Source: Oscillatoriaceae cyanobacterium Prado104
Lineage (GTDB): Bacteria; Cyanobacteriota; Cyanobacteriia; Cyanobacteriales; Microcoleaceae
NCBI GenBank assembly: GCA_025454405.1
Contig: JALOON010000079.1
Coordinates: 1-64,000 of the forward strand
Direction of reading: 5' to 3'
Length of the DNA stretch: 64,000 nucleotides
This document shows, piece after piece, positions 1 through 64,000 of the stretch; position 1 is the stretch's first letter; every line of letters begins with the position of its first letter. A program made the position numbers and the translations under genes. The notes beneath the pieces were generated by a model that saw only the letters and a list, made by a program, of their open reading frames with translations, did not search any database and was not told the DNA's origin.

Positions 1-101
1 CACCAATTAAATCAAAGATTCCTGATGAAGTTTGAGCTGCTATTTTCCGCTTAGTTTAAGTTAGTGCTATTGTACCTCATCTACCTGAGAAAGGCTATAT
101 A

Positions 102-1166
102 TCAACTATTTAAGATTCGATCGAGCGTTGCTGCCATGACATCTTTTGTTTGCCCGGTAACAGCATACACTATAGCTTCGCGGTAAATTCTACCGGCCGG
201 GTGCATCGTGCTGTTAGCGGCACCGGCAGCAACTGTAACTGCTGCTTGCCCGCAGCGCATAGCTAAGTCTATTGCCTCTGTCCGCAGCGCTAATTCTTCG
301 GCAAACGACAAATTTTGAGGTTTGTAAAAACTATTTTTTAGCCGATCGAACTTTTGCTCTAGTTTTTTGCTGGCTGCTGATATCGCAGGTGAATTTTTCT
401 CCCTCGCTACTGCTTCGATCGCGTCCAATCCAGCGCCAATGCAGCCCAAGGTAGCTGGTATGGATTTTAGCACATTTTTGCGATCGTTTTGGGCAATCCA
501 GCCAGCGGGTTTCAGGGAAATTATTTGCGATTCGTGCAGCAAGTAATTATTAAAAGTGGCCGTGACTGTATTGGTAGAACTTACTGCTATTAATGGCATC
601 GGTTCACCGCAAGTTATTGTACCGCATTCACCTGCAAAATTAGCCAAAGGAACCAAACCAAAAACAGCACGATCGTCCGGGAGAGTTGCAGCTACAATAA
701 ACTTGTGCAACAATCCAAAACCCGTTACCCAAGGAACTTTTCCCGACAGTAAAAAACCATCTTTTGCGGGAGTTGCGGTAACAGCAGGATTACCCGACCG
801 TCGCAAGTGAGAAAACCCAATTCCCAAGCGCAATTCTCCTCGAGAAATGGCTGGCAAATATTTGTTTTTCAATATTTCATTGTCGCTAGCTGCCAGCATG
901 GAAGTAGCGCTATGATGTTGGGCTTGCAAAAACCATAAAGCACCGGAATATCGGGCAATCGATTCTTGATATCGATCGAAAGATGCAGCATCAATATCAA
1001 TTCCGCCCCAGTGTTGGGGAACTCGCAAAGCTAAAAGCGATCGGGCTTCCAATCCGGCAATTGCTGTTGCTAATGCTTGGGAGTTACTGTCGATAATTTC
1101 AGCTTGAGGTGCGACGAACTTTTGGAAGTATGTTTCTGCGGTATCGAGAAGATTTTGGGGATTCAT
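102..1166 (-). CDS. acyl-CoA dehydrogenase family protein
   Basis: About 354 residues. The sequence matches the acyl-CoA dehydrogenase fold: a helical N-terminal domain, a middle beta domain (SGKVPWVTGFG near residue 150), and a C-terminal helical domain beginning near CIGAGLDAIEAVAR. Family members oxidise acyl-CoA thioesters with FAD; some relatives act as flavin monooxygenases, so the substrate is unknown. I use the ATG at 1166, 19 bases after the stop of the SbcD-like gene. A TTG at 1202 would extend it and overlap that gene. Same strand and close spacing suggest co-transcription with the upstream nuclease gene, although no functional link is evident. Confidence 0.8.
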   Translation of the reverse strand: MNPQNLLDTAETYFQKFVAPQAEIIDSNSQALATAIAGLEARSLLALRVPQHWGGIDIDAASFDRYQESIARYSGALWFLQAQHHSATSMLAASDNEILKNKYLPAISRGELRLGIGFSHLRRSGNPAVTATPAKDGFLLSGKVPWVTGFGLLHKFIVAATLPDDRAVFGLVPLANFAGECGTITCGEPMPLIAVSSTNTVTATFNNYLLHESQIISLKPAGWIAQNDRKNVLKSIPATLGCIGAGLDAIEAVAREKNSPAISAASKKLEQKFDRLKNSFYKPQNLSFAEELALRTEAIDLAMRCGQAAVTVAAGAANSTMHPAGRIYREAIVYAVTGQTKDVMAATLDRILNS

Positions 1167-1185
1167 GTTTAACCTAATATTGACT

Positions 1186-2427
1186 TTAAAATTCGATCGC
1201 AACTTCCTCTTTCGCCCCCAACAAACCCTGCGCCGCCTCTAACATACTTTCTGCAACATCTTTCAAATCTTCGCGACTTGCTAAATAGGTTTTCAAAGCA
1301 TCTAACGGATCTATACTGTTATTAGCATTCAATTCCGGCAACCGCGGTCTTGCTAGCTGGCTGACTAATTCCGGTTGAATTGTGTAGCTGTGCGTTTCGC
1401 TTAAAAGCACGTGCAATTGCGCGCTGTCAATTAAGTCTAATTGGTCCGATCGCAATTGGTAAATCAACCTGACAACGGCATCTGTTATTTGTTTCTTGCC
1501 AATAGCTTTCACCAAATCTGCCTGCGGATTTTCCGATTCCGCAACATTCACTTTAATAGTTTGAAATACCCGCACGGGCAAAGCGCAAAATTCCCATTCT
1601 GCTTTCCCGCGTTCCAAATTAATCAATACAAAACCCTTATCTTCTTTCTCTTCGCTAAAATCAACTCGTTCGATACTTCCCGGATAAATTACTGGAGGAT
1701 TGTTAGAGGGGTTGAGATTTTGGTGTTTGTGTACGTGACCGAGGGCAACGTAATCAAAACAAGGGCGAGTTAGCATGGAAACGGGAATGTTAAAACCTTT
1801 ACCCACTGCTAAAAAACGTTCGGCTCCCAAACTAGCTTTATCTGCCATTAAATGTCCTAACAGTACGGTGGGTATTTCCGGGTTGAGGCGGCGGATTTCA
1901 CCTTCCATTGCAATTGTGAGTTTTTCTGTTAATAATTGATTGACCTCACCCATTGAAAGATTTTCAGTTTCCGATCGCGTCATTAAGGTCGATCGAGTCA
2001 GCCAAGGTAATGTTACCACTTGTACAGGCCCGCTGCGGGTTTTAATTAAGTGAGTTTCCAGGCGATCGCCTACAATAAATTTAGGTATCCCCAAAGTTCG
2101 ATAAATTCCCAAACTCGCGCCGCCCTGTCCCTGAGAATGTTGGTCGTGATTTCCTACTAGCAAAACTGTCGGAATTTCCGCATCTACCAAGCGGCTGAAT
2201 TGGCGGGCAAAAGCTTCCTTGACAAAAGGGGTCGGCGTCGCATCGGGGAAAGCATCGCCACCGAAGATGACTAAATCTACGGGTTCAGAAATTGCTCTGT
2301 CCATACATTTGCCCAAGGTAGCAGCGAAGTCTTCCAAGCGGGTATTTAAGCCTGTTTCTGGATTGAGCCGGCCGTGGGAGAAACCGCTGCCCATGTGAAT
2401 GTCTGAAAGGTGGAGAATTTTAATCAT
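1186..2427 (-). CDS. sbcD: SbcD-like metallophosphoesterase / DNA repair exonuclease
   Basis: 413 residues. The calcineurin-type metal-binding motifs appear in order: DIH near residue 9, GGD near 56, GNHD near 93, GHL near 192 and GHVH near 231. This matches the Mre11/SbcD nuclease subunit, which works with the SbcC ATPase on hairpins and blocked double-strand ends. The C-terminal third (LHVLLSETHSY onward) is the capping region. No sbcC lies next to it. The abundant hairpin repeats of this genome are the kind of structure SbcCD acts on, but that link is inference. The downstream acyl-CoA dehydrogenase gene follows closely. Confidence 0.85.
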   Translation of the reverse strand: MIKILHLSDIHMGSGFSHGRLNPETGLNTRLEDFAATLGKCMDRAISEPVDLVIFGGDAFPDATPTPFVKEAFARQFSRLVDAEIPTVLLVGNHDQHSQGQGGASLGIYRTLGIPKFIVGDRLETHLIKTRSGPVQVVTLPWLTRSTLMTRSETENLSMGEVNQLLTEKLTIAMEGEIRRLNPEIPTVLLGHLMADKASLGAERFLAVGKGFNIPVSMLTRPCFDYVALGHVHKHQNLNPSNNPPVIYPGSIERVDFSEEKEDKGFVLINLERGKAEWEFCALPVRVFQTIKVNVAESENPQADLVKAIGKKQITDAVVRLIYQLRSDQLDLIDSAQLHVLLSETHSYTIQPELVSQLARPRLPELNANNSIDPLDALKTYLASREDLKDVAESMLEAAQGLLGAKEEVAIEF

Positions 2428-2489
2428 GATTTTTTCTTTTGGGATTGCGGCATTATTGTGGGATTATTGGATTGTCGATCGCTATCAAC

Positions 2490-2876
2490 TATCAACTATC
2501 AACTCAAAACTCCCAAGAAACTCTCTGTCAACTCAAAACTCAAAACTCCCGAACAACTCAAAACTCAAAACTCAAAACTCCCGAACAACTCAAAACTCCC
2601 TCTTAAACTCAAAACTCAAAACTTAAAACTCAAAACTCCCTCTTAAACTCAAAACTCAAAACTCAAAACTCCCTCTTAAACTCAAAACTCAAAACTCAAA
2701 ACTCAAAACTCCCTCTTAAACTCACTCCCTCTTAAACTCAAAACTCAAAACTCAAAACTCAAAACTCCCTCTTAAACTCAAAACTCAAAACTCAAAACTC
2801 AAAACTCAAAACTCCCTCTTAAACTCAAAACTCAAAACTCAAAACTCCCGAACAACTATCAACTATCAACTATTCT
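2490..2876. repeat. AAACTC-based tandem repeat tract
   Basis: Nearly 400 bases made of short units (CTCAAAA, with CCCTCTTAAACTC variants) fill the gap between the SbcD-like gene and the methyltransferase. At both ends it merges into ATCAACT units (CTATCAACTATCAAC). No coding signal; the short open frames across it are low-complexity artefacts. Confidence 0.9.
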
Positions 2877-2877
2877 C

Positions 2878-3942
2878 CTAACTTCTCCGGCACAAAATCC
2901 AGCGCAATTCCATCGGAGGGCGTCCGTTTGCCATCGGAAACACATCCCTACCGGTAGCCCAACTCGGAAACCAAGGCGTCGGCGGCCATGCTCCATCCGG
3001 CAAGTGATGGCGTTCGTACTCAAATACCAACTCATCAGATATTTGCTCTAGGGGCAATCCCTCCATTGCAGCAACGAGTTCTTGGGGAGTAAATAAAGTA
3101 GACCAAGAAAGTTGCGCGACTTGACGGACGAGGGCATCGGGCTGGTAGTCGCCAGAGGTTAAAAATGTGCTGAACAGCAGCAAACCTCCCGGACACAGAA
3201 AATCACACATTTTGGCTAAAAACAGCCGCACTTGGTCGCTATCGCGGAAATGCGAAAGAACTTCGGCGGCGACGGCGAGTTGGTAGCGGGCCGGTTTCAT
3301 CCGCACTAAGGGGTCGAGGATATCGCCTTGAGTAACTGTGACAGGCAAATTTTCGGCGGCGGCGGCGGCTTTTAACTGTTCTGCAAAAGCTGGAGTCAGT
3401 TCGATCGCATCTACAGCATATCCCAATCTCGCCAACGGTAAAGTATTGCGTCCGGTTCCAGCTCCGACATCTAAAATTCGCAGGTTCCCAGAGTTGGCCA
3501 ATTTAGCAGCAACTGCCATTAATTTTGCGTCAGGATGGGAGCCGAATAGCGGGGGCTCTCTAGTTTCTAACCAAGTATTGTATTGTTCTCCAACTGTTGA
3601 AGTAGTGACAATAAATTTGCAGGCCAAACCGGTTTGCGGGGGTTGAACTGATTCGTATTGCAGCAGCAGCACTGAGGCGGTGGAAGTGTTGTATCCTTGT
3701 TCTAATTTGCTGGCTAGCAATTTAATGAGTTCGTTTTTTCTGTCTTCCGGCAGGGGTCGGCTGAGGGTTTGAAATAGCTGTTCTATCCACTTGATATAGT
3801 GGTTTAACATTCCCGGCACGCACGGAAAGGCTACTTCTCCGCGAGCGGTAATGCGAGTATTGATTTTGTATGTAACTGCTTGCTGGAGGATTTCGGGATT
3901 TAATACCAGTGGCAGCATTTCAGTCTGTTCGTCAGGTGTCAT
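2878..3942 (-). CDS. class I SAM-dependent methyltransferase
   Basis: 354 residues. Motif I for S-adenosylmethionine binding is clear (ILDVGAGTGRNTLPLARLG, near residue 157), followed by an acidic residue at the end of strand 2 (DAIELTP) and a post-motif QGDILDP. The first ~120 residues are a separate domain without a recognised name. The methyl acceptor cannot be told from the sequence. The gene is isolated between a tandem repeat tract and a repeat-rich intergenic region. The ATG at 3942 gives a normal N-terminus. Confidence 0.8.
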   Translation of the reverse strand: MTPDEQTEMLPLVLNPEILQQAVTYKINTRITARGEVAFPCVPGMLNHYIKWIEQLFQTLSRPLPEDRKNELIKLLASKLEQGYNTSTASVLLLQYESVQPPQTGLACKFIVTTSTVGEQYNTWLETREPPLFGSHPDAKLMAVAAKLANSGNLRILDVGAGTGRNTLPLARLGYAVDAIELTPAFAEQLKAAAAAENLPVTVTQGDILDPLVRMKPARYQLAVAAEVLSHFRDSDQVRLFLAKMCDFLCPGGLLLFSTFLTSGDYQPDALVRQVAQLSWSTLFTPQELVAAMEGLPLEQISDELVFEYERHHLPDGAWPPTPWFPSWATGRDVFPMANGRPPMELRWILCRRS

Positions 3943-4108
3943 TAGTTAGTTGAGAGTTGAGAGTTGATAGTTGATAGTTGATAGTGGGAAAGTCGCCGCT
4001 CGCGATTGTCTATAGTTGACCCTCGATCGCGATATGGTGCGTCGAAGCGTGAATTGTTGTAAATAGACAGAATTATTGCAGATTCGTACCTACTTTAACT
4101 ATTTTTTA

Positions 4109-4340
4109 AACACCGACTGCTAATTACCAAAGAAGTTCCGAAGTATCGCAGTCCTCTTTCAGAAGACTTTCGCTATGAGACAGGGGTTTGCAACCCCTGT
4201 CGGACTCTCGGAACCAGCGACTAAATTTAGTAAAAACCGACTGTTAATTACCAAAGAAGTTCCGAAGTATCGCAGTCCTCTTTCAGAGGACTTTCGCTAT
4301 GAGACAGGGGTTTGCAACCCCTGTCAGACCCTCGAAACCA
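4109..4340. repeat. two tandem copies of a dispersed hairpin repeat
   Basis: Two ~105-base copies, about 4109-4215 and 4231-4340. Each contains a CAGTCCTCTTTCAGA arm, CTTTCGCTATGAGAC and a CAGGGGTTTGCAACCCCTG stem. Related copies lie near 6469, 17690, 18738 (inside a gene), 55985 and 56125. The rest of 3943-4505 holds ATAGTTGA/ATCAACT simple repeats and no gene. Confidence 0.85.
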
Positions 4341-4505
4341 GCGATCGAATCTCAAAACGATCGACCGACTTTCGGAATCATCCACCACATCTCGGAACGA
4401 GCCAAAAAACTTCCTTAACCAACCATCAACTATAGACGCTCGCGAGCGGGGACGCTCGCACTACAACTGTCAACTATCAACTATCAACTATCAACTGTCA
4501 ACTGT

Positions 4506-4805
4506 TTAATTGCTGCCGGTAAAAGTAACTTGGGGAAATTTTAATTGAGCTTCACCCATCGGACGGCGGCGACCTTCTTCTTGCCAGTAGTTAATTACTT
4601 CTGTGGCTTGATTGAGGATTTCGACGCGATCGTTATCCGAGATCCAGTGTTTGGCTTCGAGTTCGTTTTTTAGCTGTTCCCAGGCATCGTTCCGGGGCCA
4701 GAAAAAGTAAGAAGTCAGGGGGCTAGTTCCTTTGCCGACTACTTGGTCAACGGCAAGGGCAACGTTCTCTTCTAGCCAGAGAACTTTGAGGATGAACTTG
4801 GACAA
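4506..4805 (-). CDS. small ribosomal subunit protein PSRP-3 (Ycf65-like)
   Basis: 99 residues matching the cyanobacterial/plastid-specific 30S protein PSRP-3: [17 protein letters not shown] at the start, then [20 protein letters not shown] and the [10 protein letters not shown] signature. The whole conserved length is present. The start appears to be TTG at 4805: GGAGGT lies just upstream and no in-frame ATG precedes the conserved N-terminus. It binds the small ribosomal subunit. It stands alone here, divergent from the HAD gene, with about 100 bases between them for both promoters. Confidence 0.9.
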
Positions 4806-4904
4806 GGAAACCTCCGGAGTTTTGATCGAACTTGTTAAAAATTTCTACAATCGCTAAGCTTAGCACACAATTTTGATAATGAGTAAGTTAATTGCGGGGA
4901 AGTT

Positions 4905-5711
4905 ATGGCAGCAGGCAGAGCTATTTTGGTGTTCGACATTGATGGTGTGGTGCGGGATGTGTCGGGCTCGTACCGGCGGGCGATTGCGGATGCGGTGGAA
5001 CATTTTACGGGGGGCGGTTTTCGCCCGAATTCGGGGGATATCGATGCTCTGAAGTCGGAGGGCATCTGGAATAATGACTGGGATGCTTCTTTTGAGTTGG
5101 TTTGCCGCTACTTTGAGGGTGCGGGGCGAGAGAGAAACGAAATCGCTCTCGATTATGACAAGTTAGTGGCTTTTTTTCAAAGTCGGTATCGCGGGCCAGA
5201 CGATCGCGCTTGGACTGGTTATATTTGCGACGAACCCGTGCTGTTAACTCCGGCTTACTTCGAGAGTTTAACTGCTGGGGGGATTGCATGGGGATTTTTT
5301 AGCGGGGCGATGCGGGCTGAAGCTGCTTACGTTTTGGAGGGAAAACTCGGCTTGCAATCTCCTGTATTGGTAGCGATGGAAGATGCGCCGGGAAAACCCG
5401 ATCCGACAGGGCTTTTTAGCGCGATCGAACAGTTAGAAAAGCTGCACGGTTTGGCAAGCAATTTGCCTGTAATTTATGCCGGGGATACTGTGGCGGATAT
5501 TTATACTGTTGTCAAGGCAAGCAAACAGCAACCAGAGCGAGTTTGGGTGGGAGTCGGAATTTTGCCGCCTCATGTTTTGGATGATGTGGCGCGCTGCGAG
5601 ACTTATGCTGCGAAGCTGAAAGATGCCGGGGCGATCGAGGTTTTTCGCAATGTTGAAGAGTTGACTGCCACACAAATCGATTGGATTTTAGATTTGCGCT
5701 CGGAGATTTGA
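4905..5711 (+). CDS. HAD-superfamily subfamily IA hydrolase, cyanobacterial type
   Basis: 268 residues. The nucleophile motif is FDIDGVVRD (residues 10-18), with a second motif FFSGAMR and late acidic motif IYAGDTVADI. This fits the cyanobacterial HAD-IA group (TIGR01548-like), whose substrate is not established. The cap domain follows the first motif. The ATG at 4905 has a GGGGAAG ribosome-binding site. It is divergent from the PSRP-3 gene, and the downstream SMI1/KNR4-like gene is separated by a ~140-base gap. Confidence 0.8.
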   Translation: MAAGRAILVFDIDGVVRDVSGSYRRAIADAVEHFTGGGFRPNSGDIDALKSEGIWNNDWDASFELVCRYFEGAGRERNEIALDYDKLVAFFQSRYRGPDDRAWTGYICDEPVLLTPAYFESLTAGGIAWGFFSGAMRAEAAYVLEGKLGLQSPVLVAMEDAPGKPDPTGLFSAIEQLEKLHGLASNLPVIYAGDTVADIYTVVKASKQQPERVWVGVGILPPHVLDDVARCETYAAKLKDAGAIEVFRNVEELTATQIDWILDLRSEI

Positions 5712-5848
5712 GATGTGTAAATGTGCGATCTTGATGGGAACTGCAGATGAAGCTGATGAACGCGGAGGTAGGCGAAGCCTTCGGTGCAGGGTACGCAGAT
5801 TTTTTCAATTTTGTTATGACTTTTGCTAATGTTCGATCGTTGGTGGTT

Positions 5849-6250
5849 ATGAGCTATGCTTCAGAGTACGCTAAATTTGTGCGACGGCATCTCGGCAAAC
5901 AGCCCGAACTTGCTGATGGTTTGTCTGAGACCCAGATCGGTGAAGCTGAAAAAAAATTGGGTTTTCAACTTCCAGTATCTGTTCGCGACTACTACAAGAT
6001 TGCGGGAAATTTACCAGAGTTAAATCGGGCACACAATCAGCTTTTGGATATTCCAGGATTTTTGGCAGACAATGATTTCTGGATTTTTATGGAAGAGAAT
6101 CAAGAAGTTGTTAGCTGGGGTATCAAAACCAAGGATCTAGCTAGTTCTGACCCTGAAGTTTGGCAGCGAGTGAACTCGAATCCGCCCGAATGGTACTCGG
6201 AGGAAATGACTTTTTCGGAATTTATCGTGCAGGCGCTCGATCTGCGTTAG
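5849..6250 (+). CDS. SMI1/KNR4 (SUKH)-like protein
   Basis: About 133 residues from the ATG at 5849; the frame is open further upstream, but that part has no conserved character. It shows the SUKH pattern: ETQIGEAEKKLGFQLPVSVRDYY near the N-terminus, then a hydrophobic aromatic stretch (DFWIFMEENQEVVSWG) and FSEFIVQAL near the end. SUKH proteins often act as immunity or housekeeping partners of toxins. No toxin gene is adjacent, so no function is assigned. Confidence 0.65.
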   Translation: MSYASEYAKFVRRHLGKQPELADGLSETQIGEAEKKLGFQLPVSVRDYYKIAGNLPELNRAHNQLLDIPGFLADNDFWIFMEENQEVVSWGIKTKDLASSDPEVWQRVNSNPPEWYSEEMTFSEFIVQALDLR

Positions 6251-6287
6251 ATTGGAGATTCGAGGAGCGAACGGGAATCTCGCATCT

Positions 6288-6464
6288 TTAAAAATTTTGG
6301 GCGGTGCCTTGAATTGGATCGAAATCAAATCTGCGATCGTAATCTGTTTCGCCGTAAAGATTAAAACTAATTGTTGGTTCATCTCCCAGGGCTGCGACGT
6401 GATGGATCGCATCAAGTAAAGAAAATCCTTGTGCGGGTAAAGCCAATCCTTGTGCGGGTACTTG
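6288..6464 (-). pseudogene. C-terminal remnant of a cupin (cysteine-dioxygenase-like) gene
   Basis: On the minus strand an open stretch reads LLDAIHHVAALGDEP, then ISFNLYGETDYDRRF, and ends GTAQNF plus stop. This resembles the end of cyanobacterial cysteine-dioxygenase-like cupins (HHV and S-hxx-Y-G elements). The motif LPAQG is duplicated just before it. The 5' part is missing and the frame stops where the dispersed hairpin repeat at 6469 begins. The family name is from memory and not certain. Confidence 0.5.
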
Positions 6465-6468
6465 CTAT

Positions 6469-6532
6469 CAGTCCTCTTGAGCGAGGACTTGCGCTATGAG
6501 ACAGGGACTGTCAGTCCCTGTCGGACCGTCGG
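6469..6532. repeat. dispersed hairpin repeat copy
   Basis: Copy of the CAGTCCTCTT...GAGGACTTGCGCTATGAGACAGGG family, with the stem CAGGGACTGTCAGTCCCTG. It abuts the truncated cupin remnant and lies ~100 bases upstream of the phytoene desaturase gene. Confidence 0.8.
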
Positions 6533-6604
6533 GCTGACGCCCGCGGCCTGTAACGCATCCTTAAAGATTGCCCAAAAAATGTAACGAGTTGTAAAGTACA
6601 ATGA

Positions 6605-8011
<1,407 letters not shown>

Positions 8012-8104
8012 AAAATTGAGAATTTTTCATAAACACTTAAAAGAATCTCTCGTTGTCTCAACGGGGGAATGTCAGTTCTAAATCTTTAAATTTCTTATTC
8101 TCGG

Positions 8105-9034
8105 ATGCTGCAACTGTCAAAACTCCAGTGCATGAGAACTCTGGCTTCTGTTGATGACTCCTACGAACTGTGCCGCCAAGTTACCGCGAGTTATGCCAAA
8201 AATTTTTATTTAGGCACTCAACTCATGCCCGAAGCCAAGCGTCGGGCTATCTGGGCGATTTATGTCTGGTGCCGCCGCACCGACGAACTCGTAGACGGAC
8301 CGGGTTCTGAGGCTACAACCCCTGAAACCCTCAATCTGTGGGAAAAACGCTTAGAATCGGTGTTTTCCGGCTATCCCCAAGACGACTACGACGTGGCTTT
8401 GGTGGACGCGATATCTCGTTTCCCGATCGACATTCAACCGTTTCGAGAAATGATTGCGGGCCAGCAAATGGATTTGTACCGCAGCCGCTACGAAACTTTT
8501 GAAGAGCTCAATCTTTACTGTTATCGAGTTGCGGGTACTGTAGGGCTGATGTCGATGGCTGTCATGGGCGTGAACGAATCCAATCCCGCTGCTAACTGGA
8601 ATTGGCATTGGGGCAATAAAATTCCTAAAGAAGAAGCTGTTGCCCTCGGCATCGCCAAGCAGTTAACTAACATCCTGCGCGATGTCGGAGAAGATGCCCG
8701 CCGCGGCCGCATTTACATTCCCTTGGAAGACTTGGCGCTGTTTAACTATACCGAAAAAGATTTGTTTAACGGTGTAATTGACAATCGGTGGCGGGAATTG
8801 ATGAAGTATCAAATTCAGCGAGCTCGCAAATTATACGCCAGCGCCGAACCCGGAATCAAAGTTTTGAGTCCCGATATCCGCTGGACTGTTTGGGCAGCAA
8901 CGATGCTGTACAGCAAAATTTTAAATGCGATCGAGCGCAATCAATACGATGTGTTTCACAAGCGCGCCTACGTTACTAATTCTCAGAAACTGCTGTGCCT
9001 CCCCGCTTCTTGGCTGAAGTCAAAAATGCTTTAG
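8105..9034 (+). CDS. crtB: phytoene synthase
   Basis: 309 residues. Both aspartate-rich Mg-diphosphate motifs are present (DELVD near residue 60 and DVGED near 196), along with the family signatures YAKNFYLGT and the AVALGIAKQLTNILRD helix. It condenses two geranylgeranyl diphosphates to phytoene, the substrate of the desaturase encoded just upstream. The ATG at 8105 gives a slightly long N-terminus; MRTLASVDDSYE (about 8132) is an alternative start. Confidence 0.95.
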   Translation: MLQLSKLQCMRTLASVDDSYELCRQVTASYAKNFYLGTQLMPEAKRRAIWAIYVWCRRTDELVDGPGSEATTPETLNLWEKRLESVFSGYPQDDYDVALVDAISRFPIDIQPFREMIAGQQMDLYRSRYETFEELNLYCYRVAGTVGLMSMAVMGVNESNPAANWNWHWGNKIPKEEAVALGIAKQLTNILRDVGEDARRGRIYIPLEDLALFNYTEKDLFNGVIDNRWRELMKYQIQRARKLYASAEPGIKVLSPDIRWTVWAATMLYSKILNAIERNQYDVFHKRAYVTNSQKLLCLPASWLKSKML

Positions 9035-9060
9035 GAGAAAGCAATGCTGCTTCAATCTTA

Positions 9061-9083
9061 AGTCCGCGCAGGCGGACTTTGTT
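9061..9083 (+). terminator. probable rho-independent terminator after crtB
   Basis: A seven-base-pair stem AGTCCGC/GCGGACT with a four-base loop is followed by TTTGTTT, 26 bases after the crtB stop. It is followed by two copies of TTTGTATAGCCCCGAATTCT (about 9082 and 9119), a short direct repeat. Confidence 0.65.
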
Positions 9084-9136
9084 TGTATAGCCCCGAATTC
9101 TCTGCGGTGGGTTCTTGGTTTGTATAGCCCCGAATT

Positions 9137-9646
9137 CTATTCGGCGGGCTGAGGTTCGGCGGACTCAGATTTTGTTTTCAATTGGGCGATAGCACTTTCC
9201 AGGAATTGCTTTTCCTGCTGGAGTTTTGCTTCTAAATTTTGAATTTGTTCTCGGCGGGCTTCAACTTCGATCGACCTGCGAGACAATTCTTGGCTTTGCA
9301 AAGAAAGAGATTGCCGCCATTCTTCTGCCTTCTGGGCTTCTTGCTGCAAAAAATCGGGAGTAAAGCCTGTTGTTAAATATTTCTCAACTAATTCTAGCAC
9401 CCAGTTTGTAGCTGTTTGTAGCCGCAAAACCTTGCCGTTTTCGCCAATATCTGCTAATATTAAAACCCCTTCATTTAAAATATTAGTTGGCAAATTAAGT
9501 CGATCGCTAACATCATCTAACGCTAGCATCAAGACAGTTCCGTCAGCAAGAATTGCCCAAGTATCGTCATAATTTTTGCCAGCCAGTAACCGCAGGCTTA
9601 TCTGGTTTGAAAACTCCTGTTTTTGTACTCGAGCTAAGTATAACAT
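9137..9646 (-). CDS. conserved cyanobacterial coiled-coil protein, function unknown
   Basis: 169 residues. The N-terminal half looks globular (YDDTWAILADGTVLMLALDD...). From about residue 100 to the end there is a charged coiled coil (EEWRQSLSLQSQELSRR onward, rich in E, Q, R, L). No signal peptide or membrane segment. Convergent with crtB. I do not recognise a named family. Confidence 0.6.
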   Translation of the reverse strand: MLYLARVQKQEFSNQISLRLLAGKNYDDTWAILADGTVLMLALDDVSDRLNLPTNILNEGVLILADIGENGKVLRLQTATNWVLELVEKYLTTGFTPDFLQQEAQKAEEWRQSLSLQSQELSRRSIEVEARREQIQNLEAKLQQEKQFLESAIAQLKTKSESAEPQPAE

Positions 9647-9945
9647 GGTGGATGCAAGTATAATTGGTAGGTTCTTAGAAAGTCAGTTATCTTTTACAAT
9701 ATCCAATCCGTGTTAACAACCCGATCGATCGAGAGGGAGATGGGATTGTAAGATTCTTTAAACAGGTTGGACTTATTACTTGAATAACGAGTTCCTCAAA
9801 CTTGCGCCACGATAGCATATAAGTGCGATCGCTACGCGAACCTCACACCAACGTGCTAGCTTTCCGGCTGCGCATTTGAGGTACAATATTAGATCAAATC
9901 CCTGTCTGTGGTTCGACCGATCGGGATGCTGTATTTAGCAGCACG

Positions 9946-10107
9946 CGGATCGCAAGAGGTTTGTACAAGACATCAGCCGGTCAATTAATTAACTCCGATG
10001 TTAACGGTGCTTACAATATTTTGAGAAAAGCAATCCCAAATGCGTTTAGCAATGGGATTGGTCGTGGGCGTAGTTCAGCTTTAGAAGGGTCGATCTGCTC
10101 AAAGTGA
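9946..10107 (+). pseudogene. TnpB (IS200/IS605-type) C-terminal remnant
   Basis: The frame reads ARGLYKTSAGQLINSDVNGAY and then NILRKAIPNAF before a stop. This is the hallmark TnpB C-terminus (INxDVNGAYNILRK). The zinc-finger and catalytic parts are absent, so only the last ~50 residues survive. The rest of the 9647-10172 gap shows no gene. Confidence 0.7.
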
Positions 10108-10172
10108 AAGTGAAAGGGGAGGGGCTAATGCCTCCCATGTTATGCCAGAAATGACTATACTTTTACCAGCTA

Positions 10173-11015
10173 TTAGAAGATCGTGAAATCATTCAAATCG
10201 ATCGAACTTGCTTGCACCCCATTCAAAACAGCTAAAAGTTCGTTGTTTTGAGCGATCGAAATGAAAGTTGCATTGCCATTTTGAGTGATGCTGAGTTGAC
10301 CGAAAGTTAAACCGCCAGTTAACACCAGCAAATCTTCACCTTTGGTGAAATCAATAATTTCATCGCTACCTTCACCGACTGTTAAAACAAATCGATCGGC
10401 CCCATTACCGCCACTCAAAATATTATTGCCCGATCCCCCCGTTAGAGTATCGTCACCTTTGCCACCGTAGAGAGTATCGTTACCCTCACCGCCGCACAGT
10501 TTGTCATCACCGCCATTACCAAACATCAGGTCATTGCCAGCACCGCCGCACAAGGAATCTGGCGCGCCGTCGCGCAATCTCGCACTATCTCCGAAAATCG
10601 TATCGTCCCCATCGCCAGCGCAAATACTATCAGCACCGCGATCGCCCAACAACAAATCGTTGCCAGTACCGCCAACAAGTACGTCATCGCCCTTACCGCC
10701 AGACAGCGTATCATTGCCTTCTTCACCGCCAAGAGTATCAGCAGCATCTCCCCCATTTAAGAGGTCGTTACCAGTGCCGCCAAATAGCAAATCGCGTCCG
10801 GTTGGGTCAAAACTGCCTCCAAACAAGCAGTCGTTACCTTCATCTCCCACCAGAGAATCGTTGCCTGTGTCGCCCCAAATCCAGTCATCGTCTTTGCCGC
10901 CGATCGCCACATCGTCGCCCTTGCCCGCGAAAATGAGATCGTCGCCGCCGTTGCCGTTGAGGTAGTCATTGCCCCGCCCGCCAAACAGCAAGTCTCTGTC
11001 TGCATTCGGTTCCAA
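10173..11015 (-). CDS. RTX calcium-binding C-terminal part of a frameshifted DUF4347 protein
   Basis: 280 residues of glycine/aspartate nonapeptides (GGxGNDxLxGGxGDD) and a C-terminal cap ([21 protein letters not shown]) typical of RTX domains, which fold on calcium after secretion. The reading frame is open upstream of this ATG through [19 protein letters not shown] and a TPTPTP tract to about 11491. It was therefore part of the 11140-13896 gene before a one-base shift. Expressed alone it would lack the adhesin-like N-terminal part. Confidence 0.75.
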
Positions 11016-11139
11016 GGGAACATTGGTGGGTACTCCCCCGTAAATATTGTCATTGCCACTGCCGCCCAGCAGAATATCGTTACCGTTGAAACCGTTAATA
11101 GCATCGTTGAGATTGCTGCCGGTGAGGAAGTCGTCGCCG

Positions 11140-13896
11140 TCAGTGCCGTTGAAAGTGCGATCGATCGGATTCGGACCAGGAATCGAATTGACACCGGGTA
11201 GGGTAATCTCTTCGCAAATGCGATCGTCTGGAGTAGGAGTCGGAGTTCCCGCAGGAGTAGGAGTCGGAGTTTCCGCAGGAGTAGGAGTCGGAGTTCCCGT
11301 AGGAGTAGGAGTCGGAGTTTCCGCAGGAGTAGGAGTCGGAGTTTCCGCAGGAGTAGGAGTCGGTGTTGGAGTTCCCGTGGGAGTCGGAGTTCCCGTGGGA
11401 GTCGGAGTTCCCGTGGGAGTTGGAGTCGGTGTTGGAGTTCCTGTGGGAGTTGGAGTTTCCGTGGGAGTCGGAGTTCCCGTGGGAGTTGGAGGTCGGTGTT
11501 GGAGTTCCTGTAGGAGTTGGAGTTTCCGTGGGAGTCGGAGTTCCTGTGGGAGTTGGCGTCGGCGCTGCCGTGGGAGTTGGCGTCGGCGCTGCCGTGGGAG
11601 TTGGCGTCGGAGTCGGAGTCGGAGTTGGCGTCGGAGTCGGAGTCGGAGTTGGCGTCGGCGCTGCCGTGGGAGTTGGCGTCGGAGTCGGAGTCGGAGTTGG
11701 CGTCGGAGTCGGAGTCGGAGTTGGCGTCGGAGTCGGAGTCGGAGTTGGCGTTGGAGGATTATTTACAACAATTCTCACATTAGCGATCGCAGAATCGGTT
11801 ATCCCGTCGTTAGCTTTGTAGGTAAACAAGTCAGTTCCTACAAAACCAGCGTTAGGAGTATAAGTGAAAGAACCGTCTTGGTTGAGGGCGATCGAGCCTT
11901 GAGCCGGGTTTGCCACAACCGCAGCACTTAGCGCATCCGAATCCGCGTCGGAGTCGTTGGCTAAAACTCCCGGCCCCGTCACGGTGAGGGCCGTTCCCGC
12001 ATCAGTAGTGTAGTCGTCGGCAGCGGCGATCGGCGCATTGTTGGTAACGTTGATGTTCACCGTACCGGGCGCAATTGCCGCCCCATCGCTAACTCTGTAG
12101 GTGAAGCTATCAGCACCGACAAAACCTGTATTGGGCGTGTAAGTGAAAGACCCGTTGCCATTGAAAACGATCGTACCTTTGGTCGGATTGGTCAGTACAG
12201 TCGCAGTCAGCGCGTCCGAGTCCGCGTCGGTGTCGTTGCTTAACACTCCTGGTGCTATTACGTTGAGCACTTGTTTGTGCGAGACGCTGTAGGTGTCGGG
12301 ATTTGCGATCGGCGCGCTGTTGGTAACGTTGATAGTCACCTTGGCAGGTGCAGTATTGCTATCTGTTCCGTCGCTAGCGGTGTAGGTGAAGCTATCAGTA
12401 CCGACAAAGCCTGGGTTGGGGGTGTAAATGAAGCCGCCTGTGTTGTCAAATACGATCGTACCGTTACTTGGATTTGCAACTACAGCCGCAGTCAGCGGAT
12501 CGCCGTTGGCGTCGGTGTCGTTGCTGAGAACTCCCGACGCGGCTGCAACGGTGAGAGTTCGACCGTGTACGACGCTGTAGGTGTCATTTGCCTGCACCGG
12601 GAAATTATTCACCGAGATGTTGCCGAGAGTAAAAGTGGCATTTGCTTGGTCTGTGTTGTCGCCGAAAAATAAAAAGCTTGACACTTCGTAAGGATCGAAG
12701 GGTAAAGGAGGCTGGCTGTTTGTGCTATCAAATGCCGTGTAGTTCCGCAGTGGCTGATTTGCCAGCAATGGTGTGCTGCCAGCAAACAGGCTGTAAGTCG
12801 TGCCTTGAACTACTAGCTTGTAGTTGGTAGCATTGCTGATGTTAAAATTCGCACTTTCCCCACGAGTAAACAGAGTTGGGGCTGCGCCGCCGTTTTGAGC
12901 AAAAATGCCTCCGTTGGCACCGAGATTGCGGTTGGTGAAACCGAGTTCGATGCCATTTTGAGCGTCGCTACTAATAGCGATGATGCTGAAACCAGCTCGA
13001 TTGTCGTCACTGCTAGTTTCCGCCGTAACTGCAACGTTGAAAGAGACGCTATAGCCGTCGGTGCGATTGAGTGCGGGGAAAGTTGCACTAACAGGAGTCA
13101 ATGGTCCAGAAGGCAGTATATATCGGTAGTTGGTGTAGCCTGCATAGCCTGCAATGCCATTAGCCGCCGTCACGCTGGCTGTATTGATTCCCGTCGTGTT
13201 GGGCGAGTACGCACCAGTAGCTTGGATACCACCACCGAGTGGGGCAGGAATAATGAACGTAGGTACAGGCAGAGGTACTTGTCCGTAAGCTAATTGAGTA
13301 CCGCCGATTGCTGTGCCGATGCCCGGTATGGTTGCTGTTGGATAGTTTGTCCCGTCGTAGAGGATTCGGGGGAAGGCAAATTGATAGGCGGTTCTTGTTG
13401 TTGGGTCGATCGCCAACTCCGAACGCACTTCTCCCGTCGTACAATCTAGCACCCAGTTTCCGCCTAAAGCTGCAGAGCCGATCGGCGTGCTGGAAGCTGC
13501 TATTTTTGCTCCCGTTAGCTGGCTTAGTTGCTGCAGGAAGTTAGCGCCTTTCTCGCCTGCCGCTACCTCGCACCCGTACAGCAAAATCTCCGCATTTTCT
13601 GCCAGCGATCGCGCCCATTGCTGCAATTGCCCAGCATAAGTTTTTAAATTTGTCAAGTTAAGGTCGATCGCGCCTAGCTGCAAACTTGCGGGGCTGCCGT
13701 GGGAGATGATATGAATGCTTTGAATATTGTTGCGATTCTCCAGCGATCGGGCGATTTGCGCTACTCCATCCCGCGCTGCATCGATGGTAATTACTTCTGT
13801 CCCTAGTTTGATACCGTTGCGCAGAGTTGAAAAATCGGGCAAGGCAGAATCGATAAAGGCGATCGCGGTTGAGACTAAACCCATACAGTCTGACAT
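11140..13896 (-). CDS. DUF4347 / cadherin-like repeat surface protein, frameshifted in its TP tract
   Basis: 918 residues as read. N-terminal DUF4347 domain ([15 protein letters not shown] near 58; [13 protein letters not shown] near 105), then a beta-rich region. Three tandem Ig/cadherin-like units follow, each with the pattern [14 protein letters not shown] ... FTYTPNxGFVG. Next comes a Thr-Pro tract. An extra G at about 11491 (GGAGGTCGG where other units have GGAGTCGG) throws the frame into SNSHGNSDS-type junk ending at 11140. Removing it joins this to the RTX part ending at 10173, giving one protein of about 1240 residues. Probably secreted by a type I route. Confidence 0.8.
11233..11760. 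repeat. TP/GGAGT coding tandem repeat
   Basis: About 530 bases of GGAGT(C/T)GGAGTT-type units, read on the minus strand as Thr-Pro repeats with Ala, Gly or Glu interruptions. The unit makes slippage easy, and the tract contains the one-base shift near 11491. Confidence 0.85.
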
Positions 13897-14350
13897 AATA
13901 CACCTGAAGATAGATGAAGATACGGAAATTAAGATGTATTCAGCCTAGCAATTCGATCGGGCAATGTCATCAGTGAAATTCGGCATCAATGGCAAATCAA
14001 ACTAATTTTTGTGAAGCTGCCAAAGCGCCAGTTCAGTAAAATGATTATCCAAGAAAAAAAGTTGTGTCAGCATCGAGATTTGTTAATGCTGTTATTAGAT
14101 GCAGTTTGCGATCGCAAGCGATCTTACCGATCGAACTTTCCATATATGGAGTCACGATCGTTTGAAATTTACTGGTGTGTTGAGTAGAGAATGCTCGCCC
14201 TACAATTCAACAATATCCAAAGAGAAAACGCACTGTCAATTCATAAACTTTATGACAGCAAATCATCAAATTATGACTTTAAGTTCGTAAAAGTCATATT
14301 TCGGATCGGGCGCGCAAGGCCCACCCGATCCAGATTTGTAAGGTGTTTGC
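13897..14350. other. intergenic region without recognisable gene
   Basis: About 450 bases, AT-rich. It presumably carries the promoter of the minus-strand DUF4347 gene near 13950. I see no conserved open frame, RNA gene or strong repeat. Confidence 0.5.
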
Positions 14351-15124
14351 TTATGGTTCGCGCTGGCTGCGGTTGGTAAAGGGAACTAGCATCGGAACTT
14401 GGCGGCGGTAATCGGTATATGCTTCGCCATGAATATCCACCAAATCCCGTTCTTCAAACTGAATGGCAATCAGGATATAGGCAGTTGTAATTAGCGCAAA
14501 AACTAAGTGAGTTACTGTCATCGTTGGAGTTGACCAGAAGGCCAAAAACCAACCAACATAAAGGGGATGGCGCACGTATTTATAAAAGCCGGGTGTCGCA
14601 AACGGGAGGTGAGTATATTCTTGACCCCGCAGGTAAAGCCATACCTGGCGCAAGCCAAACAAATCGAAGTGATTGATTGAGAAGCTTGTCACCAATACTA
14701 GCAACCAACCGGATGCAAACAAGCTATGAAGAATGGCAACCCCCGTAGGATTTGTGACATTCCAGATGCTGCCCCCGATAGGTTGCCAAAAATAGAACAA
14801 AGCAATCAAACAGAGACTGGAAAATAGGACGTAGGTGCTGCGTTCGACGGGCTGCGCTACAAACTGAGTCCACCACTTTTTGAAGCTTTGGCGAGCCATA
14901 ACGCTGTGTTGAATGGCAAAAACTCCTAGCAAGGTAGCATTAATTAGCAAGGCATTTTGCCATGATATCATTGGTGCTGAGTCGATCGAACGGGGAACGA
15001 AAAAGTTCCCGACAAATCCACAGGCATAAAGAAAGGCGATCGAGAAGATTGCATAGCAGATTAGACCGTAAATAAATGCTGTAAATCGTGCAATCTTATT
15101 TTGTCCTGTGGTTTGTGCAACCAT
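14351..15124 (-). CDS. mddA: methanethiol S-methyltransferase-like membrane protein
   Basis: About 257 residues from the ATG at 15124, which has a perfect AGGAGG ribosome-binding site. Five or six hydrophobic segments. The NnrU/isoprenylcysteine-methyltransferase-type motif is clear: PFATPGFYKYVRHPLYVGW near residue 180 and the EERDLVDIHGEAYTDYRRQVP tail. MddA family members methylate methanethiol to dimethyl sulfide with SAM; this assignment rests on overall family resemblance. Isolated gene. Confidence 0.75.
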   Translation of the reverse strand: MVAQTTGQNKIARFTAFIYGLICYAIFSIAFLYACGFVGNFFVPRSIDSAPMISWQNALLINATLLGVFAIQHSVMARQSFKKWWTQFVAQPVERSTYVLFSSLCLIALFYFWQPIGGSIWNVTNPTGVAILHSLFASGWLLVLVTSFSINHFDLFGLRQVWLYLRGQEYTHLPFATPGFYKYVRHPLYVGWFLAFWSTPTMTVTHLVFALITTAYILIAIQFEERDLVDIHGEAYTDYRRQVPMLVPFTNRSQREP

Positions 15125-15507
15125 AAGAAGCCTCCTGATTTTGAGAGAGAGTGTGTAGAAGATTTGAATGCGATCGAACGAGCTTAATTTGCTGCCTGCT
15201 GGTGGCAGAATAGACAACATAACAATCGCAGCTTGTCGAGAATCTGTAGCAGCTTTTCATTGAGATTGTTCGCTGCTATACTTACATTATTATAGTAGCT
15301 ATAAACTTGTTGGCATGAGTATATACGCCTAAAAACTCTCAATCTGGAAAAAACCTGGTTTCTTGGGTTGCGATCGCGCATTTCTAAATAGTAGCGAGAG
15401 ACCTGGTTTTTAGCAAAAATACAGGTTCACAAGGGTCAATCTCAAAACAACCCAGTTTCTTTGGCTGAGATCGAGCAATTCCCAACTATTGTTATCAAAT
15501 ATCAAAT

Positions 15508-16200
15508 TTAAGATTGACTGCCTAAAAGTTCTTCTGCTACCAATCCTTTTTGAATTGCGAACACTGCAGCTTGAGTTCGATCGCGCACTTCTAATTTTTG
15601 CAAAATTGCGTGAACGTGCACGCGCACGGTTCCCGGCGCAATGTACAATATTTGGGCGATTTCCTGATTGCTTTTGCCGCCCGCAACTAAAGCTAAAATT
15701 TCCTGTTCCCGCTTCGTTAGGGGATTTTCTAAAACTTCCGATTTTGCCACAACTTTCGCGGGTTCGGGATGAGCAAAAATTGCCCGAATTTCCGCAGTTG
15801 CAGCCTTATCCCACCAAGACGCGCCCGCTACTACCGATCGAATTGCCAAAACTAAAGTTTCCGCTGCAATTCCTTTCAGACAATATCCTTGTGCGCCCGC
15901 AGCAATTAACCTTTCAATTAACGATTTTTGGGAATGAGATGTTAAGATTAAAACAGGAATTTCTGGATGTCGCTGTTTGATTTGGCGGCAGGCTTCAATC
16001 CCTCCAATTCCCGGCAAACCGACATCGAGAACTACTACATCCGGCAAATATTGCTGGGTTAATTCTACCGCCGTTTCCCCATCTTCAGCCTCGGCAATTA
16101 CTTGCAAGCAAGTTTCTTGTTGCAACCGCGTTTGCAGTCCCAACCGAAATAGTTCGTCGTCTTCAACTAGGAGTATTCGCAATGGAGAGGGAGGTTTCAT
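15508..16200 (-). CDS. NarL/FixJ-type response regulator
   Basis: About 230 residues from the ATG at 16200. Receiver domain: acidic pocket VEDDE near residue 10, phospho-acceptor Asp in VVLDVGLPGIGG near 58, and ILTSHSQ with the switch Thr/Ser near 86. The C-terminal LuxR helix-turn-helix is LTKREQEILALVAGGKSNQEIAQILYIAPGTVRVH, which binds DNA. Its start overlaps the end of the histidine kinase gene (16163-17302) by 38 bases, so the two form a translationally coupled two-component system. Confidence 0.85.
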   Translation of the reverse strand: MKPPSPLRILLVEDDELFRLGLQTRLQQETCLQVIAEAEDGETAVELTQQYLPDVVVLDVGLPGIGGIEACRQIKQRHPEIPVLILTSHSQKSLIERLIAAGAQGYCLKGIAAETLVLAIRSVVAGASWWDKAATAEIRAIFAHPEPAKVVAKSEVLENPLTKREQEILALVAGGKSNQEIAQILYIAPGTVRVHVHAILQKLEVRDRTQAAVFAIQKGLVAEELLGSQS

Positions 16201-17302
16201 AGGCAGGAGTAGCTGGTAGTCGGAATCCAAACACAGCGCCTTGCGGCAATTTGTTTTCTGCCCAAATTATACCGCCATGTGCCTCAATAATTTGGCGGGA
16301 TAAATACAATCCCAATCCCGATCCTTTGGCTTGCCGATCGCTATTTCCTTGATAAAATCGATCGAACAAGTGCGGCAGTTCCTCTGCGGTAATTCCCAAG
16401 CCGCTATCGATTACTTTCACCACTTGATAGTTGGGGTAAGATTCCATGACTATTTCTACTTTATCACCTCGGGGAGAATGATTGATGCCGTTGGTTAGCA
16501 AATTCACAAAAACTCGTTCGAGTTGTACTGCATCGCCATTTACCCACAAAGAGCGGCGAAAATCTGACTCTCCGTAACTCATGCTAATATAAACTCGGCG
16601 CGCCGCAGATAAATCGAGCATTGTGGCGATTACTTCTTCTGCCAATGCTGCTAAATTTACGGGGGAAAGTTTTAGTTTTAAACCTTCAGTATCGTTGCGG
16701 TAAACATCCAGCATGGTTTCTACTAATTGTAAGGTTATTTTGTGCGATCGCGCCATTGTTGCGAGGACTTTTTGCTGGCTGGGAGTGACATCACCAAATT
16801 TTGCTGACTGAAAAGCTTTAATAGTTTCGATCGCTCCCAACATTGGCGTTTTTAAATCGTGACTCAAAGTAGAGACAAAATCTTCTCGAATGCTAGCTAA
16901 TTTTTGCTGGGATTGCAACTGCGCTTTTGTTTGGGCGATGGCTGTTTCGTACTGCTGGTTGCGATCGCTTAAATATCCCGTCACTCCTAAAGCCATCACC
17001 GCGATCGATCTGTTAGCCGCAGTTGCCAGGGCGATCGTTTCTCTGTCTGGAAAAAACAAATTTAACAGCGTCAATGCTGCTGCTAACAGGGTAATTTGCA
17101 ACTTTACGCCGCGACTCAGGCGGGAATTTGCTAGTAAAATCGGTCCGGTATACAAGTAGCCGAATACATAATCTGATGGCGTGGTAAATTCCATTAAGGC
17201 GACAATAGCAAATAACAGCGCGATCGACCACCGCCCGCGCCAATATTTCTCTTGAAGTTGCAGATTTTTTTTAATTTTTAAGAGGTTTCTCAAAATTTTC
17301 AT
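16163..17302 (-). CDS. sensor histidine kinase
   Basis: About 379 residues from the ATG at 17302. Several hydrophobic segments in the first ~110 residues form the sensor/membrane part. The H-box FVSTLSHDLKTPMLG carries the phospho-His. The N-box is NLLTNGINHSPRG, followed by DSGLGI (G1) and GSGLGLYLSRQII (G2). It phosphorylates the overlapping NarL-type regulator. The signal is unknown. The C-terminal end, after VFGFRLPA, is a short variable tail created by the overlap. Confidence 0.85.
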   Translation of the reverse strand: MKILRNLLKIKKNLQLQEKYWRGRWSIALLFAIVALMEFTTPSDYVFGYLYTGPILLANSRLSRGVKLQITLLAAALTLLNLFFPDRETIALATAANRSIAVMALGVTGYLSDRNQQYETAIAQTKAQLQSQQKLASIREDFVSTLSHDLKTPMLGAIETIKAFQSAKFGDVTPSQQKVLATMARSHKITLQLVETMLDVYRNDTEGLKLKLSPVNLAALAEEVIATMLDLSAARRVYISMSYGESDFRRSLWVNGDAVQLERVFVNLLTNGINHSPRGDKVEIVMESYPNYQVVKVIDSGLGITAEELPHLFDRFYQGNSDRQAKGSGLGLYLSRQIIEAHGGIIWAENKLPQGAVFGFRLPATPAYETSLSIANTPS

Positions 17303-17406
17303 TAGAAAGAAAGGAGAATAATATAGCAATCGGCAAGGCGATGGCGGATTCGATCGATTGTTGAAACAGACGATCTTATTATCTAGGGCGTGTTTTCTTG
17401 CCTCTC

Positions 17407-17486
17407 AGATCCCCCCCAGCCCCCCTTAAAAAGGGGGGAGAAAGAGTGTCAAAGTCCCCCTTTTTAAGGGGGATTTAGGGGGATCT
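17407..17486. repeat. AGATCCCCC inverted-repeat element
   Basis: An ~80-base inverted repeat with ends AGATCCCCCCC and GGGGGATCT and inner arms AGCCCCCCTTAA/TTAAGGGGGATTTAG. A near-identical copy is at 23217-23298, after the second giant gene. It is miniature-element-like and may also end transcription. Confidence 0.8.
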
Positions 17487-17559
17487 GGATCTGAAGTAGT
17501 AGCGAGGACTGAAAGAAACATTTTTCGATAATTATTTTAATGTTTTTTTCCAGTCGGTT

Positions 17560-17750
17560 TCAACTCAGATCTTCCACCATTCGCAATTAGCCTGTAGGGG
17601 CGGGTTCGCCAACATATTTAAACGCAGCAAATAGGTTAAATAAACCCGCCCCCACCCCACGAAAAATTCCCAATTGACATTGCTGCAAGATGTCGGTTTC
17701 AACCGACTTTTGCTATGAGACGGGGATTTAAATCTGCGGCGGATCTGCGG
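17560..17750. repeat. degenerate repeat cluster
   Basis: Contains a TGTAGGGGCGGGTT...AACCCGCCCCC inverted pair and a partial copy of the GTCGGTTTCAACCGAC/GCTATGAGACGGGG hairpin family. No gene. Confidence 0.6.
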
Positions 17751-17779
17751 CAAAACCGATCGATTCGATCGAGGAACTA

Positions 17780-17940
17780 TGTATCAATACATCTTTACCA
17801 AATCTTTACATGATTTTATGCAATTAACTGTTAGAGTCTATCCAAAAAATTTTCACTTTTTTTAAACCAGGAATAGGTGGTGTGATGCCGAAATTGAATT
17901 GTCAAGTTTCAAGAAGTGCGATCGCCTTTAAAGTCGATGA
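17780..17940 (+). other. decayed duplicate of the leader and 5' end of the 18392 gene
   Basis: This stretch parallels the one at about 18290-18445: ACATCTTTACCAAATCTTTACAT versus its TCATCTTTATCAAAGATTTACAT-like counterpart, then TTTTTTAAACCAGG/TTTTTTAAACTAGC. Next comes AGGTGGTGTGATG/AGAGGTGTTGTCATG and AAGTGCGATCGCCTTTA versus AAGCGCGATCGCCTTTA. It keeps a start codon context (17883) but soon loses the frame. It reads as a relic of a second DUF4347 gene or a duplicated promoter region. Confidence 0.6.
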
Positions 17941-18391
17941 GAAGTCGATGAGAACTCACTCACGTTCTCAAATAGCCACCTGATTTAATAAAAATACGGT
18001 AGAAAGTGCGATCGACTTAATGTCTTGCAGCATTCTCGATCGGCAAGCAAAAAACCAGGCGTTGTAAAACGTAACTATGTAAACGATTGTAAAGTATGCA
18101 AATCCCTTAAAAGTGGGTAATTTAACTCTAGGTGGATAATTCAGCCATATTTCCAGACTATTACGTAGTTTGGTTTAATTTGGCTTACCTACTTAGTAGC
18201 GCTTACAAATTTCAATCATTGTTGTCCTCGCGGGCGAGGAGAAAAGCACGGGGGTACTCCCTCCGTCAGAAGCTGTGCCTGTATAAAACATCGTACATCT
18301 TTATCAAAGATTTACATAGTTTTATGCGGTAATTTCTGATGCTTTAGACAATCAATTCTCACTCTTTTTTAAACTAGCAAGAGGTGTTGTC

Positions 18392-21300
18392 ATGCTAACT
18401 TCAAGCACTCGAATTTCAGGAAGCGCGATCGCCTTTATTGATCGTCAGGTTGCAGATTATCAAAGTTTGACGACCGGGGTAACACCGGGTACGGAAGTAG
18501 TAATTTTAGATGAAAAAAGGGATGCGATCGAGCAAATTACTGAAGTTTTAGCTATTCGGACAAATATAGATAGCATTCACATAGTTTCTCACGGCAGTCC
18601 GGGAAGTTTGCAACTGGGTAATGGCAGATTTTCTCAAGATAATCTGGAAACTTATGCCGAGAAATTGCGGCAGTGGCGGAGTGCTTTAAATCCTGATGCG
18701 GACATTCTGATTTACGGTTGCAATGTGGCATCAGGGCCTCGCATTTGTTCCAAAGTCCGCCGGGGAATTAATTCCCCGTCTCATAGCGCAAGTCGGTTGA
18801 AACCGACTGAAAAAAAGGCCGCAATTCAGTCCTCTTTAGAGGACTTTCGCTATGAGACGGGGGTTTCAACCCCCGGCGGATCGGAGGAATACACGGTAGA
18901 TTATGAATACGCGATCGATCTTGAAGGTGCGATCGAACATCAACAAACAGCAGACAATTTCACCTTCATCCAGCGCATCGCCCAACTCACAAATACCAAC
19001 GTTGCCGCCTCCAAAAACCTCACCGGAAGTGCAGCAAAAGGTGGCGACTGGAAACTAGAAACGACAACTGGAAAAATTGCAGCCTCTTTAGCATTTCGGC
19101 CCGAAATTCTAGCAACATACAGCCACGTTCTCTCCACCTTCAGTGAGGCCAGGAACTATGATGTCGGCAAGAATCCTGTTGGCATGGATACGGGCGACTT
19201 GAACGGCGACGGTTTCCTAGACTTAGCCGCAGTCAACCAGGGCTCCAAGAATATTTCCATATTGTTGGGGACGGGTACTACGGGCAGCTTTGGTACTGCT
19301 ACCACCTTATTTGACCCAGGTAACGAGAATCCCTTTGGCATTGTAGTGCGCGACTTTAATGGAGACGGCAAACTCGATTTAGCTGTAGCGAGTAATCCTG
19401 GTGGTTCTGACCCCGGTTACGTTTCCATCCGGCTGGGCACAGGTACTGGCAGTTTTGGTAATCCTACCAATTTCGCTTCAAAGATGCATCATAGCTCGAT
19501 CGCAGCCGGCGACTTCAATGGAGATGGCAAGTTAGATTTAGCCACAGCCCCGAAGTTTGGCAACGACATTTCAATAATTTCAATACTTTTCGGAGACGGT
19601 ACTGGTAGCTTTGGTAATCCCGTTCCAATTAATACAAACAAACCAAAGTTTACTGTTGCCACAGCCGACTTTAACGGCGACGGCAAACTCGATTTAGTCA
19701 CGTCGAACAATGAAAAAACTGACAACATCTCCGTTTTCTTAGGAGATGGTAATGACAACTTTAATGCCCCCGTTCACCTTAGCGCGGGGAATCTTGTTGG
19801 GCAGAAGGAGGATCGCGTTATCGTCACAGGCGACTTTAATGGTGATGGCAAACTCGATCTTGCAGCAAGTAACCAATTTTCTAAGAATGTCTCAGTCTTT
19901 TTGGGAGATGGTACTGGTAATTTTGGTACTGCTACCAACTTTGCCGTTCCAGGCGGTCCTCAATCTTTGGTTGCAGGCGACTTTAACGGCGACGGCAAAC
20001 TCGATTTAGCCACGTCTACCGGTTCTAACGAAGTTTCAATCTTGTTAGGAGATGGTACGGGTAAATTTGGTAATCTCAGCAACTTTAGTAAGATGGAGAC
20101 TCTGGGGGGAGCTCCGGCTGGTATGGCTGCGGGAGATTTTAATGCTGACGGCAAGTTGGATTTAGCTACGACGAACCTCATTAGTAACGATGTCTCAGTT
20201 CTGCTGAATACATCGAATAGAGTTAATTTCGGTGCAGTCCCTGACAGTGTGGAAGGAACAACAGACAAAGTAGTTAATATTCCTGTTATCCTCAATGGTG
20301 GCACTCCCTTAAACGATATAGTTGTGCCAATTCTCCTCGACCCCAGCAGCACAGCCACCGAAAATTCAGACTACATCTTTTCTCCTACTTCGATTACCTT
20401 CCCCGCAGGTTCAACAGGTCCCGCACTCACCAAAAATATTGCAGTTACTATTAAGTCTGATAGTATTTCTGAAAACCCCGAAACCGCAATTTTCAACTTG
20501 GGAACAATTACAGGTGCGATCGCGGGGCCCACAAAAACAACAACACTAACTATTGCCGATCGAGTTTCTGTTGCTTATGATATTGCCACCGATACTGCCA
20601 CCATTGAAGAAGGCAGTAGCGGCAAAAAACCTCTAACTTTCACTGTGACTCGCAGCAACGTCACTAACGGGGCAAGTAGCGTCAAATATGCAATAGGAGG
20701 AACAGCTACCAACGGCAGCGATTATAACAATATCGGCGGCACTTCTCGGGCAAGAAATGCTACTGGCACGATTAATTTTGTGACAGGTGAAACATCGAAA
20801 ACTATTACTCTGGATGTGTTGGGCGACACCAGGGTTGAACCCGATGAAACTATTACCATCACCCTGTCAAATCCCACAGGCATCGCAGCGGCAACACCAG
20901 TAATTACCTCTGATACTGCTACCACAACTATTATTAATTACACTGCACCAACACCAGAACCGCCGACACCAGAACCACCGACACCAGAACCACCGACACC
21001 GCCGACTCCGCCGACACCAGAACCACCGACACCGCCGACACCAGAACCACCGACACCGCCGACACCGCCGACACCAGAACCACCGACACCGCCGACACCG
21101 CCGACACCAGAACCACCGACACCGCCGACACCAGAACCACCGACACCGCCGACTCCGCCGACTCCGATACCGCCGACACCGCCGACTCCGCCGACTCCGA
21201 CGCCACCGGCTCCGACGCCAACGCCGCCGTCAACGGATAACCGCCCACCATTGGTAAATCGTTCTGTTTTGTCGCAAGGAGGTTTTAAAGCCAATGAGTT

Positions 21301-23116
21301 GACCTTCGCTGCAAATACCGATACTGACCCCGATCCGGGCGACAAGATTAGTTATACGATCTGTCTGGCAGATTACAATGCTTTGAATTCGTCTGCATAC
21401 ACTTGGGAAACCGATCTCAACGGCCGTGGCTATCGAGAACTAATCGATAAGTCAAATTTTCCTGAAATTCCTCTCCCCTCATGGTTAACTTTCAATCCCG
21501 AAACTCGCACTATCAATTTAGATGCGAGTCGCCCGAAGAATTTTAACTACTGGCTGAAGGTAACGGGAACGGATTCATCAGGTGCTAGTGTTAGCGAGAT
21601 TGTCCGGTTCAAGAGTAGCAGTTTCAAGGGTTTTGTAATTGACAATTACATTGCTGGTGCAACTATCTTCTTAGATGCCAACAAAAATGGCATACTCGAT
21701 CCGGATGAACCGTCTGCCATAACTAGCCCTAATGGTGAATTCGATCTAAGTCTCGCCTCCGACATTTTCGACAAAAATCAAAACGGGGAAATTGACCCAG
21801 AAGAAGGCAATTTAGTTGCCACAGGCGGCACCGACACCGCCACTGGTTTACCCCTAGAAACACCAGTCACCGCACCACCAGATGCTAGTGTTGTCACCCT
21901 TTTAACTACCTTAGTTGCTGACTTAATTGACAAAGGAGTTACACCAGCCGAAGCACAATCTTTAGTCAAAACCGCCCTTTCCATCCCCGCTAATATTGAC
22001 CTGACTAGCTTAGATCCGATCGCAGCTACCAACAACAATCAACCGGGCGGAATCGCAACTTTATCCGCAATGGTGAAAGTCCAAAACTTCATCACTCAAA
22101 CTGCCGCTTCGATCGACGGTGCTTCTAGTGCATCAACTAACGATATTGTCAAGGCTGTTGTTAGTTCAATTACCAGTCGCCTTCAATCCGGTACAGTCTT
22201 AAACCTCAGCAATGCAGCAGATTTAGAGCCAATAATTCAGCAATCTGCAGCGAAAATCCAGCAAATTGACCCCAGTTTCAACAGTCAAAAATTCACCCAA
22301 ACTATCTTGCAAGCAGCGACAGTAATGGCAACAGCAAATCAACGCATTGATGCCGCTGTTTCCAGCACAACAGGAACATCGATTCCTGAAGCAGTTGCCC
22401 GCGTTCAAAAAGTAGCTTTGGGCGAAACTACTCAAGATTTAAAAGCTTTTGGTGCGGGAACTAAGACAATTTCCCAGGTAGTTACTGAGAATACTGGTGC
22501 TGCTTTAGACACTCAAATTCAAGCCGTTACCTTACCTGCTGGTATTGCGACTCCTGTTGTCACCGGTGACGCGGAGTTGGGCAGCAATTCCCCCGATCGC
22601 ATTCTCGGTACAAATGGTGACGATATCCTGACTGGTGGCAGCGAAAATGATGTTTTGATGGGTATGAGGGGCAATGATTACTTCGACGGTGCGATCGGCA
22701 ATGACTCTCTTTTCGGCGGCAAAGGTAACGATATTATGCTGGGAAGTAGCGGTAATGATGCCTTGTTTGGCAGTCGCGGTGCTGACATTTTAAACGGCGG
22801 TGATGGTAACGATATTCTGCTGGGAGGTAAGGGTGACGATCTGCTGACTGGCGGTTTGGGAAGCGATACTTTGACGGGAGGTAATGGCAACGATAAATTC
22901 TTGCTTGCTACCAATGCCGGTACTGATACTATTACTGACTTTGAAGTTGGTAAAGACTTGTTAGTATTGGGTAACAATCTCACTTTTGCACAACTGTCAA
23001 TTACTCAAGAAAACAGTGCTACTTTCATCCGTTTGTCAGCAACCGATGAAATTTTAGCTTCTCTGAATGGAGTGTCTGCTAGCTCGATCGATGCTGTCAA
23101 TTTCAACATAGCTTAG
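18392..23116 (+). CDS. giant DUF4347 / FG-GAP / Calx-beta / RTX protein
   Basis: 1574 residues. Order: DUF4347 (residues 10-240, IHIVSHGSPGSLQLG), seven FG-GAP/VCBS units with DFNGDGKLDLA (about 265-610), two Calx-beta-like domains, and a PEPPTPPTP linker (about 855-945). A putative Ig-like region follows, then a helical region and RTX nonapeptides (GGKGNDIMLG) with a DFEVGKDLLVLGNNLTFAQL cap. This is the usual plan of type I-secreted calcium-binding adhesins. Residues ~116-165 are encoded by an inserted dispersed repeat and interrupt DUF4347. Compared with the paralogue at 11140-13896, the flanking blocks GCNVASG and FIQRIAQLTNTNVAAS are contiguous there. Confidence 0.9.
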   Translation: MLTSSTRISGSAIAFIDRQVADYQSLTTGVTPGTEVVILDEKRDAIEQITEVLAIRTNIDSIHIVSHGSPGSLQLGNGRFSQDNLETYAEKLRQWRSALNPDADILIYGCNVASGPRICSKVRRGINSPSHSASRLKPTEKKAAIQSSLEDFRYETGVSTPGGSEEYTVDYEYAIDLEGAIEHQQTADNFTFIQRIAQLTNTNVAASKNLTGSAAKGGDWKLETTTGKIAASLAFRPEILATYSHVLSTFSEARNYDVGKNPVGMDTGDLNGDGFLDLAAVNQGSKNISILLGTGTTGSFGTATTLFDPGNENPFGIVVRDFNGDGKLDLAVASNPGGSDPGYVSIRLGTGTGSFGNPTNFASKMHHSSIAAGDFNGDGKLDLATAPKFGNDISIISILFGDGTGSFGNPVPINTNKPKFTVATADFNGDGKLDLVTSNNEKTDNISVFLGDGNDNFNAPVHLSAGNLVGQKEDRVIVTGDFNGDGKLDLAASNQFSKNVSVFLGDGTGNFGTATNFAVPGGPQSLVAGDFNGDGKLDLATSTGSNEVSILLGDGTGKFGNLSNFSKMETLGGAPAGMAAGDFNADGKLDLATTNLISNDVSVLLNTSNRVNFGAVPDSVEGTTDKVVNIPVILNGGTPLNDIVVPILLDPSSTATENSDYIFSPTSITFPAGSTGPALTKNIAVTIKSDSISENPETAIFNLGTITGAIAGPTKTTTLTIADRVSVAYDIATDTATIEEGSSGKKPLTFTVTRSNVTNGASSVKYAIGGTATNGSDYNNIGGTSRARNATGTINFVTGETSKTITLDVLGDTRVEPDETITITLSNPTGIAAATPVITSDTATTTIINYTAPTPEPPTPEPPTPEPPTPPTPPTPEPPTPPTPEPPTPPTPPTPEPPTPPTPPTPEPPTPPTPEPPTPPTPPTPIPPTPPTPPTPTPPAPTPTPPSTDNRPPLVNRSVLSQGGFKANELTFAANTDTDPDPGDKISYTICLADYNALNSSAYTWETDLNGRGYRELIDKSNFPEIPLPSWLTFNPETRTINLDASRPKNFNYWLKVTGTDSSGASVSEIVRFKSSSFKGFVIDNYIAGATIFLDANKNGILDPDEPSAITSPNGEFDLSLASDIFDKNQNGEIDPEEGNLVATGGTDTATGLPLETPVTAPPDASVVTLLTTLVADLIDKGVTPAEAQSLVKTALSIPANIDLTSLDPIAATNNNQPGGIATLSAMVKVQNFITQTAASIDGASSASTNDIVKAVVSSITSRLQSGTVLNLSNAADLEPIIQQSAAKIQQIDPSFNSQKFTQTILQAATVMATANQRIDAAVSSTTGTSIPEAVARVQKVALGETTQDLKAFGAGTKTISQVVTENTGAALDTQIQAVTLPAGIATPVVTGDAELGSNSPDRILGTNGDDILTGGSENDVLMGMRGNDYFDGAIGNDSLFGGKGNDIMLGSSGNDALFGSRGADILNGGDGNDILLGGKGDDLLTGGLGSDTLTGGNGNDKFLLATNAGTDTITDFEVGKDLLVLGNNLTFAQLSITQENSATFIRLSATDEILASLNGVSASSIDAVNFNIA
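18738..18890. repeat. dispersed hairpin repeat inserted in frame in a coding region
   Basis: About 150 bases with outer inverted ends TCCGCCGGGG/CCCCGGCGGA and inner arms CTCATAGCGCAAGTC and GACTTTCGCTATGAG. Two further hairpins, AGTCGGTTGAAACCGACT and AGTCCTCTTTAGAGGACT, lie between. It is a full-length member of the family seen at 55985-56205. It lies within the DUF4347 part of the giant gene and has no stop in the gene's frame. Confidence 0.85.
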
Positions 23117-23216
23117 ACAGTTCCTGACGAAGGTATTCTATATGTAGGGTGCAGCACGCATTAGTATCAACTTAAGTTCAAACCCAGCCACAGACTGCTG
23201 TTCGATCGCTAAGCTC

Positions 23217-23298
23217 AGATCCCCCCTAGCCCCCCTTAAGAAGGGGGGGACCGGAAGCGCTCAAAGTCCCCCTTCTTAAGGGGGATTTAGGGGGATCT
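23217..23298. repeat. AGATCCCCC inverted-repeat element, second copy
   Basis: Same family as 17407-17486, with ends AGATCCCCCCTAGCCCCCC and GGGGGATTTAGGGGGATCT. The two copies bracket the giant DUF4347 gene and its decayed duplicate leader. It sits about 100 bases after the gene's stop. Confidence 0.8.
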
Positions 23299-23410
23299 AG
23301 ACTTAGCGTAAAATCCAGATTTCTGGTGGGTTTTAGTTGATTGCTGACACCAATGGTGCGCCTTACATCTGCTAAGTTTGTCCGACTAGAATAAAGACGG
23401 CTTCGATCGG

Positions 23411-23740
23411 TTAATTCGACAAGCGCGGAATCCGCTTGGTAACGATGCTCATCATTTCGCTAGAACCGGGCGCAGGCATAGGAAAACTCCATTCGGAGAT
23501 TTGAGCGAAGTTCAGCCCGTAAAGCCAACGGATCGTGTACTTAATCCCGTAGTTCGAGCCAAAAATCACTACCCTCACCAATTCATAGCCATCAGAGCAA
23601 ACTGGCAACTTGTTAGCACCAGGAATGACCGACGGCAAAGTATCATCAGACTCAGGCACAAAACCTAGAGTTTGCGAATAAACCAATTGCGGCGGGAAAC
23701 TTGGTATCGTTTCCCAACCAATGCCAAAATTTGTCATCAT
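23411..23740 (-). CDS. hypothetical protein of 109 residues
   Basis: The start at 23740 has an AGGAGG ribosome-binding site 8-9 bases upstream, which supports a real gene. It is rich in aromatics, Pro and Ser, has no signal peptide or membrane helix, and has one Cys in LPVCSDGYELVRVVIFG. I do not recognise the family. It is convergent with the giant RTX gene and divergent from the RHH gene. Confidence 0.55.
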   Translation of the reverse strand: MMTNFGIGWETIPSFPPQLVYSQTLGFVPESDDTLPSVIPGANKLPVCSDGYELVRVVIFGSNYGIKYTIRWLYGLNFAQISEWSFPMPAPGSSEMMSIVTKRIPRLSN

Positions 23741-23862
23741 AATTTGAGCCTCCTAATGACTCTAGGTGGTTAGTCGCGCCGAGGATCTAGACCATCCTCT
23801 GCGTGGCGCGATTGCTTAGGCTGAATAATAGCACTAGACCCGCACTCAACATCTAAAAGTTT

Positions 23863-23886
23863 AAATATCTAAATATTTAGATATTT
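23863..23886. promoter_or_regulatory. 24-bp perfect palindrome, candidate operator
   Basis: A perfect palindrome built of arms AAATATCT and AGATATTT around AAATATTT. It lies 52 bases before the start of the ribbon-helix-helix gene and about 120 bases before the divergent 109-aa gene. The position suits autoregulation by the RHH protein; this is inference. Confidence 0.55.
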
Positions 23887-23938
23887 GTCTGACCTCCAGC
23901 AACCTGCGGTGCTATGTGGAAGTAAGGAATAAAATTAT

Positions 23939-24190
23939 ATGACTAAAAAAAAAGATGGCAGTCAATCTGATGATTTTGAGACCCTTCAGGGTCGTGCTGA
24001 TATCCCACAACCGACAGAGAAAAAGCAGGCCAAGAGTAACAATCCTCACTATGTGATGACCACAGTCTACCTGCCAAAACAACTCCACCGGCAGCTTAAA
24101 GTAGCGGCTGTAGATGAAGAGAAGGAGATGTCTGAAATTGTGGAAGAGTTGGTCGATCGGTGGCTTAAATCCAGAAACTCAGAGGTTTAG
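23939..24190 (+). CDS. ribbon-helix-helix (CopG/ParG-like) DNA-binding protein
   Basis: 83 residues. A polar, lysine-rich N-terminal arm of about 38 residues precedes a ribbon-helix-helix: MTTVYLPKQLHRQLKVAAVDEEKEMSEIVEELVDRWL. The beta-strand (TTVYLP) and two amphipathic helices are evident. Members bind palindromic operators as dimers, as antitoxins or plasmid-partition regulators. No toxin or parA gene follows. A 24-bp palindrome lies just upstream. Ribosome-binding site AAGGA. Confidence 0.75.
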   Translation: MTKKKDGSQSDDFETLQGRADIPQPTEKKQAKSNNPHYVMTTVYLPKQLHRQLKVAAVDEEKEMSEIVEELVDRWLKSRNSEV

Positions 24191-24239
24191 CATCGCGAAT
24201 AGTTCTATATTGCATAATATAGCAGTCATAAATCATTTG

Positions 24240-24290
24240 TAAATTTTTTACCCCAACCCTCCCCTTAGTAAGGGGAGGTAGCAAGATATT
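24240..24290. repeat. hairpin in the kdp upstream region
   Basis: CCCCAACCCTCCCCTT followed by AAGGGGAGG, flanked by CATTTGTAAATTTTT and ATTTACAAATCATT, forms an inverted repeat. The remaining ~330 bases before the small RCK-like gene include a TATACCTGCAAGTATA hairpin near 24450. It presumably holds the kdp promoter; no known riboswitch was recognised. Confidence 0.5.
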
Positions 24291-24621
24291 TACAAATCAT
24301 TCGCGATCGCTACAGCATTACTTTTCCGCGTCTTTCGAGACGATCGTAAAATTATTGTTTTTTGCATAATCCCAAACTATTGGGTCGATCGTTGCTTTCA
24401 TACCAGCATTGTCGCAAAAAAACAGCGTTTAGACAGCATCTATACCTGCAAGTATAGATCGATCGCTACATCTAAACATTCGCCTAGCAATCTAAGTATA
24501 GGGCCCACGAGCATAAATTCTAAACAGTAACTTATATCTTAAGACTGATTATCAAAAACTCCCAACTTCAGTAGAGTAATTGTTAAAAGTAAAGCAATCT
24601 TTGCGGCCTGCAGGAGTCTTC

Positions 24622-24957
24622 ATGAACTTGGCAGAACCAAAACTCATCCAAATACCGATCCAATTCAACAGCAGTTATTGCGGCATGGCGCTAAATGCCA
24701 TACAATTGCCTCCAAATTGCCATTGTCTGGGTTTAACGAGAGAAAACAGATTAATTCTATGCGGCGATCGTCCGACTATCTGCTGCGGAGATACCATCTT
24801 AGCAGTAGCATTAAATGGGTCGATCGCCCTCGAACTAGAAGCAATCTTAAAAAAAACTCACCCCGTTTTGTGGACTTCCTTCCGCAGCCATTTTCCGAGG
24901 AATGAAGCAAATTTAATTACCGAGGACTTTTTAACTCAGCTATGCTGCAAGGATTAA
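24622..24957 (+). CDS. small TrkA-C (RCK_C)-like protein preceding kdpA
   Basis: 111 residues from the ATG at 24622, which has AGGAG seven bases upstream; a TTG at 24580 is less likely. The stretch [38 protein letters not shown] resembles the RCK_C domain (a beta-rich ligand-binding module of K+ channel regulators; "RENRLIxCGDxxIxxGDxIL"). Its last 16 bases overlap the start of kdpA, so the two are translationally coupled. Probably a regulator or accessory of the Kdp system. Cys-rich for its size (7 Cys). Confidence 0.6.
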
Positions 24958-26948
24958 TTCAAATTGCCATCACGCTAATTATTTTAGTCGCGATCGCCCC
25001 TTTTTTTGGCAACTACATGGCGCGGGTATACATGGGAGAAAAAACTTTTCTCGATCGCGCCATCAAACCTGTCGAAGAAATCATTTACAAGGCCGGAAAC
25101 ATCCGCTTTTCCGATTCGATGACGGGCTGGCAGTACGCTCGATCGCTCTTCTACAGTAATGTAGCAATGGGCGTATTTGTGTTTCTAATTTTCATGCTTC
25201 AGGGATTCTTACCTTTAAATCCCACCAGCCTCACCGCGCCTACTTGGGATACCGCCCTGCATACAACTATTTCATTCCTCACAAATACCGACCAACAGCA
25301 TTACTCCGGCGAGACAACATTCAGTTATTTATCCCAGTTAACTCTGGGTTTTTTAATGTTTACTTCAGCCGCTACGGGCTTAGCAGTAGGGATTGCTTTT
25401 ATTCGCGGACTTACGGGCCGTCCTTTGGGGAATTTTTACATCGATTTAGTGCGATCGATTACTCGAATCCTGCTACCGATTGCTTTAATCATTGCCCTGT
25501 TATTGCTAATTTCAGGAGTTCCCGAAACCCTCGCCGGACCAGCAGTTGCCAACACTTTAGAAGGAGGCACTCAAGTAATCGCCCGCGGTCCAGTTGCCCA
25601 TTTTGAAAGCATCAAGCAACTCGGAGAAAATGGCGGCGGATTTTTTGCCATTAACTCAGCCCATCCCTTTGAAAATCCCAACCCTTTTACCAACTTGCTG
25701 GAAACACTAGCAATGGTTTCGATTCCAGCAGCCCTGATTCACACTTACGGCATCTTTGCCAACAACAAAAAGCAAGGATGGTTGATTTTTTGGATGGTTT
25801 TTGCGATCTATGTTGGCTTGATTGCGATCGCAGCAGTTGGCGAGTTTCAAGGCAACCCTCAAGTCAATAATTTGCTGGGTTACGCGCAGCCAAATTTAGA
25901 AGGAAAAGAAGTGAGATTCGGCTGGGCAGAAACTGCACTTTGGGCGGTAACTACTACTGGGACGATGTGCGGGGCAGTCAACGGAATGCACGATTCTTTA
26001 ATGCCTCCGGGAGGTTTTGCTACTCTGTTTAACTTGTTCCTGCAAATCGTTTGGGGCGGACAGGGAACGGGAACGGCTTACTTATTCATCTACTTAATTT
26101 TGAGCGTATTTCTCACCGGGTTGATGGTAGGGAGAACGCCGGAATTCTTGGGACGCAAAATCGAAAAACGGGAAATAGTTTTAGCTAGCGTCGTGCTGAT
26201 AATTCACCCGATCGCGGTCTTAATTCCCGGTGCCATAACTCTAGCATTTCCCGACAGCTTGAGCGGCATCAGCAACCCCGGATTTCACGGTATTTCTCAG
26301 GTAATGTACGAATACGCTTCGGCGGCGGCTAACAACGGTTCGGGTTTTGAAGGATTGGCAGATTCTCAACCCGCACCTACCGGGCTGTGGTGGAATTTAA
26401 GCGCTTGTTTTAGCTTGCTAATGGGGCGTTACGTTCCGATTGTAGCGCTGCTGCTGTTAGCTGATAGCATGACTAACAAACAATTGGTTCCCGAAACCAC
26501 GGGTACTCTCAGAACGGATTCAATTTTGTTCACAACTGTTACCGCCGGAGTAATTTTAATTCTGGGCGCGCTGACATTTTTTCCAGTGCTAGCTTTGGGA
26601 CCGATCGCGGAAGGGTATGCTATTAGCGGGAAGTTAGAACCGCCGACGATAAATATACCTGCAGAACCAACACCTTTGTCTTTAGAAAGGCCCGCACCTT
26701 TAGCAGCGCCAACTCCTTTAGTAGCGCCTTCGCCTTTAGCAACTCCTGCGCCTTTAGCAGCGCCAACTCCTCCAGCAACACCTGCGCCTTTAGCAACTCC
26801 TGCGCCTTTAGCAACACCAAATCCTATACCAGAACCTGCGCCTTTAGCAACACCAACTACTCTATCAGAACCCTCGCCTTTACCAACAATTTCACCCGTA
26901 CCGACAACTTCACCGGGGCAGACAATACCAACACCTAATCCTAGTTAG
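24942..26948 (+). CDS. kdpA: potassium-transporting ATPase subunit A with Pro/Ala tail
   Basis: 668 residues. KdpA is the K+-translocating membrane subunit; its four pore loops are recognisable as [49 protein letters not shown] and [12 protein letters not shown]. About ten membrane segments. The usual KdpA ends soon after [12 protein letters not shown] (residue ~562). Here about 105 extra residues follow, made of [12 protein letters not shown] units. The tail is unusual; it would face the end of the last helix. The first gene of the core kdp operon; kdpB follows after a repeat-filled 385-base gap. Confidence 0.95.
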
Positions 26949-26990
26949 CCGCTTGGCGATCGATATAATGTTTTCTTGTATCGATTGCGT

Positions 26991-27067
26991 TAGGGCGGGG
27001 CGAAGCATTCGGATATCAATCCTTGGATCGATCTCAGAAATTATCGCCCGAATGCTTCTCCCCTACA
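26991..27067. repeat. miniature inverted repeat between kdpA and kdpB
   Basis: About 77 bases with imperfect inverted ends TAGGGCGGGGCGAAGCATTCGG and CCGAATGCTTCTCCCCTACA (trimmed arms pair over ~20 bases). It looks like a mobile miniature element of cyanobacteria. Confidence 0.75.
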
Positions 27068-27089
27068 GATATTAAAAACGAGCGCCAAT

Positions 27090-27330
27090 CCACAATTTCA
27101 AATCAACAATCCCCAATCCAAAATCCAAAATCCAAAATCCCCAATCCCCAATCCAAAATCCCCAATCCCCAATCCCCAATCCCCAATCCAAAATCCCCAA
27201 TCTCCAATCCAAAATCCAAAATCCCCAATCCCAAATCCCAATCCCCAATCCAAAATCCAAAATCCAAAATCTCAAATCCCCAATCCAAAATCCAAAATCT
27301 AAAATCTAAAATCTAAAATCTAAAATCAAC
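27090..27330. repeat. CCAATCCAAAATC tandem repeat between kdpA and kdpB
   Basis: About 240 bases of CCCCAATCC and AAAATCC units ending in AAAATCTAAAATCTA just before the kdpB ATG. Non-coding low-complexity DNA, similar in style to the tract at 2490-2876. Confidence 0.9.
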
Positions 27331-27333
27331 AAC

Positions 27334-29418
27334 ATGGTTACTTCCGATCCTAAAAAATCGCGTCGCGGTAGTTCTCGCGAATCGAGAAAACACACGCCGA
27401 AAGCAAATACTAAGGGGCTTTATCAAAGGGCTTTCAAACAAGCTTTTGTGAAACTAGATCCTCGGGTGATGCTGCGAAATCCGGTGATGTTTGTAGTTTG
27501 GGTAGGCACGATCGTCACTGCTTTACTGACGATCGACCCCACATTTTTCGGCCCGGTTCCCGGTAACAATCAAAGACTTTTCAACGGTTTAGTCACGTTA
27601 ATTTTGTTCTTCACTTTAGTATTTGCTAATTTTGCGGAAGCGGTAGCAGAAGGGCGCGGGAAAGCGCAAGCAGACGCGCTGCGATCGACCAAAGCAGACA
27701 CCACAGCCCGCAAAATCTTACCAGATGGTTCGATTCAAGAAATCAGTTCGACAGCATTGAGGCGCGGCGACCAAATTAAAGTAATCGCAGGCGATATCAT
27801 TCCCGCAGACGGCGAAGTAATTTCAGGTGTCGCATCGGTAGACGAATCTGCGATCACCGGCGAATCCGCGCCCGTGCTCAAGGAACCGGGTTCGGATATG
27901 GCGAGTTCCGTTACCGGCGGGACGCGCATCCTCTCTGACGAACTGACGCTGCGGGTGATGGCCGATCCCGGTAAGGGATTTTTGGACAGGATGATCGCGC
28001 TGGTAGAGGGCGCTGAACGATCGAAAACGCCGAACGAGATCGCGCTGACAGTCTTGCTGGCGGTGTTGACGCTGGTGTTTTTGATTGTGGTGGCGACGAT
28101 TCCGCCTGTGGGAACTTACGTCAAAACCCCTGTGGGCGTGGTGACGCTGGTTTCGCTGCTGGTGGCGCTGATTCCGACAACGATCGGCGGTTTGTTAAGC
28201 GCGATCGGGATTGCGGGGATGGATCGCGTCGCTCAATTTAACGTTGTAGCGACCTCTGGGAGAGCCGTGGAGGCTTGCGGCGACGTGAATACGTTGATTT
28301 TGGACAAAACGGGGACGATCACGCTGGGCAACCGTTTAGCTGAGGAATTTATTCCGGTGAACGGTCACTCGCTGGAGGATGTGGCGCATGCAGCCCTTGC
28401 AGCCAGCGTGTTTGACGAGACACCGGAGGGAAAGTCGATCGTCCGTTTGGCGGAGAGATTGGGCGCGGCGGTAAATTTCGATCGCACTAGCGCTACTGGC
28501 CTTGATTTTTCGGCAAAAACGCGGATGTCGGGGACTGATTTACCTGACGGGACGGAGGTTCGCAAGGGCGCGGTGGATGCGGTGAAGGGTTTCGTGCGAT
28601 CGCGCGGTGGCAATTTCGGGGCGGATCTCGACGCTGCTTACGAACGGGTTTCGCGCTTGGGAGGCACGCCTTTAGCTGTTTGTCAGGGCAGCGATATTTT
28701 TGGGATTATCTATTTGAAAGATATCATCAAACCGGGAATTCGCGATCGATTCGACCAACTGCGAAAAATGGGAATTCGCACGATTATGCTGACTGGAGAT
28801 AATCAAATTACCGCCGAAGTAATTGCTAGTGAAGCTGGGGTTGATGATTTCATTGCCGAAGCAACTCCCGAGGACAAAATTGATGTAATTCGCAAGCAAC
28901 AAGCTGAGGGCAAATTAGTAGCAATGACGGGCGACGGAACTAACGACGCGCCCGCACTAGCGCAAGCAAATGTCGGCTTGGCAATGAATTCGGGAACGCA
29001 AGCGGCGAAGGAAGCTGCGAACATGGTCGATTTGGATTCTGACCCGACAAAATTGATCGATTTAGTGACGATCGGCAAACAATTGCTGATTACTCGCGGC
29101 GCGCTGACTACGTTTTCCCTAGCTAACGACATTGCTAAATATTTTGCCATTATTCCGGCAATGTTTGCTCCTGTTGGCGCTTTGAATGTCATGGGTTTGG
29201 CTAGCGGTCAGTCGGCAGTTTTATCGGCATTAGTTTACAATGCTTTGATTATTCCCGCGTTAATTCCGCTAGCTTTAACCGGAGTGAAGTTTCGCCCTTT
29301 GACAGCAAATCAACTGTTGCAGCGAAACATTTTAATCTACGGATTGGGCGGGGCGATCGCACCTTTTATCGCCATCAAAATTATCGATGTTTTGATTGCT
29401 GCGATCGGGCTAGCGTAG
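27334..29418 (+). CDS. kdpB: potassium-transporting ATPase ATP-binding subunit B
   Basis: 694 residues. P-type ATPase: the phosphorylated Asp lies in [11 protein letters not shown] (about residue 328). The actuator loop is ITGESAPV, followed by KGAVDAV in the nucleotide domain and MLTGDN plus [21 protein letters not shown] in the hinge. It hydrolyses ATP to drive K+ uptake through KdpA. The first ~35 residues are a basic arm ([14 protein letters not shown]) longer than in E. coli. The ribosome-binding site is poor, as the tandem repeat reaches the start. Confidence 0.95.
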
Positions 29419-29494
29419 ATTAGTCATCAGTCAAACGATTTTAGATTTTAGATTTTGGATTTTCGATTGAAGATTTAAGATTGAAGACGATTAA

Positions 29495-29549
29495 ACTCGT
29501 TCCCAGGCTGTGCCTGGGAATGCAGATCTAGAGGCTCTGCCTCGATCGT
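29495..29549. repeat. CTCGTTCCCAGGCTGTGCC direct repeat, left copy
   Basis: A 55-base element (CTCGTTCCCAGGCTGTGCC ... CAGATCTAGAGGCTCTGCC). A close second copy lies at 30229-30281, so the two bracket the Uma2 gene inside the kdp cluster. Confidence 0.85.
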
Positions 29550-29592
29550 CTCTCAATTCTATCTCACCCAAAACCACCACCGCAAATGACAT

Positions 29593-30201
29593 ATGAACCC
29601 TCAAATTTTGGATAAACCAGTTAGTGAAAACAACCAATGCCTCACACTTTATCAAGTTAGTTGGGAGAAATTTCAAGCAATAGAAGCAGCTTTAGCAGAC
29701 TTTCCCAGCCTGCGCCTAGCCTACCTGTACGGAACTTTAGATATTATGTCTCCTCTTTCCGAAGAACATGAAGATAGTAAAACCGTTCTCCGCCGCTTAC
29801 TTGAAGCTTATTTGGAACACAAGCGCATTCGATTTTATCCTCGCGGCAGCAAGACTCTCGGCAGCATCCAATTAGGAGGAAGAAAAGAGCCTGACGAATC
29901 ATTTAACTTGCAAACTAAAAAAGAGATTCCCGACATTGTAATAGAAGTAGTTGTCACAAGTGGCGGAGTAAATACTTTGGAAATTTACAGGCGGGTAAAA
30001 GTTCCCGAAGTGTGGTTTTGGAAAAAAGGCAAGCTAGCCCTGTACAGTTTGCAAGGTGAAGAATACAAACAAGTCGATCGCAGTGAATTGCTGCCAGAAT
30101 TGGATTTAACATTGTTTGTTCGCTGTGCGAATATTGCGGATAAATATGATGCTGTAGTTGAGTTTCGCAAAGCACTGCACGAGCGATCGCAAGAACCTTG
30201 A
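29593..30201 (+). CDS. Uma2-family (DUF820) restriction-endonuclease-like protein
   Basis: 202 residues. The PD-(D/E)XK-like core of the Uma2 family is visible: a leading LRLAYLYGTLDIMSPLSEEHE, then KEPDESF, IPDIVIEVVVTSGGVNTLEIYRRVKVPEVWFWKKGKLALY. These proteins are multiplied in cyanobacteria and are linked to mobile DNA; the substrate is unknown. It interrupts the kdp operon between kdpB and kdpG/F and is flanked by two copies of the same repeat, suggesting arrival by transposition or recombination. Confidence 0.85.
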   Translation: MNPQILDKPVSENNQCLTLYQVSWEKFQAIEAALADFPSLRLAYLYGTLDIMSPLSEEHEDSKTVLRRLLEAYLEHKRIRFYPRGSKTLGSIQLGGRKEPDESFNLQTKKEIPDIVIEVVVTSGGVNTLEIYRRVKVPEVWFWKKGKLALYSLQGEEYKQVDRSELLPELDLTLFVRCANIADKYDAVVEFRKALHERSQEP

Positions 30202-30228
30202 TTAAACTCGAAACTTCTTTTCCCTTAA

Positions 30229-30281
30229 ACTCGTTCCCAGGCTGTGCCGGGGAACGCAGATCTAGACGCTCTGCCTCGATT
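30229..30281. repeat. CTCGTTCCCAGGCTGTGCC direct repeat, right copy
   Basis: Same orientation as 29495-29549 with few mismatches (GCCGGGGAACG for GCCTGGGAATG, GACGCTC for GAGGCTC). Confidence 0.85.
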
Positions 30282-30307
30282 GTTTATTACCTAAAATTGG
30301 AGGAATT

Positions 30308-30577
30308 ATGAAACGCAACAATTTGCTAAACGACATTTTACCGAGAGATTTTCAAGAAGCAATTGAGTTAGCACAAATGGTGCGATCGCGCCACCCAATC
30401 CCGGTACAAATTTTTCTAGTAATGTGCATTAACTTAATACTTGCCCCGGCAGTTTATGCGGCTGTTGGTGATGATTTCACAAAGAAATCTGCCTGGGCTT
30501 TAAGTCTTTTAGGTTTGGTAACTGTTGGACTTGCAATTTATTTATGTGTCGTAATTTTTCAACCCGAAAGATTTTAG
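30308..30577 (+). CDS. kdpF: small Kdp membrane subunit (KdpG/KdpF-like)
   Basis: 89 residues. A polar N-terminal part (FQEAIELAQMVRSRHP) is followed by two hydrophobic segments. The second, WALSLLGLVTVGLAIYLCVVIFQPERF, has the KdpF form (a single helix ending YL...PE.F). In Anabaena the gene at this place, between kdpB and kdpC, has been called kdpG; this may be the same. KdpF stabilises the Kdp complex. Ribosome-binding site GGAGG is 8 bases upstream. Confidence 0.75.
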   Translation: MKRNNLLNDILPRDFQEAIELAQMVRSRHPIPVQIFLVMCINLILAPAVYAAVGDDFTKKSAWALSLLGLVTVGLAIYLCVVIFQPERF

Positions 30578-30871
30578 CTGTAACAGCAGCACCTGGGGTG
30601 CGCAGTGCGCACCTTACCGACTCTTAGAAACCGGGTTTTTTCGCAAAAATATTTGGTTTCAGCGCGCAGATTCGGTAAAAAACCAGGTTTCTGCCCCATC
30701 AACTATCAACTGTCAAACGATTTTAGATTTTAGATAGTTGGTTGAAGATTGAGGATTGTCAATCGTTCCACTCTTCCTTCTTCCTTCTTCCGAATGACTC
30801 GGTTCATACGAATAATTCATCCGTGTATCCGTGTCATAATCCGTGTCGTGCCTTCCTTCTTATCAACTGTC
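30578..30871. other. intergenic gap in the kdp cluster with short repeats
   Basis: Holds a GGTGCGCAGTGCGCACC palindrome (30597-30613), an AGAAACCGGGTTTTTT/AAAACCAGGTTTCT inverted pair, and short TTTTAGATTTTAGAT and CTTCCTTCTTCC repeats. No gene seen. Confidence 0.6.
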
Positions 30872-31501
30872 ATGAGAGAAATAATCAGAGCAATTCGCGT
30901 CACCCTAGTTTTGTGGGGACTTACAGCAATTATTTACCCCTTGGTAATGCTGATCGTCGGTCAAATTGCCTTCAATTCGCAAGCAAACGGCAGCTTAATT
31001 ATCAGACAAGGAGTTGCAGTCGGTTCCTCATTAATCGGACAACCTTTCACCTCAGAAAGATATTTTTGGAGCCGCCCCAGCACCACAAATTACAGCAGCT
31101 TTGCATCCGCTGATTTTAACCCGACAAATGCCGATAATTTAACTCAAAGAACGGGAGTTTCAGGAGCCAGTAATTTAGCTCCTAGCAACCCAGACTTGCT
31201 GAATCGGGGTAATGAAAAAGATGGTTTTCAAGGTGTAAAAGTTGAAATCAATAAACTTGAAAAAGCTGACATCAGCCCGACGGCGGATTTAGTCTACGCT
31301 TCCGGTTCCAGCCTCGATCCGCACATTAGCGTACAATCAGCAAGAGCGCAAATTCAACGGATCGCAAACGCTCGATCGCTCAATCCAAATCAAGTAGAAA
31401 TCTTGGTTTCTAAAAACACAGATGGCAGATTTCTCGGCATTTTCGGCGAACCGGGAGTTAACGTCCTCAAACTCAATTTAGCGCTCGATCGATTGCCATA
31501 G
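30872..31501 (+). CDS. kdpC: potassium-transporting ATPase subunit C
   Basis: About 209 residues from the ATG at 30872; the open frame extends upstream through repeat DNA. One N-terminal membrane helix (RVTLVLWGLTAIIYPLVMLIVGQIAF) and the KdpC signatures GSSLIGQPFTSERYFWSRPS and ADLVYASGSSLDPHISVQSARAQIQRIA. It is the periplasmic/cytosolic accessory that stabilises ATP binding by KdpB and K+ binding by KdpA. Complete. Confidence 0.92.
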   Translation: MREIIRAIRVTLVLWGLTAIIYPLVMLIVGQIAFNSQANGSLIIRQGVAVGSSLIGQPFTSERYFWSRPSTTNYSSFASADFNPTNADNLTQRTGVSGASNLAPSNPDLLNRGNEKDGFQGVKVEINKLEKADISPTADLVYASGSSLDPHISVQSARAQIQRIANARSLNPNQVEILVSKNTDGRFLGIFGEPGVNVLKLNLALDRLP

Positions 31502-31666
31502 TAGGTTGGGTTTCGTTCCTCAACCCAACCAAAAAATCCAAGTAAAAATAGAAATCTGTTTTGCTCGATCGATTATCATAGTAGGTTGGGTTGAGGAACG
31601 AAACCTCCGCTTCACTCCACCAAACATCAATTTTTGTTGGGTTTCACTTCGTTCAACCCAACCTAC
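31501..31666. repeat. GTAGGTTGGGTT inverted-repeat element(s)
   Basis: Two nested copies of an inverted repeat with TAGGTTGGGTT/AACCCAACCTA ends and GAGGAACGAAACC/GGTTTCGTTCCTC-type arms fill the kdpC-kdpD gap. Miniature-element-like. They are followed by CTTCCTTCTTCC simple repeats. Confidence 0.8.
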
Positions 31667-31699
31667 AAATACTACTTCCTTCTTCCTTCTTCCTTCTTT

Positions 31700-32818
31700 A
31701 TGATTCACTCTAGCGAAATCTCCCAACAGCATCGCCCTCACGATCGCCCCCGCCGCCGTGGAAAGCATAAAATATTTATCGGTATGGCCCCCGGTGTCGG
31801 CAAAACTTTCCGAATGCTGGAAGAAGGACACAGGCTCAAATCTGAAGGCATTGATGTGGCGATCGGCTTGTTAGAAACTCACGGGCGCAAAGAAACAGCA
31901 ACTAAAGCCGAAGGACTCGAAATAATACCCCGAAAACAAATGCGCAGGGGCGAAACAATCCTGACAGAAATGGATACCGCAGCGGTGATATCGCGCCGCC
32001 CCCAACTAGCATTAATCGACGAACTCGCCCATACAAACGTTCCTGGTTCGCAGCGAGAAAAGCGCTATCAAGATGTCGAAGAAATTCTCAATGCGGGAAT
32101 TGATGTTTTCTCAACGGTCAACATTCAACACATAGAAAGTCTCAACGATTTAGTAGCTCGAATTACCGGAGTTGTCGTGCGAGAAAGAGTGCCCGATCGC
32201 ATCCTCGAAGATGCTGACGAAATTGTCGTTGTTGATGTCACGCCGGAAACCTTAGAAGAACGGTTGTTAGAAGGTAAAATTTACGCACCCGAAAAAATCG
32301 AACAATCCTTAGAAAACTTTTTTCAGCGCCGTCATTTAATTGCTTTGCGAGAACTGGCTTTGCGAGAAGTTGCAGACAATGTTGAAGACGATGCCGAAAA
32401 TTTCAAAGGTCAATTTTGCAACATTCACGAACGAGTTTTGGTGTGCGTTTCCACTTACCCGAATTCTTTGCAACTGCTGCGGCGGGGTGCGAGAATTGCT
32501 AGCTACATGAATGCTCCTTTTTATACTTTGTTTGTGGACGATCCAGACCGATTTTTAACAAAAGTAGAAAGTTTGCACGTTGAAACTTGTCAGAAGCTTT
32601 GCCAAGAATTTCAGGGGCAATTTCTGCGGGTGCAAAGTCCGAATGTAGCCAAAGCAATTTCTGATGTTGCGAAACAGTATCGCATTACTCAAATCGTCAT
32701 CGGTGAAAGCCAGAAATCTCGCTGGCAATTGCTGTTTCGCGGTTCTTTAACTCAGCAATTAGTGCGATCGCTCAAACACGTAGATTTGCACATCATCGCT
32801 ACAGAAAAAAGTCAGTAA
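31700..32818 (+). CDS. kdpD: short KdpD (N-terminal sensor domain only)
   Basis: About 372 residues from the ATG at 31700. It has the KdpD domain with Walker-A-like GMAPGVGKT (near residue 29), LAHTNVPGSQREKRYQDVEEIL and FSTVNIQHIESLNDLV. A universal-stress-protein-like half follows (RVLVCVSTYPNS ... VIGESQKSRWQLLFRGSLTQQLV). The membrane and histidine-kinase parts of E. coli KdpD are absent. Such short KdpDs are normal in cyanobacteria (reported in Anabaena), so this is not a truncation. No kdpE is nearby. Confidence 0.9.
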   Translation: MIHSSEISQQHRPHDRPRRRGKHKIFIGMAPGVGKTFRMLEEGHRLKSEGIDVAIGLLETHGRKETATKAEGLEIIPRKQMRRGETILTEMDTAAVISRRPQLALIDELAHTNVPGSQREKRYQDVEEILNAGIDVFSTVNIQHIESLNDLVARITGVVVRERVPDRILEDADEIVVVDVTPETLEERLLEGKIYAPEKIEQSLENFFQRRHLIALRELALREVADNVEDDAENFKGQFCNIHERVLVCVSTYPNSLQLLRRGARIASYMNAPFYTLFVDDPDRFLTKVESLHVETCQKLCQEFQGQFLRVQSPNVAKAISDVAKQYRITQIVIGESQKSRWQLLFRGSLTQQLVRSLKHVDLHIIATEKSQ

Positions 32819-32826
32819 GTAGAAGA

Positions 32827-34431
32827 GTGGAAAAATACATAAAAGACAGCAACGTATTAATTGTGGCGGCAGCAGGCAACGACGGCTGCGAGTGCTTGCA
32901 CGTCCCGGCAGCACTACCTGCAGTCCTGGCCGTAGGGGCAATGGACGATCGGGGGCAAATCTTAGACTTCAGTAACTGGGGCGAAACCTATCAAACTCAA
33001 GGCATTGTCGCCCCTGGAGAAAACATTCTCGGCGCTAAACCGGGAGGAGGGACTGTCCGGTTGGGCGGTACTAGCTTTGCAACTCCCATTGTCTCTGGAG
33101 TGGCAGCACTGCTGCTGAGCCAGCAAGTGCAGCAAGGGGAAAAACCCAACCCCCAACAAGTGCGAGATGCTTTGCTCGCAAGTGCCATCCCTTGTGAAGC
33201 TGATGCAGTAGAAAACTCTTTCCGCTGTTTGGCTGGCAAGCTCAATATTTCAGGTGCAATTCACATAGTGCAACAAGGAGCAAAAATGTCTGAATCAGCA
33301 GAAACAGTCGTACCTGCAGGGTGCGGCTGTCAGGGCACTCAAGTCAGCGATGCTGTCATTGAGGAGCCGGATAACGCAATTAACTCCCAAAAACAAATCG
33401 AAACCGATCGAGGTGAAGTTGTTCCTGCTGGCACGGCAGCCTCTTTAACACCCCTTGCCACCAAATCGGAAACTTATATCAATCCTCCCTCATTTTCAGC
33501 ACAATCTACTTCTTCAAGACAGACTGCAATGCCGCATCAATCCTCAAATTTTGTGACCGCCAGCCAAGCACCCAGCGAACTTGCTGGCAGTAATTTAGTT
33601 TATGCTTTGGGAACATTAGGTTATGACTTCGGCACCGAAGCAAGGCGCGACTCTTTCAAACAACTGATGCCAGGGTTGAGCATCGACAATACCATCGTTC
33701 CTGCTAATCCCTACGATGCCCGTCAGATGGTGGATTATTTAGGAGCAAATCTTTCCGAAGCCAAAGCTTTAATTTGGACGTTAAATCTAGAATTAACTCC
33801 GATTTACGCGATCGAACCTGTCGGTGCTTTTGCCAGAGATGTTTATGCAATCTTGCAAGAACTCCTAGGCGGACAAATTGCCGCCGAAGCAAGCAACGAT
33901 TATGTCGAGCGAGTCAGCATTCCTGGTGTTTTAAGCGGCAGAACAGTCAAACTATTTTCCGGGCAAGTTGTTCCTGTAGTGGAAATCTACAATGCGCGGG
34001 GACTTTACGGTTGGAAAATTAACAGCTTGGTTAATGCAGCCATAGACACTGTAAGGACGCAAGCGTCACAGGCAACTGAAAATGAGGCGATCCGGCGCAC
34101 TCTCCGCAGCTTCCTCAACCGCATTTATTACGACTTGCGCAACTTGGGAACAACTTCGCAAGACCGAGCGCTTAATTTCTCCGCTACCAACGCCTTTCAA
34201 GCTGCTTCTACTTTCGCTCAAGCAGTGGGTGCAGGAATGGAACTCGACAGCATTACAGTAGAAAAAAGCCCGTTCTGCAGGCTTGACAGCGATTGCTGGG
34301 ATGTGAAATTAAAGTTTTTTGACCCAGAAAATAGCCGGCGCGCCAAGAAAGTTTACCGCTTTACCATTGATGTGAGCGATATCATTCCCGTTACATTGGG
34401 CGAAGTTCGGACTTGGGCTACGTCTTATTAA
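32827..34431 (+). CDS. PatA/PatG-type cyanobactin maturation protease, N-terminally truncated
   Basis: 534 residues from GTG, starting only 8 bases after the kdpD stop. The sequence opens inside a subtilisin domain: oxyanion Asn in VAAAGNDG (residue 18) and the catalytic Ser in GGTSFATPIVSG (residue 83) are present. The segments carrying the catalytic Asp and His are missing. A variable linker follows, then the PatG-type C-terminal domain (LGTLGYDFGTEARRD to PVTLGEVRTWA). The intact paralogue at 40634-42844 shares the whole architecture. As read it cannot be an active serine protease; it may be a pseudogene or a binding-only protein. Confidence 0.75.
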   Translation: MEKYIKDSNVLIVAAAGNDGCECLHVPAALPAVLAVGAMDDRGQILDFSNWGETYQTQGIVAPGENILGAKPGGGTVRLGGTSFATPIVSGVAALLLSQQVQQGEKPNPQQVRDALLASAIPCEADAVENSFRCLAGKLNISGAIHIVQQGAKMSESAETVVPAGCGCQGTQVSDAVIEEPDNAINSQKQIETDRGEVVPAGTAASLTPLATKSETYINPPSFSAQSTSSRQTAMPHQSSNFVTASQAPSELAGSNLVYALGTLGYDFGTEARRDSFKQLMPGLSIDNTIVPANPYDARQMVDYLGANLSEAKALIWTLNLELTPIYAIEPVGAFARDVYAILQELLGGQIAAEASNDYVERVSIPGVLSGRTVKLFSGQVVPVVEIYNARGLYGWKINSLVNAAIDTVRTQASQATENEAIRRTLRSFLNRIYYDLRNLGTTSQDRALNFSATNAFQAASTFAQAVGAGMELDSITVEKSPFCRLDSDCWDVKLKFFDPENSRRAKKVYRFTIDVSDIIPVTLGEVRTWATSY

Positions 34432-34465
34432 CCAGCAAGATTTCTGCGGTTAATCAAGGTATGTT

Positions 34466-34491
34466 GGTGCGTTACATCGATGTAACGCACC
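34466..34491. repeat. 26-bp perfect palindrome
   Basis: Perfect palindrome with arms GGTGCGTTACATC/GATGTAACGCACC between the truncated protease and the 53-aa peptide gene. Related GGTGCG(C)-type palindromes occur at 30597, 35309 and 50757, so this is likely a dispersed element, though it could act as a terminator. Confidence 0.7.
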
Positions 34492-34544
34492 CCCTTTGCT
34501 CAAATTATGTTCAAATATTACCTGAGATTTGGAGAAGCAAAATC

Positions 34545-34706
34545 ATGAGATTGCCCAAGTTATCTACCCCTGTTAAACGGAACTTACCCCCCGCACGAAA
34601 TTCATTTCTTATGAAACCATTACAGGGCGAGACTTTCCTGGATCGGGAAAATCTCCTACATGACTACAAGTACATGGCTACACAATTGTCACTGCCAAAT
34701 GGCTAA
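34545..34706 (+). CDS. 53-residue peptide, possible RiPP precursor
   Basis: Starts MRLPKLSTPVKRNLPP and has a GGAG ribosome-binding site at normal distance. The beginning (LPKLSTPVKR) recalls the xxLxPxxxxPVxR leader pattern of cyanobactin precursors, and the gene lies directly after a PatG-type protease. The rest (FLMKPLQGETFLDRENLLHDY) is not like a known core. Function unknown; the precursor idea is inference. Confidence 0.45.
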   Translation: MRLPKLSTPVKRNLPPARNSFLMKPLQGETFLDRENLLHDYKYMATQLSLPNG

Positions 34707-34759
34707 AACTAATACAGCTCAAAGAATACAGCCACCGAAACTACCCCCTCCGGGGGTAA

Positions 34760-34939
34760 GTTCCGGTTAAAAGACCCGATATTATTTACCCGCACCGAGC
34801 CGTTGATGTCGTCAACGGCACCGTAGAAGGACTGGTTCGCGTTCGCATGAAATTGCTGCACGGTGCCAATTTTAACGATCCGGCTGCTTTTGAGCATAGA
34901 AGCTACCAGCAAATCAAATATTCTCAGTACAAACGCTAG
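34760..34939 (+). other. possible gene remnant, orientation unsure
   Basis: The plus strand reads KRPDIIYPHRAVDVVNG to HRSYQQIKYSQYKR and stop, with no start codon. The minus strand over 34709-34912 is also open (IGTVQQFHANANQSFYGAVDD ... VVSVAVFFELY), with a beta-protein look. One is probably the 3' remnant of a real gene. I cannot name it. Confidence 0.3.
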
Positions 34940-35050
34940 CGCAGCGCACTATCTGCTAAGTCGCAGTAAATTAAAAGAAAGTTGCTGCAAGCGCGATGCT
35001 ACTTTCGGAACATAAATATCCCAACACAAAATTAGGAGAGAGGAAAAATC

Positions 35051-35251
35051 ATGACTAAGAAAGACAAAAATTCTGCCGGAGAAACTCAAACAGAATCTGA
35101 TGATACCAATGAATTAGCAAAGATTAAAAATCGTTTTCTAGCAACAGGAATTGAGGATTATGGATTTTGGTGGGCGCAAATGTTGAAAGAACAATCGGGT
35201 AAGTCCGTCCCCGATCCATCATCATTCCGCCGCGGGCGGATTTGGTCTTAA
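35051..35251 (+). CDS. 66-residue precursor-like peptide with EDYGFWW...RRGRIWS tail
   Basis: Strong ribosome-binding site (AGGAGAGAGG) 8-17 bases before the ATG. The N-terminal half is polar (KKDKNSAGETQTESDD). The C-terminal half reads TGIEDYGFWWAQMLKEQ, then a short linker and RRGRIWS at the very end. The same two blocks end the large LamG protein 184 bases downstream. It sits between two PatA/PatG-type proteases, so a secreted or processed peptide is likely. Family not recognised. Confidence 0.65.
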   Translation: MTKKDKNSAGETQTESDDTNELAKIKNRFLATGIEDYGFWWAQMLKEQSGKSVPDPSSFRRGRIWS

Positions 35252-35434
35252 TTAAATCTCTCGATGGCCGCTCCCAGACGCAAAACTGACAAGCATCAGA
35301 AAAGCAGTAAGGTGCGCGCTGCGCACCCTAGCTATCCCTTTCAGTAGATGCACATATCCTGCAAAACTGACAAGCATCGGAAAAATTATCGATTAAAAAT
35401 TGCCTGACTTTAACTCAAAACAGGAGAAGTAAAA
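35252..35434. other. short intergenic region with a GGTGCGCGCTGCGCACC palindrome
   Basis: Carries the palindrome near 35309-35333 and a repeated CAAAACTGACAAGCATC (35280 and 35361). No gene. Confidence 0.5.
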
Positions 35435-38400
35435 ATGGCTAATTTTCAGTCTGTTTTAAAATTTAGTAACGCCAGCGATATTGTAGAAATTCCCTTGGCA
35501 ACACCTGTAAAACCCAGCCGATTTACCCTCTCCTGTTGGGCAAGAGTTTTAGGAGGTCAGGGAAGCTGGCGCAGTCCGGTTTGCTTGCGAGACACAAGTT
35601 CCAATAACAGGTACGCATTTTACGCAGGTACTGGAAATCAATGGCACTTTTATCTCGAAGGAACTTCTTCAGATTCTATTGTTGCTTCGGTAGTAAATCT
35701 AGTAACTCTCAATGTTTGGACTCACTTAGCAACAACCTACGATGGCACTAAACTGACACTCTATGTCAACGGCAATGCAGTCGCGCAAAAAGATTCAGTA
35801 GCTCCTCATACCATCAATCGCGTCGAGATAGGGAGCGTTGCTGGCTCTTACCCTTTCCCCGGTGAAGTTACCGAAGTTTGTTTCTGGAACTGCGCCCGCA
35901 CCCAAGCAGAAATTCAACAAGATATGTACCGGGGTTTGAGGGGGGACGAGCCAGATTTGTTAGGTTATTGGCCTCTGTCAGAAGGCTCTGGCAATACCGT
36001 TGCCGACAAGACCGAAAAGAAAAACAACGGCACGATTAAAGGCGCAACTTGGCAGCAGCAAATCTTTTTTCAACCCATTCAACCCACCCTTCAGCAGAAA
36101 ACTAACATCGAGTCAGAGTCCGTTCTTGTTTTTGACGGTAAAGATGATTATGTAGAATTTCCCGGCCAATGTGTGCCAGCAGGCAATGAAATTACTGTCA
36201 CCTTTTGGGTCTATGGGGGAAGTTCGCTTCCCAAGCAGACTAGCATCCTCGAAGCAGTGGAAAAGTCTGCAGTCAGAATGTTAAATATCCATCTCCCTTG
36301 GAGTAATGGTAGAGTTTACTTCGATTGCGGGAGTCAAACTACTTGCGATCGCATTGAAAAAGACGCTCCTGCCAGCGAATATAAAGACAAATGGACGCAC
36401 TGGGCTTTTACTAAAAACGTAACGACCGGAGAGATGAAAATCTATCTTAATGGTGAACTATGGCATAGCGAAGGTAATAAAAAAGCTGCTATATCCCAAG
36501 CAGACAAGCTCGCCATTGGTTCTCACCCTAGCCCTGCTCTAGGTAATCACTATCACGGCATGATGCAGGAACTGAGCATCTGGAGTCGCGCTCTTTCCCC
36601 AGAGGAAATCAAACAAAATATGAATCGCCGCTTGGTAGGGAACGAACCAAATTTAACAGGCTATTGGCCTTTGAATGAAGGGACTGGGACTATTGTCCGA
36701 GACAAAACTCGCCGGGGCAATCACGGCTCAATTAATGGAGCAACCTGGCAGCAGCAAAAATTTTTACAACCCGCAGAAGCGTCAATTACTACTGCAACTT
36801 GGGAAGAACCAATCTTTTTACAAGCTGCCAGCGAACAGAGACCTTTTCAGTCAGTCTTGGTGCTTGACGGACAAGATGACTGTGTAGAAATTCCTTATAC
36901 ACCAACTCTCAATCCCGATCGCTTTACGGCATCCTGTTGGGTAAAAGTGCAAGGAGGACAGGGAAGCACTCGCTCTATAATTGTTTCGCGCGACATGAAT
37001 CCCCCAAAAGGATATGTTCTCAACGTTGGCGACAACAACAATAAGTGGCAGTTTTGGATAGCAGATGGCAAGGGAAACTGGTTTGGTGTGGTTGGTTCAG
37101 ATGTGACGCTCAATAGCTGGACTCACATCGCAGCTACCTGGGACGGCAGCAAACTTGCACTCTATATTAATGGAGAATTGGCTCAAGAAATAACGGGAAA
37201 TTACGCTCCCAATACGGCTCGTCCCCTGCGCATCGGTGCGGGAGCTACAGAAGTAAACCCGACTAGGTTTCTGCCCGGTCAAATTGCGGATGTCAGCATC
37301 TGGAATCGCCCCCTTTCTCAAGCAGAAATTAAAAAGCAGATGGATGTCCGCTTAGCAGGCAACGAACCAGGTTTAGTCGGGTATTGGCATTTGAATGAAG
37401 GGGCTGGGACGATCGCTACTGACAAGAGTACCATTGCCCATCACGGTGTAATTAAAGGGGGAGCAGTTTGGAACCGACAACTGTTCTTAAGGGCAGAAAC
37501 TCAAGTCGCGTCGATCGAGAAAAAAACTCCCTTAGAAAGTAAAGCAGCTCTTTATTTTGATGGACAGGACGATTGTATTAACTTGGGCAAAAAGCCGCTA
37601 TTTAAAGTTGAGAAAAATCTCACATTAGAAGCTTGGGTTTGTACTGAGAGAAACAACCAAGAATGGATAGGTGTTTTCTCAAATGTTTACGATACAGGAG
37701 CTACAGAAAGCGGCTATTGCTTGTGCTTGGATGGAAAGGGTGGTGTTGAGTTTGGCTTAACACCTTCATCAACGCAGAGAATTATTTACTTGAGTAGTGG
37801 GGCAAATACTTTACCACTGAATGAATGGCATCATGTGGCAGGGGTTTATGATGGTCAGCAGATGAGGGTTTATATTGATGGAGTGCAAAAAATAACCCAA
37901 GCCGTTGCTAGCCCTAGCATTTCTTACAACCCAGAAAACAACCTGCACATCGGAGGTTACAAAGATGACGATGAAGCTTACTATTTCAGAGGAAAAATCT
38001 CTGAAGTACGGCTCTGGAATGTAGCTCGCTCTCCTGAAGAAATTCAAAAGAATATGTCCTGCCGTTTGACTGGTAACGAACCAGGATTGGTGGGTTATTG
38101 GCCACTCAATGAAGGATCGGGAAATACCGTTTCCGACAAAACGGTTAAAGGAAATCACGGACCGATTTCGGGGGCGACTTGGACAGAACCCGGCCCTCAA
38201 TTAGTCGTTGCGAAACTGTCAGAAGCTAAGCCAGTTGATGCTAACCAAGAAAAGGCACTTGCTGAACAAAAAGCCGCACTGGAAAAGGCGTTAGCAGATA
38301 AAGCCGCAGCAGAAGCCAAAGCAGCCGCAGATGCTAAGGCTGCGACTGATGCCAAGGCGGCTGCTGACAAAGCAATTGCTGAAAAACAAGCTGCTGAAAA

Positions 38401-39112
38401 ACAAGCAGCGGATGCTAAGGCTGCTGCTGACAAAGCAACTGCTGAAAAACAAGCTGCTGAAAAACAAGCAGTGGATGCTAAGGCTGCTGCTGACAAAGTA
38501 ACTGCTGAAAAACAAGCTGCTGAAAAACAAGCAGCGGATGCTAAGGCTGCTGCTGACAAAGTAACTGCTGAAAAACAAGCGGCAGAACAAGCAGCGGCAC
38601 AACAAGCAGCGGCGGCCCAAAAAGCAGCAGCAGAAAAAGCAGAGTTGGAAAAAGCCCTAGCGGAGGCGAAAGCTACTGCTGACAAAGCGGTGGCTGAAGC
38701 TCAAGCAGCAACGGCAACAAAACTGGCAGCGGAGGCAAAAGCAGCGGCCGATCGAGCAGAGGCAGAAGCTCAAATCGCTGAGATTCAAGCGGCGACGGCG
38801 AAGAAGGTGGAGAAAGCAGAAGCGGAAGCCAGGGCTGCTGAAGCTAGAGCGAAAGCTGCTGAGGCTGCTGCTTTAGCTTTAGCAGTAGAGGAAAAAGCCA
38901 AGGAGGTGAAAGGAGAGACAAAAGATAAGGTTACTGGGATTAATGCCGATCGAGCCAAAAGTCGGCTGTTGAAAAACTCAACTGGTTTGGAAGACTATGG
39001 TTATTGGTGGCAGCAGATGTTGCAACAGCCGCAACAAGAAAGTGAGGGCGATGGCCATAATAATCGCAGGGGTCGAATTGGCCGTAATCGCAGGGGTCGA
39101 ATTTGGTCTTAG
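35435..39112 (+). CDS. four-LamG protein with coiled-coil stalk and RRGRIWS tail
   Basis: 1225 residues. Four concanavalin/LamG-like domains (about 1-205, 225-445, 465-685, 700-905). Each has a W-(T/N)H-(L/I/V)A strand and ends with SIWNR-type + LVGYWPLNEGSG + NHG(T/S/P)I. Next comes an Ala/Lys/Glu-rich heptad region (about 915-1160) with AADKATAEKQAAEKQA units repeated. The last ~50 residues read STGLEDYGYWWQQML, then two RRGRI blocks and final RRGRIWS, matching the 66-aa peptide. No signal peptide. Ribosome-binding site CAGGAG. LamG domains bind sugars or proteins, so a displayed or processed surface protein is plausible. Confidence 0.85.
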   Translation: MANFQSVLKFSNASDIVEIPLATPVKPSRFTLSCWARVLGGQGSWRSPVCLRDTSSNNRYAFYAGTGNQWHFYLEGTSSDSIVASVVNLVTLNVWTHLATTYDGTKLTLYVNGNAVAQKDSVAPHTINRVEIGSVAGSYPFPGEVTEVCFWNCARTQAEIQQDMYRGLRGDEPDLLGYWPLSEGSGNTVADKTEKKNNGTIKGATWQQQIFFQPIQPTLQQKTNIESESVLVFDGKDDYVEFPGQCVPAGNEITVTFWVYGGSSLPKQTSILEAVEKSAVRMLNIHLPWSNGRVYFDCGSQTTCDRIEKDAPASEYKDKWTHWAFTKNVTTGEMKIYLNGELWHSEGNKKAAISQADKLAIGSHPSPALGNHYHGMMQELSIWSRALSPEEIKQNMNRRLVGNEPNLTGYWPLNEGTGTIVRDKTRRGNHGSINGATWQQQKFLQPAEASITTATWEEPIFLQAASEQRPFQSVLVLDGQDDCVEIPYTPTLNPDRFTASCWVKVQGGQGSTRSIIVSRDMNPPKGYVLNVGDNNNKWQFWIADGKGNWFGVVGSDVTLNSWTHIAATWDGSKLALYINGELAQEITGNYAPNTARPLRIGAGATEVNPTRFLPGQIADVSIWNRPLSQAEIKKQMDVRLAGNEPGLVGYWHLNEGAGTIATDKSTIAHHGVIKGGAVWNRQLFLRAETQVASIEKKTPLESKAALYFDGQDDCINLGKKPLFKVEKNLTLEAWVCTERNNQEWIGVFSNVYDTGATESGYCLCLDGKGGVEFGLTPSSTQRIIYLSSGANTLPLNEWHHVAGVYDGQQMRVYIDGVQKITQAVASPSISYNPENNLHIGGYKDDDEAYYFRGKISEVRLWNVARSPEEIQKNMSCRLTGNEPGLVGYWPLNEGSGNTVSDKTVKGNHGPISGATWTEPGPQLVVAKLSEAKPVDANQEKALAEQKAALEKALADKAAAEAKAAADAKAATDAKAAADKAIAEKQAAEKQAADAKAAADKATAEKQAAEKQAVDAKAAADKVTAEKQAAEKQAADAKAAADKVTAEKQAAEQAAAQQAAAAQKAAAEKAELEKALAEAKATADKAVAEAQAATATKLAAEAKAAADRAEAEAQIAEIQAATAKKVEKAEAEARAAEARAKAAEAAALALAVEEKAKEVKGETKDKVTGINADRAKSRLLKNSTGLEDYGYWWQQMLQQPQQESEGDGHNNRRGRIGRNRRGRIWS

Positions 39113-39378
39113 TGTGAGTGCGATCGTCACCTTTGTTTGGCGATCGCTTTTTCCAGAGCATGGCTTTCTATCTCACATTTTATTTAATACCAATTCTCCA
39201 AAATAATGCAACAGTAGTTTGTACCGCTAAAGTCTAATTGTATTGGGTACTCGCTCTGCATTGTAGCAACCTTTTAGAGAAATGGTATAACTTAAATTAG
39301 TAGTCGAGCTTCGAGCTACTAATGTATTTTTTTGTTCGTTATCCGGTTAAAAAATAGTAAAAAAAAATCAAAAAAATC

Positions 39379-39407
39379 TTGACATTGTTATTAGTTTAAG
39401 CTAAATT
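39379..39407 (+). promoter_or_regulatory. sigma-70-type promoter of the 50-aa precursor gene
   Basis: TTGACA (39379-39384), 17-base spacer, TAAATT (39402-39407), 43 bases before the ATG at 39450. The -35 box is consensus; the -10 box matches 4 of 6. Confidence 0.6.
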
Positions 39408-39449
39408 TATATCTAAAGCTAACTCAGTTTTTATCGAGGAAAAAAACTC

Positions 39450-39602
39450 ATGAAAAAGAACAAATTGCAGCCTTTAGCAACAGCCCCGATTAAGCGCACT
39501 GTTGCTGGTACAAGTAAAGCAGATGCAACCAGTGGCTCAATTAACCAAAGCGTCTACTTGAGCTCTCCCTGGGACCCGTTTGCTAGCGATGATGCTCAAT
39601 AA
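39450..39602 (+). CDS. cyanobactin-like precursor peptide (PatE/AcyE type)
   Basis: 50 residues. The leader starts MKKNKLQPLATAPIKR, matching the (K)KNxxxPxxxxPxxR opening of cyanobactin precursors. The end reads SVYLSSPWDPFASDDAQ. FASDDAQ closely resembles the FAGDDAE C-terminal recognition sequence that PatG-type macrocyclases cut, so the likely core is a short Ser/Pro/Trp/Asp/Phe peptide ending at F (for example SSPWDPF). GAGGA ribosome-binding site 10 bases upstream and a clear promoter. The intact protease gene is 1 kb downstream. No heterocyclisable Cys in the core. Core boundaries are inferred. Confidence 0.75.
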   Translation: MKKNKLQPLATAPIKRTVAGTSKADATSGSINQSVYLSSPWDPFASDDAQ

Positions 39603-39871
39603 GGCAATTAATTTGTCTTAGCAAATTTTACTGGTCATCATCTGTAAGGGGCTTGTGGTTTAACGATCTACCAATCAAATTTTAGGATTGTTACATTAGA
39701 CTTCTCCCATAATGAGGTTTTTGTCCATATAGGGCAAGGCTTTCAGAATATTTTTAGGAGTTGTCTATTACTATCGTTACCCAAGTCCCTTAATTTTTTC
39801 GTAAAATGTTCCTTTATCGGGGAGGAGTATTAAAACAGTATCTACTAATAAAGTTCGAATTGAAAAAAGCC

Positions 39872-40291
39872 ATGAAAAAGAATATACGACCCCAACAAGC
39901 TGTTCCAGTTGAACGGATAATGATGGAATCAACAAGCAAGCATCAATCTTCCAGGGAATCTGGTATGCTTGCGAACTTTTTTCCTCCTTGTGGGCCATTT
40001 CCACCTATGGTAGGACTGCGCCCGCCATTCCCGCCGCCATTCCCGCCACCATTCCCGCCACCATTCCCGCCACCATTTCCACCTGTGGTAGGACCGTGCC
40101 CGCCATTCCCGCCACCATTCCCACCTTGTCCGCCATTTTGTCCACCACCTATGGTAATATGTCCGCCACCCAGACCAGTATGCCCGCCTTGTCCGCCATT
40201 TTGTCCACCACCTATGGTAATATGTCCGCCACCCAGACCAGTATGCCCGCCTTGTCCGCCATTTTGTCCGCCAGGGAGAAGACCGTGGTGA
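39872..40291 (+). CDS. cyanobactin-leader protein with Pro/Cys-rich repeat region
   Basis: 139 residues. It starts MKKNIRPQQAVPVER, almost the canonical cyanobactin leader. After ~35 residues (ESGMLANFFPPCGPFPP) it becomes PPFPPPFPP units and then CPPFCPPPMVICPPPRPVC repeats (a 63-base DNA unit about 2.3 times), ending PPGRRPW. Twelve Cys, no recognition sequence like FAGDDAE. An upstream ATG at 39806 is in frame, but the conserved leader begins at 39872. It may be a repeat-expanded precursor or a wall-type protein that captured a leader. It lies 343 bases before the intact PatG-type protease. Confidence 0.65.
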   Translation: MKKNIRPQQAVPVERIMMESTSKHQSSRESGMLANFFPPCGPFPPMVGLRPPFPPPFPPPFPPPFPPPFPPVVGPCPPFPPPFPPCPPFCPPPMVICPPPRPVCPPCPPFCPPPMVICPPPRPVCPPCPPFCPPGRRPW

Positions 40292-40633
40292 TAGACTAAG
40301 ACCAAATTTCGGTTAGATATCCCCTTTATCAAGCTCGCGGTTGAAACTTTTTGACTGCGAACTCGAATGATGCTGGACTTGTCATCAGCGCTATTGCTAC
40401 GCCAGGCTAACGCTTTTTTCGCTAGCGAGTCCTGCGAGTTCAATGTCAAACTATACTTGGCTGGCGTGCACTCCAAGCAAACTTAAAAAATCAACAGAAC
40501 TCCAAACCTGGATTTGGTATCAACTATCCACAGGAGGGCGGACACGGGGGCACCCCCTCCGCAACGCTTTAGCCCCTACCAATCGATCGACACTCAACTA
40601 TCGACTATAAATAGCAATTAATTAATCTACATT

Positions 40634-42844
40634 ATGCCCGAGCTCATCGCTATTTCCGGTATCCCCGAACTCTGGACAAATACTTTAGGCGACACCCGAA
40701 TTACCATCGCGATTCTCGACGGTGTTGTTGACATGGAACGCACCTGCTTTCGGGGGGCAAATCTCAGCCAAATCAAACCCTACTGGCAGGAAGAACCCGA
40801 ACCCATTTCTCCTGCTGATTTGGAAACATACCGGGAAATAGAAACCCTGAAAAAAAAACTGGCGGATCTCAAACAAGATGACAGCGAAACTGCTGTTAAA
40901 GACCAAAAAATTCAAGATTTAGAATCAGAAATCGATCGAGTGCAGGAAACTATACCCGAAGCCATTCGCTATCGGCTAGATTTTAGCTTCCACGCTACCC
41001 ATATTGCCAGTAGCATTTTCGGCCAGCACGGTTCTCCGGTTCCAGGTGTTGCCCCCCGCTGCACGGGTATCAATATCCCCCTAGAACTCAGCGGTATTGG
41101 CAGCGAATTCGCTTCCCCCCTCAACTTGGCTCGTGCCTTTAATTTAGCAATGGAATGCGGTGCTAATATTATTCACTGCGCTGCTTGCCACCCTACTCAA
41201 ACAGGTCTCGCTCACGAACTGATTTCCCGCGCTGTCAAACAATGTCAAGATAATGGCATTTTAGTTGTTGCTCCCGGTGGCAATGACAAAGGTGAATGTT
41301 GGTGCATTCCTGCGGTGCTTCCTAACGTTATAGCCGTGGGAGCGATGCGAGATGGCGGTCAACCTTTCAAATTTAGCAACTACGGTGGCGAATATCAAAA
41401 ACAAGGCATACTGGCACCAGGAGAAAATATTTTAGGCGCGCAACCAGGCACAGACAAACCAGTTCGCAAAAAGGGTAGCAGCGTCGCGGCACCGATTGTT
41501 ACGGGCGTTGCTGCCTTGTTAATGAGTTTGCAGTTAAAGCGCGGGGAAAAACCAAATGCTGAAGCTGTGCGCTCTGCCCTTTTAAATAGTGCTATTCCCT
41601 GCGATGCTAAAGAAGTAGAAGAACCGGAACGCTGCTTGCGAGGCAAACTGAATATTCCTGGTGCTGTCCGATTGCTGACAGGAGAACCGCTAACCGGGTT
41701 TGTGCCTGTGAGAAATTCACTTGCTGGATTTGTTTCTACTCCTAAAACTTTCAGCAAGATGCTTCCCCAATCTTTCGATCGCGAACTAGATCGCGAACAG
41801 AAATTTGCTGTACCGGAAAGTGCGATTGCTAATTCTTTATCTGCTAGGGAAGAAAGACAAACAGGGTTAAGTCGATCGACAGTTGCAGAACCAACTGCTA
41901 CTGTTCGAGAAGTTCATCCTTCAGAAATTGTTACCTTACCGAATACCCCCGTTACTGCTGTTGCTAGCGATCGAGAAGAAAGTGGCATTGCTGCCAGTCA
42001 GGTATCGAACCTCGTCTATGTTTTGGGTACGATTGGCTACGATTTCGGGACAGAAGCGCGGCGCGATACTTTTAAACAAATGATGCCAGCCGTAAATATT
42101 GATGGTACAGTTGTTCCTCCCAATCCTTACGATGCCGCTCAAATGGTTGCGTATTTGGAACAGAACCCTACAGAAGCAAAAGCTTTAATTTGGACGCTGA
42201 ACTTAGAGTTAAATCCTATTTATGTTATCGAACCAAAAAATGCTTTTGCTGATGATATGTACGATACTATGGTGCAAATGCTAGCAGGACAAATACAACC
42301 AGAAAACAGCGAAGATTATATCGAACGGGTGAGCATTCCAGGACGTTTAAAAGAGAAAGCTGTGGAACTGTTTTCCGGTCAACTCGTACCCGCGATCGAA
42401 GTTCAATACTCGCGAGGGATGTATGGCTGGCAGGTCAATGACTTAGCGCGATCGGCATTAGCAAATACAAGCAATTGGATGCCAACAGTTACCGATGAAG
42501 CTATAGAGCGATCGCTAGCAACTTTTTTGGAACGCATCTATTTTGAATTGGGGAATGTGGGGAAAACTGCCCGCGATCGCGCGCTGAATTTTGCTGCTAC
42601 TAATGCTTTCCAAGCTGCTGCTACGTTTGCTGAAGCTGTTTCGAGAGGGATGCAACTCAAAAGCATTGAAGTGGAAAAAAGCCCTTTCTGTCGCACGGAC
42701 AGCGACTGCTGGGAGGTAAAATTGCTGTTTTTTGACCCAGAAAACGATCGCAGGGCTAATAAAGTTTTTCGCTTTACGATTGATGTTAAAGATGTAATGC
42801 CAGTTACTTTGGGCGAAGTGCGATCGTGGTCCGTACCGCGCTAG
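40634..42844 (+). CDS. PatA/PatG-type cyanobactin maturation protease
   Basis: 736 residues. Subtilisin domain with the triad intact: Asp29 (AILDGVVD), His120 (FHATHIAS), Ser283 (GSSVAAP), oxyanion Asn217. Between Asp and His sits a charged coiled-coil insertion (LETYREIETLKKKLADL, residues ~62-107). A variable linker (350-445) leads to the PatG-type C-terminal domain (LGTIGYDFGTEARRD ... VEKSPFCRTDSDCWEVKL ... PVTLGEVRSW). PatA removes the leader and PatG cleaves and macrocyclises; which this does cannot be settled from the sequence. Precursor-like genes lie just upstream. A hairpin terminator follows. Confidence 0.85.
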   Translation: MPELIAISGIPELWTNTLGDTRITIAILDGVVDMERTCFRGANLSQIKPYWQEEPEPISPADLETYREIETLKKKLADLKQDDSETAVKDQKIQDLESEIDRVQETIPEAIRYRLDFSFHATHIASSIFGQHGSPVPGVAPRCTGINIPLELSGIGSEFASPLNLARAFNLAMECGANIIHCAACHPTQTGLAHELISRAVKQCQDNGILVVAPGGNDKGECWCIPAVLPNVIAVGAMRDGGQPFKFSNYGGEYQKQGILAPGENILGAQPGTDKPVRKKGSSVAAPIVTGVAALLMSLQLKRGEKPNAEAVRSALLNSAIPCDAKEVEEPERCLRGKLNIPGAVRLLTGEPLTGFVPVRNSLAGFVSTPKTFSKMLPQSFDRELDREQKFAVPESAIANSLSAREERQTGLSRSTVAEPTATVREVHPSEIVTLPNTPVTAVASDREESGIAASQVSNLVYVLGTIGYDFGTEARRDTFKQMMPAVNIDGTVVPPNPYDAAQMVAYLEQNPTEAKALIWTLNLELNPIYVIEPKNAFADDMYDTMVQMLAGQIQPENSEDYIERVSIPGRLKEKAVELFSGQLVPAIEVQYSRGMYGWQVNDLARSALANTSNWMPTVTDEAIERSLATFLERIYFELGNVGKTARDRALNFAATNAFQAAATFAEAVSRGMQLKSIEVEKSPFCRTDSDCWEVKLLFFDPENDRRANKVFRFTIDVKDVMPVTLGEVRSWSVPR

Positions 42845-42860
42845 CGATCGAATACACCCC

Positions 42861-42893
42861 AGAAACCCGGTTTCTTTAAGAAACCGGGTTTCT
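42861..42893 (+). terminator. hairpin terminator / AGAAACCGGGTTTCT repeat
   Basis: A 33-base near-perfect inverted repeat AGAAACCCGGTTTCTT...AGAAACCGGGTTTCT begins 17 bases after the protease stop. Relatives of this hairpin recur at 15340-15460, 30628-30690, 44328-44390 and 48350. Confidence 0.65.
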
Positions 42894-43060
42894 AATACCT
42901 CACATACCTGAAAAATGCTGTATAAAGTAGCCGCGGAACTATACCGCGATCGCAACTCGAACTTTTGGAAGATAGCAAACTCTAGCTGGCGACCGATGCA
43001 CCAGAAGTTTTTAGCTGTCAAAATCGCACTTATTGAGTTTTATTATAAAGTGCGATCGCG

Positions 43061-44299
43061 ATGGTAGATGATTACATTCTCAATTTGCTAGTTATTGGCA
43101 TCCTCCTGCTAACCGTCACCTTAGGTTCGGGATGGATTGCGCGATTGCCGCTATCTTATGCCTTAATTTATCTAATTGTCGGTATCGGATTGGGACCCTA
43201 CGGCATCAAGCTGATTGATTTGCGCCCCGAAGCTCAATTTTTAGAAAGACTCACAGAATTTGTAGTAATAGTTTCCTTGTTCAGTTGCGGCTTAAAAATG
43301 AATCGTCCCCTGCAACTTTGGGCGTGGAATTCCACAGTGAGGCTGATCGGTTTGTTAATGCCAATTTCAATTTTTGCAGTGGCCGCGATCGGTCATTGGT
43401 TTGTGAAATTAGATTGGGGACCAGCAATTTTATTGGGAGCAATTCTCGCTCCTACAGACCCAGTTTTAGCCTCCGAAGTTCAGCTAGCACACATCCACGA
43501 TCGCGATGAATTGCGCTTTGGTTTAACATCAGAAGGTGGCTTAAATGATGCTTTAGCTTTTCCCTTTGTTTATTTTGGAATTTACGCGCTCAAAGATAAC
43601 AACTGGGCGAATTGGTTTTCGCAGTGGGTAGCAATTGACTTGCTGTGGGCAATACCAGCAGGCATTGTTATGGGTATTTTAGTAGCTAAAGCAGTTACTT
43701 GGATCGATCGCAGACTCCAACGCTACAGGCCTGCCGATGAATTAATGGAAGATTTCATTGCCCTCAGCACAATTTTACTTACTTATTCCCTCACAGAAGT
43801 AGTCAACGGCTACGGATTCATCGCAGTTTTTGTAGCAGGAATTGTCGTGCAGCGGAGTTACCGCAACCCCGAAAAACCGCTTTCCCAACAGCACTTTACC
43901 GAACGCATAGAAAAGTTAATGGAAGTAGGAACAATTTTACTTTTAGGTTCCCTGTTGCGAATGAAACCGATGTTAGCCTTTGCAGGGGATTCACTCTTAG
44001 TAGCTGCCTTATTATTCTTGTTAATTCGACCTTTGGGAACTTGGATAAGTACGATCGGCAGTCCTTTACATCCAGCCAGCCGCTGGCTGTGCGGTTGGTT
44101 CGGCATTCGCGGCGTCGGTTCTATCTATTATCTAACCTACGCTTTTGGCAAAGGTTTAAAAGGCGAAACAGGAGAACAAATTGCCTGGATTACCTTTACA
44201 ATTATCGCCATATCCGTGATTTTGCACGGCATTAGTGCTACCCCGTTAATGAACTGGTACGATCGCCGAATTAAACCAAAAGTACCGGATTTGATTTAA
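43061..44299 (+). CDS. CPA1/NhaP-type cation:proton antiporter
   Basis: 412 residues with about twelve hydrophobic segments. It has the antiporter motif ILAPTDPVLASEVQ and the ND-type transport site EGGLNDALAFPFV. A short C-terminal cytoplasmic end (YDRRIKPKVPDLI). It exchanges Na+ or K+ for protons across the membrane. Monocistronic. Confidence 0.85.
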   Translation: MVDDYILNLLVIGILLLTVTLGSGWIARLPLSYALIYLIVGIGLGPYGIKLIDLRPEAQFLERLTEFVVIVSLFSCGLKMNRPLQLWAWNSTVRLIGLLMPISIFAVAAIGHWFVKLDWGPAILLGAILAPTDPVLASEVQLAHIHDRDELRFGLTSEGGLNDALAFPFVYFGIYALKDNNWANWFSQWVAIDLLWAIPAGIVMGILVAKAVTWIDRRLQRYRPADELMEDFIALSTILLTYSLTEVVNGYGFIAVFVAGIVVQRSYRNPEKPLSQQHFTERIEKLMEVGTILLLGSLLRMKPMLAFAGDSLLVAALLFLLIRPLGTWISTIGSPLHPASRWLCGWFGIRGVGSIYYLTYAFGKGLKGETGEQIAWITFTIIAISVILHGISATPLMNWYDRRIKPKVPDLI

Positions 44300-44410
44300 T
44301 CCACACAACTTAAACGCGGGAGGTCAGAAAACGGGTTTTTTACGAAAAGACTGCAAGAAGCTTTTAATACCCATGAAAAACCCAGTTTCTTTAATATTTG
44401 TTCGCAAGTC

Positions 44411-44938
44411 CTAAGCAACTAATTTCCTCTGGATTCTCGGAGAAACTAAGCGCAGTATCATTGCTGCGACTAGGCACACTGTCAAAGGTAAATATATCTG
44501 CATTGACTTGAAAATCTTAGTCCCGAATTCAAAGGTAAAAGCCAGCCAGAAATAGTGCATTCCAGCATTGTGCAAAATTTTCCATGCCCGTTTGCCGATC
44601 CATGATGCCGGTCGATCGAAAGATGTTAGAGTCATCCCAAACAGGAAAACATAACCCAAGATTCCTAAAGGATCGAACTGAGGCGAAGTTCCCGAAGTTG
44701 CCAACCACAAACCAGTCCAGGCGATCGCGTGATACGCATGCGAAACTGCCATAGATAATCCGAAATAGCGGCGATTTTTTAACAGCCACTGCGTAAATTT
44801 ATTTGACCAAATCCTGCAAAGTGCAGCAGCAACAAAAGCACTTAAAAATAGAATACAGGAAGTACGGGCGGTCGATCGAATCGCCACGCGCATCCCAGGT
44901 TCTTCAACCCCGTAAATCAGCCAGATTGCAGCCAGCAT
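44411..44938 (-). CDS. ferric-reductase-like transmembrane protein, 5' end lost
   Basis: 175 residues with five or so hydrophobic segments and paired His (AVSHAYHAIAW; ILHNAGMHYFW) typical of haem-binding ferric-reductase-like membrane domains. In the same frame the sequence is open upstream of this ATG (IVGFSALTVGL), running into the end of the AraC gene. The natural N-terminus was probably lost in the deletion that fused the two genes. The ATG at 44938 lies within the first membrane segment. Confidence 0.65.
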   Translation of the reverse strand: MLAAIWLIYGVEEPGMRVAIRSTARTSCILFLSAFVAAALCRIWSNKFTQWLLKNRRYFGLSMAVSHAYHAIAWTGLWLATSGTSPQFDPLGILGYVFLFGMTLTSFDRPASWIGKRAWKILHNAGMHYFWLAFTFEFGTKIFKSMQIYLPLTVCLVAAMILRLVSPRIQRKLVA

Positions 44939-44949
44939 CAGGCCAACTG

Positions 44950-45564
44950 TTAGCGCAGAAAAGCCAACAATACTCCATCTTTATGTTCTTCAATATAATC
45001 AAAAACTTGGCGAAGTTGATACTTGCACAATCCGCCAGTGTAATTTTTAATCTCCTTTGGAAAAGCACAGTAGCGCCTCAACAAATGCACGGAAAGCGCT
45101 GCTGCCATTGACTCTGCATAAAGGCGACTGCCTGCACCTCCGGCGGCTAATTCTTCCTTTAATGCTAGCCCCATATGTTGAATTAACGGATCGCGAAGAT
45201 GCAACTGCGGTAATAATTCAACGCGATCGGGATTTACAGAGTCAAAAGCAGCGCACGCAAGCATTGCAGGATCGAGAAACAATTCTATTAAAGGAACTTC
45301 GCGATCGACCAATGTTCTCGGAAAAGTTTGAGTAGCTGGAACGATCGCAACATCGCCGCTGGCATAGTCTATATGTTGCCAACTGCCATTAAACATAAAA
45401 CTCGCCCGAAAATTATTTTGAGCGATGATGATAAAGTGATGTTCTAGATCGATTTCCGGCATTTCATCAGCAGGTTCGATCTCGTAAATGAGATTCAAAC
45501 CATTCCATCCCGATTCAAAGCTAGAAAGAAGATGCAAGTGCGGTGCAGGTTCGTTATTAGACAT
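44950..45564 (-). CDS. AraC-family regulator, truncated before its DNA-binding domain
   Basis: 204 residues of the N-terminal sensing domain (cupin-like, FNGSWQHIDYASGDVAIVPA), followed by YTGGLCKYQLRQVFDYIEEHKDG and then VLLAFLR-stop out of frame with the neighbouring membrane protein. The intact paralogue at 56267 continues after the equivalent GGICPHKLRLVTDYINDYL into a ~95-residue AraC helix-turn-helix domain. That domain is missing here, so it cannot bind DNA as AraC proteins do. Probably a pseudogene. Confidence 0.75.
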   Translation of the reverse strand: MSNNEPAPHLHLLSSFESGWNGLNLIYEIEPADEMPEIDLEHHFIIIAQNNFRASFMFNGSWQHIDYASGDVAIVPATQTFPRTLVDREVPLIELFLDPAMLACAAFDSVNPDRVELLPQLHLRDPLIQHMGLALKEELAAGGAGSRLYAESMAAALSVHLLRRYCAFPKEIKNYTGGLCKYQLRQVFDYIEEHKDGVLLAFLR

Positions 45565-46118
45565 GGCTAGTACCGACTTTAATTGAGGGATTGCTGTTTG
45601 AACATTAGATCTAGATCTTCCCTAAGCCCCCTGAATCAGCAGGGTAGATTTATTCTCACAGAATAAATGTATCAGAGAAGGAGGATAACTGCATTCATCG
45701 GGGGGGCAATGCACCTGCTAATGCAGGCAAAAGTCTGACAATTTTTAGTATCTCTAGCTCGGATGTTTGGTACGAATACTTTTCCCGAAGTTCTCAGATT
45801 TATGGCCGTCCCAACTTAAAAATGTGAGTGAGTTACTTTTCGGTTTGTCTCACCCCCGACAAACAAATTAAATCCGGCACGCGATCGTCAGCAAATAACC
45901 CAGTTCCCTTTGTTTGCTCTTTTGATCGTTAATCCACCCTGCTTGCTGGGGGGTTGGGAAGGTAGATGTGTCGTGCTATTTTACGAAATTGGTATGAAGT
46001 TGGTAGTTGCACGGCCCCGGATGGAACCCGCGCGCAACTAAAAAAGTCGCTATTCACAAATGTAAGGCGATCGGGTAAAATACAGCTCAGTGTGTCGCTA
46101 TTGGTTGAGGAGAAATTT
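45565..46118. other. intergenic region without recognisable gene
   Basis: Contains an AGATCTAGATCT palindrome (45607), TTTATTCTCACAGAATAAAT, and short G/C-rich repeats. The open frame reaching back from the next gene has no conserved character. Confidence 0.5.
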
Positions 46119-46445
46119 ATGTCAGAATTTTTAGACTTTCTCAGGCATCAGTTTGCCTATGTTGCTATTGGCGAATTTAAACCGGGAAAATTTGAAGCTG
46201 CAGAACAACTTTTTGAAAAGGCTGTGGCAACTTATGCTACTGGTTTTAAAGGCGCGTACTTGCTGCAATTGCCCAATACTGACAAAGGTATTGCGATAAT
46301 TTTTTGGGAAAGCGTAGAAGAAATGGCTGCAAATCAAAGCGAAGCTTATCAGGAAATTTTGAAGGAGATGACTCCCTTGTTTGCCAAACTTCCCGATACT
46401 GATATTTACGAAATTGTAAGTGAAATCAAGCCGAAACATTCATAA
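46119..46445 (+). CDS. small antibiotic-biosynthesis-monooxygenase-like protein
   Basis: 108 residues from the ATG at 46119 (ribosome-binding site GAGGAG). The pattern FKPGKFEAAEQLFEKAV ... FKGAYLLQLPNTDKGIAIIFWESVEEMAANQSEAYQEIL is a dimeric alpha-beta barrel (ABM/Dabb type). Such small proteins degrade or oxidise small molecules, but the substrate is unknown. It stands alone. Confidence 0.65.
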   Translation: MSEFLDFLRHQFAYVAIGEFKPGKFEAAEQLFEKAVATYATGFKGAYLLQLPNTDKGIAIIFWESVEEMAANQSEAYQEILKEMTPLFAKLPDTDIYEIVSEIKPKHS

Positions 46446-46682
46446 ATTTGTCTGTTAAATAGGTGTTAGGTGAGAGTTGATAGTTGATAGTTGACAGTCG
46501 CATTTGACAATAAAGCGATGCGCTCCGATCTTTTTCCCACTCTCGCTAGCTAATTGAGAATGCTCCCGATAGTATTTAACCAGTTACTTTACTTCGCGAT
46601 TGAATATCGCGAAGTAATTTCCCTCTTTGTCCAAAGTCCAAACCTGTAATTAGGGCTTGCTGAATAAGTCTTTTGGTGAGGG

Positions 46683-46753
46683 GGGCATAGGGCATAGGGC
46701 ATAGGGCATAGGGCATAGGGCATAGGGCATAGGGCATAGGGCATAGGGCATAG
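46683..46753. repeat. (GGGCATA)n heptanucleotide repeat, about ten copies
   Basis: About ten perfect seven-base units. It lies at the broken end of the short-chain dehydrogenase remnant (46803-46952). Confidence 0.9.
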
Positions 46754-46802
46754 TTTTTCTCCGTTTCGAGTCGGGAATTAGACACACCACACAAAGGAAA
46801 CA

Positions 46803-46952
46803 TGTAATTAAAACCACTTTGTCTGAGAATGAACCTTGGGAATTGGTGGAGGAGGCAGGCGTGACAGACTGCTGAGCGAGAGATTTGGGGGCAGCAGCGA
46901 TCGCCACCCCACTCACTCCAACCGCGAGCATATGACGGCGGGATAATGACAT
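46803..46952 (-). pseudogene. N-terminal remnant of a twin-arginine short-chain dehydrogenase
   Basis: Starts MSLSRRHMLAVGVSGVA (Tat-like SRR signal), then SLAQQS and FSDKVVLIT. KVVLIT is the beta-1 strand preceding the TGxxxGIG cofactor motif of short-chain dehydrogenases, but the sequence departs right there and runs into CFLCVVCL and the GGGCATA repeat. The rest of the gene is gone. It lies 52 bases downstream of the alpha/beta hydrolase gene. Confidence 0.6.
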
Positions 46953-47003
46953 AGTGACTCCTAAAAAGTTGAAATAGAAACTGTTGGTAAGAATGCAAGC
47001 AGA

Positions 47004-48044
47004 TTAGAGGGTTGACTTGAGGCGATCGGCAATCGATTGAACTGATTGATTCACCGTTTGCTCTTGGTCGTAGAAATCAAACTGAGTGCGATCGCTTAAC
47101 CATTCCATTTGCTTGTTTTGAACTGGAATCGCTGCAAAAAACTGTCGTGCCCCATCAGGAATCGCCGCCTTTTCACTGTGAATAAACAGCGTCGGCACTT
47201 CAATCTGTTTGGCAACGGGCATCGGGTTAAACGTCAGCCACTCTGCCCAAGAGGCAACGGCAAACTGATTCGACCATTGCGGAATTGCTCCCCGTTTTGG
47301 ATTTTGATAGTAATCAATATCCCCATACATTACGGCTGTTTTGTCGGTTTTGCTGGTTGCCAACACATACTCTGCTTTGCCCGTTCGATCGAACGTTGTT
47401 TTCGCCGCTCGTCCAATGGTAATTAATTCTTGAACCTTCGATTTCCCACCGTACACAGTTTCCAGAATTTGCGGGTCGTGAATCCAGGGCGCAACCGCAA
47501 TCAATGACTTAATCCGAGAGTCTTCTGCTGTCGCCACTGCCATATAGCCAGCACTCGCACAAATGCCCAAGCCAGCAATGCGGTTTGCATCCACAGCATC
47601 CACAGTTTGCAAAAAAGATACTGCATTTTTAATGTCAGCAATTTTGACAGTAGGAGACTCAAAACTTCGCAGTTTCCCGCCGCTTTCACCCCAAGAACGA
47701 AAGTCAAACGCAAGTGCTGCAAATCCGCGATCGGCTAATTTTTGAGCGTAGATTCCGGGCATCTGTTCTTTAATCGTCATCCAAGCACCCGTTACAATTA
47801 CGGTTGGCAGTTTGTCCCCGGATTTGTAGTTAGCGGGTAGATAAAGATTACCAACAACGGTTTCGCTTTCACTCTGAAATGTGACGCGATTGATACCGGG
47901 TTTTAAGGCGCTACGATTGCTCGCTATAGTTGTATTTAAGCTTTGAGAGGGAGGTGTTTGAGCATAGAATGTACGGGCACTCAGAGCAGCGGCGCTCCCT
48001 AAAACAACGAGTGAAAATGCCCAAAGGCGCGGTTGTAATTTCAT
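47004..48044 (-). CDS. secreted alpha/beta hydrolase
   Basis: 346 residues with an N-terminal hydrophobic signal (WAFSLVVLGSAAALSARTFYA). Alpha/beta hydrolase core: IVTGAWMTIKEQMPG, FDFRSWGESGG, then the nucleophile elbow GICASAGYM and acid FIHSEKAAIPDGA. The usual catalytic His in the GATHFDFYD motif is Gln here (DRTQFDFYD), so hydrolase activity may be lost or altered. It precedes a truncated short-chain dehydrogenase, a pairing that suggests a former two-gene unit. Confidence 0.75.
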   Translation of the reverse strand: MKLQPRLWAFSLVVLGSAAALSARTFYAQTPPSQSLNTTIASNRSALKPGINRVTFQSESETVVGNLYLPANYKSGDKLPTVIVTGAWMTIKEQMPGIYAQKLADRGFAALAFDFRSWGESGGKLRSFESPTVKIADIKNAVSFLQTVDAVDANRIAGLGICASAGYMAVATAEDSRIKSLIAVAPWIHDPQILETVYGGKSKVQELITIGRAAKTTFDRTGKAEYVLATSKTDKTAVMYGDIDYYQNPKRGAIPQWSNQFAVASWAEWLTFNPMPVAKQIEVPTLFIHSEKAAIPDGARQFFAAIPVQNKQMEWLSDRTQFDFYDQEQTVNQSVQSIADRLKSTL

Positions 48045-48460
48045 AATTGAGATTCCTCGATCGACTGCGATACTCTTAATTTACGAGTTAGGCAATCGGC
48101 AGCGATATTGAATTCTTGCGTGGGTTTATCAAAATCTTGCTCAACCTCATTTTTTGGTGGTACAGACAGGCTAAGCATTCAAATGCAGCGGACAGGCAAA
48201 GGTTGCTGGTGTTGAGTTTGAGGTTGTCTGCCGCTGATTTGAGCCGTTATGCGCCCGCGAAGATAGAGCCTATCTGGGCGTTCTGACCGCGCCCTTTAGG
48301 ACGTGTTTTCAAACTACTTTTTCAGCTCCAGATCCCCCTAGATCCACATTTTCGCAAAAAACCCGGTTTCTGCCCGAGTCCAAAAACTTTTGTCAAGTAG
48401 GTATTTTGCCTGTTCTTGACTTGTTTTGTTAGATAATTCTCTTAGAGATTGTAAAATGGC
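48045..48460. other. intergenic region with scattered repeat pieces
   Basis: Holds fragments of known repeats (CAGATCCCCCTAGATCC at ~48333 and AAAAACCCGGTTTCTGCCC at ~48357). I see no gene. Confidence 0.5.
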
Positions 48461-49906
48461 TTAAACATCAGCAAGCATCCGGGCTTTTCGGAGAATAAAT
48501 GCAAGTACGGTTTCTTGTCGAGAAATAATGTCTGCGGTAACTTCCATTCCGGGTTGAATAGGATACTGACAGCATGGTTCGCCCGGTTGTTTGCTAATAG
48601 TTCGATCGCGCTTAATTAAATAAGTTTTTTGCGGTTCAATTGTTACTTCATAATAAGGAGTACCGTTGTTTTGAGGAGAAATAGCATCAGGTGCGATCGC
48701 GATAACTTTCCCTTTCAATACACCGTAATCGGGATAGGGATAGGCAGAAACCCGCATTACAGATGTTTGACCCAAAGCAATTTTACCAATATCGGGAGCA
48801 GTCGCACGAGCTTTAATAACTATAGCAGTATTAGCGGGAGCAATTTGAGCGATTGCTGCGCCTAATTGTACGTTTTGTCCGGGATTTCGCAAATTCAGTT
48901 TCAGTATAATTCCTTCTGCGGGAGAACGAACGGTGTTTTTTGCAAGTTCGGTGTCAATTTGTGTTAGTTCCCGGCGATCGCGATCGATTTGATTTTGAAT
49001 TTCAATGCGGCTTTGAATCGAAATTTCCCGCTCTTTTTTCAATGCTGCTAAAGCGGCTTCTCCCCTAGCTTTTTCTTGGGAAATTCGCTGCTGGGCGATC
49101 GCAATTGATGCGGTACTGGGATTCAAAGCAGCTTCCACAACTTTTAATTTAGCAGCAGCAACTTCAACAGCTTGTTGTTGGCGATCGACCGCTTTTATGT
49201 AGCTGGCAATAGTTTTTTGGTGCGCTGCAACTGTCGCTTTTTGTGCTGCAACAGCTTGCGATTGCTGTTGGGTTGCTAGTTTAGTTTCCTCCAATAAATC
49301 AAGGGAAATAGCGCCTGTTTTTTGGATGGGCTCATAGCGATTTTGCTTGGATTGTGCAGCTTGAAAATTCGCCTCCGCTGCTTTTAAATTAGATTTGACA
49401 ATTTCTAGAGAAACTTGTTCTTTTTGCAATTCTTCGCGAGCTTTTTGCCATTCCAATTCAGCCAATTTTAAGTTAGCAGCAGCCGCTTCAACTTCAGCAA
49501 CAGAGGTCATTTGCCGTTCTCGATACTCGCGCTGGCTGCGGTTTAATTCAGCTTCAGCAGCAGCCACAGACCTTTCGATCGCGTAAGTTTCCGCTGTTAC
49601 TCGATCGTCTAAAGCGCTAATTTGAGCCGCAATTTGACGCAGTTGCAATTGATTTTGTTGGATATTTCCTTGCAGTTGATTTTGTTTAGTTAAAAGTTGG
49701 GAAGAGTCGATAAGGGCGATCGCATCTCCTTGTTTGACAGCTTGATTTTCTGTTACTTGAATGCTTGTCACCGTACCTGCACTTGCGGCTTCGACAATGC
49801 GGATTTCTCCAAACAATCCGCCTGCACTTATCCAGCGGCCGATCGGCGGCAAGAATTCATCCGGTTTCGCTGTGCGAAGAAAGTCAAAAGATGAGTCAGT
49901 AGGCAT
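48461..49906 (-). CDS. HlyD-family secretion adaptor lacking its membrane anchor
   Basis: 481 residues. Membrane-fusion adaptor of ABC exporters: biotinyl-lipoyl half (IRIVEAASAGTVTSIQVTENQAVKQGDAIALID), long alpha-helical hairpin (residues ~75-320, rich in Q, E and A), second lipoyl half (TVRSPAEGIILKLNLRNPGQ), C-terminal beta-barrel and a PGMEVTADIISRQETVLAF end. In relatives the N-terminal EFLPPIxRW is followed by a ~25-residue membrane helix. Here RWISAGGLF joins directly to GEIRIVEAA, so the helix seems deleted. It is the likely partner of the C39 ABC exporter at 57383. Confidence 0.8.
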   Translation of the reverse strand: MPTDSSFDFLRTAKPDEFLPPIGRWISAGGLFGEIRIVEAASAGTVTSIQVTENQAVKQGDAIALIDSSQLLTKQNQLQGNIQQNQLQLRQIAAQISALDDRVTAETYAIERSVAAAEAELNRSQREYRERQMTSVAEVEAAAANLKLAELEWQKAREELQKEQVSLEIVKSNLKAAEANFQAAQSKQNRYEPIQKTGAISLDLLEETKLATQQQSQAVAAQKATVAAHQKTIASYIKAVDRQQQAVEVAAAKLKVVEAALNPSTASIAIAQQRISQEKARGEAALAALKKEREISIQSRIEIQNQIDRDRRELTQIDTELAKNTVRSPAEGIILKLNLRNPGQNVQLGAAIAQIAPANTAIVIKARATAPDIGKIALGQTSVMRVSAYPYPDYGVLKGKVIAIAPDAISPQNNGTPYYEVTIEPQKTYLIKRDRTISKQPGEPCCQYPIQPGMEVTADIISRQETVLAFILRKARMLADV

Positions 49907-49907
49907 G

Positions 49908-49987
49908 AGTCATTAGTCATTAGTCATTAGTCATTAGTCATTAGTCATTAGTTATTAGTCATTAGTTATTAGTCATTAGTTATTAGT
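49908..49987. repeat. (GTCATTA)n heptanucleotide repeat, about eleven copies
   Basis: Perfect GTCATTA units with some GTTATTA variants, just before the start of the HlyD gene (in its upstream region on the minus strand). Copy number variation could alter promoter spacing. Confidence 0.9.
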
Positions 49988-50096
49988 CTGATTTACTGCA
50001 AGCAGGGGTGGTCCGTGAAGATATTGTCCTCGCCTTTCATCCACCCCGCTTGCGTCAGTTTGCTGTTGGGGATATCTAACCCGGATTTGGTATTAC

Positions 50097-50660
50097 TTAA
50101 CCTTCGAGAGGAAGAACAAAGTCGATACCGCCAAATGCCGGGTCTTGATTTATGTTATTCCGCCTCATAGTCACGACAAAAAAGTAGAGCCTAAACGCCT
50201 CAAATTGGTGATTTGGATCGTCAACAAAGAAAGATGTATTGACTCTCAAGTTGCTAGGGTTAGAATTAGAACTCCACACTGCATTAACTGGTATGGAACT
50301 GCCAGCATTGCTATTGCGATAGAAAAGGTGCGTCGTGATTTCAGCCAGATTTCCAGTGCCATCCGTATCCCGGTAGTAGACGCGATACGCTGTCAAATCG
50401 TTGTCGTTTGATGAATCGGATACTGTCAACCTGTTGATTGGCAGGGGGCAAAAAAATCTTACTGTTCCCGTACTATTTGGATTGAAAATAAAAGCGCCGT
50501 TCACCATCCTGACACTTGCATCCGCAGTGTTACTTTCCGGGCGACAAGCACTAGCAGGAATAGTTGTTGCTTGAACATCTTGGTCGTTAGCTACAGCGGC
50601 ACTAGGAAAGGTAAAAAACGCCGCGATCGCTGTTATAAATAGGAGAGATTTTGATTGCAT
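50097..50660 (-). CDS. secreted hypothetical protein
   Basis: About 187 residues from the ATG at 50660, preceded by GGAGGT at the right distance. A clear signal peptide (SLLFITAIAAFFTFPSAAVA) ends near residue 26. The mature part is beta-rich with few Lys and two Cys (CRPES, FFCPLP) that could pair. No named family. Upstream of the HlyD gene, same strand, amid the GG-peptide cluster. Confidence 0.6.
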   Translation of the reverse strand: MQSKSLLFITAIAAFFTFPSAAVANDQDVQATTIPASACRPESNTADASVRMVNGAFIFNPNSTGTVRFFCPLPINRLTVSDSSNDNDLTAYRVYYRDTDGTGNLAEITTHLFYRNSNAGSSIPVNAVWSSNSNPSNLRVNTSFFVDDPNHQFEAFRLYFFVVTMRRNNINQDPAFGGIDFVLPLEG

Positions 50661-50793
50661 CACAATTACCTCCGATCGAATCGATATGTACATGAAAAAC
50701 TAAACTTTTATTCTGTCTCGAATTCTCAGTCATGACTTACGCACAAACTCGATAAGTAGGGTGCGCAGCGCGCACCTTACGGCTGCTTTAAAT

Positions 50794-51036
50794 TCAAGTA
50801 AATTGGTAACTAAAGCCAAACTTTCTAGTAGCGCGATCCCACCAAAATGTCCAAAGTCCGCCCGTAGTTCTTACCCCCCAAAATGTGCGATGGGGCGACG
50901 TAAGAATCTGACCTCCCTTAATCAATTCCTGTTCGCTTTCACTCAACTCCATACAGGTTTCTAAATCTTGCAATTGCAGGCTTGGAGAGCAATAAGTACC
51001 CGGTTTTCGACGGTTAGAAAAAATTTCGTCATTCAT
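50794..51036 (-). CDS. double-glycine leader peptide 1
   Basis: 80 residues. The leader ends in ELSESEQELIKGG with conserved hydrophobic spacing before the GG cut site of C39 peptidases. The 37-residue mature part is rich in aromatics (WGVRTTGGLWTFWWD). Ribosome-binding site TAGGAG. It follows peptide 2 by 16 bases, so the two are co-transcribed. Confidence 0.65.
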   Translation of the reverse strand: MNDEIFSNRRKPGTYCSPSLQLQDLETCMELSESEQELIKGGQILTSPHRTFWGVRTTGGLWTFWWDRATRKFGFSYQFT

Positions 51037-51052
51037 TGATTTTACACTCCTA

Positions 51053-51268
51053 CTAACGAGGTGGTCTTTTGGGTCGATTAAGAAAAGAAGGAAGAGCCAT
51101 CGAGCCTAAAATTGCTAACTCAGCCGCGAATTCCTCTTGAAGACGCTGTATTCCTCCACCAGAAATCGATTCTTGGTCTTGTTCGTTTAACTCCTCGATT
51201 AGATCGGGGAATAGTTCAACATCCAAAACAGGTTTTGAGCGCTTTTTTGTAGAACCTTTTCCAGACAT
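51053..51268 (-). CDS. double-glycine leader peptide 2
   Basis: 71 residues. Leader ELNEQDQESISGGG with a basic N-terminus (GKGSTKKRSKP). The mature part is about 33 residues (LQEEFAAELAILGSMALPS, basic end NRPKRPPR), amphipathic and bacteriocin-like. Ribosome-binding site AAGGAG. Confidence 0.65.
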   Translation of the reverse strand: MSGKGSTKKRSKPVLDVELFPDLIEELNEQDQESISGGGIQRLQEEFAAELAILGSMALPSFLNRPKRPPR

Positions 51269-51308
51269 TTTTTAACTCCTTTGTTTGGGTAATTTAGACT
51301 GAATTTAT

Positions 51309-51419
51309 CTATGTATTGGATGAAGACTCATCTAAGGACAACTCATTCCAAAGATCGTGAGAGTTGGATAATTTAATTTGCTTTGAAGATTTAACTTGAA
51401 GTTTGAACAAATTAAGCAC
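51309..51419 (-). pseudogene. leader-only relic of a double-glycine peptide
   Basis: 36 codons from a GTG with AAGGAGGT upstream. The reading (LNLFKLQVKSS ... LWNELSLDESSSNT) parallels the leader of the peptide at 53355-53579 (LNLFKSQVHS ... LWHDLSLDESSSYVGG). It stops just before the GG, so the mature peptide is lost. Confidence 0.6.
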
Positions 51420-51534
51420 GATCTCTTGACCTCCTTTATATTTACTTACAACTTCTCTGGTTCAGCCAATACTGGCAGAAAATTAGCCAGAAATATCGCA
51501 GGTTTTTGCTATGAGTTGCTCGATCGCCCTTTAT

Positions 51535-51759
51535 TCAAAACATGAGAGTAGGAATACTGCGAATTCCGTAGTGGCTAACAGTTCCTGTTACTTGTTGTAC
51601 ATCCCCTGCTGTCAATCGGGGGCAAATTCTATCCTCACCAGTGTGACCTCCTAACAGCAATTCCTCATTTTTTTCGCCTAATTCAACAACAAGCGATCGC
51701 CCGGAGGCAAAATCCAATACAGACAGCAATGAATTATTTGTTTCGTGTTTGTGAAGCAT
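51535..51759 (-). CDS. double-glycine leader peptide 3
   Basis: 74 residues. Leader VELGEKNEELLLGG; mature part of ~36 residues beginning HTGEDRICPRLTAG and ending SIPTLMF. One Cys. Upstream of the relic and peptides 2 and 1 on the same strand. Confidence 0.6.
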   Translation of the reverse strand: MLHKHETNNSLLSVLDFASGRSLVVELGEKNEELLLGGHTGEDRICPRLTAGDVQQVTGTVSHYGIRSIPTLMF

Positions 51760-51916
51760 CTTTTAACTCCTTCGATTATTGTAAAAATCCGAGGAGCGGG
51801 TGGTGGCTTTACCAGATAGTAGGTGTGCGACATATATAGTTGGTAAAACCCGCTCCTACGCTGTGTTTTTTCTGCCAGAATATCTACCTTCTCGCCTTGA
51901 TATGAAAGGGTTAGGA

Positions 51917-52867
51917 TTAGAAGAAAACAAAGTAAGGCTGAGACAAATCGAGATTTGCCGTGTTTTGAACTACAGCAATCAAATCGCCATTGTAATAGAT
52001 GCCCGTATTATTAGGACCGCTCGCATTAAGAGAGTAGTTTGCCTTATTACCGTAGAGACGAATTCTGTCTTCAGTAGAGTTGAAATCAGTGATAATAGCG
52101 TTACCAACCCCCAAATAGTGCGGCCAACTGTTTACAAATAACGCATCTCCCAAAACAAAGTTATCTGCGCCAGCACCTCCCGTGAATCTGTCGAATTCGT
52201 TGGTATTTGTATCGTTTACACCACCATCAGAACCGCGAATCCAGTCATTACCATCTCCACCAATCAATGTATCTGTACCAAAACCACCGTACAGATTGTC
52301 ATTACCAATGCCACCGTTGAGGATGTCATTATTCTCCCCACCCTGCAACTGGTTGTCACCCGCTTCTCCTACTAAGCTGTCGTTGCCATTTTCTCCCCGT
52401 AACAAGTCGTTATTAGCTCCACCATTAAGGGTATCAGCGTCATTTCCACCCCTGATCTGATCTGCGCCATCTCCTCCCGTTAAAGAGTCATTACCATCCT
52501 GTGAATTCAAAAAGTCGTCTCCCAATCCACCATTCAAAGTGTCATTTCCAGACCCTCCACTGAACGTATCGTTGCCCGCTTCACCAGACATTAGATCGTT
52601 GCCAGCACCACCATACATTTCATCGTTGCCAGAACCACCAAACAATCGATCGTTGCCATCATCACCTTCTAAAGTATCGTTGCCAGAACCACCAAACAAT
52701 TCGTCATTGCCACCCCGTCCATTTAAATCATCATTGCCACCCAAACCATAGATGGTATCGTTAGGCGGTATAAGGACAGACTGACCGTTTTCAACCGACC
52801 AAAAAGGGATGTCATTACCGATGAGATTATCGTTTCCGTTGGTTCCGTAGATAACATTTGTAGCCAT
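51917..52867 (-). CDS. RTX calcium-binding protein
   Basis: 316 residues, almost entirely GGxGND-type nonapeptides (LFGGSGNDTLEGDDGND ...), from the start ATNVIYGTNGNDNLIGND. A C-terminal cap (ITDFNSTEDRIRLYG ... GDLIAVVQNT) is present. No signal peptide, as expected for type I secretion, where a C-terminal signal is used. It sits inside the double-glycine peptide cluster and may share its exporter; that is inference. Confidence 0.85.
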   Translation of the reverse strand: MATNVIYGTNGNDNLIGNDIPFWSVENGQSVLIPPNDTIYGLGGNDDLNGRGGNDELFGGSGNDTLEGDDGNDRLFGGSGNDEMYGGAGNDLMSGEAGNDTFSGGSGNDTLNGGLGDDFLNSQDGNDSLTGGDGADQIRGGNDADTLNGGANNDLLRGENGNDSLVGEAGDNQLQGGENNDILNGGIGNDNLYGGFGTDTLIGGDGNDWIRGSDGGVNDTNTNEFDRFTGGAGADNFVLGDALFVNSWPHYLGVGNAIITDFNSTEDRIRLYGNKANYSLNASGPNNTGIYYNGDLIAVVQNTANLDLSQPYFVFF

Positions 52868-53036
52868 AGTATGCTGCTCCCTACTTTAGTTCAAAGTTAG
52901 AGTTCAAAGTTAGATATTTCGGGTCATTCGTTTTTAGCCTGCTCAAGTTCACTACCAACATTTCACGATCGACATTTTGTCTGGAACGGACAATGCCCGG
53001 TCTACAAATAGCTGCGATTTTCACGCAGTATGCTTG

Positions 53037-53219
53037 CTAAAATTTGACAACAATGCTGATACCTACTTCACATTTGCCCGGTACTTGACACTTTGCCCAT
53101 CCTTTAAATAGTCCCCCGCCACTTAGTTGAGCGGCTGCACGATCGTCGATTTCTTGCCATAAAGTTCGATCGGAGTCGTTTGGTATTGTTTGCGATTTCT
53201 TAGGCTGCATTGCTTTCAT
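53037..53219 (-). CDS. double-glycine leader peptide 4
   Basis: 60 residues from the ATG at 53219 (AGGAG 8 bases upstream; a TTG at 53222 precedes it). Leader LWQEIDDRAAAQLSGGG; mature part about 25 residues, FKGWAKCQVPGKCEVG, with two Cys that could bridge. Confidence 0.65.
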   Translation of the reverse strand: MKAMQPKKSQTIPNDSDRTLWQEIDDRAAAQLSGGGLFKGWAKCQVPGKCEVGISIVVKF

Positions 53220-53354
53220 CAAATTGACTCCTGTAAGTTAGTTAAAGGCTTTAGTGAAAGTAGGATGCGTCGCACCAGACTGTTCTCGTTGCTTGGAGAA
53301 ATCCCCTAGCGACGCACCTTACTGCGAAAGACAAAGTTTTGAAATAGCATCACC

Positions 53355-53579
53355 CTAACGAATACCGGGCTCTCTGTATCTACAATGAATGTAACCGTCT
53401 AGTCCGCGCCGACACCACCCGAGTTCTGGATCTTTCCAAATCAAAGGATTGCCATGTCCTCCTACATAGGACGAAGACTCATCTAAGGACAAATCATGCC
53501 AAAGATGGTGAGATTGAGAGAGTTTAATTCGATCGGATCGATCGTCCGAGTGAACTTGAGATTTGAACAAATTAAGCAT
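53355..53579 (-). CDS. double-glycine leader peptide 5
   Basis: 74 residues. Leader HHLWHDLSLDESSSYVGG; mature part ~32 residues (PLIWKDPELGWCRRGLDGYI ... CRYREPGIR), with two Cys. The leader resembles the relic at 51309-51419. Confidence 0.65.
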   Translation of the reverse strand: MLNLFKSQVHSDDRSDRIKLSQSHHLWHDLSLDESSSYVGGHGNPLIWKDPELGWCRRGLDGYIHCRYREPGIR

Positions 53580-53622
53580 GGCTACTTAACCTCTTTGTAG
53601 GAATTTACGAAGCCGATCGGAA

Positions 53623-53817
53623 TTACAAAATCACAAAAACTATGGGTTCTCCGATGGATGGGACTCGGGTGATATCACCGAAACGAATACTCCAGGCCAG
53701 ACAGCCTTCTGCACCGCCGCCAGAAATGGTTTCTGAGGTTCGATCGTCCAGTTCGTGCCAAAGGGTTGGTGTGATGTTTGTTTGGGTTGTTTTCCTATTT
53801 GTTTTGGTTGTTTTCAT
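53623..53817 (-). CDS. double-glycine leader peptide 6
   Basis: 64 residues. Leader TLWHELDDRTSETISGGG, close to peptide 4. Mature part ~28 residues (AEGCLAWSIRFGDITRVPS). Ribosome-binding site GAGGA. Confidence 0.65.
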   Translation of the reverse strand: MKTTKTNRKTTQTNITPTLWHELDDRTSETISGGGAEGCLAWSIRFGDITRVPSIGEPIVFVIL

Positions 53818-53870
53818 GTTTTTTTCCTCAAACTATTCAGCTTTTATTCCACAACCAATTGTCGCAGTTA

Positions 53871-54068
53871 CTAACATCGAGATTGACCAGAAGTTGGAGG
53901 TAACATATCGTTGGGACTCCAACAAGCTTTAACTTCCGTTGGCCCCTTGTAAGGTCTAGAGTTTTGGCCGCCACAAATTATTTCTTGTTCGCGATCGCTC
54001 AGTTCGGACTGCAACAGGGACGATCGAAAAGATTGTTGTAACTTCTTATCTAAGGGCTTGCGAAACAT
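53871..54068 (-). CDS. double-glycine leader peptide 7
   Basis: 65 residues. Leader LLQSELSDREQEIICGG; mature part ~30 residues (PYKGPTEVKACWSPND) with two Cys. Ribosome-binding site AAGGAG. The first peptide of the right-hand group on the minus strand. Confidence 0.65.
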   Translation of the reverse strand: MFRKPLDKKLQQSFRSSLLQSELSDREQEIICGGQNSRPYKGPTEVKACWSPNDMLPPTSGQSRC

Positions 54069-54162
54069 ATCATGGCTCCTTTGCTAGTTACTTAGTTAGT
54101 TTGATAGTGGCACGGTCTGGAAGCAGAATCTTGCACGATATTGCTGTTTTTGCACGTTCTTG

Positions 54163-54275
54163 CTATGACTTGAACAAGGTTTTAGAAGTCACTCCTGCTA
54201 AGCGTTTGAAATAGCAGTTGAGGTGACTTTGGTGGCTAAAACAGCAGGCGATCGTTAATGCAATCCGCAACCAAA
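54163..54275 (-). pseudogene. AraC helix-turn-helix C-terminal relic A
   Basis: The minus strand reads [21 protein letters not shown], then TSKTLFKS and stop. It matches the end of the intact AraC at 56267 ([21 protein letters not shown]). Only the last helix-turn-helix remains. Confidence 0.7.
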
Positions 54276-54414
54276 GTCAACTTGTGTTGAGGTAGTCCAC
54301 CCCGATAAGTTTCAATATTTCGTTTCTATTTCGTTTCTGCGTTGACGATTCTTGCAGAAAATCGCAGGCTAGTGCATTTGCTATTGATTCGACATCAAGT
54401 CGATCGCTACCGTG

Positions 54415-54798
54415 TTAAGTTCGTCGTTTGTACCAAAAAACTACATCGCTAAAAATTACTTTCCCGCTTCCTCCTTCATATCTAAAGAAAATTCGATTGG
54501 AGTCTTGACTCACCGCATTAAAATCAACAACCTCGATAATGGTACGGATGATGCTGTCATTGAGCGTCAAACTAGAAACTTCTGTTGTCGCTCCGGTTCG
54601 ATCGCGAATCGAGATACTGAATCTCAGATCGTTTGCATTATCAACTGTATCAACTCTGTAGCAGAGGAGAGGTCGATTACCCGAACCATCCAGTCGGATA
54701 TCGTCGGGGAGATTGAATTCAAAAACTCGCTCGCGATCGAGCGCCCAAATTTCAAAACTGCTATCTTGAATTGCCTCGTAATTAGCAAGTGTTGGCAT
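54415..54798 (-). CDS. hypothetical beta-rich protein
   Basis: 127 residues, no signal peptide. Alternating polar/hydrophobic strands (FEIWALDRERVFEFNLPDD ... RIFFRYEGGSGKVIFSDVVFWYKRR) suggest a beta-sandwich. No named family. It lies between two AraC relics, in the peptide cluster. Confidence 0.55.
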   Translation of the reverse strand: MPTLANYEAIQDSSFEIWALDRERVFEFNLPDDIRLDGSGNRPLLCYRVDTVDNANDLRFSISIRDRTGATTEVSSLTLNDSIIRTIIEVVDFNAVSQDSNRIFFRYEGGSGKVIFSDVVFWYKRRT

Positions 54799-54884
54799 AG
54801 AAAAAATCCTAAATCTATGTCAATATTAGATAATAGATTCACTAACATCTTGCACGATATTGCGGTTTTTGCACGTTCTTGCTA

Positions 54885-55097
54885 TCACTCTATCCAAGTT
54901 TTGGGAGTCACTCCTGTCAAGCGTTTGAAGTGTCGATTCAAATGGCTTTGGTGAGAAAAACCGCAGGCGATCGCAATTTCCGACAAACTCATCTTTCCCT
55001 GCAAAAGCAATTGTTTTGTTCGTTCAACTCTTGTAGCTGGAAAGTAAAGATATCGCGCCAGCATCCTGCATAGCAGCATTTTGTTGCGTACAGTCAA
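54885..55097 (-). pseudogene. AraC helix-turn-helix C-terminal relic B
   Basis: Reads [21 protein letters not shown], then [17 protein letters not shown] and [10 protein letters not shown]-stop. It is nearly identical to the end of the AraC protein at 56267. The preceding residues (YLYFPAT) are not AraC-like. The sensing domain and first helix-turn-helix are missing. Confidence 0.75.
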
Positions 55098-55261
55098 GAA
55101 TTAGGGGCTTTTCTTCTGGCATGGCAGTTATAGCAGTTGACAGTCGATAGTTGACAGTTACATAATGAATATCATGGGTGTTACGGCTTTAACGGAAGTT
55201 GAGAAAGCAACTCTCAAAGCTTTAGGGGCTGTGGAAAATCAATCGTCGCCAATGAGGAATT

Positions 55262-55466
55262 ATGCAGTCAGCAATACGGATTACCACCAAAGTTCTTGCA
55301 GGAAATAAACTAAGTTGAAGTGTTTGTGATTATACCAGAAAAACCTCAAGGTGGGAGGCGTAAAGTGTTGGAATTACTGACAGAGATCCGCAGCCGTCAT
55401 GTATCCAGATCTGTCGAAGAAATCGATCGAGAACTTCTTGAAGAAAGAAACTCATGGGACAACTAA
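55262..55466 (+). pseudogene. disrupted antitoxin gene before the PIN toxin
   Basis: The first part reads MQSAIRITTKVLAGNKLS then stop (55316). A second, shifted frame from 55314 reads VEVFVIIPEKPQGGRRKVLELL ... EEIDRELLEERNSWDN and stops at 55466, overlapping the toxin start by 13 bases. Together they look like one antitoxin with a small internal deletion and frameshift near 55313. The C-terminal half could still be translated from the GTG at 55320. Confidence 0.55.
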
Positions 55467-55903
55467 ACCTACCATCCCCTGCTACAATTTACTTGGATAC
55501 ACAAGTGATTATTTATACAGTTGAAGCTAACCCGAATTACTATTCGCTGCTTCAACCGTTGTGGCTGAAGTTTCAAACAGGTGAAATTGAACTGATGACC
55601 AGTGAATTGACGTTACTGGAAACCTTAGTTTTCCCTCTAAAAAATGCTAACACTATCTTAGTCCGTGACTACGAACAACTGTTATTATCCTCAGAAATAC
55701 AGCTAGTTCCTATAACTCAATATGTACTGAGAACAGCAGCTAATTTAAGAGCTAATACCAATCTCAAAACCCCTGATGCTATTCATGCTGCGACAGCCAT
55801 CAGTGAAGGTTGTACGCTGTTTCTCACCAATGACAATGGATTTCGTAATGTTCCCAATCTATCTGCTGTCATCCTGAGTGATGTTTTGGCATCACAATCA
55901 TAG
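55454..55903 (+). CDS. PIN-domain ribonuclease toxin (VapC-like)
   Basis: 149 residues. PIN motif acidic residues: IYLDTQVIIYTVE (Asp near 15), SELTLLETLV (Glu), TPDAIHAATAI (Asp near 111) and LTNDNGF (Asp near 128). VapC-type PIN enzymes cut RNA and are held inactive by the antitoxin encoded just upstream, which is damaged here. A 13-base overlap with the antitoxin frame is typical of toxin-antitoxin pairs. Confidence 0.8.
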   Translation: MGQLNLPSPATIYLDTQVIIYTVEANPNYYSLLQPLWLKFQTGEIELMTSELTLLETLVFPLKNANTILVRDYEQLLLSSEIQLVPITQYVLRTAANLRANTNLKTPDAIHAATAISEGCTLFLTNDNGFRNVPNLSAVILSDVLASQS

Positions 55904-55984
55904 GCGATCGCATGAATATTATGGGTATTACAGGTTTAATGGGTTGTGTCAACTTTTAAGGTACAACCGATAGTCCGATAGTCC

Positions 55985-56205
55985 GGCAGTCCGGCAGGGG
56001 TTTAAACCCCTGCCTCATAGCGAAAGTCGGTTAAAACCGACTGTAAAATACAATTGTTGAAAACAGGATACTTATCGAACAAAGCAACTAAAATCAAACA
56101 AAGTAACTAAAAAATTTATCAATTTTAGTCCTCTTTGAGAGGACTTTCGCTATGGGACAGGGAATTCATTCCCTGTCGGACTGTCGGACTTACCAACAAT
56201 ATCGG
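55985..56205. repeat. full-length dispersed hairpin repeat
   Basis: Left arm GGCAGGGGTTTAAACCCCTGCC + CTCATAGCGAAAGTCGG (arms given in pieces), spacer, right arm AGTCCTCTTTGAGAGGACT + TTCGCTATGGGACAGGG. It belongs to the family inserted in the giant gene at 18738-18890. It separates the PIN toxin from the AraC gene. Confidence 0.8.
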
Positions 56206-56266
56206 TTAAAACCGGACTGTCGTAATTACAAACGATATCGGTACAGCATTTTTTGGCACGTTATTG

Positions 56267-57160
56267 TTACGAGATCGACCAGTTTTTTGGCGTAACTCCC
56301 GTCAAGCGTTTGAAGTGGCGATTCAGGTGGCTTTGATGGCTAAAACCGCAGGCGATCGCAACTTCAGACAAACTCATCTTTCCCTGCAAAAGCAATTGTT
56401 TTGCTCGTTCTACCCGCTGTTGAATTACATATTGGTACGGGCTAATACCAGTCGCTTGTTTAAAAGCGCGGGAAAAATGATAGGGACTCAGTTGCGCGAT
56501 CGCAGCCAATTCCTCTAAACTTAATTCTTGCTCCAAATAATCGTTGATGTAGTCCGTAACTAACCTCAATTTATGCGGGCAAATCCCACCGTTGTAGCTA
56601 ACAGTTCGATGTCCTTGCGTCGAATAATGTCGCAATAAATGTACCGCAAGAGCATTCGCCATTGTCTCGACATAAATCCGGCTGCCAATTGCGTTAGATT
56701 GCAATTCGGCTTTAAGTGCGAGTCCTATTTGGTGAATCAGCGGATCTTGAAATGCCATCGGCCACAATAACTCAACTCGATCGGTATTGAATAACTCCAG
56801 TGCGCTGCGAACTAATAAGTCGCGACCGAGATTGAGAGAAAGCAAATTCATTTCACCGTGCCAGCGAAGTTTGTGAGATAAATTGAACGGACAAATACCT
56901 AGCGCGCCCGGAAATACTTGCTTGGTTTCCCACCTGCCGTCAATCTTGCGTTCCATCTGAAAACTCTGTCCGAGGTTAATGCCGATCGAGTACAAATTCA
57001 TCGCATATTCCGGAGTTTCAAACGGTGGCTGAACGTGATATTCTAAACTGATGCCAGTCCAAATTGTGCGATCGCTCCCCAGAATTGGCAAGCGAGGAAA
57101 TATCTGAGGAAAATGCTGTGCTTGACTTGCACCGACAGCGGGAATGTTACCTTCAGACAT
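56267..57160 (-). CDS. AraC-family transcriptional regulator
   Basis: About 297 residues from the ATG at 57160. N-terminal sensing domain, then YNGGICPHKLRLVTDYINDYL and two helix-turn-helix units ([48 protein letters not shown]). It regulates an unknown target, possibly the adjacent peptide-export genes. It is divergent from the C39 transporter gene, with ~220 bases between starts. Confidence 0.85.
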   Translation of the reverse strand: MSEGNIPAVGASQAQHFPQIFPRLPILGSDRTIWTGISLEYHVQPPFETPEYAMNLYSIGINLGQSFQMERKIDGRWETKQVFPGALGICPFNLSHKLRWHGEMNLLSLNLGRDLLVRSALELFNTDRVELLWPMAFQDPLIHQIGLALKAELQSNAIGSRIYVETMANALAVHLLRHYSTQGHRTVSYNGGICPHKLRLVTDYINDYLEQELSLEELAAIAQLSPYHFSRAFKQATGISPYQYVIQQRVERAKQLLLQGKMSLSEVAIACGFSHQSHLNRHFKRLTGVTPKNWSIS

Positions 57161-57382
57161 GATGCGCGCTCCTGTGTTAGAAACATATTCTAGAACTGAA
57201 GTTCTGACAGCCAAACCGATCGATCGCAGATAGAGCAATTTTAAATCGTTTGTTAACCACTAAATCTCTCTCTCATCTCAATCTCCGTACCCTCTGCACC
57301 CTCTGCGGTTTATTAAAAAAAGTAAAGAACATTACTCAACACTTATGTAGTAGTAAGTGAATTTTTCACCTTCTAAATTGCT

Positions 57383-59527
57383 ATGAAATATCCCGTAGTT
57401 CTCCAACACAGCGAAGAAGATTGCGGCGCCGCCTGTCTAGCCACCGTCGCCAAATCCTGCGGGCGCACGCTAGCCATGAATCGCGTCCGCGAAGCCGTCG
57501 GTACCGGACAATTGGGAACAACGCTGCTTGGCTTGCGCCGCGGGGCCGAAGCTTTGGGCTTTCACGCCCGTTCCGTCAAAGCCACACCCGAATTGATCGA
57601 TCGCCTCAACGAAGCCCCATTGCCCGCGATCGTCCACTGGAAAGGCGTTCACTGGGTCGTCCTGTACGGCATCAAGGGCAAAAAGTATGTCGTTGCCGAT
57701 CCGGGCGCGGGCCTGCGCTACCTCACGCGGGAGGCGCTTGCAGAGTCTTGGAACAACGGCGTGATGCTGCTGCTGGTCCCCGATGACAACCGTTTCTGGG
57801 CCCAGCCAAACGATCGAGTTGGCGGATTTGGGCGCTTTTTGCGGCGCGTTTGGCACTACCGGGGCTTAGTTGCCGAAGTTTTGCCGCTGAATTTAGCGAT
57901 CGGATTGCTATCTCTGGCATTTCCTCTATTGCTTCAGGTACTCACCGATGATGTGTTGGTGCGGCAAGACACGCAACTGTTAGTAACGATCGCGATCGCC
58001 ACCGCTGCTACGATTGTTTTCAGCAGCCTGTTGCGCCTCGTTCAAGCAAATTTAGTCGCTCATTTAGCCCAACGCTTAGAATTAGGATTGGCACTAGAAT
58101 TCGGCCGCCAAATTCTGCAACTTCCCCTCACTTACTACGAATCCCACCGCAGCGGCGAAATCGTCAGCCGCCTCCGCGACATCCGGGAAATCAACCTGTT
58201 AGTTTCCCAAGTAGTTACTACCTTGCCCAGCGAATCTTTCATCGCCCTGATATCTTTGGGATTGATGTCAATTTATAGCTGGAAACTAACTCTCGCTGCC
58301 GTCGGAGTCGCCCTTTTTACAAGTCTTTGTGCTTTCATCTTCCTGCCTGTTTTGCAACAGAAAACCCGCGATGTTTTGGTAGCGGATACTGAAAATCAAG
58401 GTTTTTTAGTCGAGACATTCAAAGGCGCTTTAACTCTCAAAACCAACAGCGCGGCACCTCAAGCTTGGGAAGAATTGCAAAGCCTCTTCGGGCACTTGGC
58501 AAATATCACCTTTCGCTTGCTGCAAATCGGCATTGCTAACAGCGTTTTTTCCAGCTTCGCATCGGGGCTGGGCAGCCTGACTGTGTTGTGTTTTGGCAGC
58601 TTTTTAGTAATTCGTCAGGAACTTTCGATCGGGCAATTGCTAGCATTTAACGGCATGAGTCGCAACTTCACCGCCCTCATCGAAACCACCATCAATTTAG
58701 CCGACGAATTCGCCCGCGCCCAAACAGCAATTCAGCGCCTCGCCGACATCACCGACACCACTTCCGAGATGCGGGAAAATGCCTCGCGCGATCGGGCCGA
58801 CATTCCCGCTAATGCCGATATTGTTTGCAAAAATCTCAATTTCCACCATATCGGCCGCGTGGATTTGCTGAAAGATTTTTCCCTAACAATTCCCGGCGGC
58901 AAAGTAACAGCTTTAATTGGCAAATCCGGCTGCGGCAAAAGTACGCTGGCAAAACTGCTTGCCGGTTTGTATCCGCTGCAATCTGGGAATATCCGCTTCG
59001 GCAATTACAATCAATCCGATTTATCTTTAGAATGCCTGCGGGAACAAGTCGTACTGGTTCCGCAGGAGGCGCATTTTTGGAGTCGATCGATTCTCGATAA
59101 TTTCCGTTTTTGTTACCCGCAAGCGACTTTAGAACAGATAGTAACAGCTTGCAAGATTGCCTGTGCCGATGAATTTGTCAGCGAACTTCCCGATACTTAT
59201 CAAACAGTTTTGGGGGAATTTGGCGCGAATCTTTCTGGGGGACAAAGGCAAAGATTGGCGATCGCCCGCGCTTTAATTGCCGATCCGCCGGTGTTGATTT
59301 TAGATGAATCGACGGCTGCCCTCGACCCGGCAACGGAAACAGAAGTGCTCGATCGATTGCTTGTTTCCCGTCAGGGCAAAACAACTATTTTAATCAGTCA
59401 CCGTCCCCGAGTTATTGGACGGGCAGATTGGATTGTATTGGTCGATCGGGGGGAACTTAAACTAACAGGAACTCCGGCAGAGTTGAATCAAATTCCGGGG
59501 GAACATTTGGATTTTTTGCATTTGTGA
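57383..59527 (+). CDS. C39-peptidase-containing ABC exporter
   Basis: 714 residues. N-terminal peptidase C39: Gln8 and Cys14 in LQHSEEDCGAACL, His in GVHWVVLYG, Asp in VADPGAG. These cut after double glycine. Then six membrane segments (about 160-430) and an ATPase domain: Walker A GKSGCGKST, signature LSGGQRQR, Walker B VLILDEST, and the H-loop ISHRP. It would remove GG leaders and export the peptides encoded at 50.8-54.1 kb together with the HlyD adaptor. Complete. Confidence 0.92.
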   Translation: MKYPVVLQHSEEDCGAACLATVAKSCGRTLAMNRVREAVGTGQLGTTLLGLRRGAEALGFHARSVKATPELIDRLNEAPLPAIVHWKGVHWVVLYGIKGKKYVVADPGAGLRYLTREALAESWNNGVMLLLVPDDNRFWAQPNDRVGGFGRFLRRVWHYRGLVAEVLPLNLAIGLLSLAFPLLLQVLTDDVLVRQDTQLLVTIAIATAATIVFSSLLRLVQANLVAHLAQRLELGLALEFGRQILQLPLTYYESHRSGEIVSRLRDIREINLLVSQVVTTLPSESFIALISLGLMSIYSWKLTLAAVGVALFTSLCAFIFLPVLQQKTRDVLVADTENQGFLVETFKGALTLKTNSAAPQAWEELQSLFGHLANITFRLLQIGIANSVFSSFASGLGSLTVLCFGSFLVIRQELSIGQLLAFNGMSRNFTALIETTINLADEFARAQTAIQRLADITDTTSEMRENASRDRADIPANADIVCKNLNFHHIGRVDLLKDFSLTIPGGKVTALIGKSGCGKSTLAKLLAGLYPLQSGNIRFGNYNQSDLSLECLREQVVLVPQEAHFWSRSILDNFRFCYPQATLEQIVTACKIACADEFVSELPDTYQTVLGEFGANLSGGQRQRLAIARALIADPPVLILDESTAALDPATETEVLDRLLVSRQGKTTILISHRPRVIGRADWIVLVDRGELKLTGTPAELNQIPGEHLDFLHL

Positions 59528-59668
59528 TATTTTTGCGGTTTTTTTACCGCAGATTTATGCAGATGTACGCAGATGAACGCAGATGGGGATTGGGAATTAG
59601 TTGATGAAACTATGGCTCCTAATTTTGATTTGGTATTGAATACGAGTTATAATAGTTGGGTAACGTTG

Positions 59669-59716
59669 GGGTAAGTAAAAAATAACATGAATCAAACTTC
59701 TACAGTTACGATCGGC
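59669..59716. repeat. 48-base direct repeat (pairs with 59898-59945)
   Basis: The segment GTAAGTAAAAAATAA.ATGAATC onward to CGATCGGCA appears at both places with one or two mismatches. The two bracket the 53-aa gene. The left copy retains only MNQTSTVTIGTPKA of the antitoxin-like start. Confidence 0.85.
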
Positions 59717-59742
59717 ACTCCTAAAGCACGGATCGTCAAAAA

Positions 59743-59904
59743 ATGCAGACAGTAGAAACCCTTCACCGCGAAGCAATGGAACTGGTCGATCGAGCCATTT
59801 TCGCCCGTCAGTGCGGCGAGTTCGATCGAGTGACTGCACTCACAAAAGCCGCCTTTGTCAAAGAACGCGCCGCAGCGGATTTAGTCGCAAACGAATTGGA
59901 GTAA
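59743..59904 (+). CDS. small conserved-type helical protein of 53 residues
   Basis: MQTVETLHREAMELVDRAIFA ... AAADLVANELE. It appears all-helical and is rich in Ala, Glu and Arg. No family recognised. It ends immediately before the second direct repeat, 12 bases before the start of the antitoxin-like gene. The two probably form one transcript. Confidence 0.5.
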   Translation: MQTVETLHREAMELVDRAIFARQCGEFDRVTALTKAAFVKERAAADLVANELE

Positions 59905-59916
59905 GTAAAAAATAAT

Positions 59917-60162
59917 ATGAATCAAACTTCTACAGTTACGATCGGCAGTACATTTTACAAAATCCTCGCTGAACTTTATGCTAGTTCGGGAAAATCAATC
60001 CAAGCAATTCTCGAACAGGCGATCGAACAATACCGAAGACAACTGTTTTTAGAAGCAGCCGATCGAGCTTATATTGCTTTGCGCAATGATTCTGAAGCTT
60101 GGCAAGAAGAAGTTGAAGAACGATCGGTCTGGGATATCACTTTAGAGGATGGTTTAGAATGA
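59917..60162 (+). CDS. antitoxin-like small protein
   Basis: 81 residues: TVTIGSTFYKILAELYASSGKSIQAILEQAIEQYRRQLFLEAA then an acidic tail (SEAWQEEVEERSVWD). The short strand + helices and acidic tail resemble ribbon-helix-helix antitoxins. The stop overlaps the start of the next gene by four bases (ATGA), so they are translationally coupled. Confidence 0.6.
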   Translation: MNQTSTVTIGSTFYKILAELYASSGKSIQAILEQAIEQYRRQLFLEAADRAYIALRNDSEAWQEEVEERSVWDITLEDGLE

Positions 60163-60410
60163 CTTCAGTCAACCGGAAACAAATTAGTCTTTATGAAGAA
60201 GCTCGATCTGGCTTAAATTCTTTAGTCAAACAAACGGCTCAAGTTGGTGTTGGTTTGTTAGGGATGCTGTTGCTGACAGGAGGAAATCCGCCAGCTTTGA
60301 CAGTAGGTTTAAGTGTAGTTGGAGGAATTGCGTTTGTTGCTTGGAGTGAAGAAAAGCGACTAACTAAATTTTATGCGCGACAAACTCAGCATCGCCCGCC
60401 AGGGGTTTAA
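60159..60410 (+). CDS. small two-segment membrane protein
   Basis: 83 residues. A basic N-terminal part (KQISLYEEARSGL) leads to two hydrophobic segments (VGVGLLGMLLLTG, TVGLSVVGGIAFVAW) and a basic end. Coupled to the antitoxin-like gene; a membrane toxin partner is possible but the sequence does not show it. No named family. Confidence 0.5.
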   Translation: MTSVNRKQISLYEEARSGLNSLVKQTAQVGVGLLGMLLLTGGNPPALTVGLSVVGGIAFVAWSEEKRLTKFYARQTQHRPPGV

Positions 60411-60608
60411 ACCCACAGCGAGTAGCTAAAGTCGTCGGTCGCCGACTGGATAAAAATTTAGTTCGCTAAAGTGGAATTAAACTATTGCAGTCATGTCTTG
60501 CGCAAACAGTCGATCGCCCTTGCTCCTCATTTTTCCGGAATTTTCAGGGTCGATCGCGTATCTATAAAAAATTCTATAATCAATCCATATTCTAAAATCT
60601 ATAACCAA

Positions 60609-62942
60609 ATGGCGACACCAGTTGATTTTCCGAAATATCTGCAATTCCTGGTTGAGTCTTATCGAGAAAAACAGCATCTCTACACGCTGACGGATTTACA
60701 GGTAGAGGTGCGGGTGGAAATGCCACCGGAAGAGCGATCGCCAGAAAATAAACCAGAAACGAAACCCGCAGAAAATAAACCAAAAACGAAAATCGAGCGG
60801 CTGGAAGTGCTGGCGGGAATCCGCAAGTACGTACAGCAGGGAAATGTGCTGCTAGTCGGCAAACCAGGTTCGGGAAAATCGACGGTTTTGCAGCGTTTTC
60901 GGTGGGAATTGGCACGAGAGGCATTGGAGGATGGCGATCGACTGATTCCGGTGTTGGTGCAGTTGAGGAGCGATCGATCGATCGTGCAAGCAATCTGCGC
61001 CGAATTTCGACTGGCAAAGCTGAGAGTGAGCCCGGAAGAGGTGGATGATTTGCTGCTGGATGGCAAGTTGCTGCTGTTGCTGGATGGCGTGAATGAGATG
61101 CCATCGCAACAACGGCGACAGGAATTGCAGTTATTTCGCGACGATAATCGCGATACGCCGATGATTTTCACGACGCGGGATTTGGCGCTAGGCGGATCTT
61201 TGGGAATTGAAAAACAACTGGAAATGTGCGCGCTGACGGAACCGCAAATGCGGGATTTTGTAAGCAAGTATTTGCCGCAACATGGGGATTTGCTGCTGCA
61301 ACAATTGCGCGATCAACTGCGAGAAATTGCGGAAACGCCGTTGCTACTGAAAATGATGTGTGAGGTGTTTGAAAGTACCGGGGAAATTCCCCAGAGTAAG
61401 GGCGAGTTGTTTCAGAAGTTAGATCGCCAGTATGAAAAATTTAAGGGCGGTGCGTCGGTTTCGGATGATTTTCGGCGGTTCAAGTCGAAGCTTTTGCAGC
61501 AGTTGGCTTTTGTGATGTTGCAGGGCGATTCGCGGCAGCCTGCGGATGGTTTGGTGGCAATTTCTCGCGATCGGGCTGAGGGGATTTTGGAGCGCTGGTT
61601 GCGCGATGAGGGGGAACTGGATGCGCCAACGAAAGCGAAGGAATGGCTGGAGGATTTACTGGAACATCATCTGTTGCAGGTGGCTGCAAAGCCGGAGGAA
61701 ATTGAATTTCATCATCAGTTGTTTCAGGAGTATTATGCGGCGCGGGCGTTACTAAAACTGTTTGATGAGAAGCATCCTGATGCGATCGGCGATCGACGGT
61801 TGCAGCATTTCTATTTGAATTATTTTAAATGGACGGAGCCTCTGGCGTTCATGCTGTCGTTGTTGGGAGATGAGGCGCAGGCGGTGCGGGTGGTGCGGCT
61901 GGCATTGGATGTGGATTTGATGTTGGGGGCGCGACTGGCGGGTGAGGTGAAGCGGGAGTTTCAGAAGCGGGCGGTTGCGTTGGTGGATGCGTTGGATGTG
62001 TCGGGGTGGTTGAAGGTTGAGCTTTTGGGGCAGGTGCGATCGGATGATGCGATTCCGGGGTTACTCAAACTTACTGAACATTCAAACTCGGATGTGCGTA
62101 AGAGCGCAGCAGATGCCTTATGCGAAATCGGTGGCGAAGCAGCGATTCCGGGATTGCTTAAACTCGCTGAAAATTCAGACTCTTATGTGCGTAGGAGAGC
62201 GGTAGATACCTTAGGCAAAATCGGTTCTGAGGCAGCGATTCCGGGATTCCTTAAACTCCTTGAAAATTCAGACTCTTCTGTGCGTAGTATCGTGGCAGAT
62301 GCCTTAGGCAAAATCGGTTCTGAGGTGGCGATTCCGGGATTGCTTAAACTCCTTGAAAATTCAAACTCTGATGTGCCTGCAAATGCTGTAGATATCTTAT
62401 TAGGTATTGATTTAATTTTTAGATTAAGCTCCAACTCTGATGGGCGTAGGGCAGCAGAAGCATTAGGCAAAATTGGTTCCGAGGTGGCGATTCCAGGATT
62501 GCTTAAACTCCTTGAAAATTCAGACTATTATGTGCGTATTATGGCGGCAGATGCCTTAGACGGAATCGGTTCTGAGGTGGCGATTCCAGGATTGCTTAAA
62601 CTCCTTAAAAATTCAGACTCCGATCTGCGTAGGAGGGCGGCATATGCCTTAGGCGAAATCGGTGGCGAGGCAGCCATTCCAGGATTGCTTAAACTCCTTG
62701 AAGATCCAAATTCTGATGTGCGTAGTATGGTGGCATATGCCTTCGGCAAAATCGGTGATGAGGCAGCCATTCCAGGATTGCTTAAACTCCTTGAAGATCC
62801 AAATTCTGATGTGCGTAGTATGGCAGCATATTGGCAGCATATGCCTTCGGCAAAATCGGTGATGAGGCAGCCATTCCAGGATTGCTTAAACTCGCTGAAG
62901 ATTCAGACTCTTATGTGCGTAGTTGGGCAGCAGATGCCTTAG
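60609..62942 (+). CDS. NACHT NTPase with HEAT repeats (first frame)
   Basis: About 777 residues in this frame from the ATG at 60609. N-terminal region of ~80 residues with an EEPE/KPETK linker, then NACHT ATPase: Walker A VGKPGSGKST (near 85) and Walker B LLLLLDGVNEMP, followed by TTRD. From about 62050, 31-residue HEAT units (AIPGLLKLLENSDSDVRRRAA) repeat. Such proteins act as sensors, and several related bacterial NLR-like NACHT proteins defend against phage. At 62831-62842 an 11-base tandem duplication (TGGCAGCATAT twice) shifts the frame, ending this reading at 62942. Confidence 0.8.
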   Translation: MATPVDFPKYLQFLVESYREKQHLYTLTDLQVEVRVEMPPEERSPENKPETKPAENKPKTKIERLEVLAGIRKYVQQGNVLLVGKPGSGKSTVLQRFRWELAREALEDGDRLIPVLVQLRSDRSIVQAICAEFRLAKLRVSPEEVDDLLLDGKLLLLLDGVNEMPSQQRRQELQLFRDDNRDTPMIFTTRDLALGGSLGIEKQLEMCALTEPQMRDFVSKYLPQHGDLLLQQLRDQLREIAETPLLLKMMCEVFESTGEIPQSKGELFQKLDRQYEKFKGGASVSDDFRRFKSKLLQQLAFVMLQGDSRQPADGLVAISRDRAEGILERWLRDEGELDAPTKAKEWLEDLLEHHLLQVAAKPEEIEFHHQLFQEYYAARALLKLFDEKHPDAIGDRRLQHFYLNYFKWTEPLAFMLSLLGDEAQAVRVVRLALDVDLMLGARLAGEVKREFQKRAVALVDALDVSGWLKVELLGQVRSDDAIPGLLKLTEHSNSDVRKSAADALCEIGGEAAIPGLLKLAENSDSYVRRRAVDTLGKIGSEAAIPGFLKLLENSDSSVRSIVADALGKIGSEVAIPGLLKLLENSNSDVPANAVDILLGIDLIFRLSSNSDGRRAAEALGKIGSEVAIPGLLKLLENSDYYVRIMAADALDGIGSEVAIPGLLKLLKNSDSDLRRRAAYALGEIGGEAAIPGLLKLLEDPNSDVRSMVAYAFGKIGDEAAIPGLLKLLEDPNSDVRSMAAYWQHMPSAKSVMRQPFQDCLNSLKIQTLMCVVGQQMP

Positions 62943-63313
62943 GCAAAATCGGTTCTGAAGTAGCGATTCCGGGATTACTTAAACTTGTTGAAGATTCAGA
63001 CTCTGATGTGCGTAGGAGCGTGGCAAAGGCTTTAGGCAAAATCGGTTCTGAAGTAGCGATTCCGGGATTACTTAAACTCGTTGAAGATTCAGACTCTGAT
63101 GTGCGTAGTAGTGTAGCAGATGCCTTAAGCAAAATTGGTTCAGAAGCGGCGATTTTGGGATTGCTTAATCTCGTTAAAAATTCAAACTCTGATGTATGTT
63201 TTATGGTGGCAGAAATCTTAGGCAAAATCGGTAACAAAACGGCTATTCAGGGACTGCTTAAACTCGCTAAAATTCAGATAGGCATGTGCGTAGTAGCGTG
63301 GCAAATATCTTAG
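62831..63313 (+). CDS. HEAT-repeat continuation in a second frame
   Basis: Reads AAYAFGKIGDEAAIPGLLKL and five more HEAT units in perfect register with the first part, following the 11-base duplication. It is not an independent gene. It ends in VVAWQIS after a one-base loss at about 63265 (CTAAAATTCAG where other units have CTGAAGATTCAG). Confidence 0.6.
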   Translation: MAAYAFGKIGDEAAIPGLLKLAEDSDSYVRSWAADALGKIGSEVAIPGLLKLVEDSDSDVRRSVAKALGKIGSEVAIPGLLKLVEDSDSDVRSSVADALSKIGSEAAILGLLNLVKNSNSDVCFMVAEILGKIGNKTAIQGLLKLAKIQIGMCVVAWQIS

Positions 63314-64000
63314 GCAAAATCGGTGACGAAGCAGCATTTTCAGGATTGCTTAAACTCGCTGAAGATTCAGATAGGCATGTGCGTAGTAGCGTGGCAAATG
63401 CCCTCAGCAAAATCGGGGACGAAGCAGCCATTCTAGGATTGCTTAAACTCGCTGAAGATTCAGATTCTTATGTGCGTAGTATGGTGGCAGATGCCTTAGG
63501 CAATATCGGTGACGAGGCAGCGATTCCGGGATTGTTTAAACTCGTTAAAGATTCAGACTCTTATGTGCGTTGGAGAGTGGCATATGCCTTAAGCAAAATC
63601 GGTGATAAGATAGCGGTTCCGGGATTGTTTAAACTCCTTGAAAATTCAGACTCTGATGTGCGTAAGATTGCAGCAGATGCCTTAAGCAAAATTGGTTCAG
63701 AAGCGGCGATTTTGGGATTACTTAAACTAATTAAAAATTCAGACTATGATGAGGTGCGTTGGCTCGCAGCATATGCTTTATGTAAAATTGGTTGCCATAT
63801 AGGTTACCATGCGATAGTTAAGGGATCAATTAAACTCACTTATTTAATCTTATCCGTAAGTTTAAGAGCGCAAAATGCTTTAAAAAACATCGGTTTCGAT
63901 GTGGCGAGTTGGAGATTGCTTAAAGTCGTTAAATATTCAGACTGGAATATGTGTAATAGGGTAGCATATGCCTTAGAAAATATCGATTTCGTGGCGCTGC
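63268..64000 (+). pseudogene. HEAT-repeat continuation in a third frame, runs off the window
   Basis: From about 63268 the third frame stays open to the window end (FSGLLKLAEDSDRHVRSSVAN ... LSKIGDEAAIL ...), with eight more units. Near 63780 they degenerate (LCKIGCHIGYHAIVKG). With both frame errors corrected, the original protein has ~20 units and is not complete within the window. Confidence 0.6.

Follow-up and report, generated by a model that had tools for sequence, protein, structure and literature searches.

PatG is the transpeptidase of cyanobactin macrocyclisation, and the known cuts of PatA and PatG fall at GLEAS-type and AYDG-type motifs. Clusters of the pat, ten and acy/pir types hold PatA- and PatG-type proteases carrying the PatG DUF, a PatB-like gene, PatC and precursors with a DUF5840/PirE-like leader. 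PatC belongs to the PatC/TenC/TruC family (TIGR04447), a domain of 34 residues with PatA, PatB, PatG and the precursor as neighbours, and the PatC proteins described in the published passages cited here are short, e.g. PirC with 73 amino acids (PMC3428304). As far as those passages go, the function of PatB and PatC is called unknown (PMC4663559; PMC3877893), patB and patC are called non-essential (PMC4663559; PMC4259220), PirB and PirC are called essential (PMC3428304), and the DUF of PatA and PatG is a new fold that showed no precursor binding (PMC4259220).

The window, i.e. the whole 64,000-nucleotide stretch from Oscillatoriaceae cyanobacterium Prado104 analysed here, contains a cluster with all of these parts. 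It differs from the known clusters in that the protease domain of its PatA is without its start and its PatB is split, and from the described PatC proteins in that the domain also ends a 1225-aa protein with four LamG domains. No description of a PatC headed in this way was found in the open-licence literature.

A cyanobactin cluster with two PatC tails

The features of the cluster are as follows.

32827..34431, + strand: PatA-type protease with PatG_D/PatG_C DUF, without the N-terminal part of the S8 domain
34545..34938, + strand: PatB-like gene, split; start near 34545, remainder in another frame (34760-34938)
34570..34773, no strand: small element bounded by inverted repeats of 22 nt, an insertion within the PatB-like gene
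35051..35251, + strand: PatC, 66 aa, polar arm plus tail (TIGR04447, E 1.1e-13)
35435..39112, + strand: LamG-headed PatC, 1225 aa; four LamG_3 domains (PF13385, 4 stretches, E 3.3e-113), A/K/E-rich coil, PatC tail (TIGR04447)
38348..38587, + strand: 63-bp tandem repeats, 3.8 copies, encoding the A/K/E-rich coil
38981..39109, + strand: PatC tail of the LamG protein, including the 24-bp duplication at 39062-39109
39450..39602, + strand: cyanobactin precursor-like peptide, 50 aa (DUF5840, 2.4e-6, above cut-off)
39806..40291, + strand: 161-aa ORF, cyanobactin-type leader then Pro-rich repeats (DUF5840, 1.6e-7, above cut-off)
40634..42844, + strand: PatG-type protease, 736 aa, full S8 domain plus PatG_D/PatG_C DUF (TIGR03895, E 1.9e-252)

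The two window tails thus stand in a cyanobactin cluster, with both protease ORFs matching TIGR03895 and a piece of PatB at 34760. The PatG-type protease is complete, and its best solved relatives are 4h6x (PatG protease) and 4uvq (PatG DUF). The PatA-type ORF also matches TIGR03895 (E 5e-243), although the match begins no earlier than model position 84, and PatG_C at 3.6e-41; its Peptidase_S8 match is limited to profile positions 141-273 of 288, so that the pair does not provide two complete catalytic domains, and the PatA of relatives extends further upstream. PatB of Gloeothece PCC 7822 matches the window ORF 34760-34936 (phmmer, E 1.8e-20), while the start of the PatB-like gene near 34545 was placed by eye from the sequence and from relatives. 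The inverted repeats of the inserted element (34570-34591 and 34752-34773) are 91% complementary, and its positions 34575-34770 have 24 matches in their own genome, the element itself counted. With a PatA whose protease domain is incomplete at its start and a split PatB, this may be a cluster in decay. The 50-aa peptide has both leader and core and scores below the cut-off of 35 bits against TIGR04446 (31.7 bits, E 1.4e-7); the 161-aa ORF likely starts near 39872.

The original prediction, that the 66-aa peptide and the 1225-aa LamG protein share one C-terminal tail, was confirmed. The peptide (ORF 35051-35251) ends in TGIEDYGFWWAQML...FRRGRIWS and the LamG protein (ORF 35435-39112) in TGLEDYGYWWQQML...RRGRIGRNRRGRIWS, with E-D-Y-G-[FY]-W-W common to both. 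A degenerate DNA pattern for this motif has two exact matches in the 8.5-Mb genome, which are the two window tails, and as a control the same pattern read backwards has none across the 8.5 Mb. TIGR04447 matches residues 32-66 of the peptide (E 1.1e-13, 51.3 bits) and residues 1183-1215 of the LamG protein (E 3.4e-8, 33.7 bits), and since both pass its curated cut-off of 30 bits the likeness is not due to chance. It is therefore near certain that the tail is the PatC/TenC/TruC domain and the 66-aa peptide the PatC of the cluster. The same near-certainty applies to the LamG protein as another PatC of this cluster, one with a lectin head. The short stand-alone length of a PatC is found in the peptide and not in the 1225-aa protein, whose length is no bar to carrying TIGR04447 because NCBI types that model as a domain. 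The identity of the short peptide as PatC, a named family, had been missed in the original prediction.

The four LamG_3 domains are the sole LamG_3 matches in their own genome at E <= 1e-5. An extra RRGRI had been pointed out just before the end of the LamG protein; it is present and arises where 24 bp are duplicated in tandem almost perfectly (39062-39085 and 39086-39109), but it is probably incidental, because no other tail carries the extra columns among the matches listed (half of the 58 rows of the tail alignment).

The tail across cyanobacteria

A contig scan with the single pattern TGL[EQS]DY[GS][FYR]W gave at least 80 matching stretches, at least 67 of them relatives (the named loci); diverged tails escape this pattern, those of the TGIEDY type in the window among them, and the list of loci may be incomplete. 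The tail stands at the very end in 67 of 68 tail ORFs (67 named loci among the matches listed), the exception being an ORF that stops inside the tail (L067), and in L086 masked bases lie between a first STGLEDYS and the terminal tail, where a second, internal copy is possible. No intact tail was internal among these ORFs, as expected of a signal that is always C-terminal. TIGR04447 matched 58 of 58 tails in the alignment, from which identical tails and those of L067, L086, L108 and L112 had been left out beforehand. The strongest conservation of the tail is at its last residues.

The expected co-occurrence with PatA/PatG-type proteases was also upheld. DUF or S8 protease sequence was present in 60 of the 67 named loci among the matches listed; five of the other seven sit on short contigs or close to where a contig ends, and two have truncated ORFs. 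Among listed loci with 10 kb on both sides no intact tail was far from a cluster, the two tails that were (L067 and L100) belonging to truncated ORFs. An even sample of the class, 291 genomes, had the tail in 14, a protease above the family cut-off in 21 and both in 12, i.e. a protease in 12 of 14 tail genomes versus 9 of 277 tail-less ones (Fisher p 4e-14, with genomes that are not independent). In each of the nine protease-only genomes the 13-20 kb analysed contain a single protease-DUF ORF but no tail (best tail E 0.69).

No natural fusion of tail and DUF was found among the matches listed, where 0 of 68 tail ORFs also match the DUF. Ten DUF positions that are conserved in 97% or more of 70 cluster DUFs but in no more than a quarter of the 8 lone ones (the orphan L116 set aside) are candidates; a first mixed alignment was discarded, its consensus having put short tails on the DUF end. 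Viral contigs yielded 11 pattern matches, none of them a relative, and the solved structures included no relative of the tail, with one chance-level match to spectrin (E 0.8). On plasmids there was one PatC record, so annotated, beside two PatA/PatG-family proteases and PatB; a plasmid search with the LamG protein gave 77 records of <60% identity, and the best 15 of the 77 stop by residue 935, before the tail.

Heads and the patC slot

Of the 67 tails among the matches listed, 25 carry a head (17 LamG, 7 CBM-like and 1 vWA-like) and 42 are bare, the head classes being set by phmmer cut-offs and a regular expression, with the CBM-like and vWA matches weak and under Pfam cut-offs, L054 bare by length yet with LamG remnants, and L108 cut by a contig end. 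One LamG head is accompanied by a cyanovirin-type domain. PatB lies within 1.5 kb upstream of 21 of the 25 headed and 33 of the 42 bare genes (among the matches listed), and the headed genes occupy the patC slot behind patB. Differently headed tails were found in one cluster in the window, in Desmonostoc (L049/L052), in Crocosphaera (L092) and in Oscillatoria (L055/L059 and L056/L058).

By parsimony the head state changes nine times on a 38-row PatA-DUF tree, labelled by locus with the cluster L049/L052 counted twice, and five of these changes are forced by well-supported branches. In 65 of 66 pairs the 17 motif positions resembled each other more closely than the heads did. Seven headed genes (L057, L064, L075, L089, L095, L101 and L110) keep an internal ATG that is accompanied by a stretch resembling a ribosome site and by a start like that of a bare PatC; the ribosome-site test is loose, with 12 internal ATGs passing, and only the seven with such a start were counted. 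The codons of PatC and the headed gene in L092 (28 identical, 3 synonymous and 1 changed) point to a recent copy, and the comparison therefore says little about selection.

Docking tag, substrate, sorting signal or accessory

We favour, with a probability of about 0.5, the view that PatC is no enzyme and that its tail serves the cyanobactin machinery as a C-terminal docking tag, the head supplying the address. A partner peculiar to two-protease cyanobactin clusters, which we infer to be PatA, PatG, PatB or their complex, would be held by a short helix (TG[LI]xDYxxWW...) together with the conserved residues at the very end (RRGRIW). An optional head (LamG, cyanovirin-type, CBM-like or vWA-like) would tether the machinery or its product to a glycan or other ligand, glycan binding being assumed from the fold names, and a PatC with no head would be this tag lacking an address. 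In the predicted structure of PatC alone, residues 35-49 form a helix and the C-terminus is loose (pLDDT 84 for the tail helix and 66 for the last residues). In a model spanning the PatA DUF, the spacer naturally downstream of it and PatC (L084) these values are lower than alone, ~60 and 32, and docking is unsupported there, while the DUF is modelled right (4uvq, TM 0.95 by target); this is not a complex prediction and has the tail in just 6 of 44 alignment rows, and is weak evidence. DUFs without any tail exist in nine genomes, which speaks against a docking tag, as do the passages in which patB and patC are called non-essential (PMC4663559; PMC4259220), PirB and PirC being called essential in another (PMC3428304).

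The original prediction took the tail for a recognition or anchoring signal of a common processing enzyme, possibly the adjacent proteases, with the basic residues as cut site. A shared, signal-like, C-terminal and protease-linked module was indeed found, but the basic residues are unsupported as a cut site because RRGRI sits two residues from the end, where a cut removes almost nothing, and because PatA and PatG are known to cut at other motifs. It is unlikely, in our estimate, that the tail is nevertheless a substrate of PatA or PatG, being cut off or serving as the place where PatG joins a peptide, with the LamG protein processed or decorated (a sortase-like version included). The strict link to the proteases and the strictly C-terminal position would suit such a substrate, as would the letters that TGLEDYG has in common with the precursor motifs GLEAS and AYDG, but GLE is not retained (of 69 tails, 14 read TGLQDY and 8 TGLSDY), conservation peaks where a cut frees almost nothing and, in the case of a bare PatC, such a substrate would yield no product. 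Just as improbable, it appears, is a role of the tail in the export or surface sorting of lectin-like proteins without an N-terminal signal. The PatC tail resembles the C-terminal sorting tags PEP-CTERM and the type IX secretion CTD in that one tail ends proteins with unrelated heads; LamG and cyanovirin-type domains are typically found in proteins outside the cell, and a Kyte-Doolittle scan of 25 headed proteins (24 named and the window's) found no hydrophobic membrane or signal stretch, the highest 19-residue mean being 1.39. The same scan gives neither the hydrophobic C-terminal helix nor the N-terminal signal peptide of PEP-CTERM-like proteins, and unlike those tags the PatC tail also stands alone, has no transmembrane helix and is tied to RiPP proteases instead of a sorting enzyme. 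Most tails (42 of 67 among the matches listed) cap no cargo, the C39-type ABC transporter of the window is 15 kb away and we know of no transporter that is a constant part of these clusters, all of which counts against sorting.

Somewhat less improbable, though still doubtful, is that the tail lies outside the machinery, patC being a linked accessory (e.g. regulatory or protective) and the heads chance fusions of neighbours. The passages that report patB and patC as dispensable (PMC4663559; PMC4259220) agree with this, and the fusions keeping an internal start resemble simple gene mergers, but the repeated choice of binding-type heads, the retained patC slot and the strong conservation at the very end suggest that the tail is under selection.

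PatC might be the address-tag system of a RiPP factory, in which the tail would plug lectin-type heads into the cyanobactin maturation complex, the peptide would be made at or handed to a glycan surface and clusters would retarget by swapping heads in the patC slot. Taken furthest, the idea has PatG acting as a transpeptidase on the tagged protein itself, which would give lectin-cyanobactin conjugates. This extension is speculative and we consider it improbable. The presence of the known PatC module at the end of large proteins of sugar-binding type, in the window and in several relatives, suggests an exchangeable tag for docking rather than an enzyme. One short tail moves between no head and several binding-type heads while remaining last in the ORF and in the patC slot. 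The question about PatC becomes what the tail holds and what the head binds, and the 1225-aa LamG form is a convenient bait for both the tail partner and the head ligand.

A cyanobactin cluster with two PatC-tailed proteins

The features of the window that concern the tail are as follows.

32827-34431, PatA-type protease, start of S8 domain missing
34545-34938, PatB-like gene, split
34570-34773, small inverted-repeat element in the PatB-like gene; 24 genome matches, many at contig ends
35051-35251, bare PatC ORF, 66 aa, ending in the tail
35435-39112, LamG-headed ORF, 1225 aa, ending in the same tail
39806-40291, ORF with cyanobactin-type leader, then a stretch of PFPP and CPP repeats longer than 100 residues

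The original prediction, that one tail is carried by two ORFs of very different size, was confirmed by the ORF ends and by TIGR04447 (NCBIfam PatC/TenC/TruC; a domain-type model of 34 positions), which matches both tails (E 1.1e-13 and 3.4e-8). Exact matches to the tail core pattern occur at two places in the 8.5-Mb genome, both being these ORFs. The tail is thereby that of a known family, here in a little-noticed architecture. Searches of the open-licence literature turned up no PatC described with a LamG or lectin head; that TIGR04447 is typed as a domain suggests that carriers of greater length were known to NCBI curators. In the LamG protein, a 24-bp duplication gives rise to the second RRGRI, and no LamG_3 domains besides its four were found in the genome.

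Profile searches revealed that the PatA-type protease upstream lacks the first part of its S8 domain, the part in which the Asp and His of a subtilisin triad fall. The PatB-like gene between it and PatC is split by an inverted-repeat element with many partial copies elsewhere in the genome. After the LamG protein come two ORFs whose cyanobactin leader is of the DUF5840 type, then a complete PatG-type protease. The locus is thus a cyanobactin cluster in which two proteins carry the PatC tail: one is bare, the other headed, i.e. with a long domain-bearing part before the tail. It is possibly decaying, and may be inactive because of the lesions in PatA and PatB. At the DNA level the repeats of the ORF at 39806-40291 consist of tandem units of 12 bp and 63 bp; if the ORF is a precursor, it is an odd one.

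Distribution of the tail and its heads

A scan of a named genome collection gave at least 80 matching stretches, of which at least 67 are loci with a related tail, every title among these being cyanobacterial. Among the matches listed, the tail was the very end of 67 of 68 tail ORFs, with 0-1 residue past GRIW or its variants; at locus L067 a stop lies inside the tail, and at L086 a masked gap follows a possible first copy. An alignment of 58 rows shows no variation at T, G, D, Y, W and R-G-R-I, and PatC alone is predicted to form a helix over EDYGFWWAQMLKEQS with a loose end.

The PatG_D/PatG_C domain (DUF) of PatA/PatG-type proteases was present in 57 of the 67 stretches listed and DUF or S8 in 60 (at L114 an S8 fragment alone). 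Of the remaining seven, five (L050, L053, L072, L082, L115) either lie close to the end of their contig or sit on one no longer than about 10 kb, and in the other two (L067, L100) the ORFs are truncated. An even sample of the class (291 genomes, proteases counted when over the family cut-off) had the tail in 14, a protease in 21 and both in 12. The tail occurred without an over-cut-off protease in two genomes, G329, where the match is interrupted by a stop, and G355. In nine genomes (loci L116-L124) the protease stood without a tail; each had one lone protease-DUF ORF of PatA/PatG-like type and nothing tail-like (best E 0.69) in the 13-20 kb fetched per genome. The DUF of these proteases has diverged, except in L116, and they are possibly a separate family with another task. 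The earlier signal-like reading is partly supported: the terminal position and the tie to PatA/PatG-type proteases have stood, and cleavage at basic residues has no support.

Classification of 67 tails among the matches listed gave 42 bare, 17 LamG, seven with a CBM-like fold and one with a vWA-like fold, and further genomes had the same kinds of head. Pfam searches on ten headed proteins found LamG_3 in seven, CVNH (cyanovirin type) over cut-off in L076 (Nostoc sp. S4), beta-trefoil DUF569 slightly under cut-off in L077 (Adonisia), and only sub-threshold or irrelevant matches in the heads of L055, L075 and L110. No 19-residue hydrophobic mean exceeded 1.39 in the 25 headed proteins scanned, a set that omits L086 (masked bases) and includes unsure start codons in L057, L066 and L093.

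The patC slot

Among the matches listed, 21/25 headed and 33/42 bare tail genes have the end of a PatB ORF no more than 1.5 kb upstream, the remainder being mostly at contig ends or a cluster's second tails. Because PatB ends so closely upstream, the headed protein is often the cluster's own PatC. Seven headed genes keep an internal ATG with a ribosome-site-like stretch and a start resembling that of bare PatC, spaced from the tail as a PatC start should be. Such genes have the look of an in-frame fusion of a head gene to an entire patC, and both forms might be made from them. In a 38-row tree of PatA DUFs, head state changes nine times; for the bare class, branches with good support force five of these changes. 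In 65 of 66 pairs with like heads, similarity is higher over the 17 motif positions than over the heads.

Other observations concern the neighbouring proteins. Several oxidase-type PatG proteins (L089, L101, L085, L095) have VEAS, then AY[DS]G within a few residues, in the linker just before the DUF, which resembles the two recognition motifs of cyanobactin precursors; VEASGCGC-like stretches are present in PatA proteins. Such stretches could possibly serve self-processing or as pseudo-substrates. PatB in L073, L059 and L125 starts MRLPK...PPVKR, reminiscent of the precursor leader MKKN...PVxR. L125 is a cluster on a conjugative plasmid of Gloeothece verrucosa PCC 7822, with two adjacent PatA/PatG-family proteases, and adjoins a Cas12k-type transposon region.

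The tail as a proposed docking tag

In passages of PMC4663559, PMC4259220, PMC3877893 and PMC6162287, B and C appear as short proteins whose function is undefined, and two of these papers term them non-essential; a passage of PMC3428304 terms PirB and PirC essential. The best reading, at roughly even odds, is that the PatC tail would act as a tag docking on part of the cyanobactin machinery, its partner left unnamed. A tag fits best because the tail is always last, with its strongest conservation at the final residues, and because it is tied to one machinery and indifferent to what precedes it. Among the cluster parts surveyed across the loci, its most constant companions were PatA, PatG and PatB. 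The DUF was the first candidate partner since it is an orphan as well; PMC4259220 reports a new fold and no precursor binding by ITC and NMR. Same-chain structure prediction of a PatA DUF with the downstream PatC gave a correct DUF but placed the tail nowhere with confidence, so docking is kept without a named partner. The headed architecture gives an old question about PatC a testable form.
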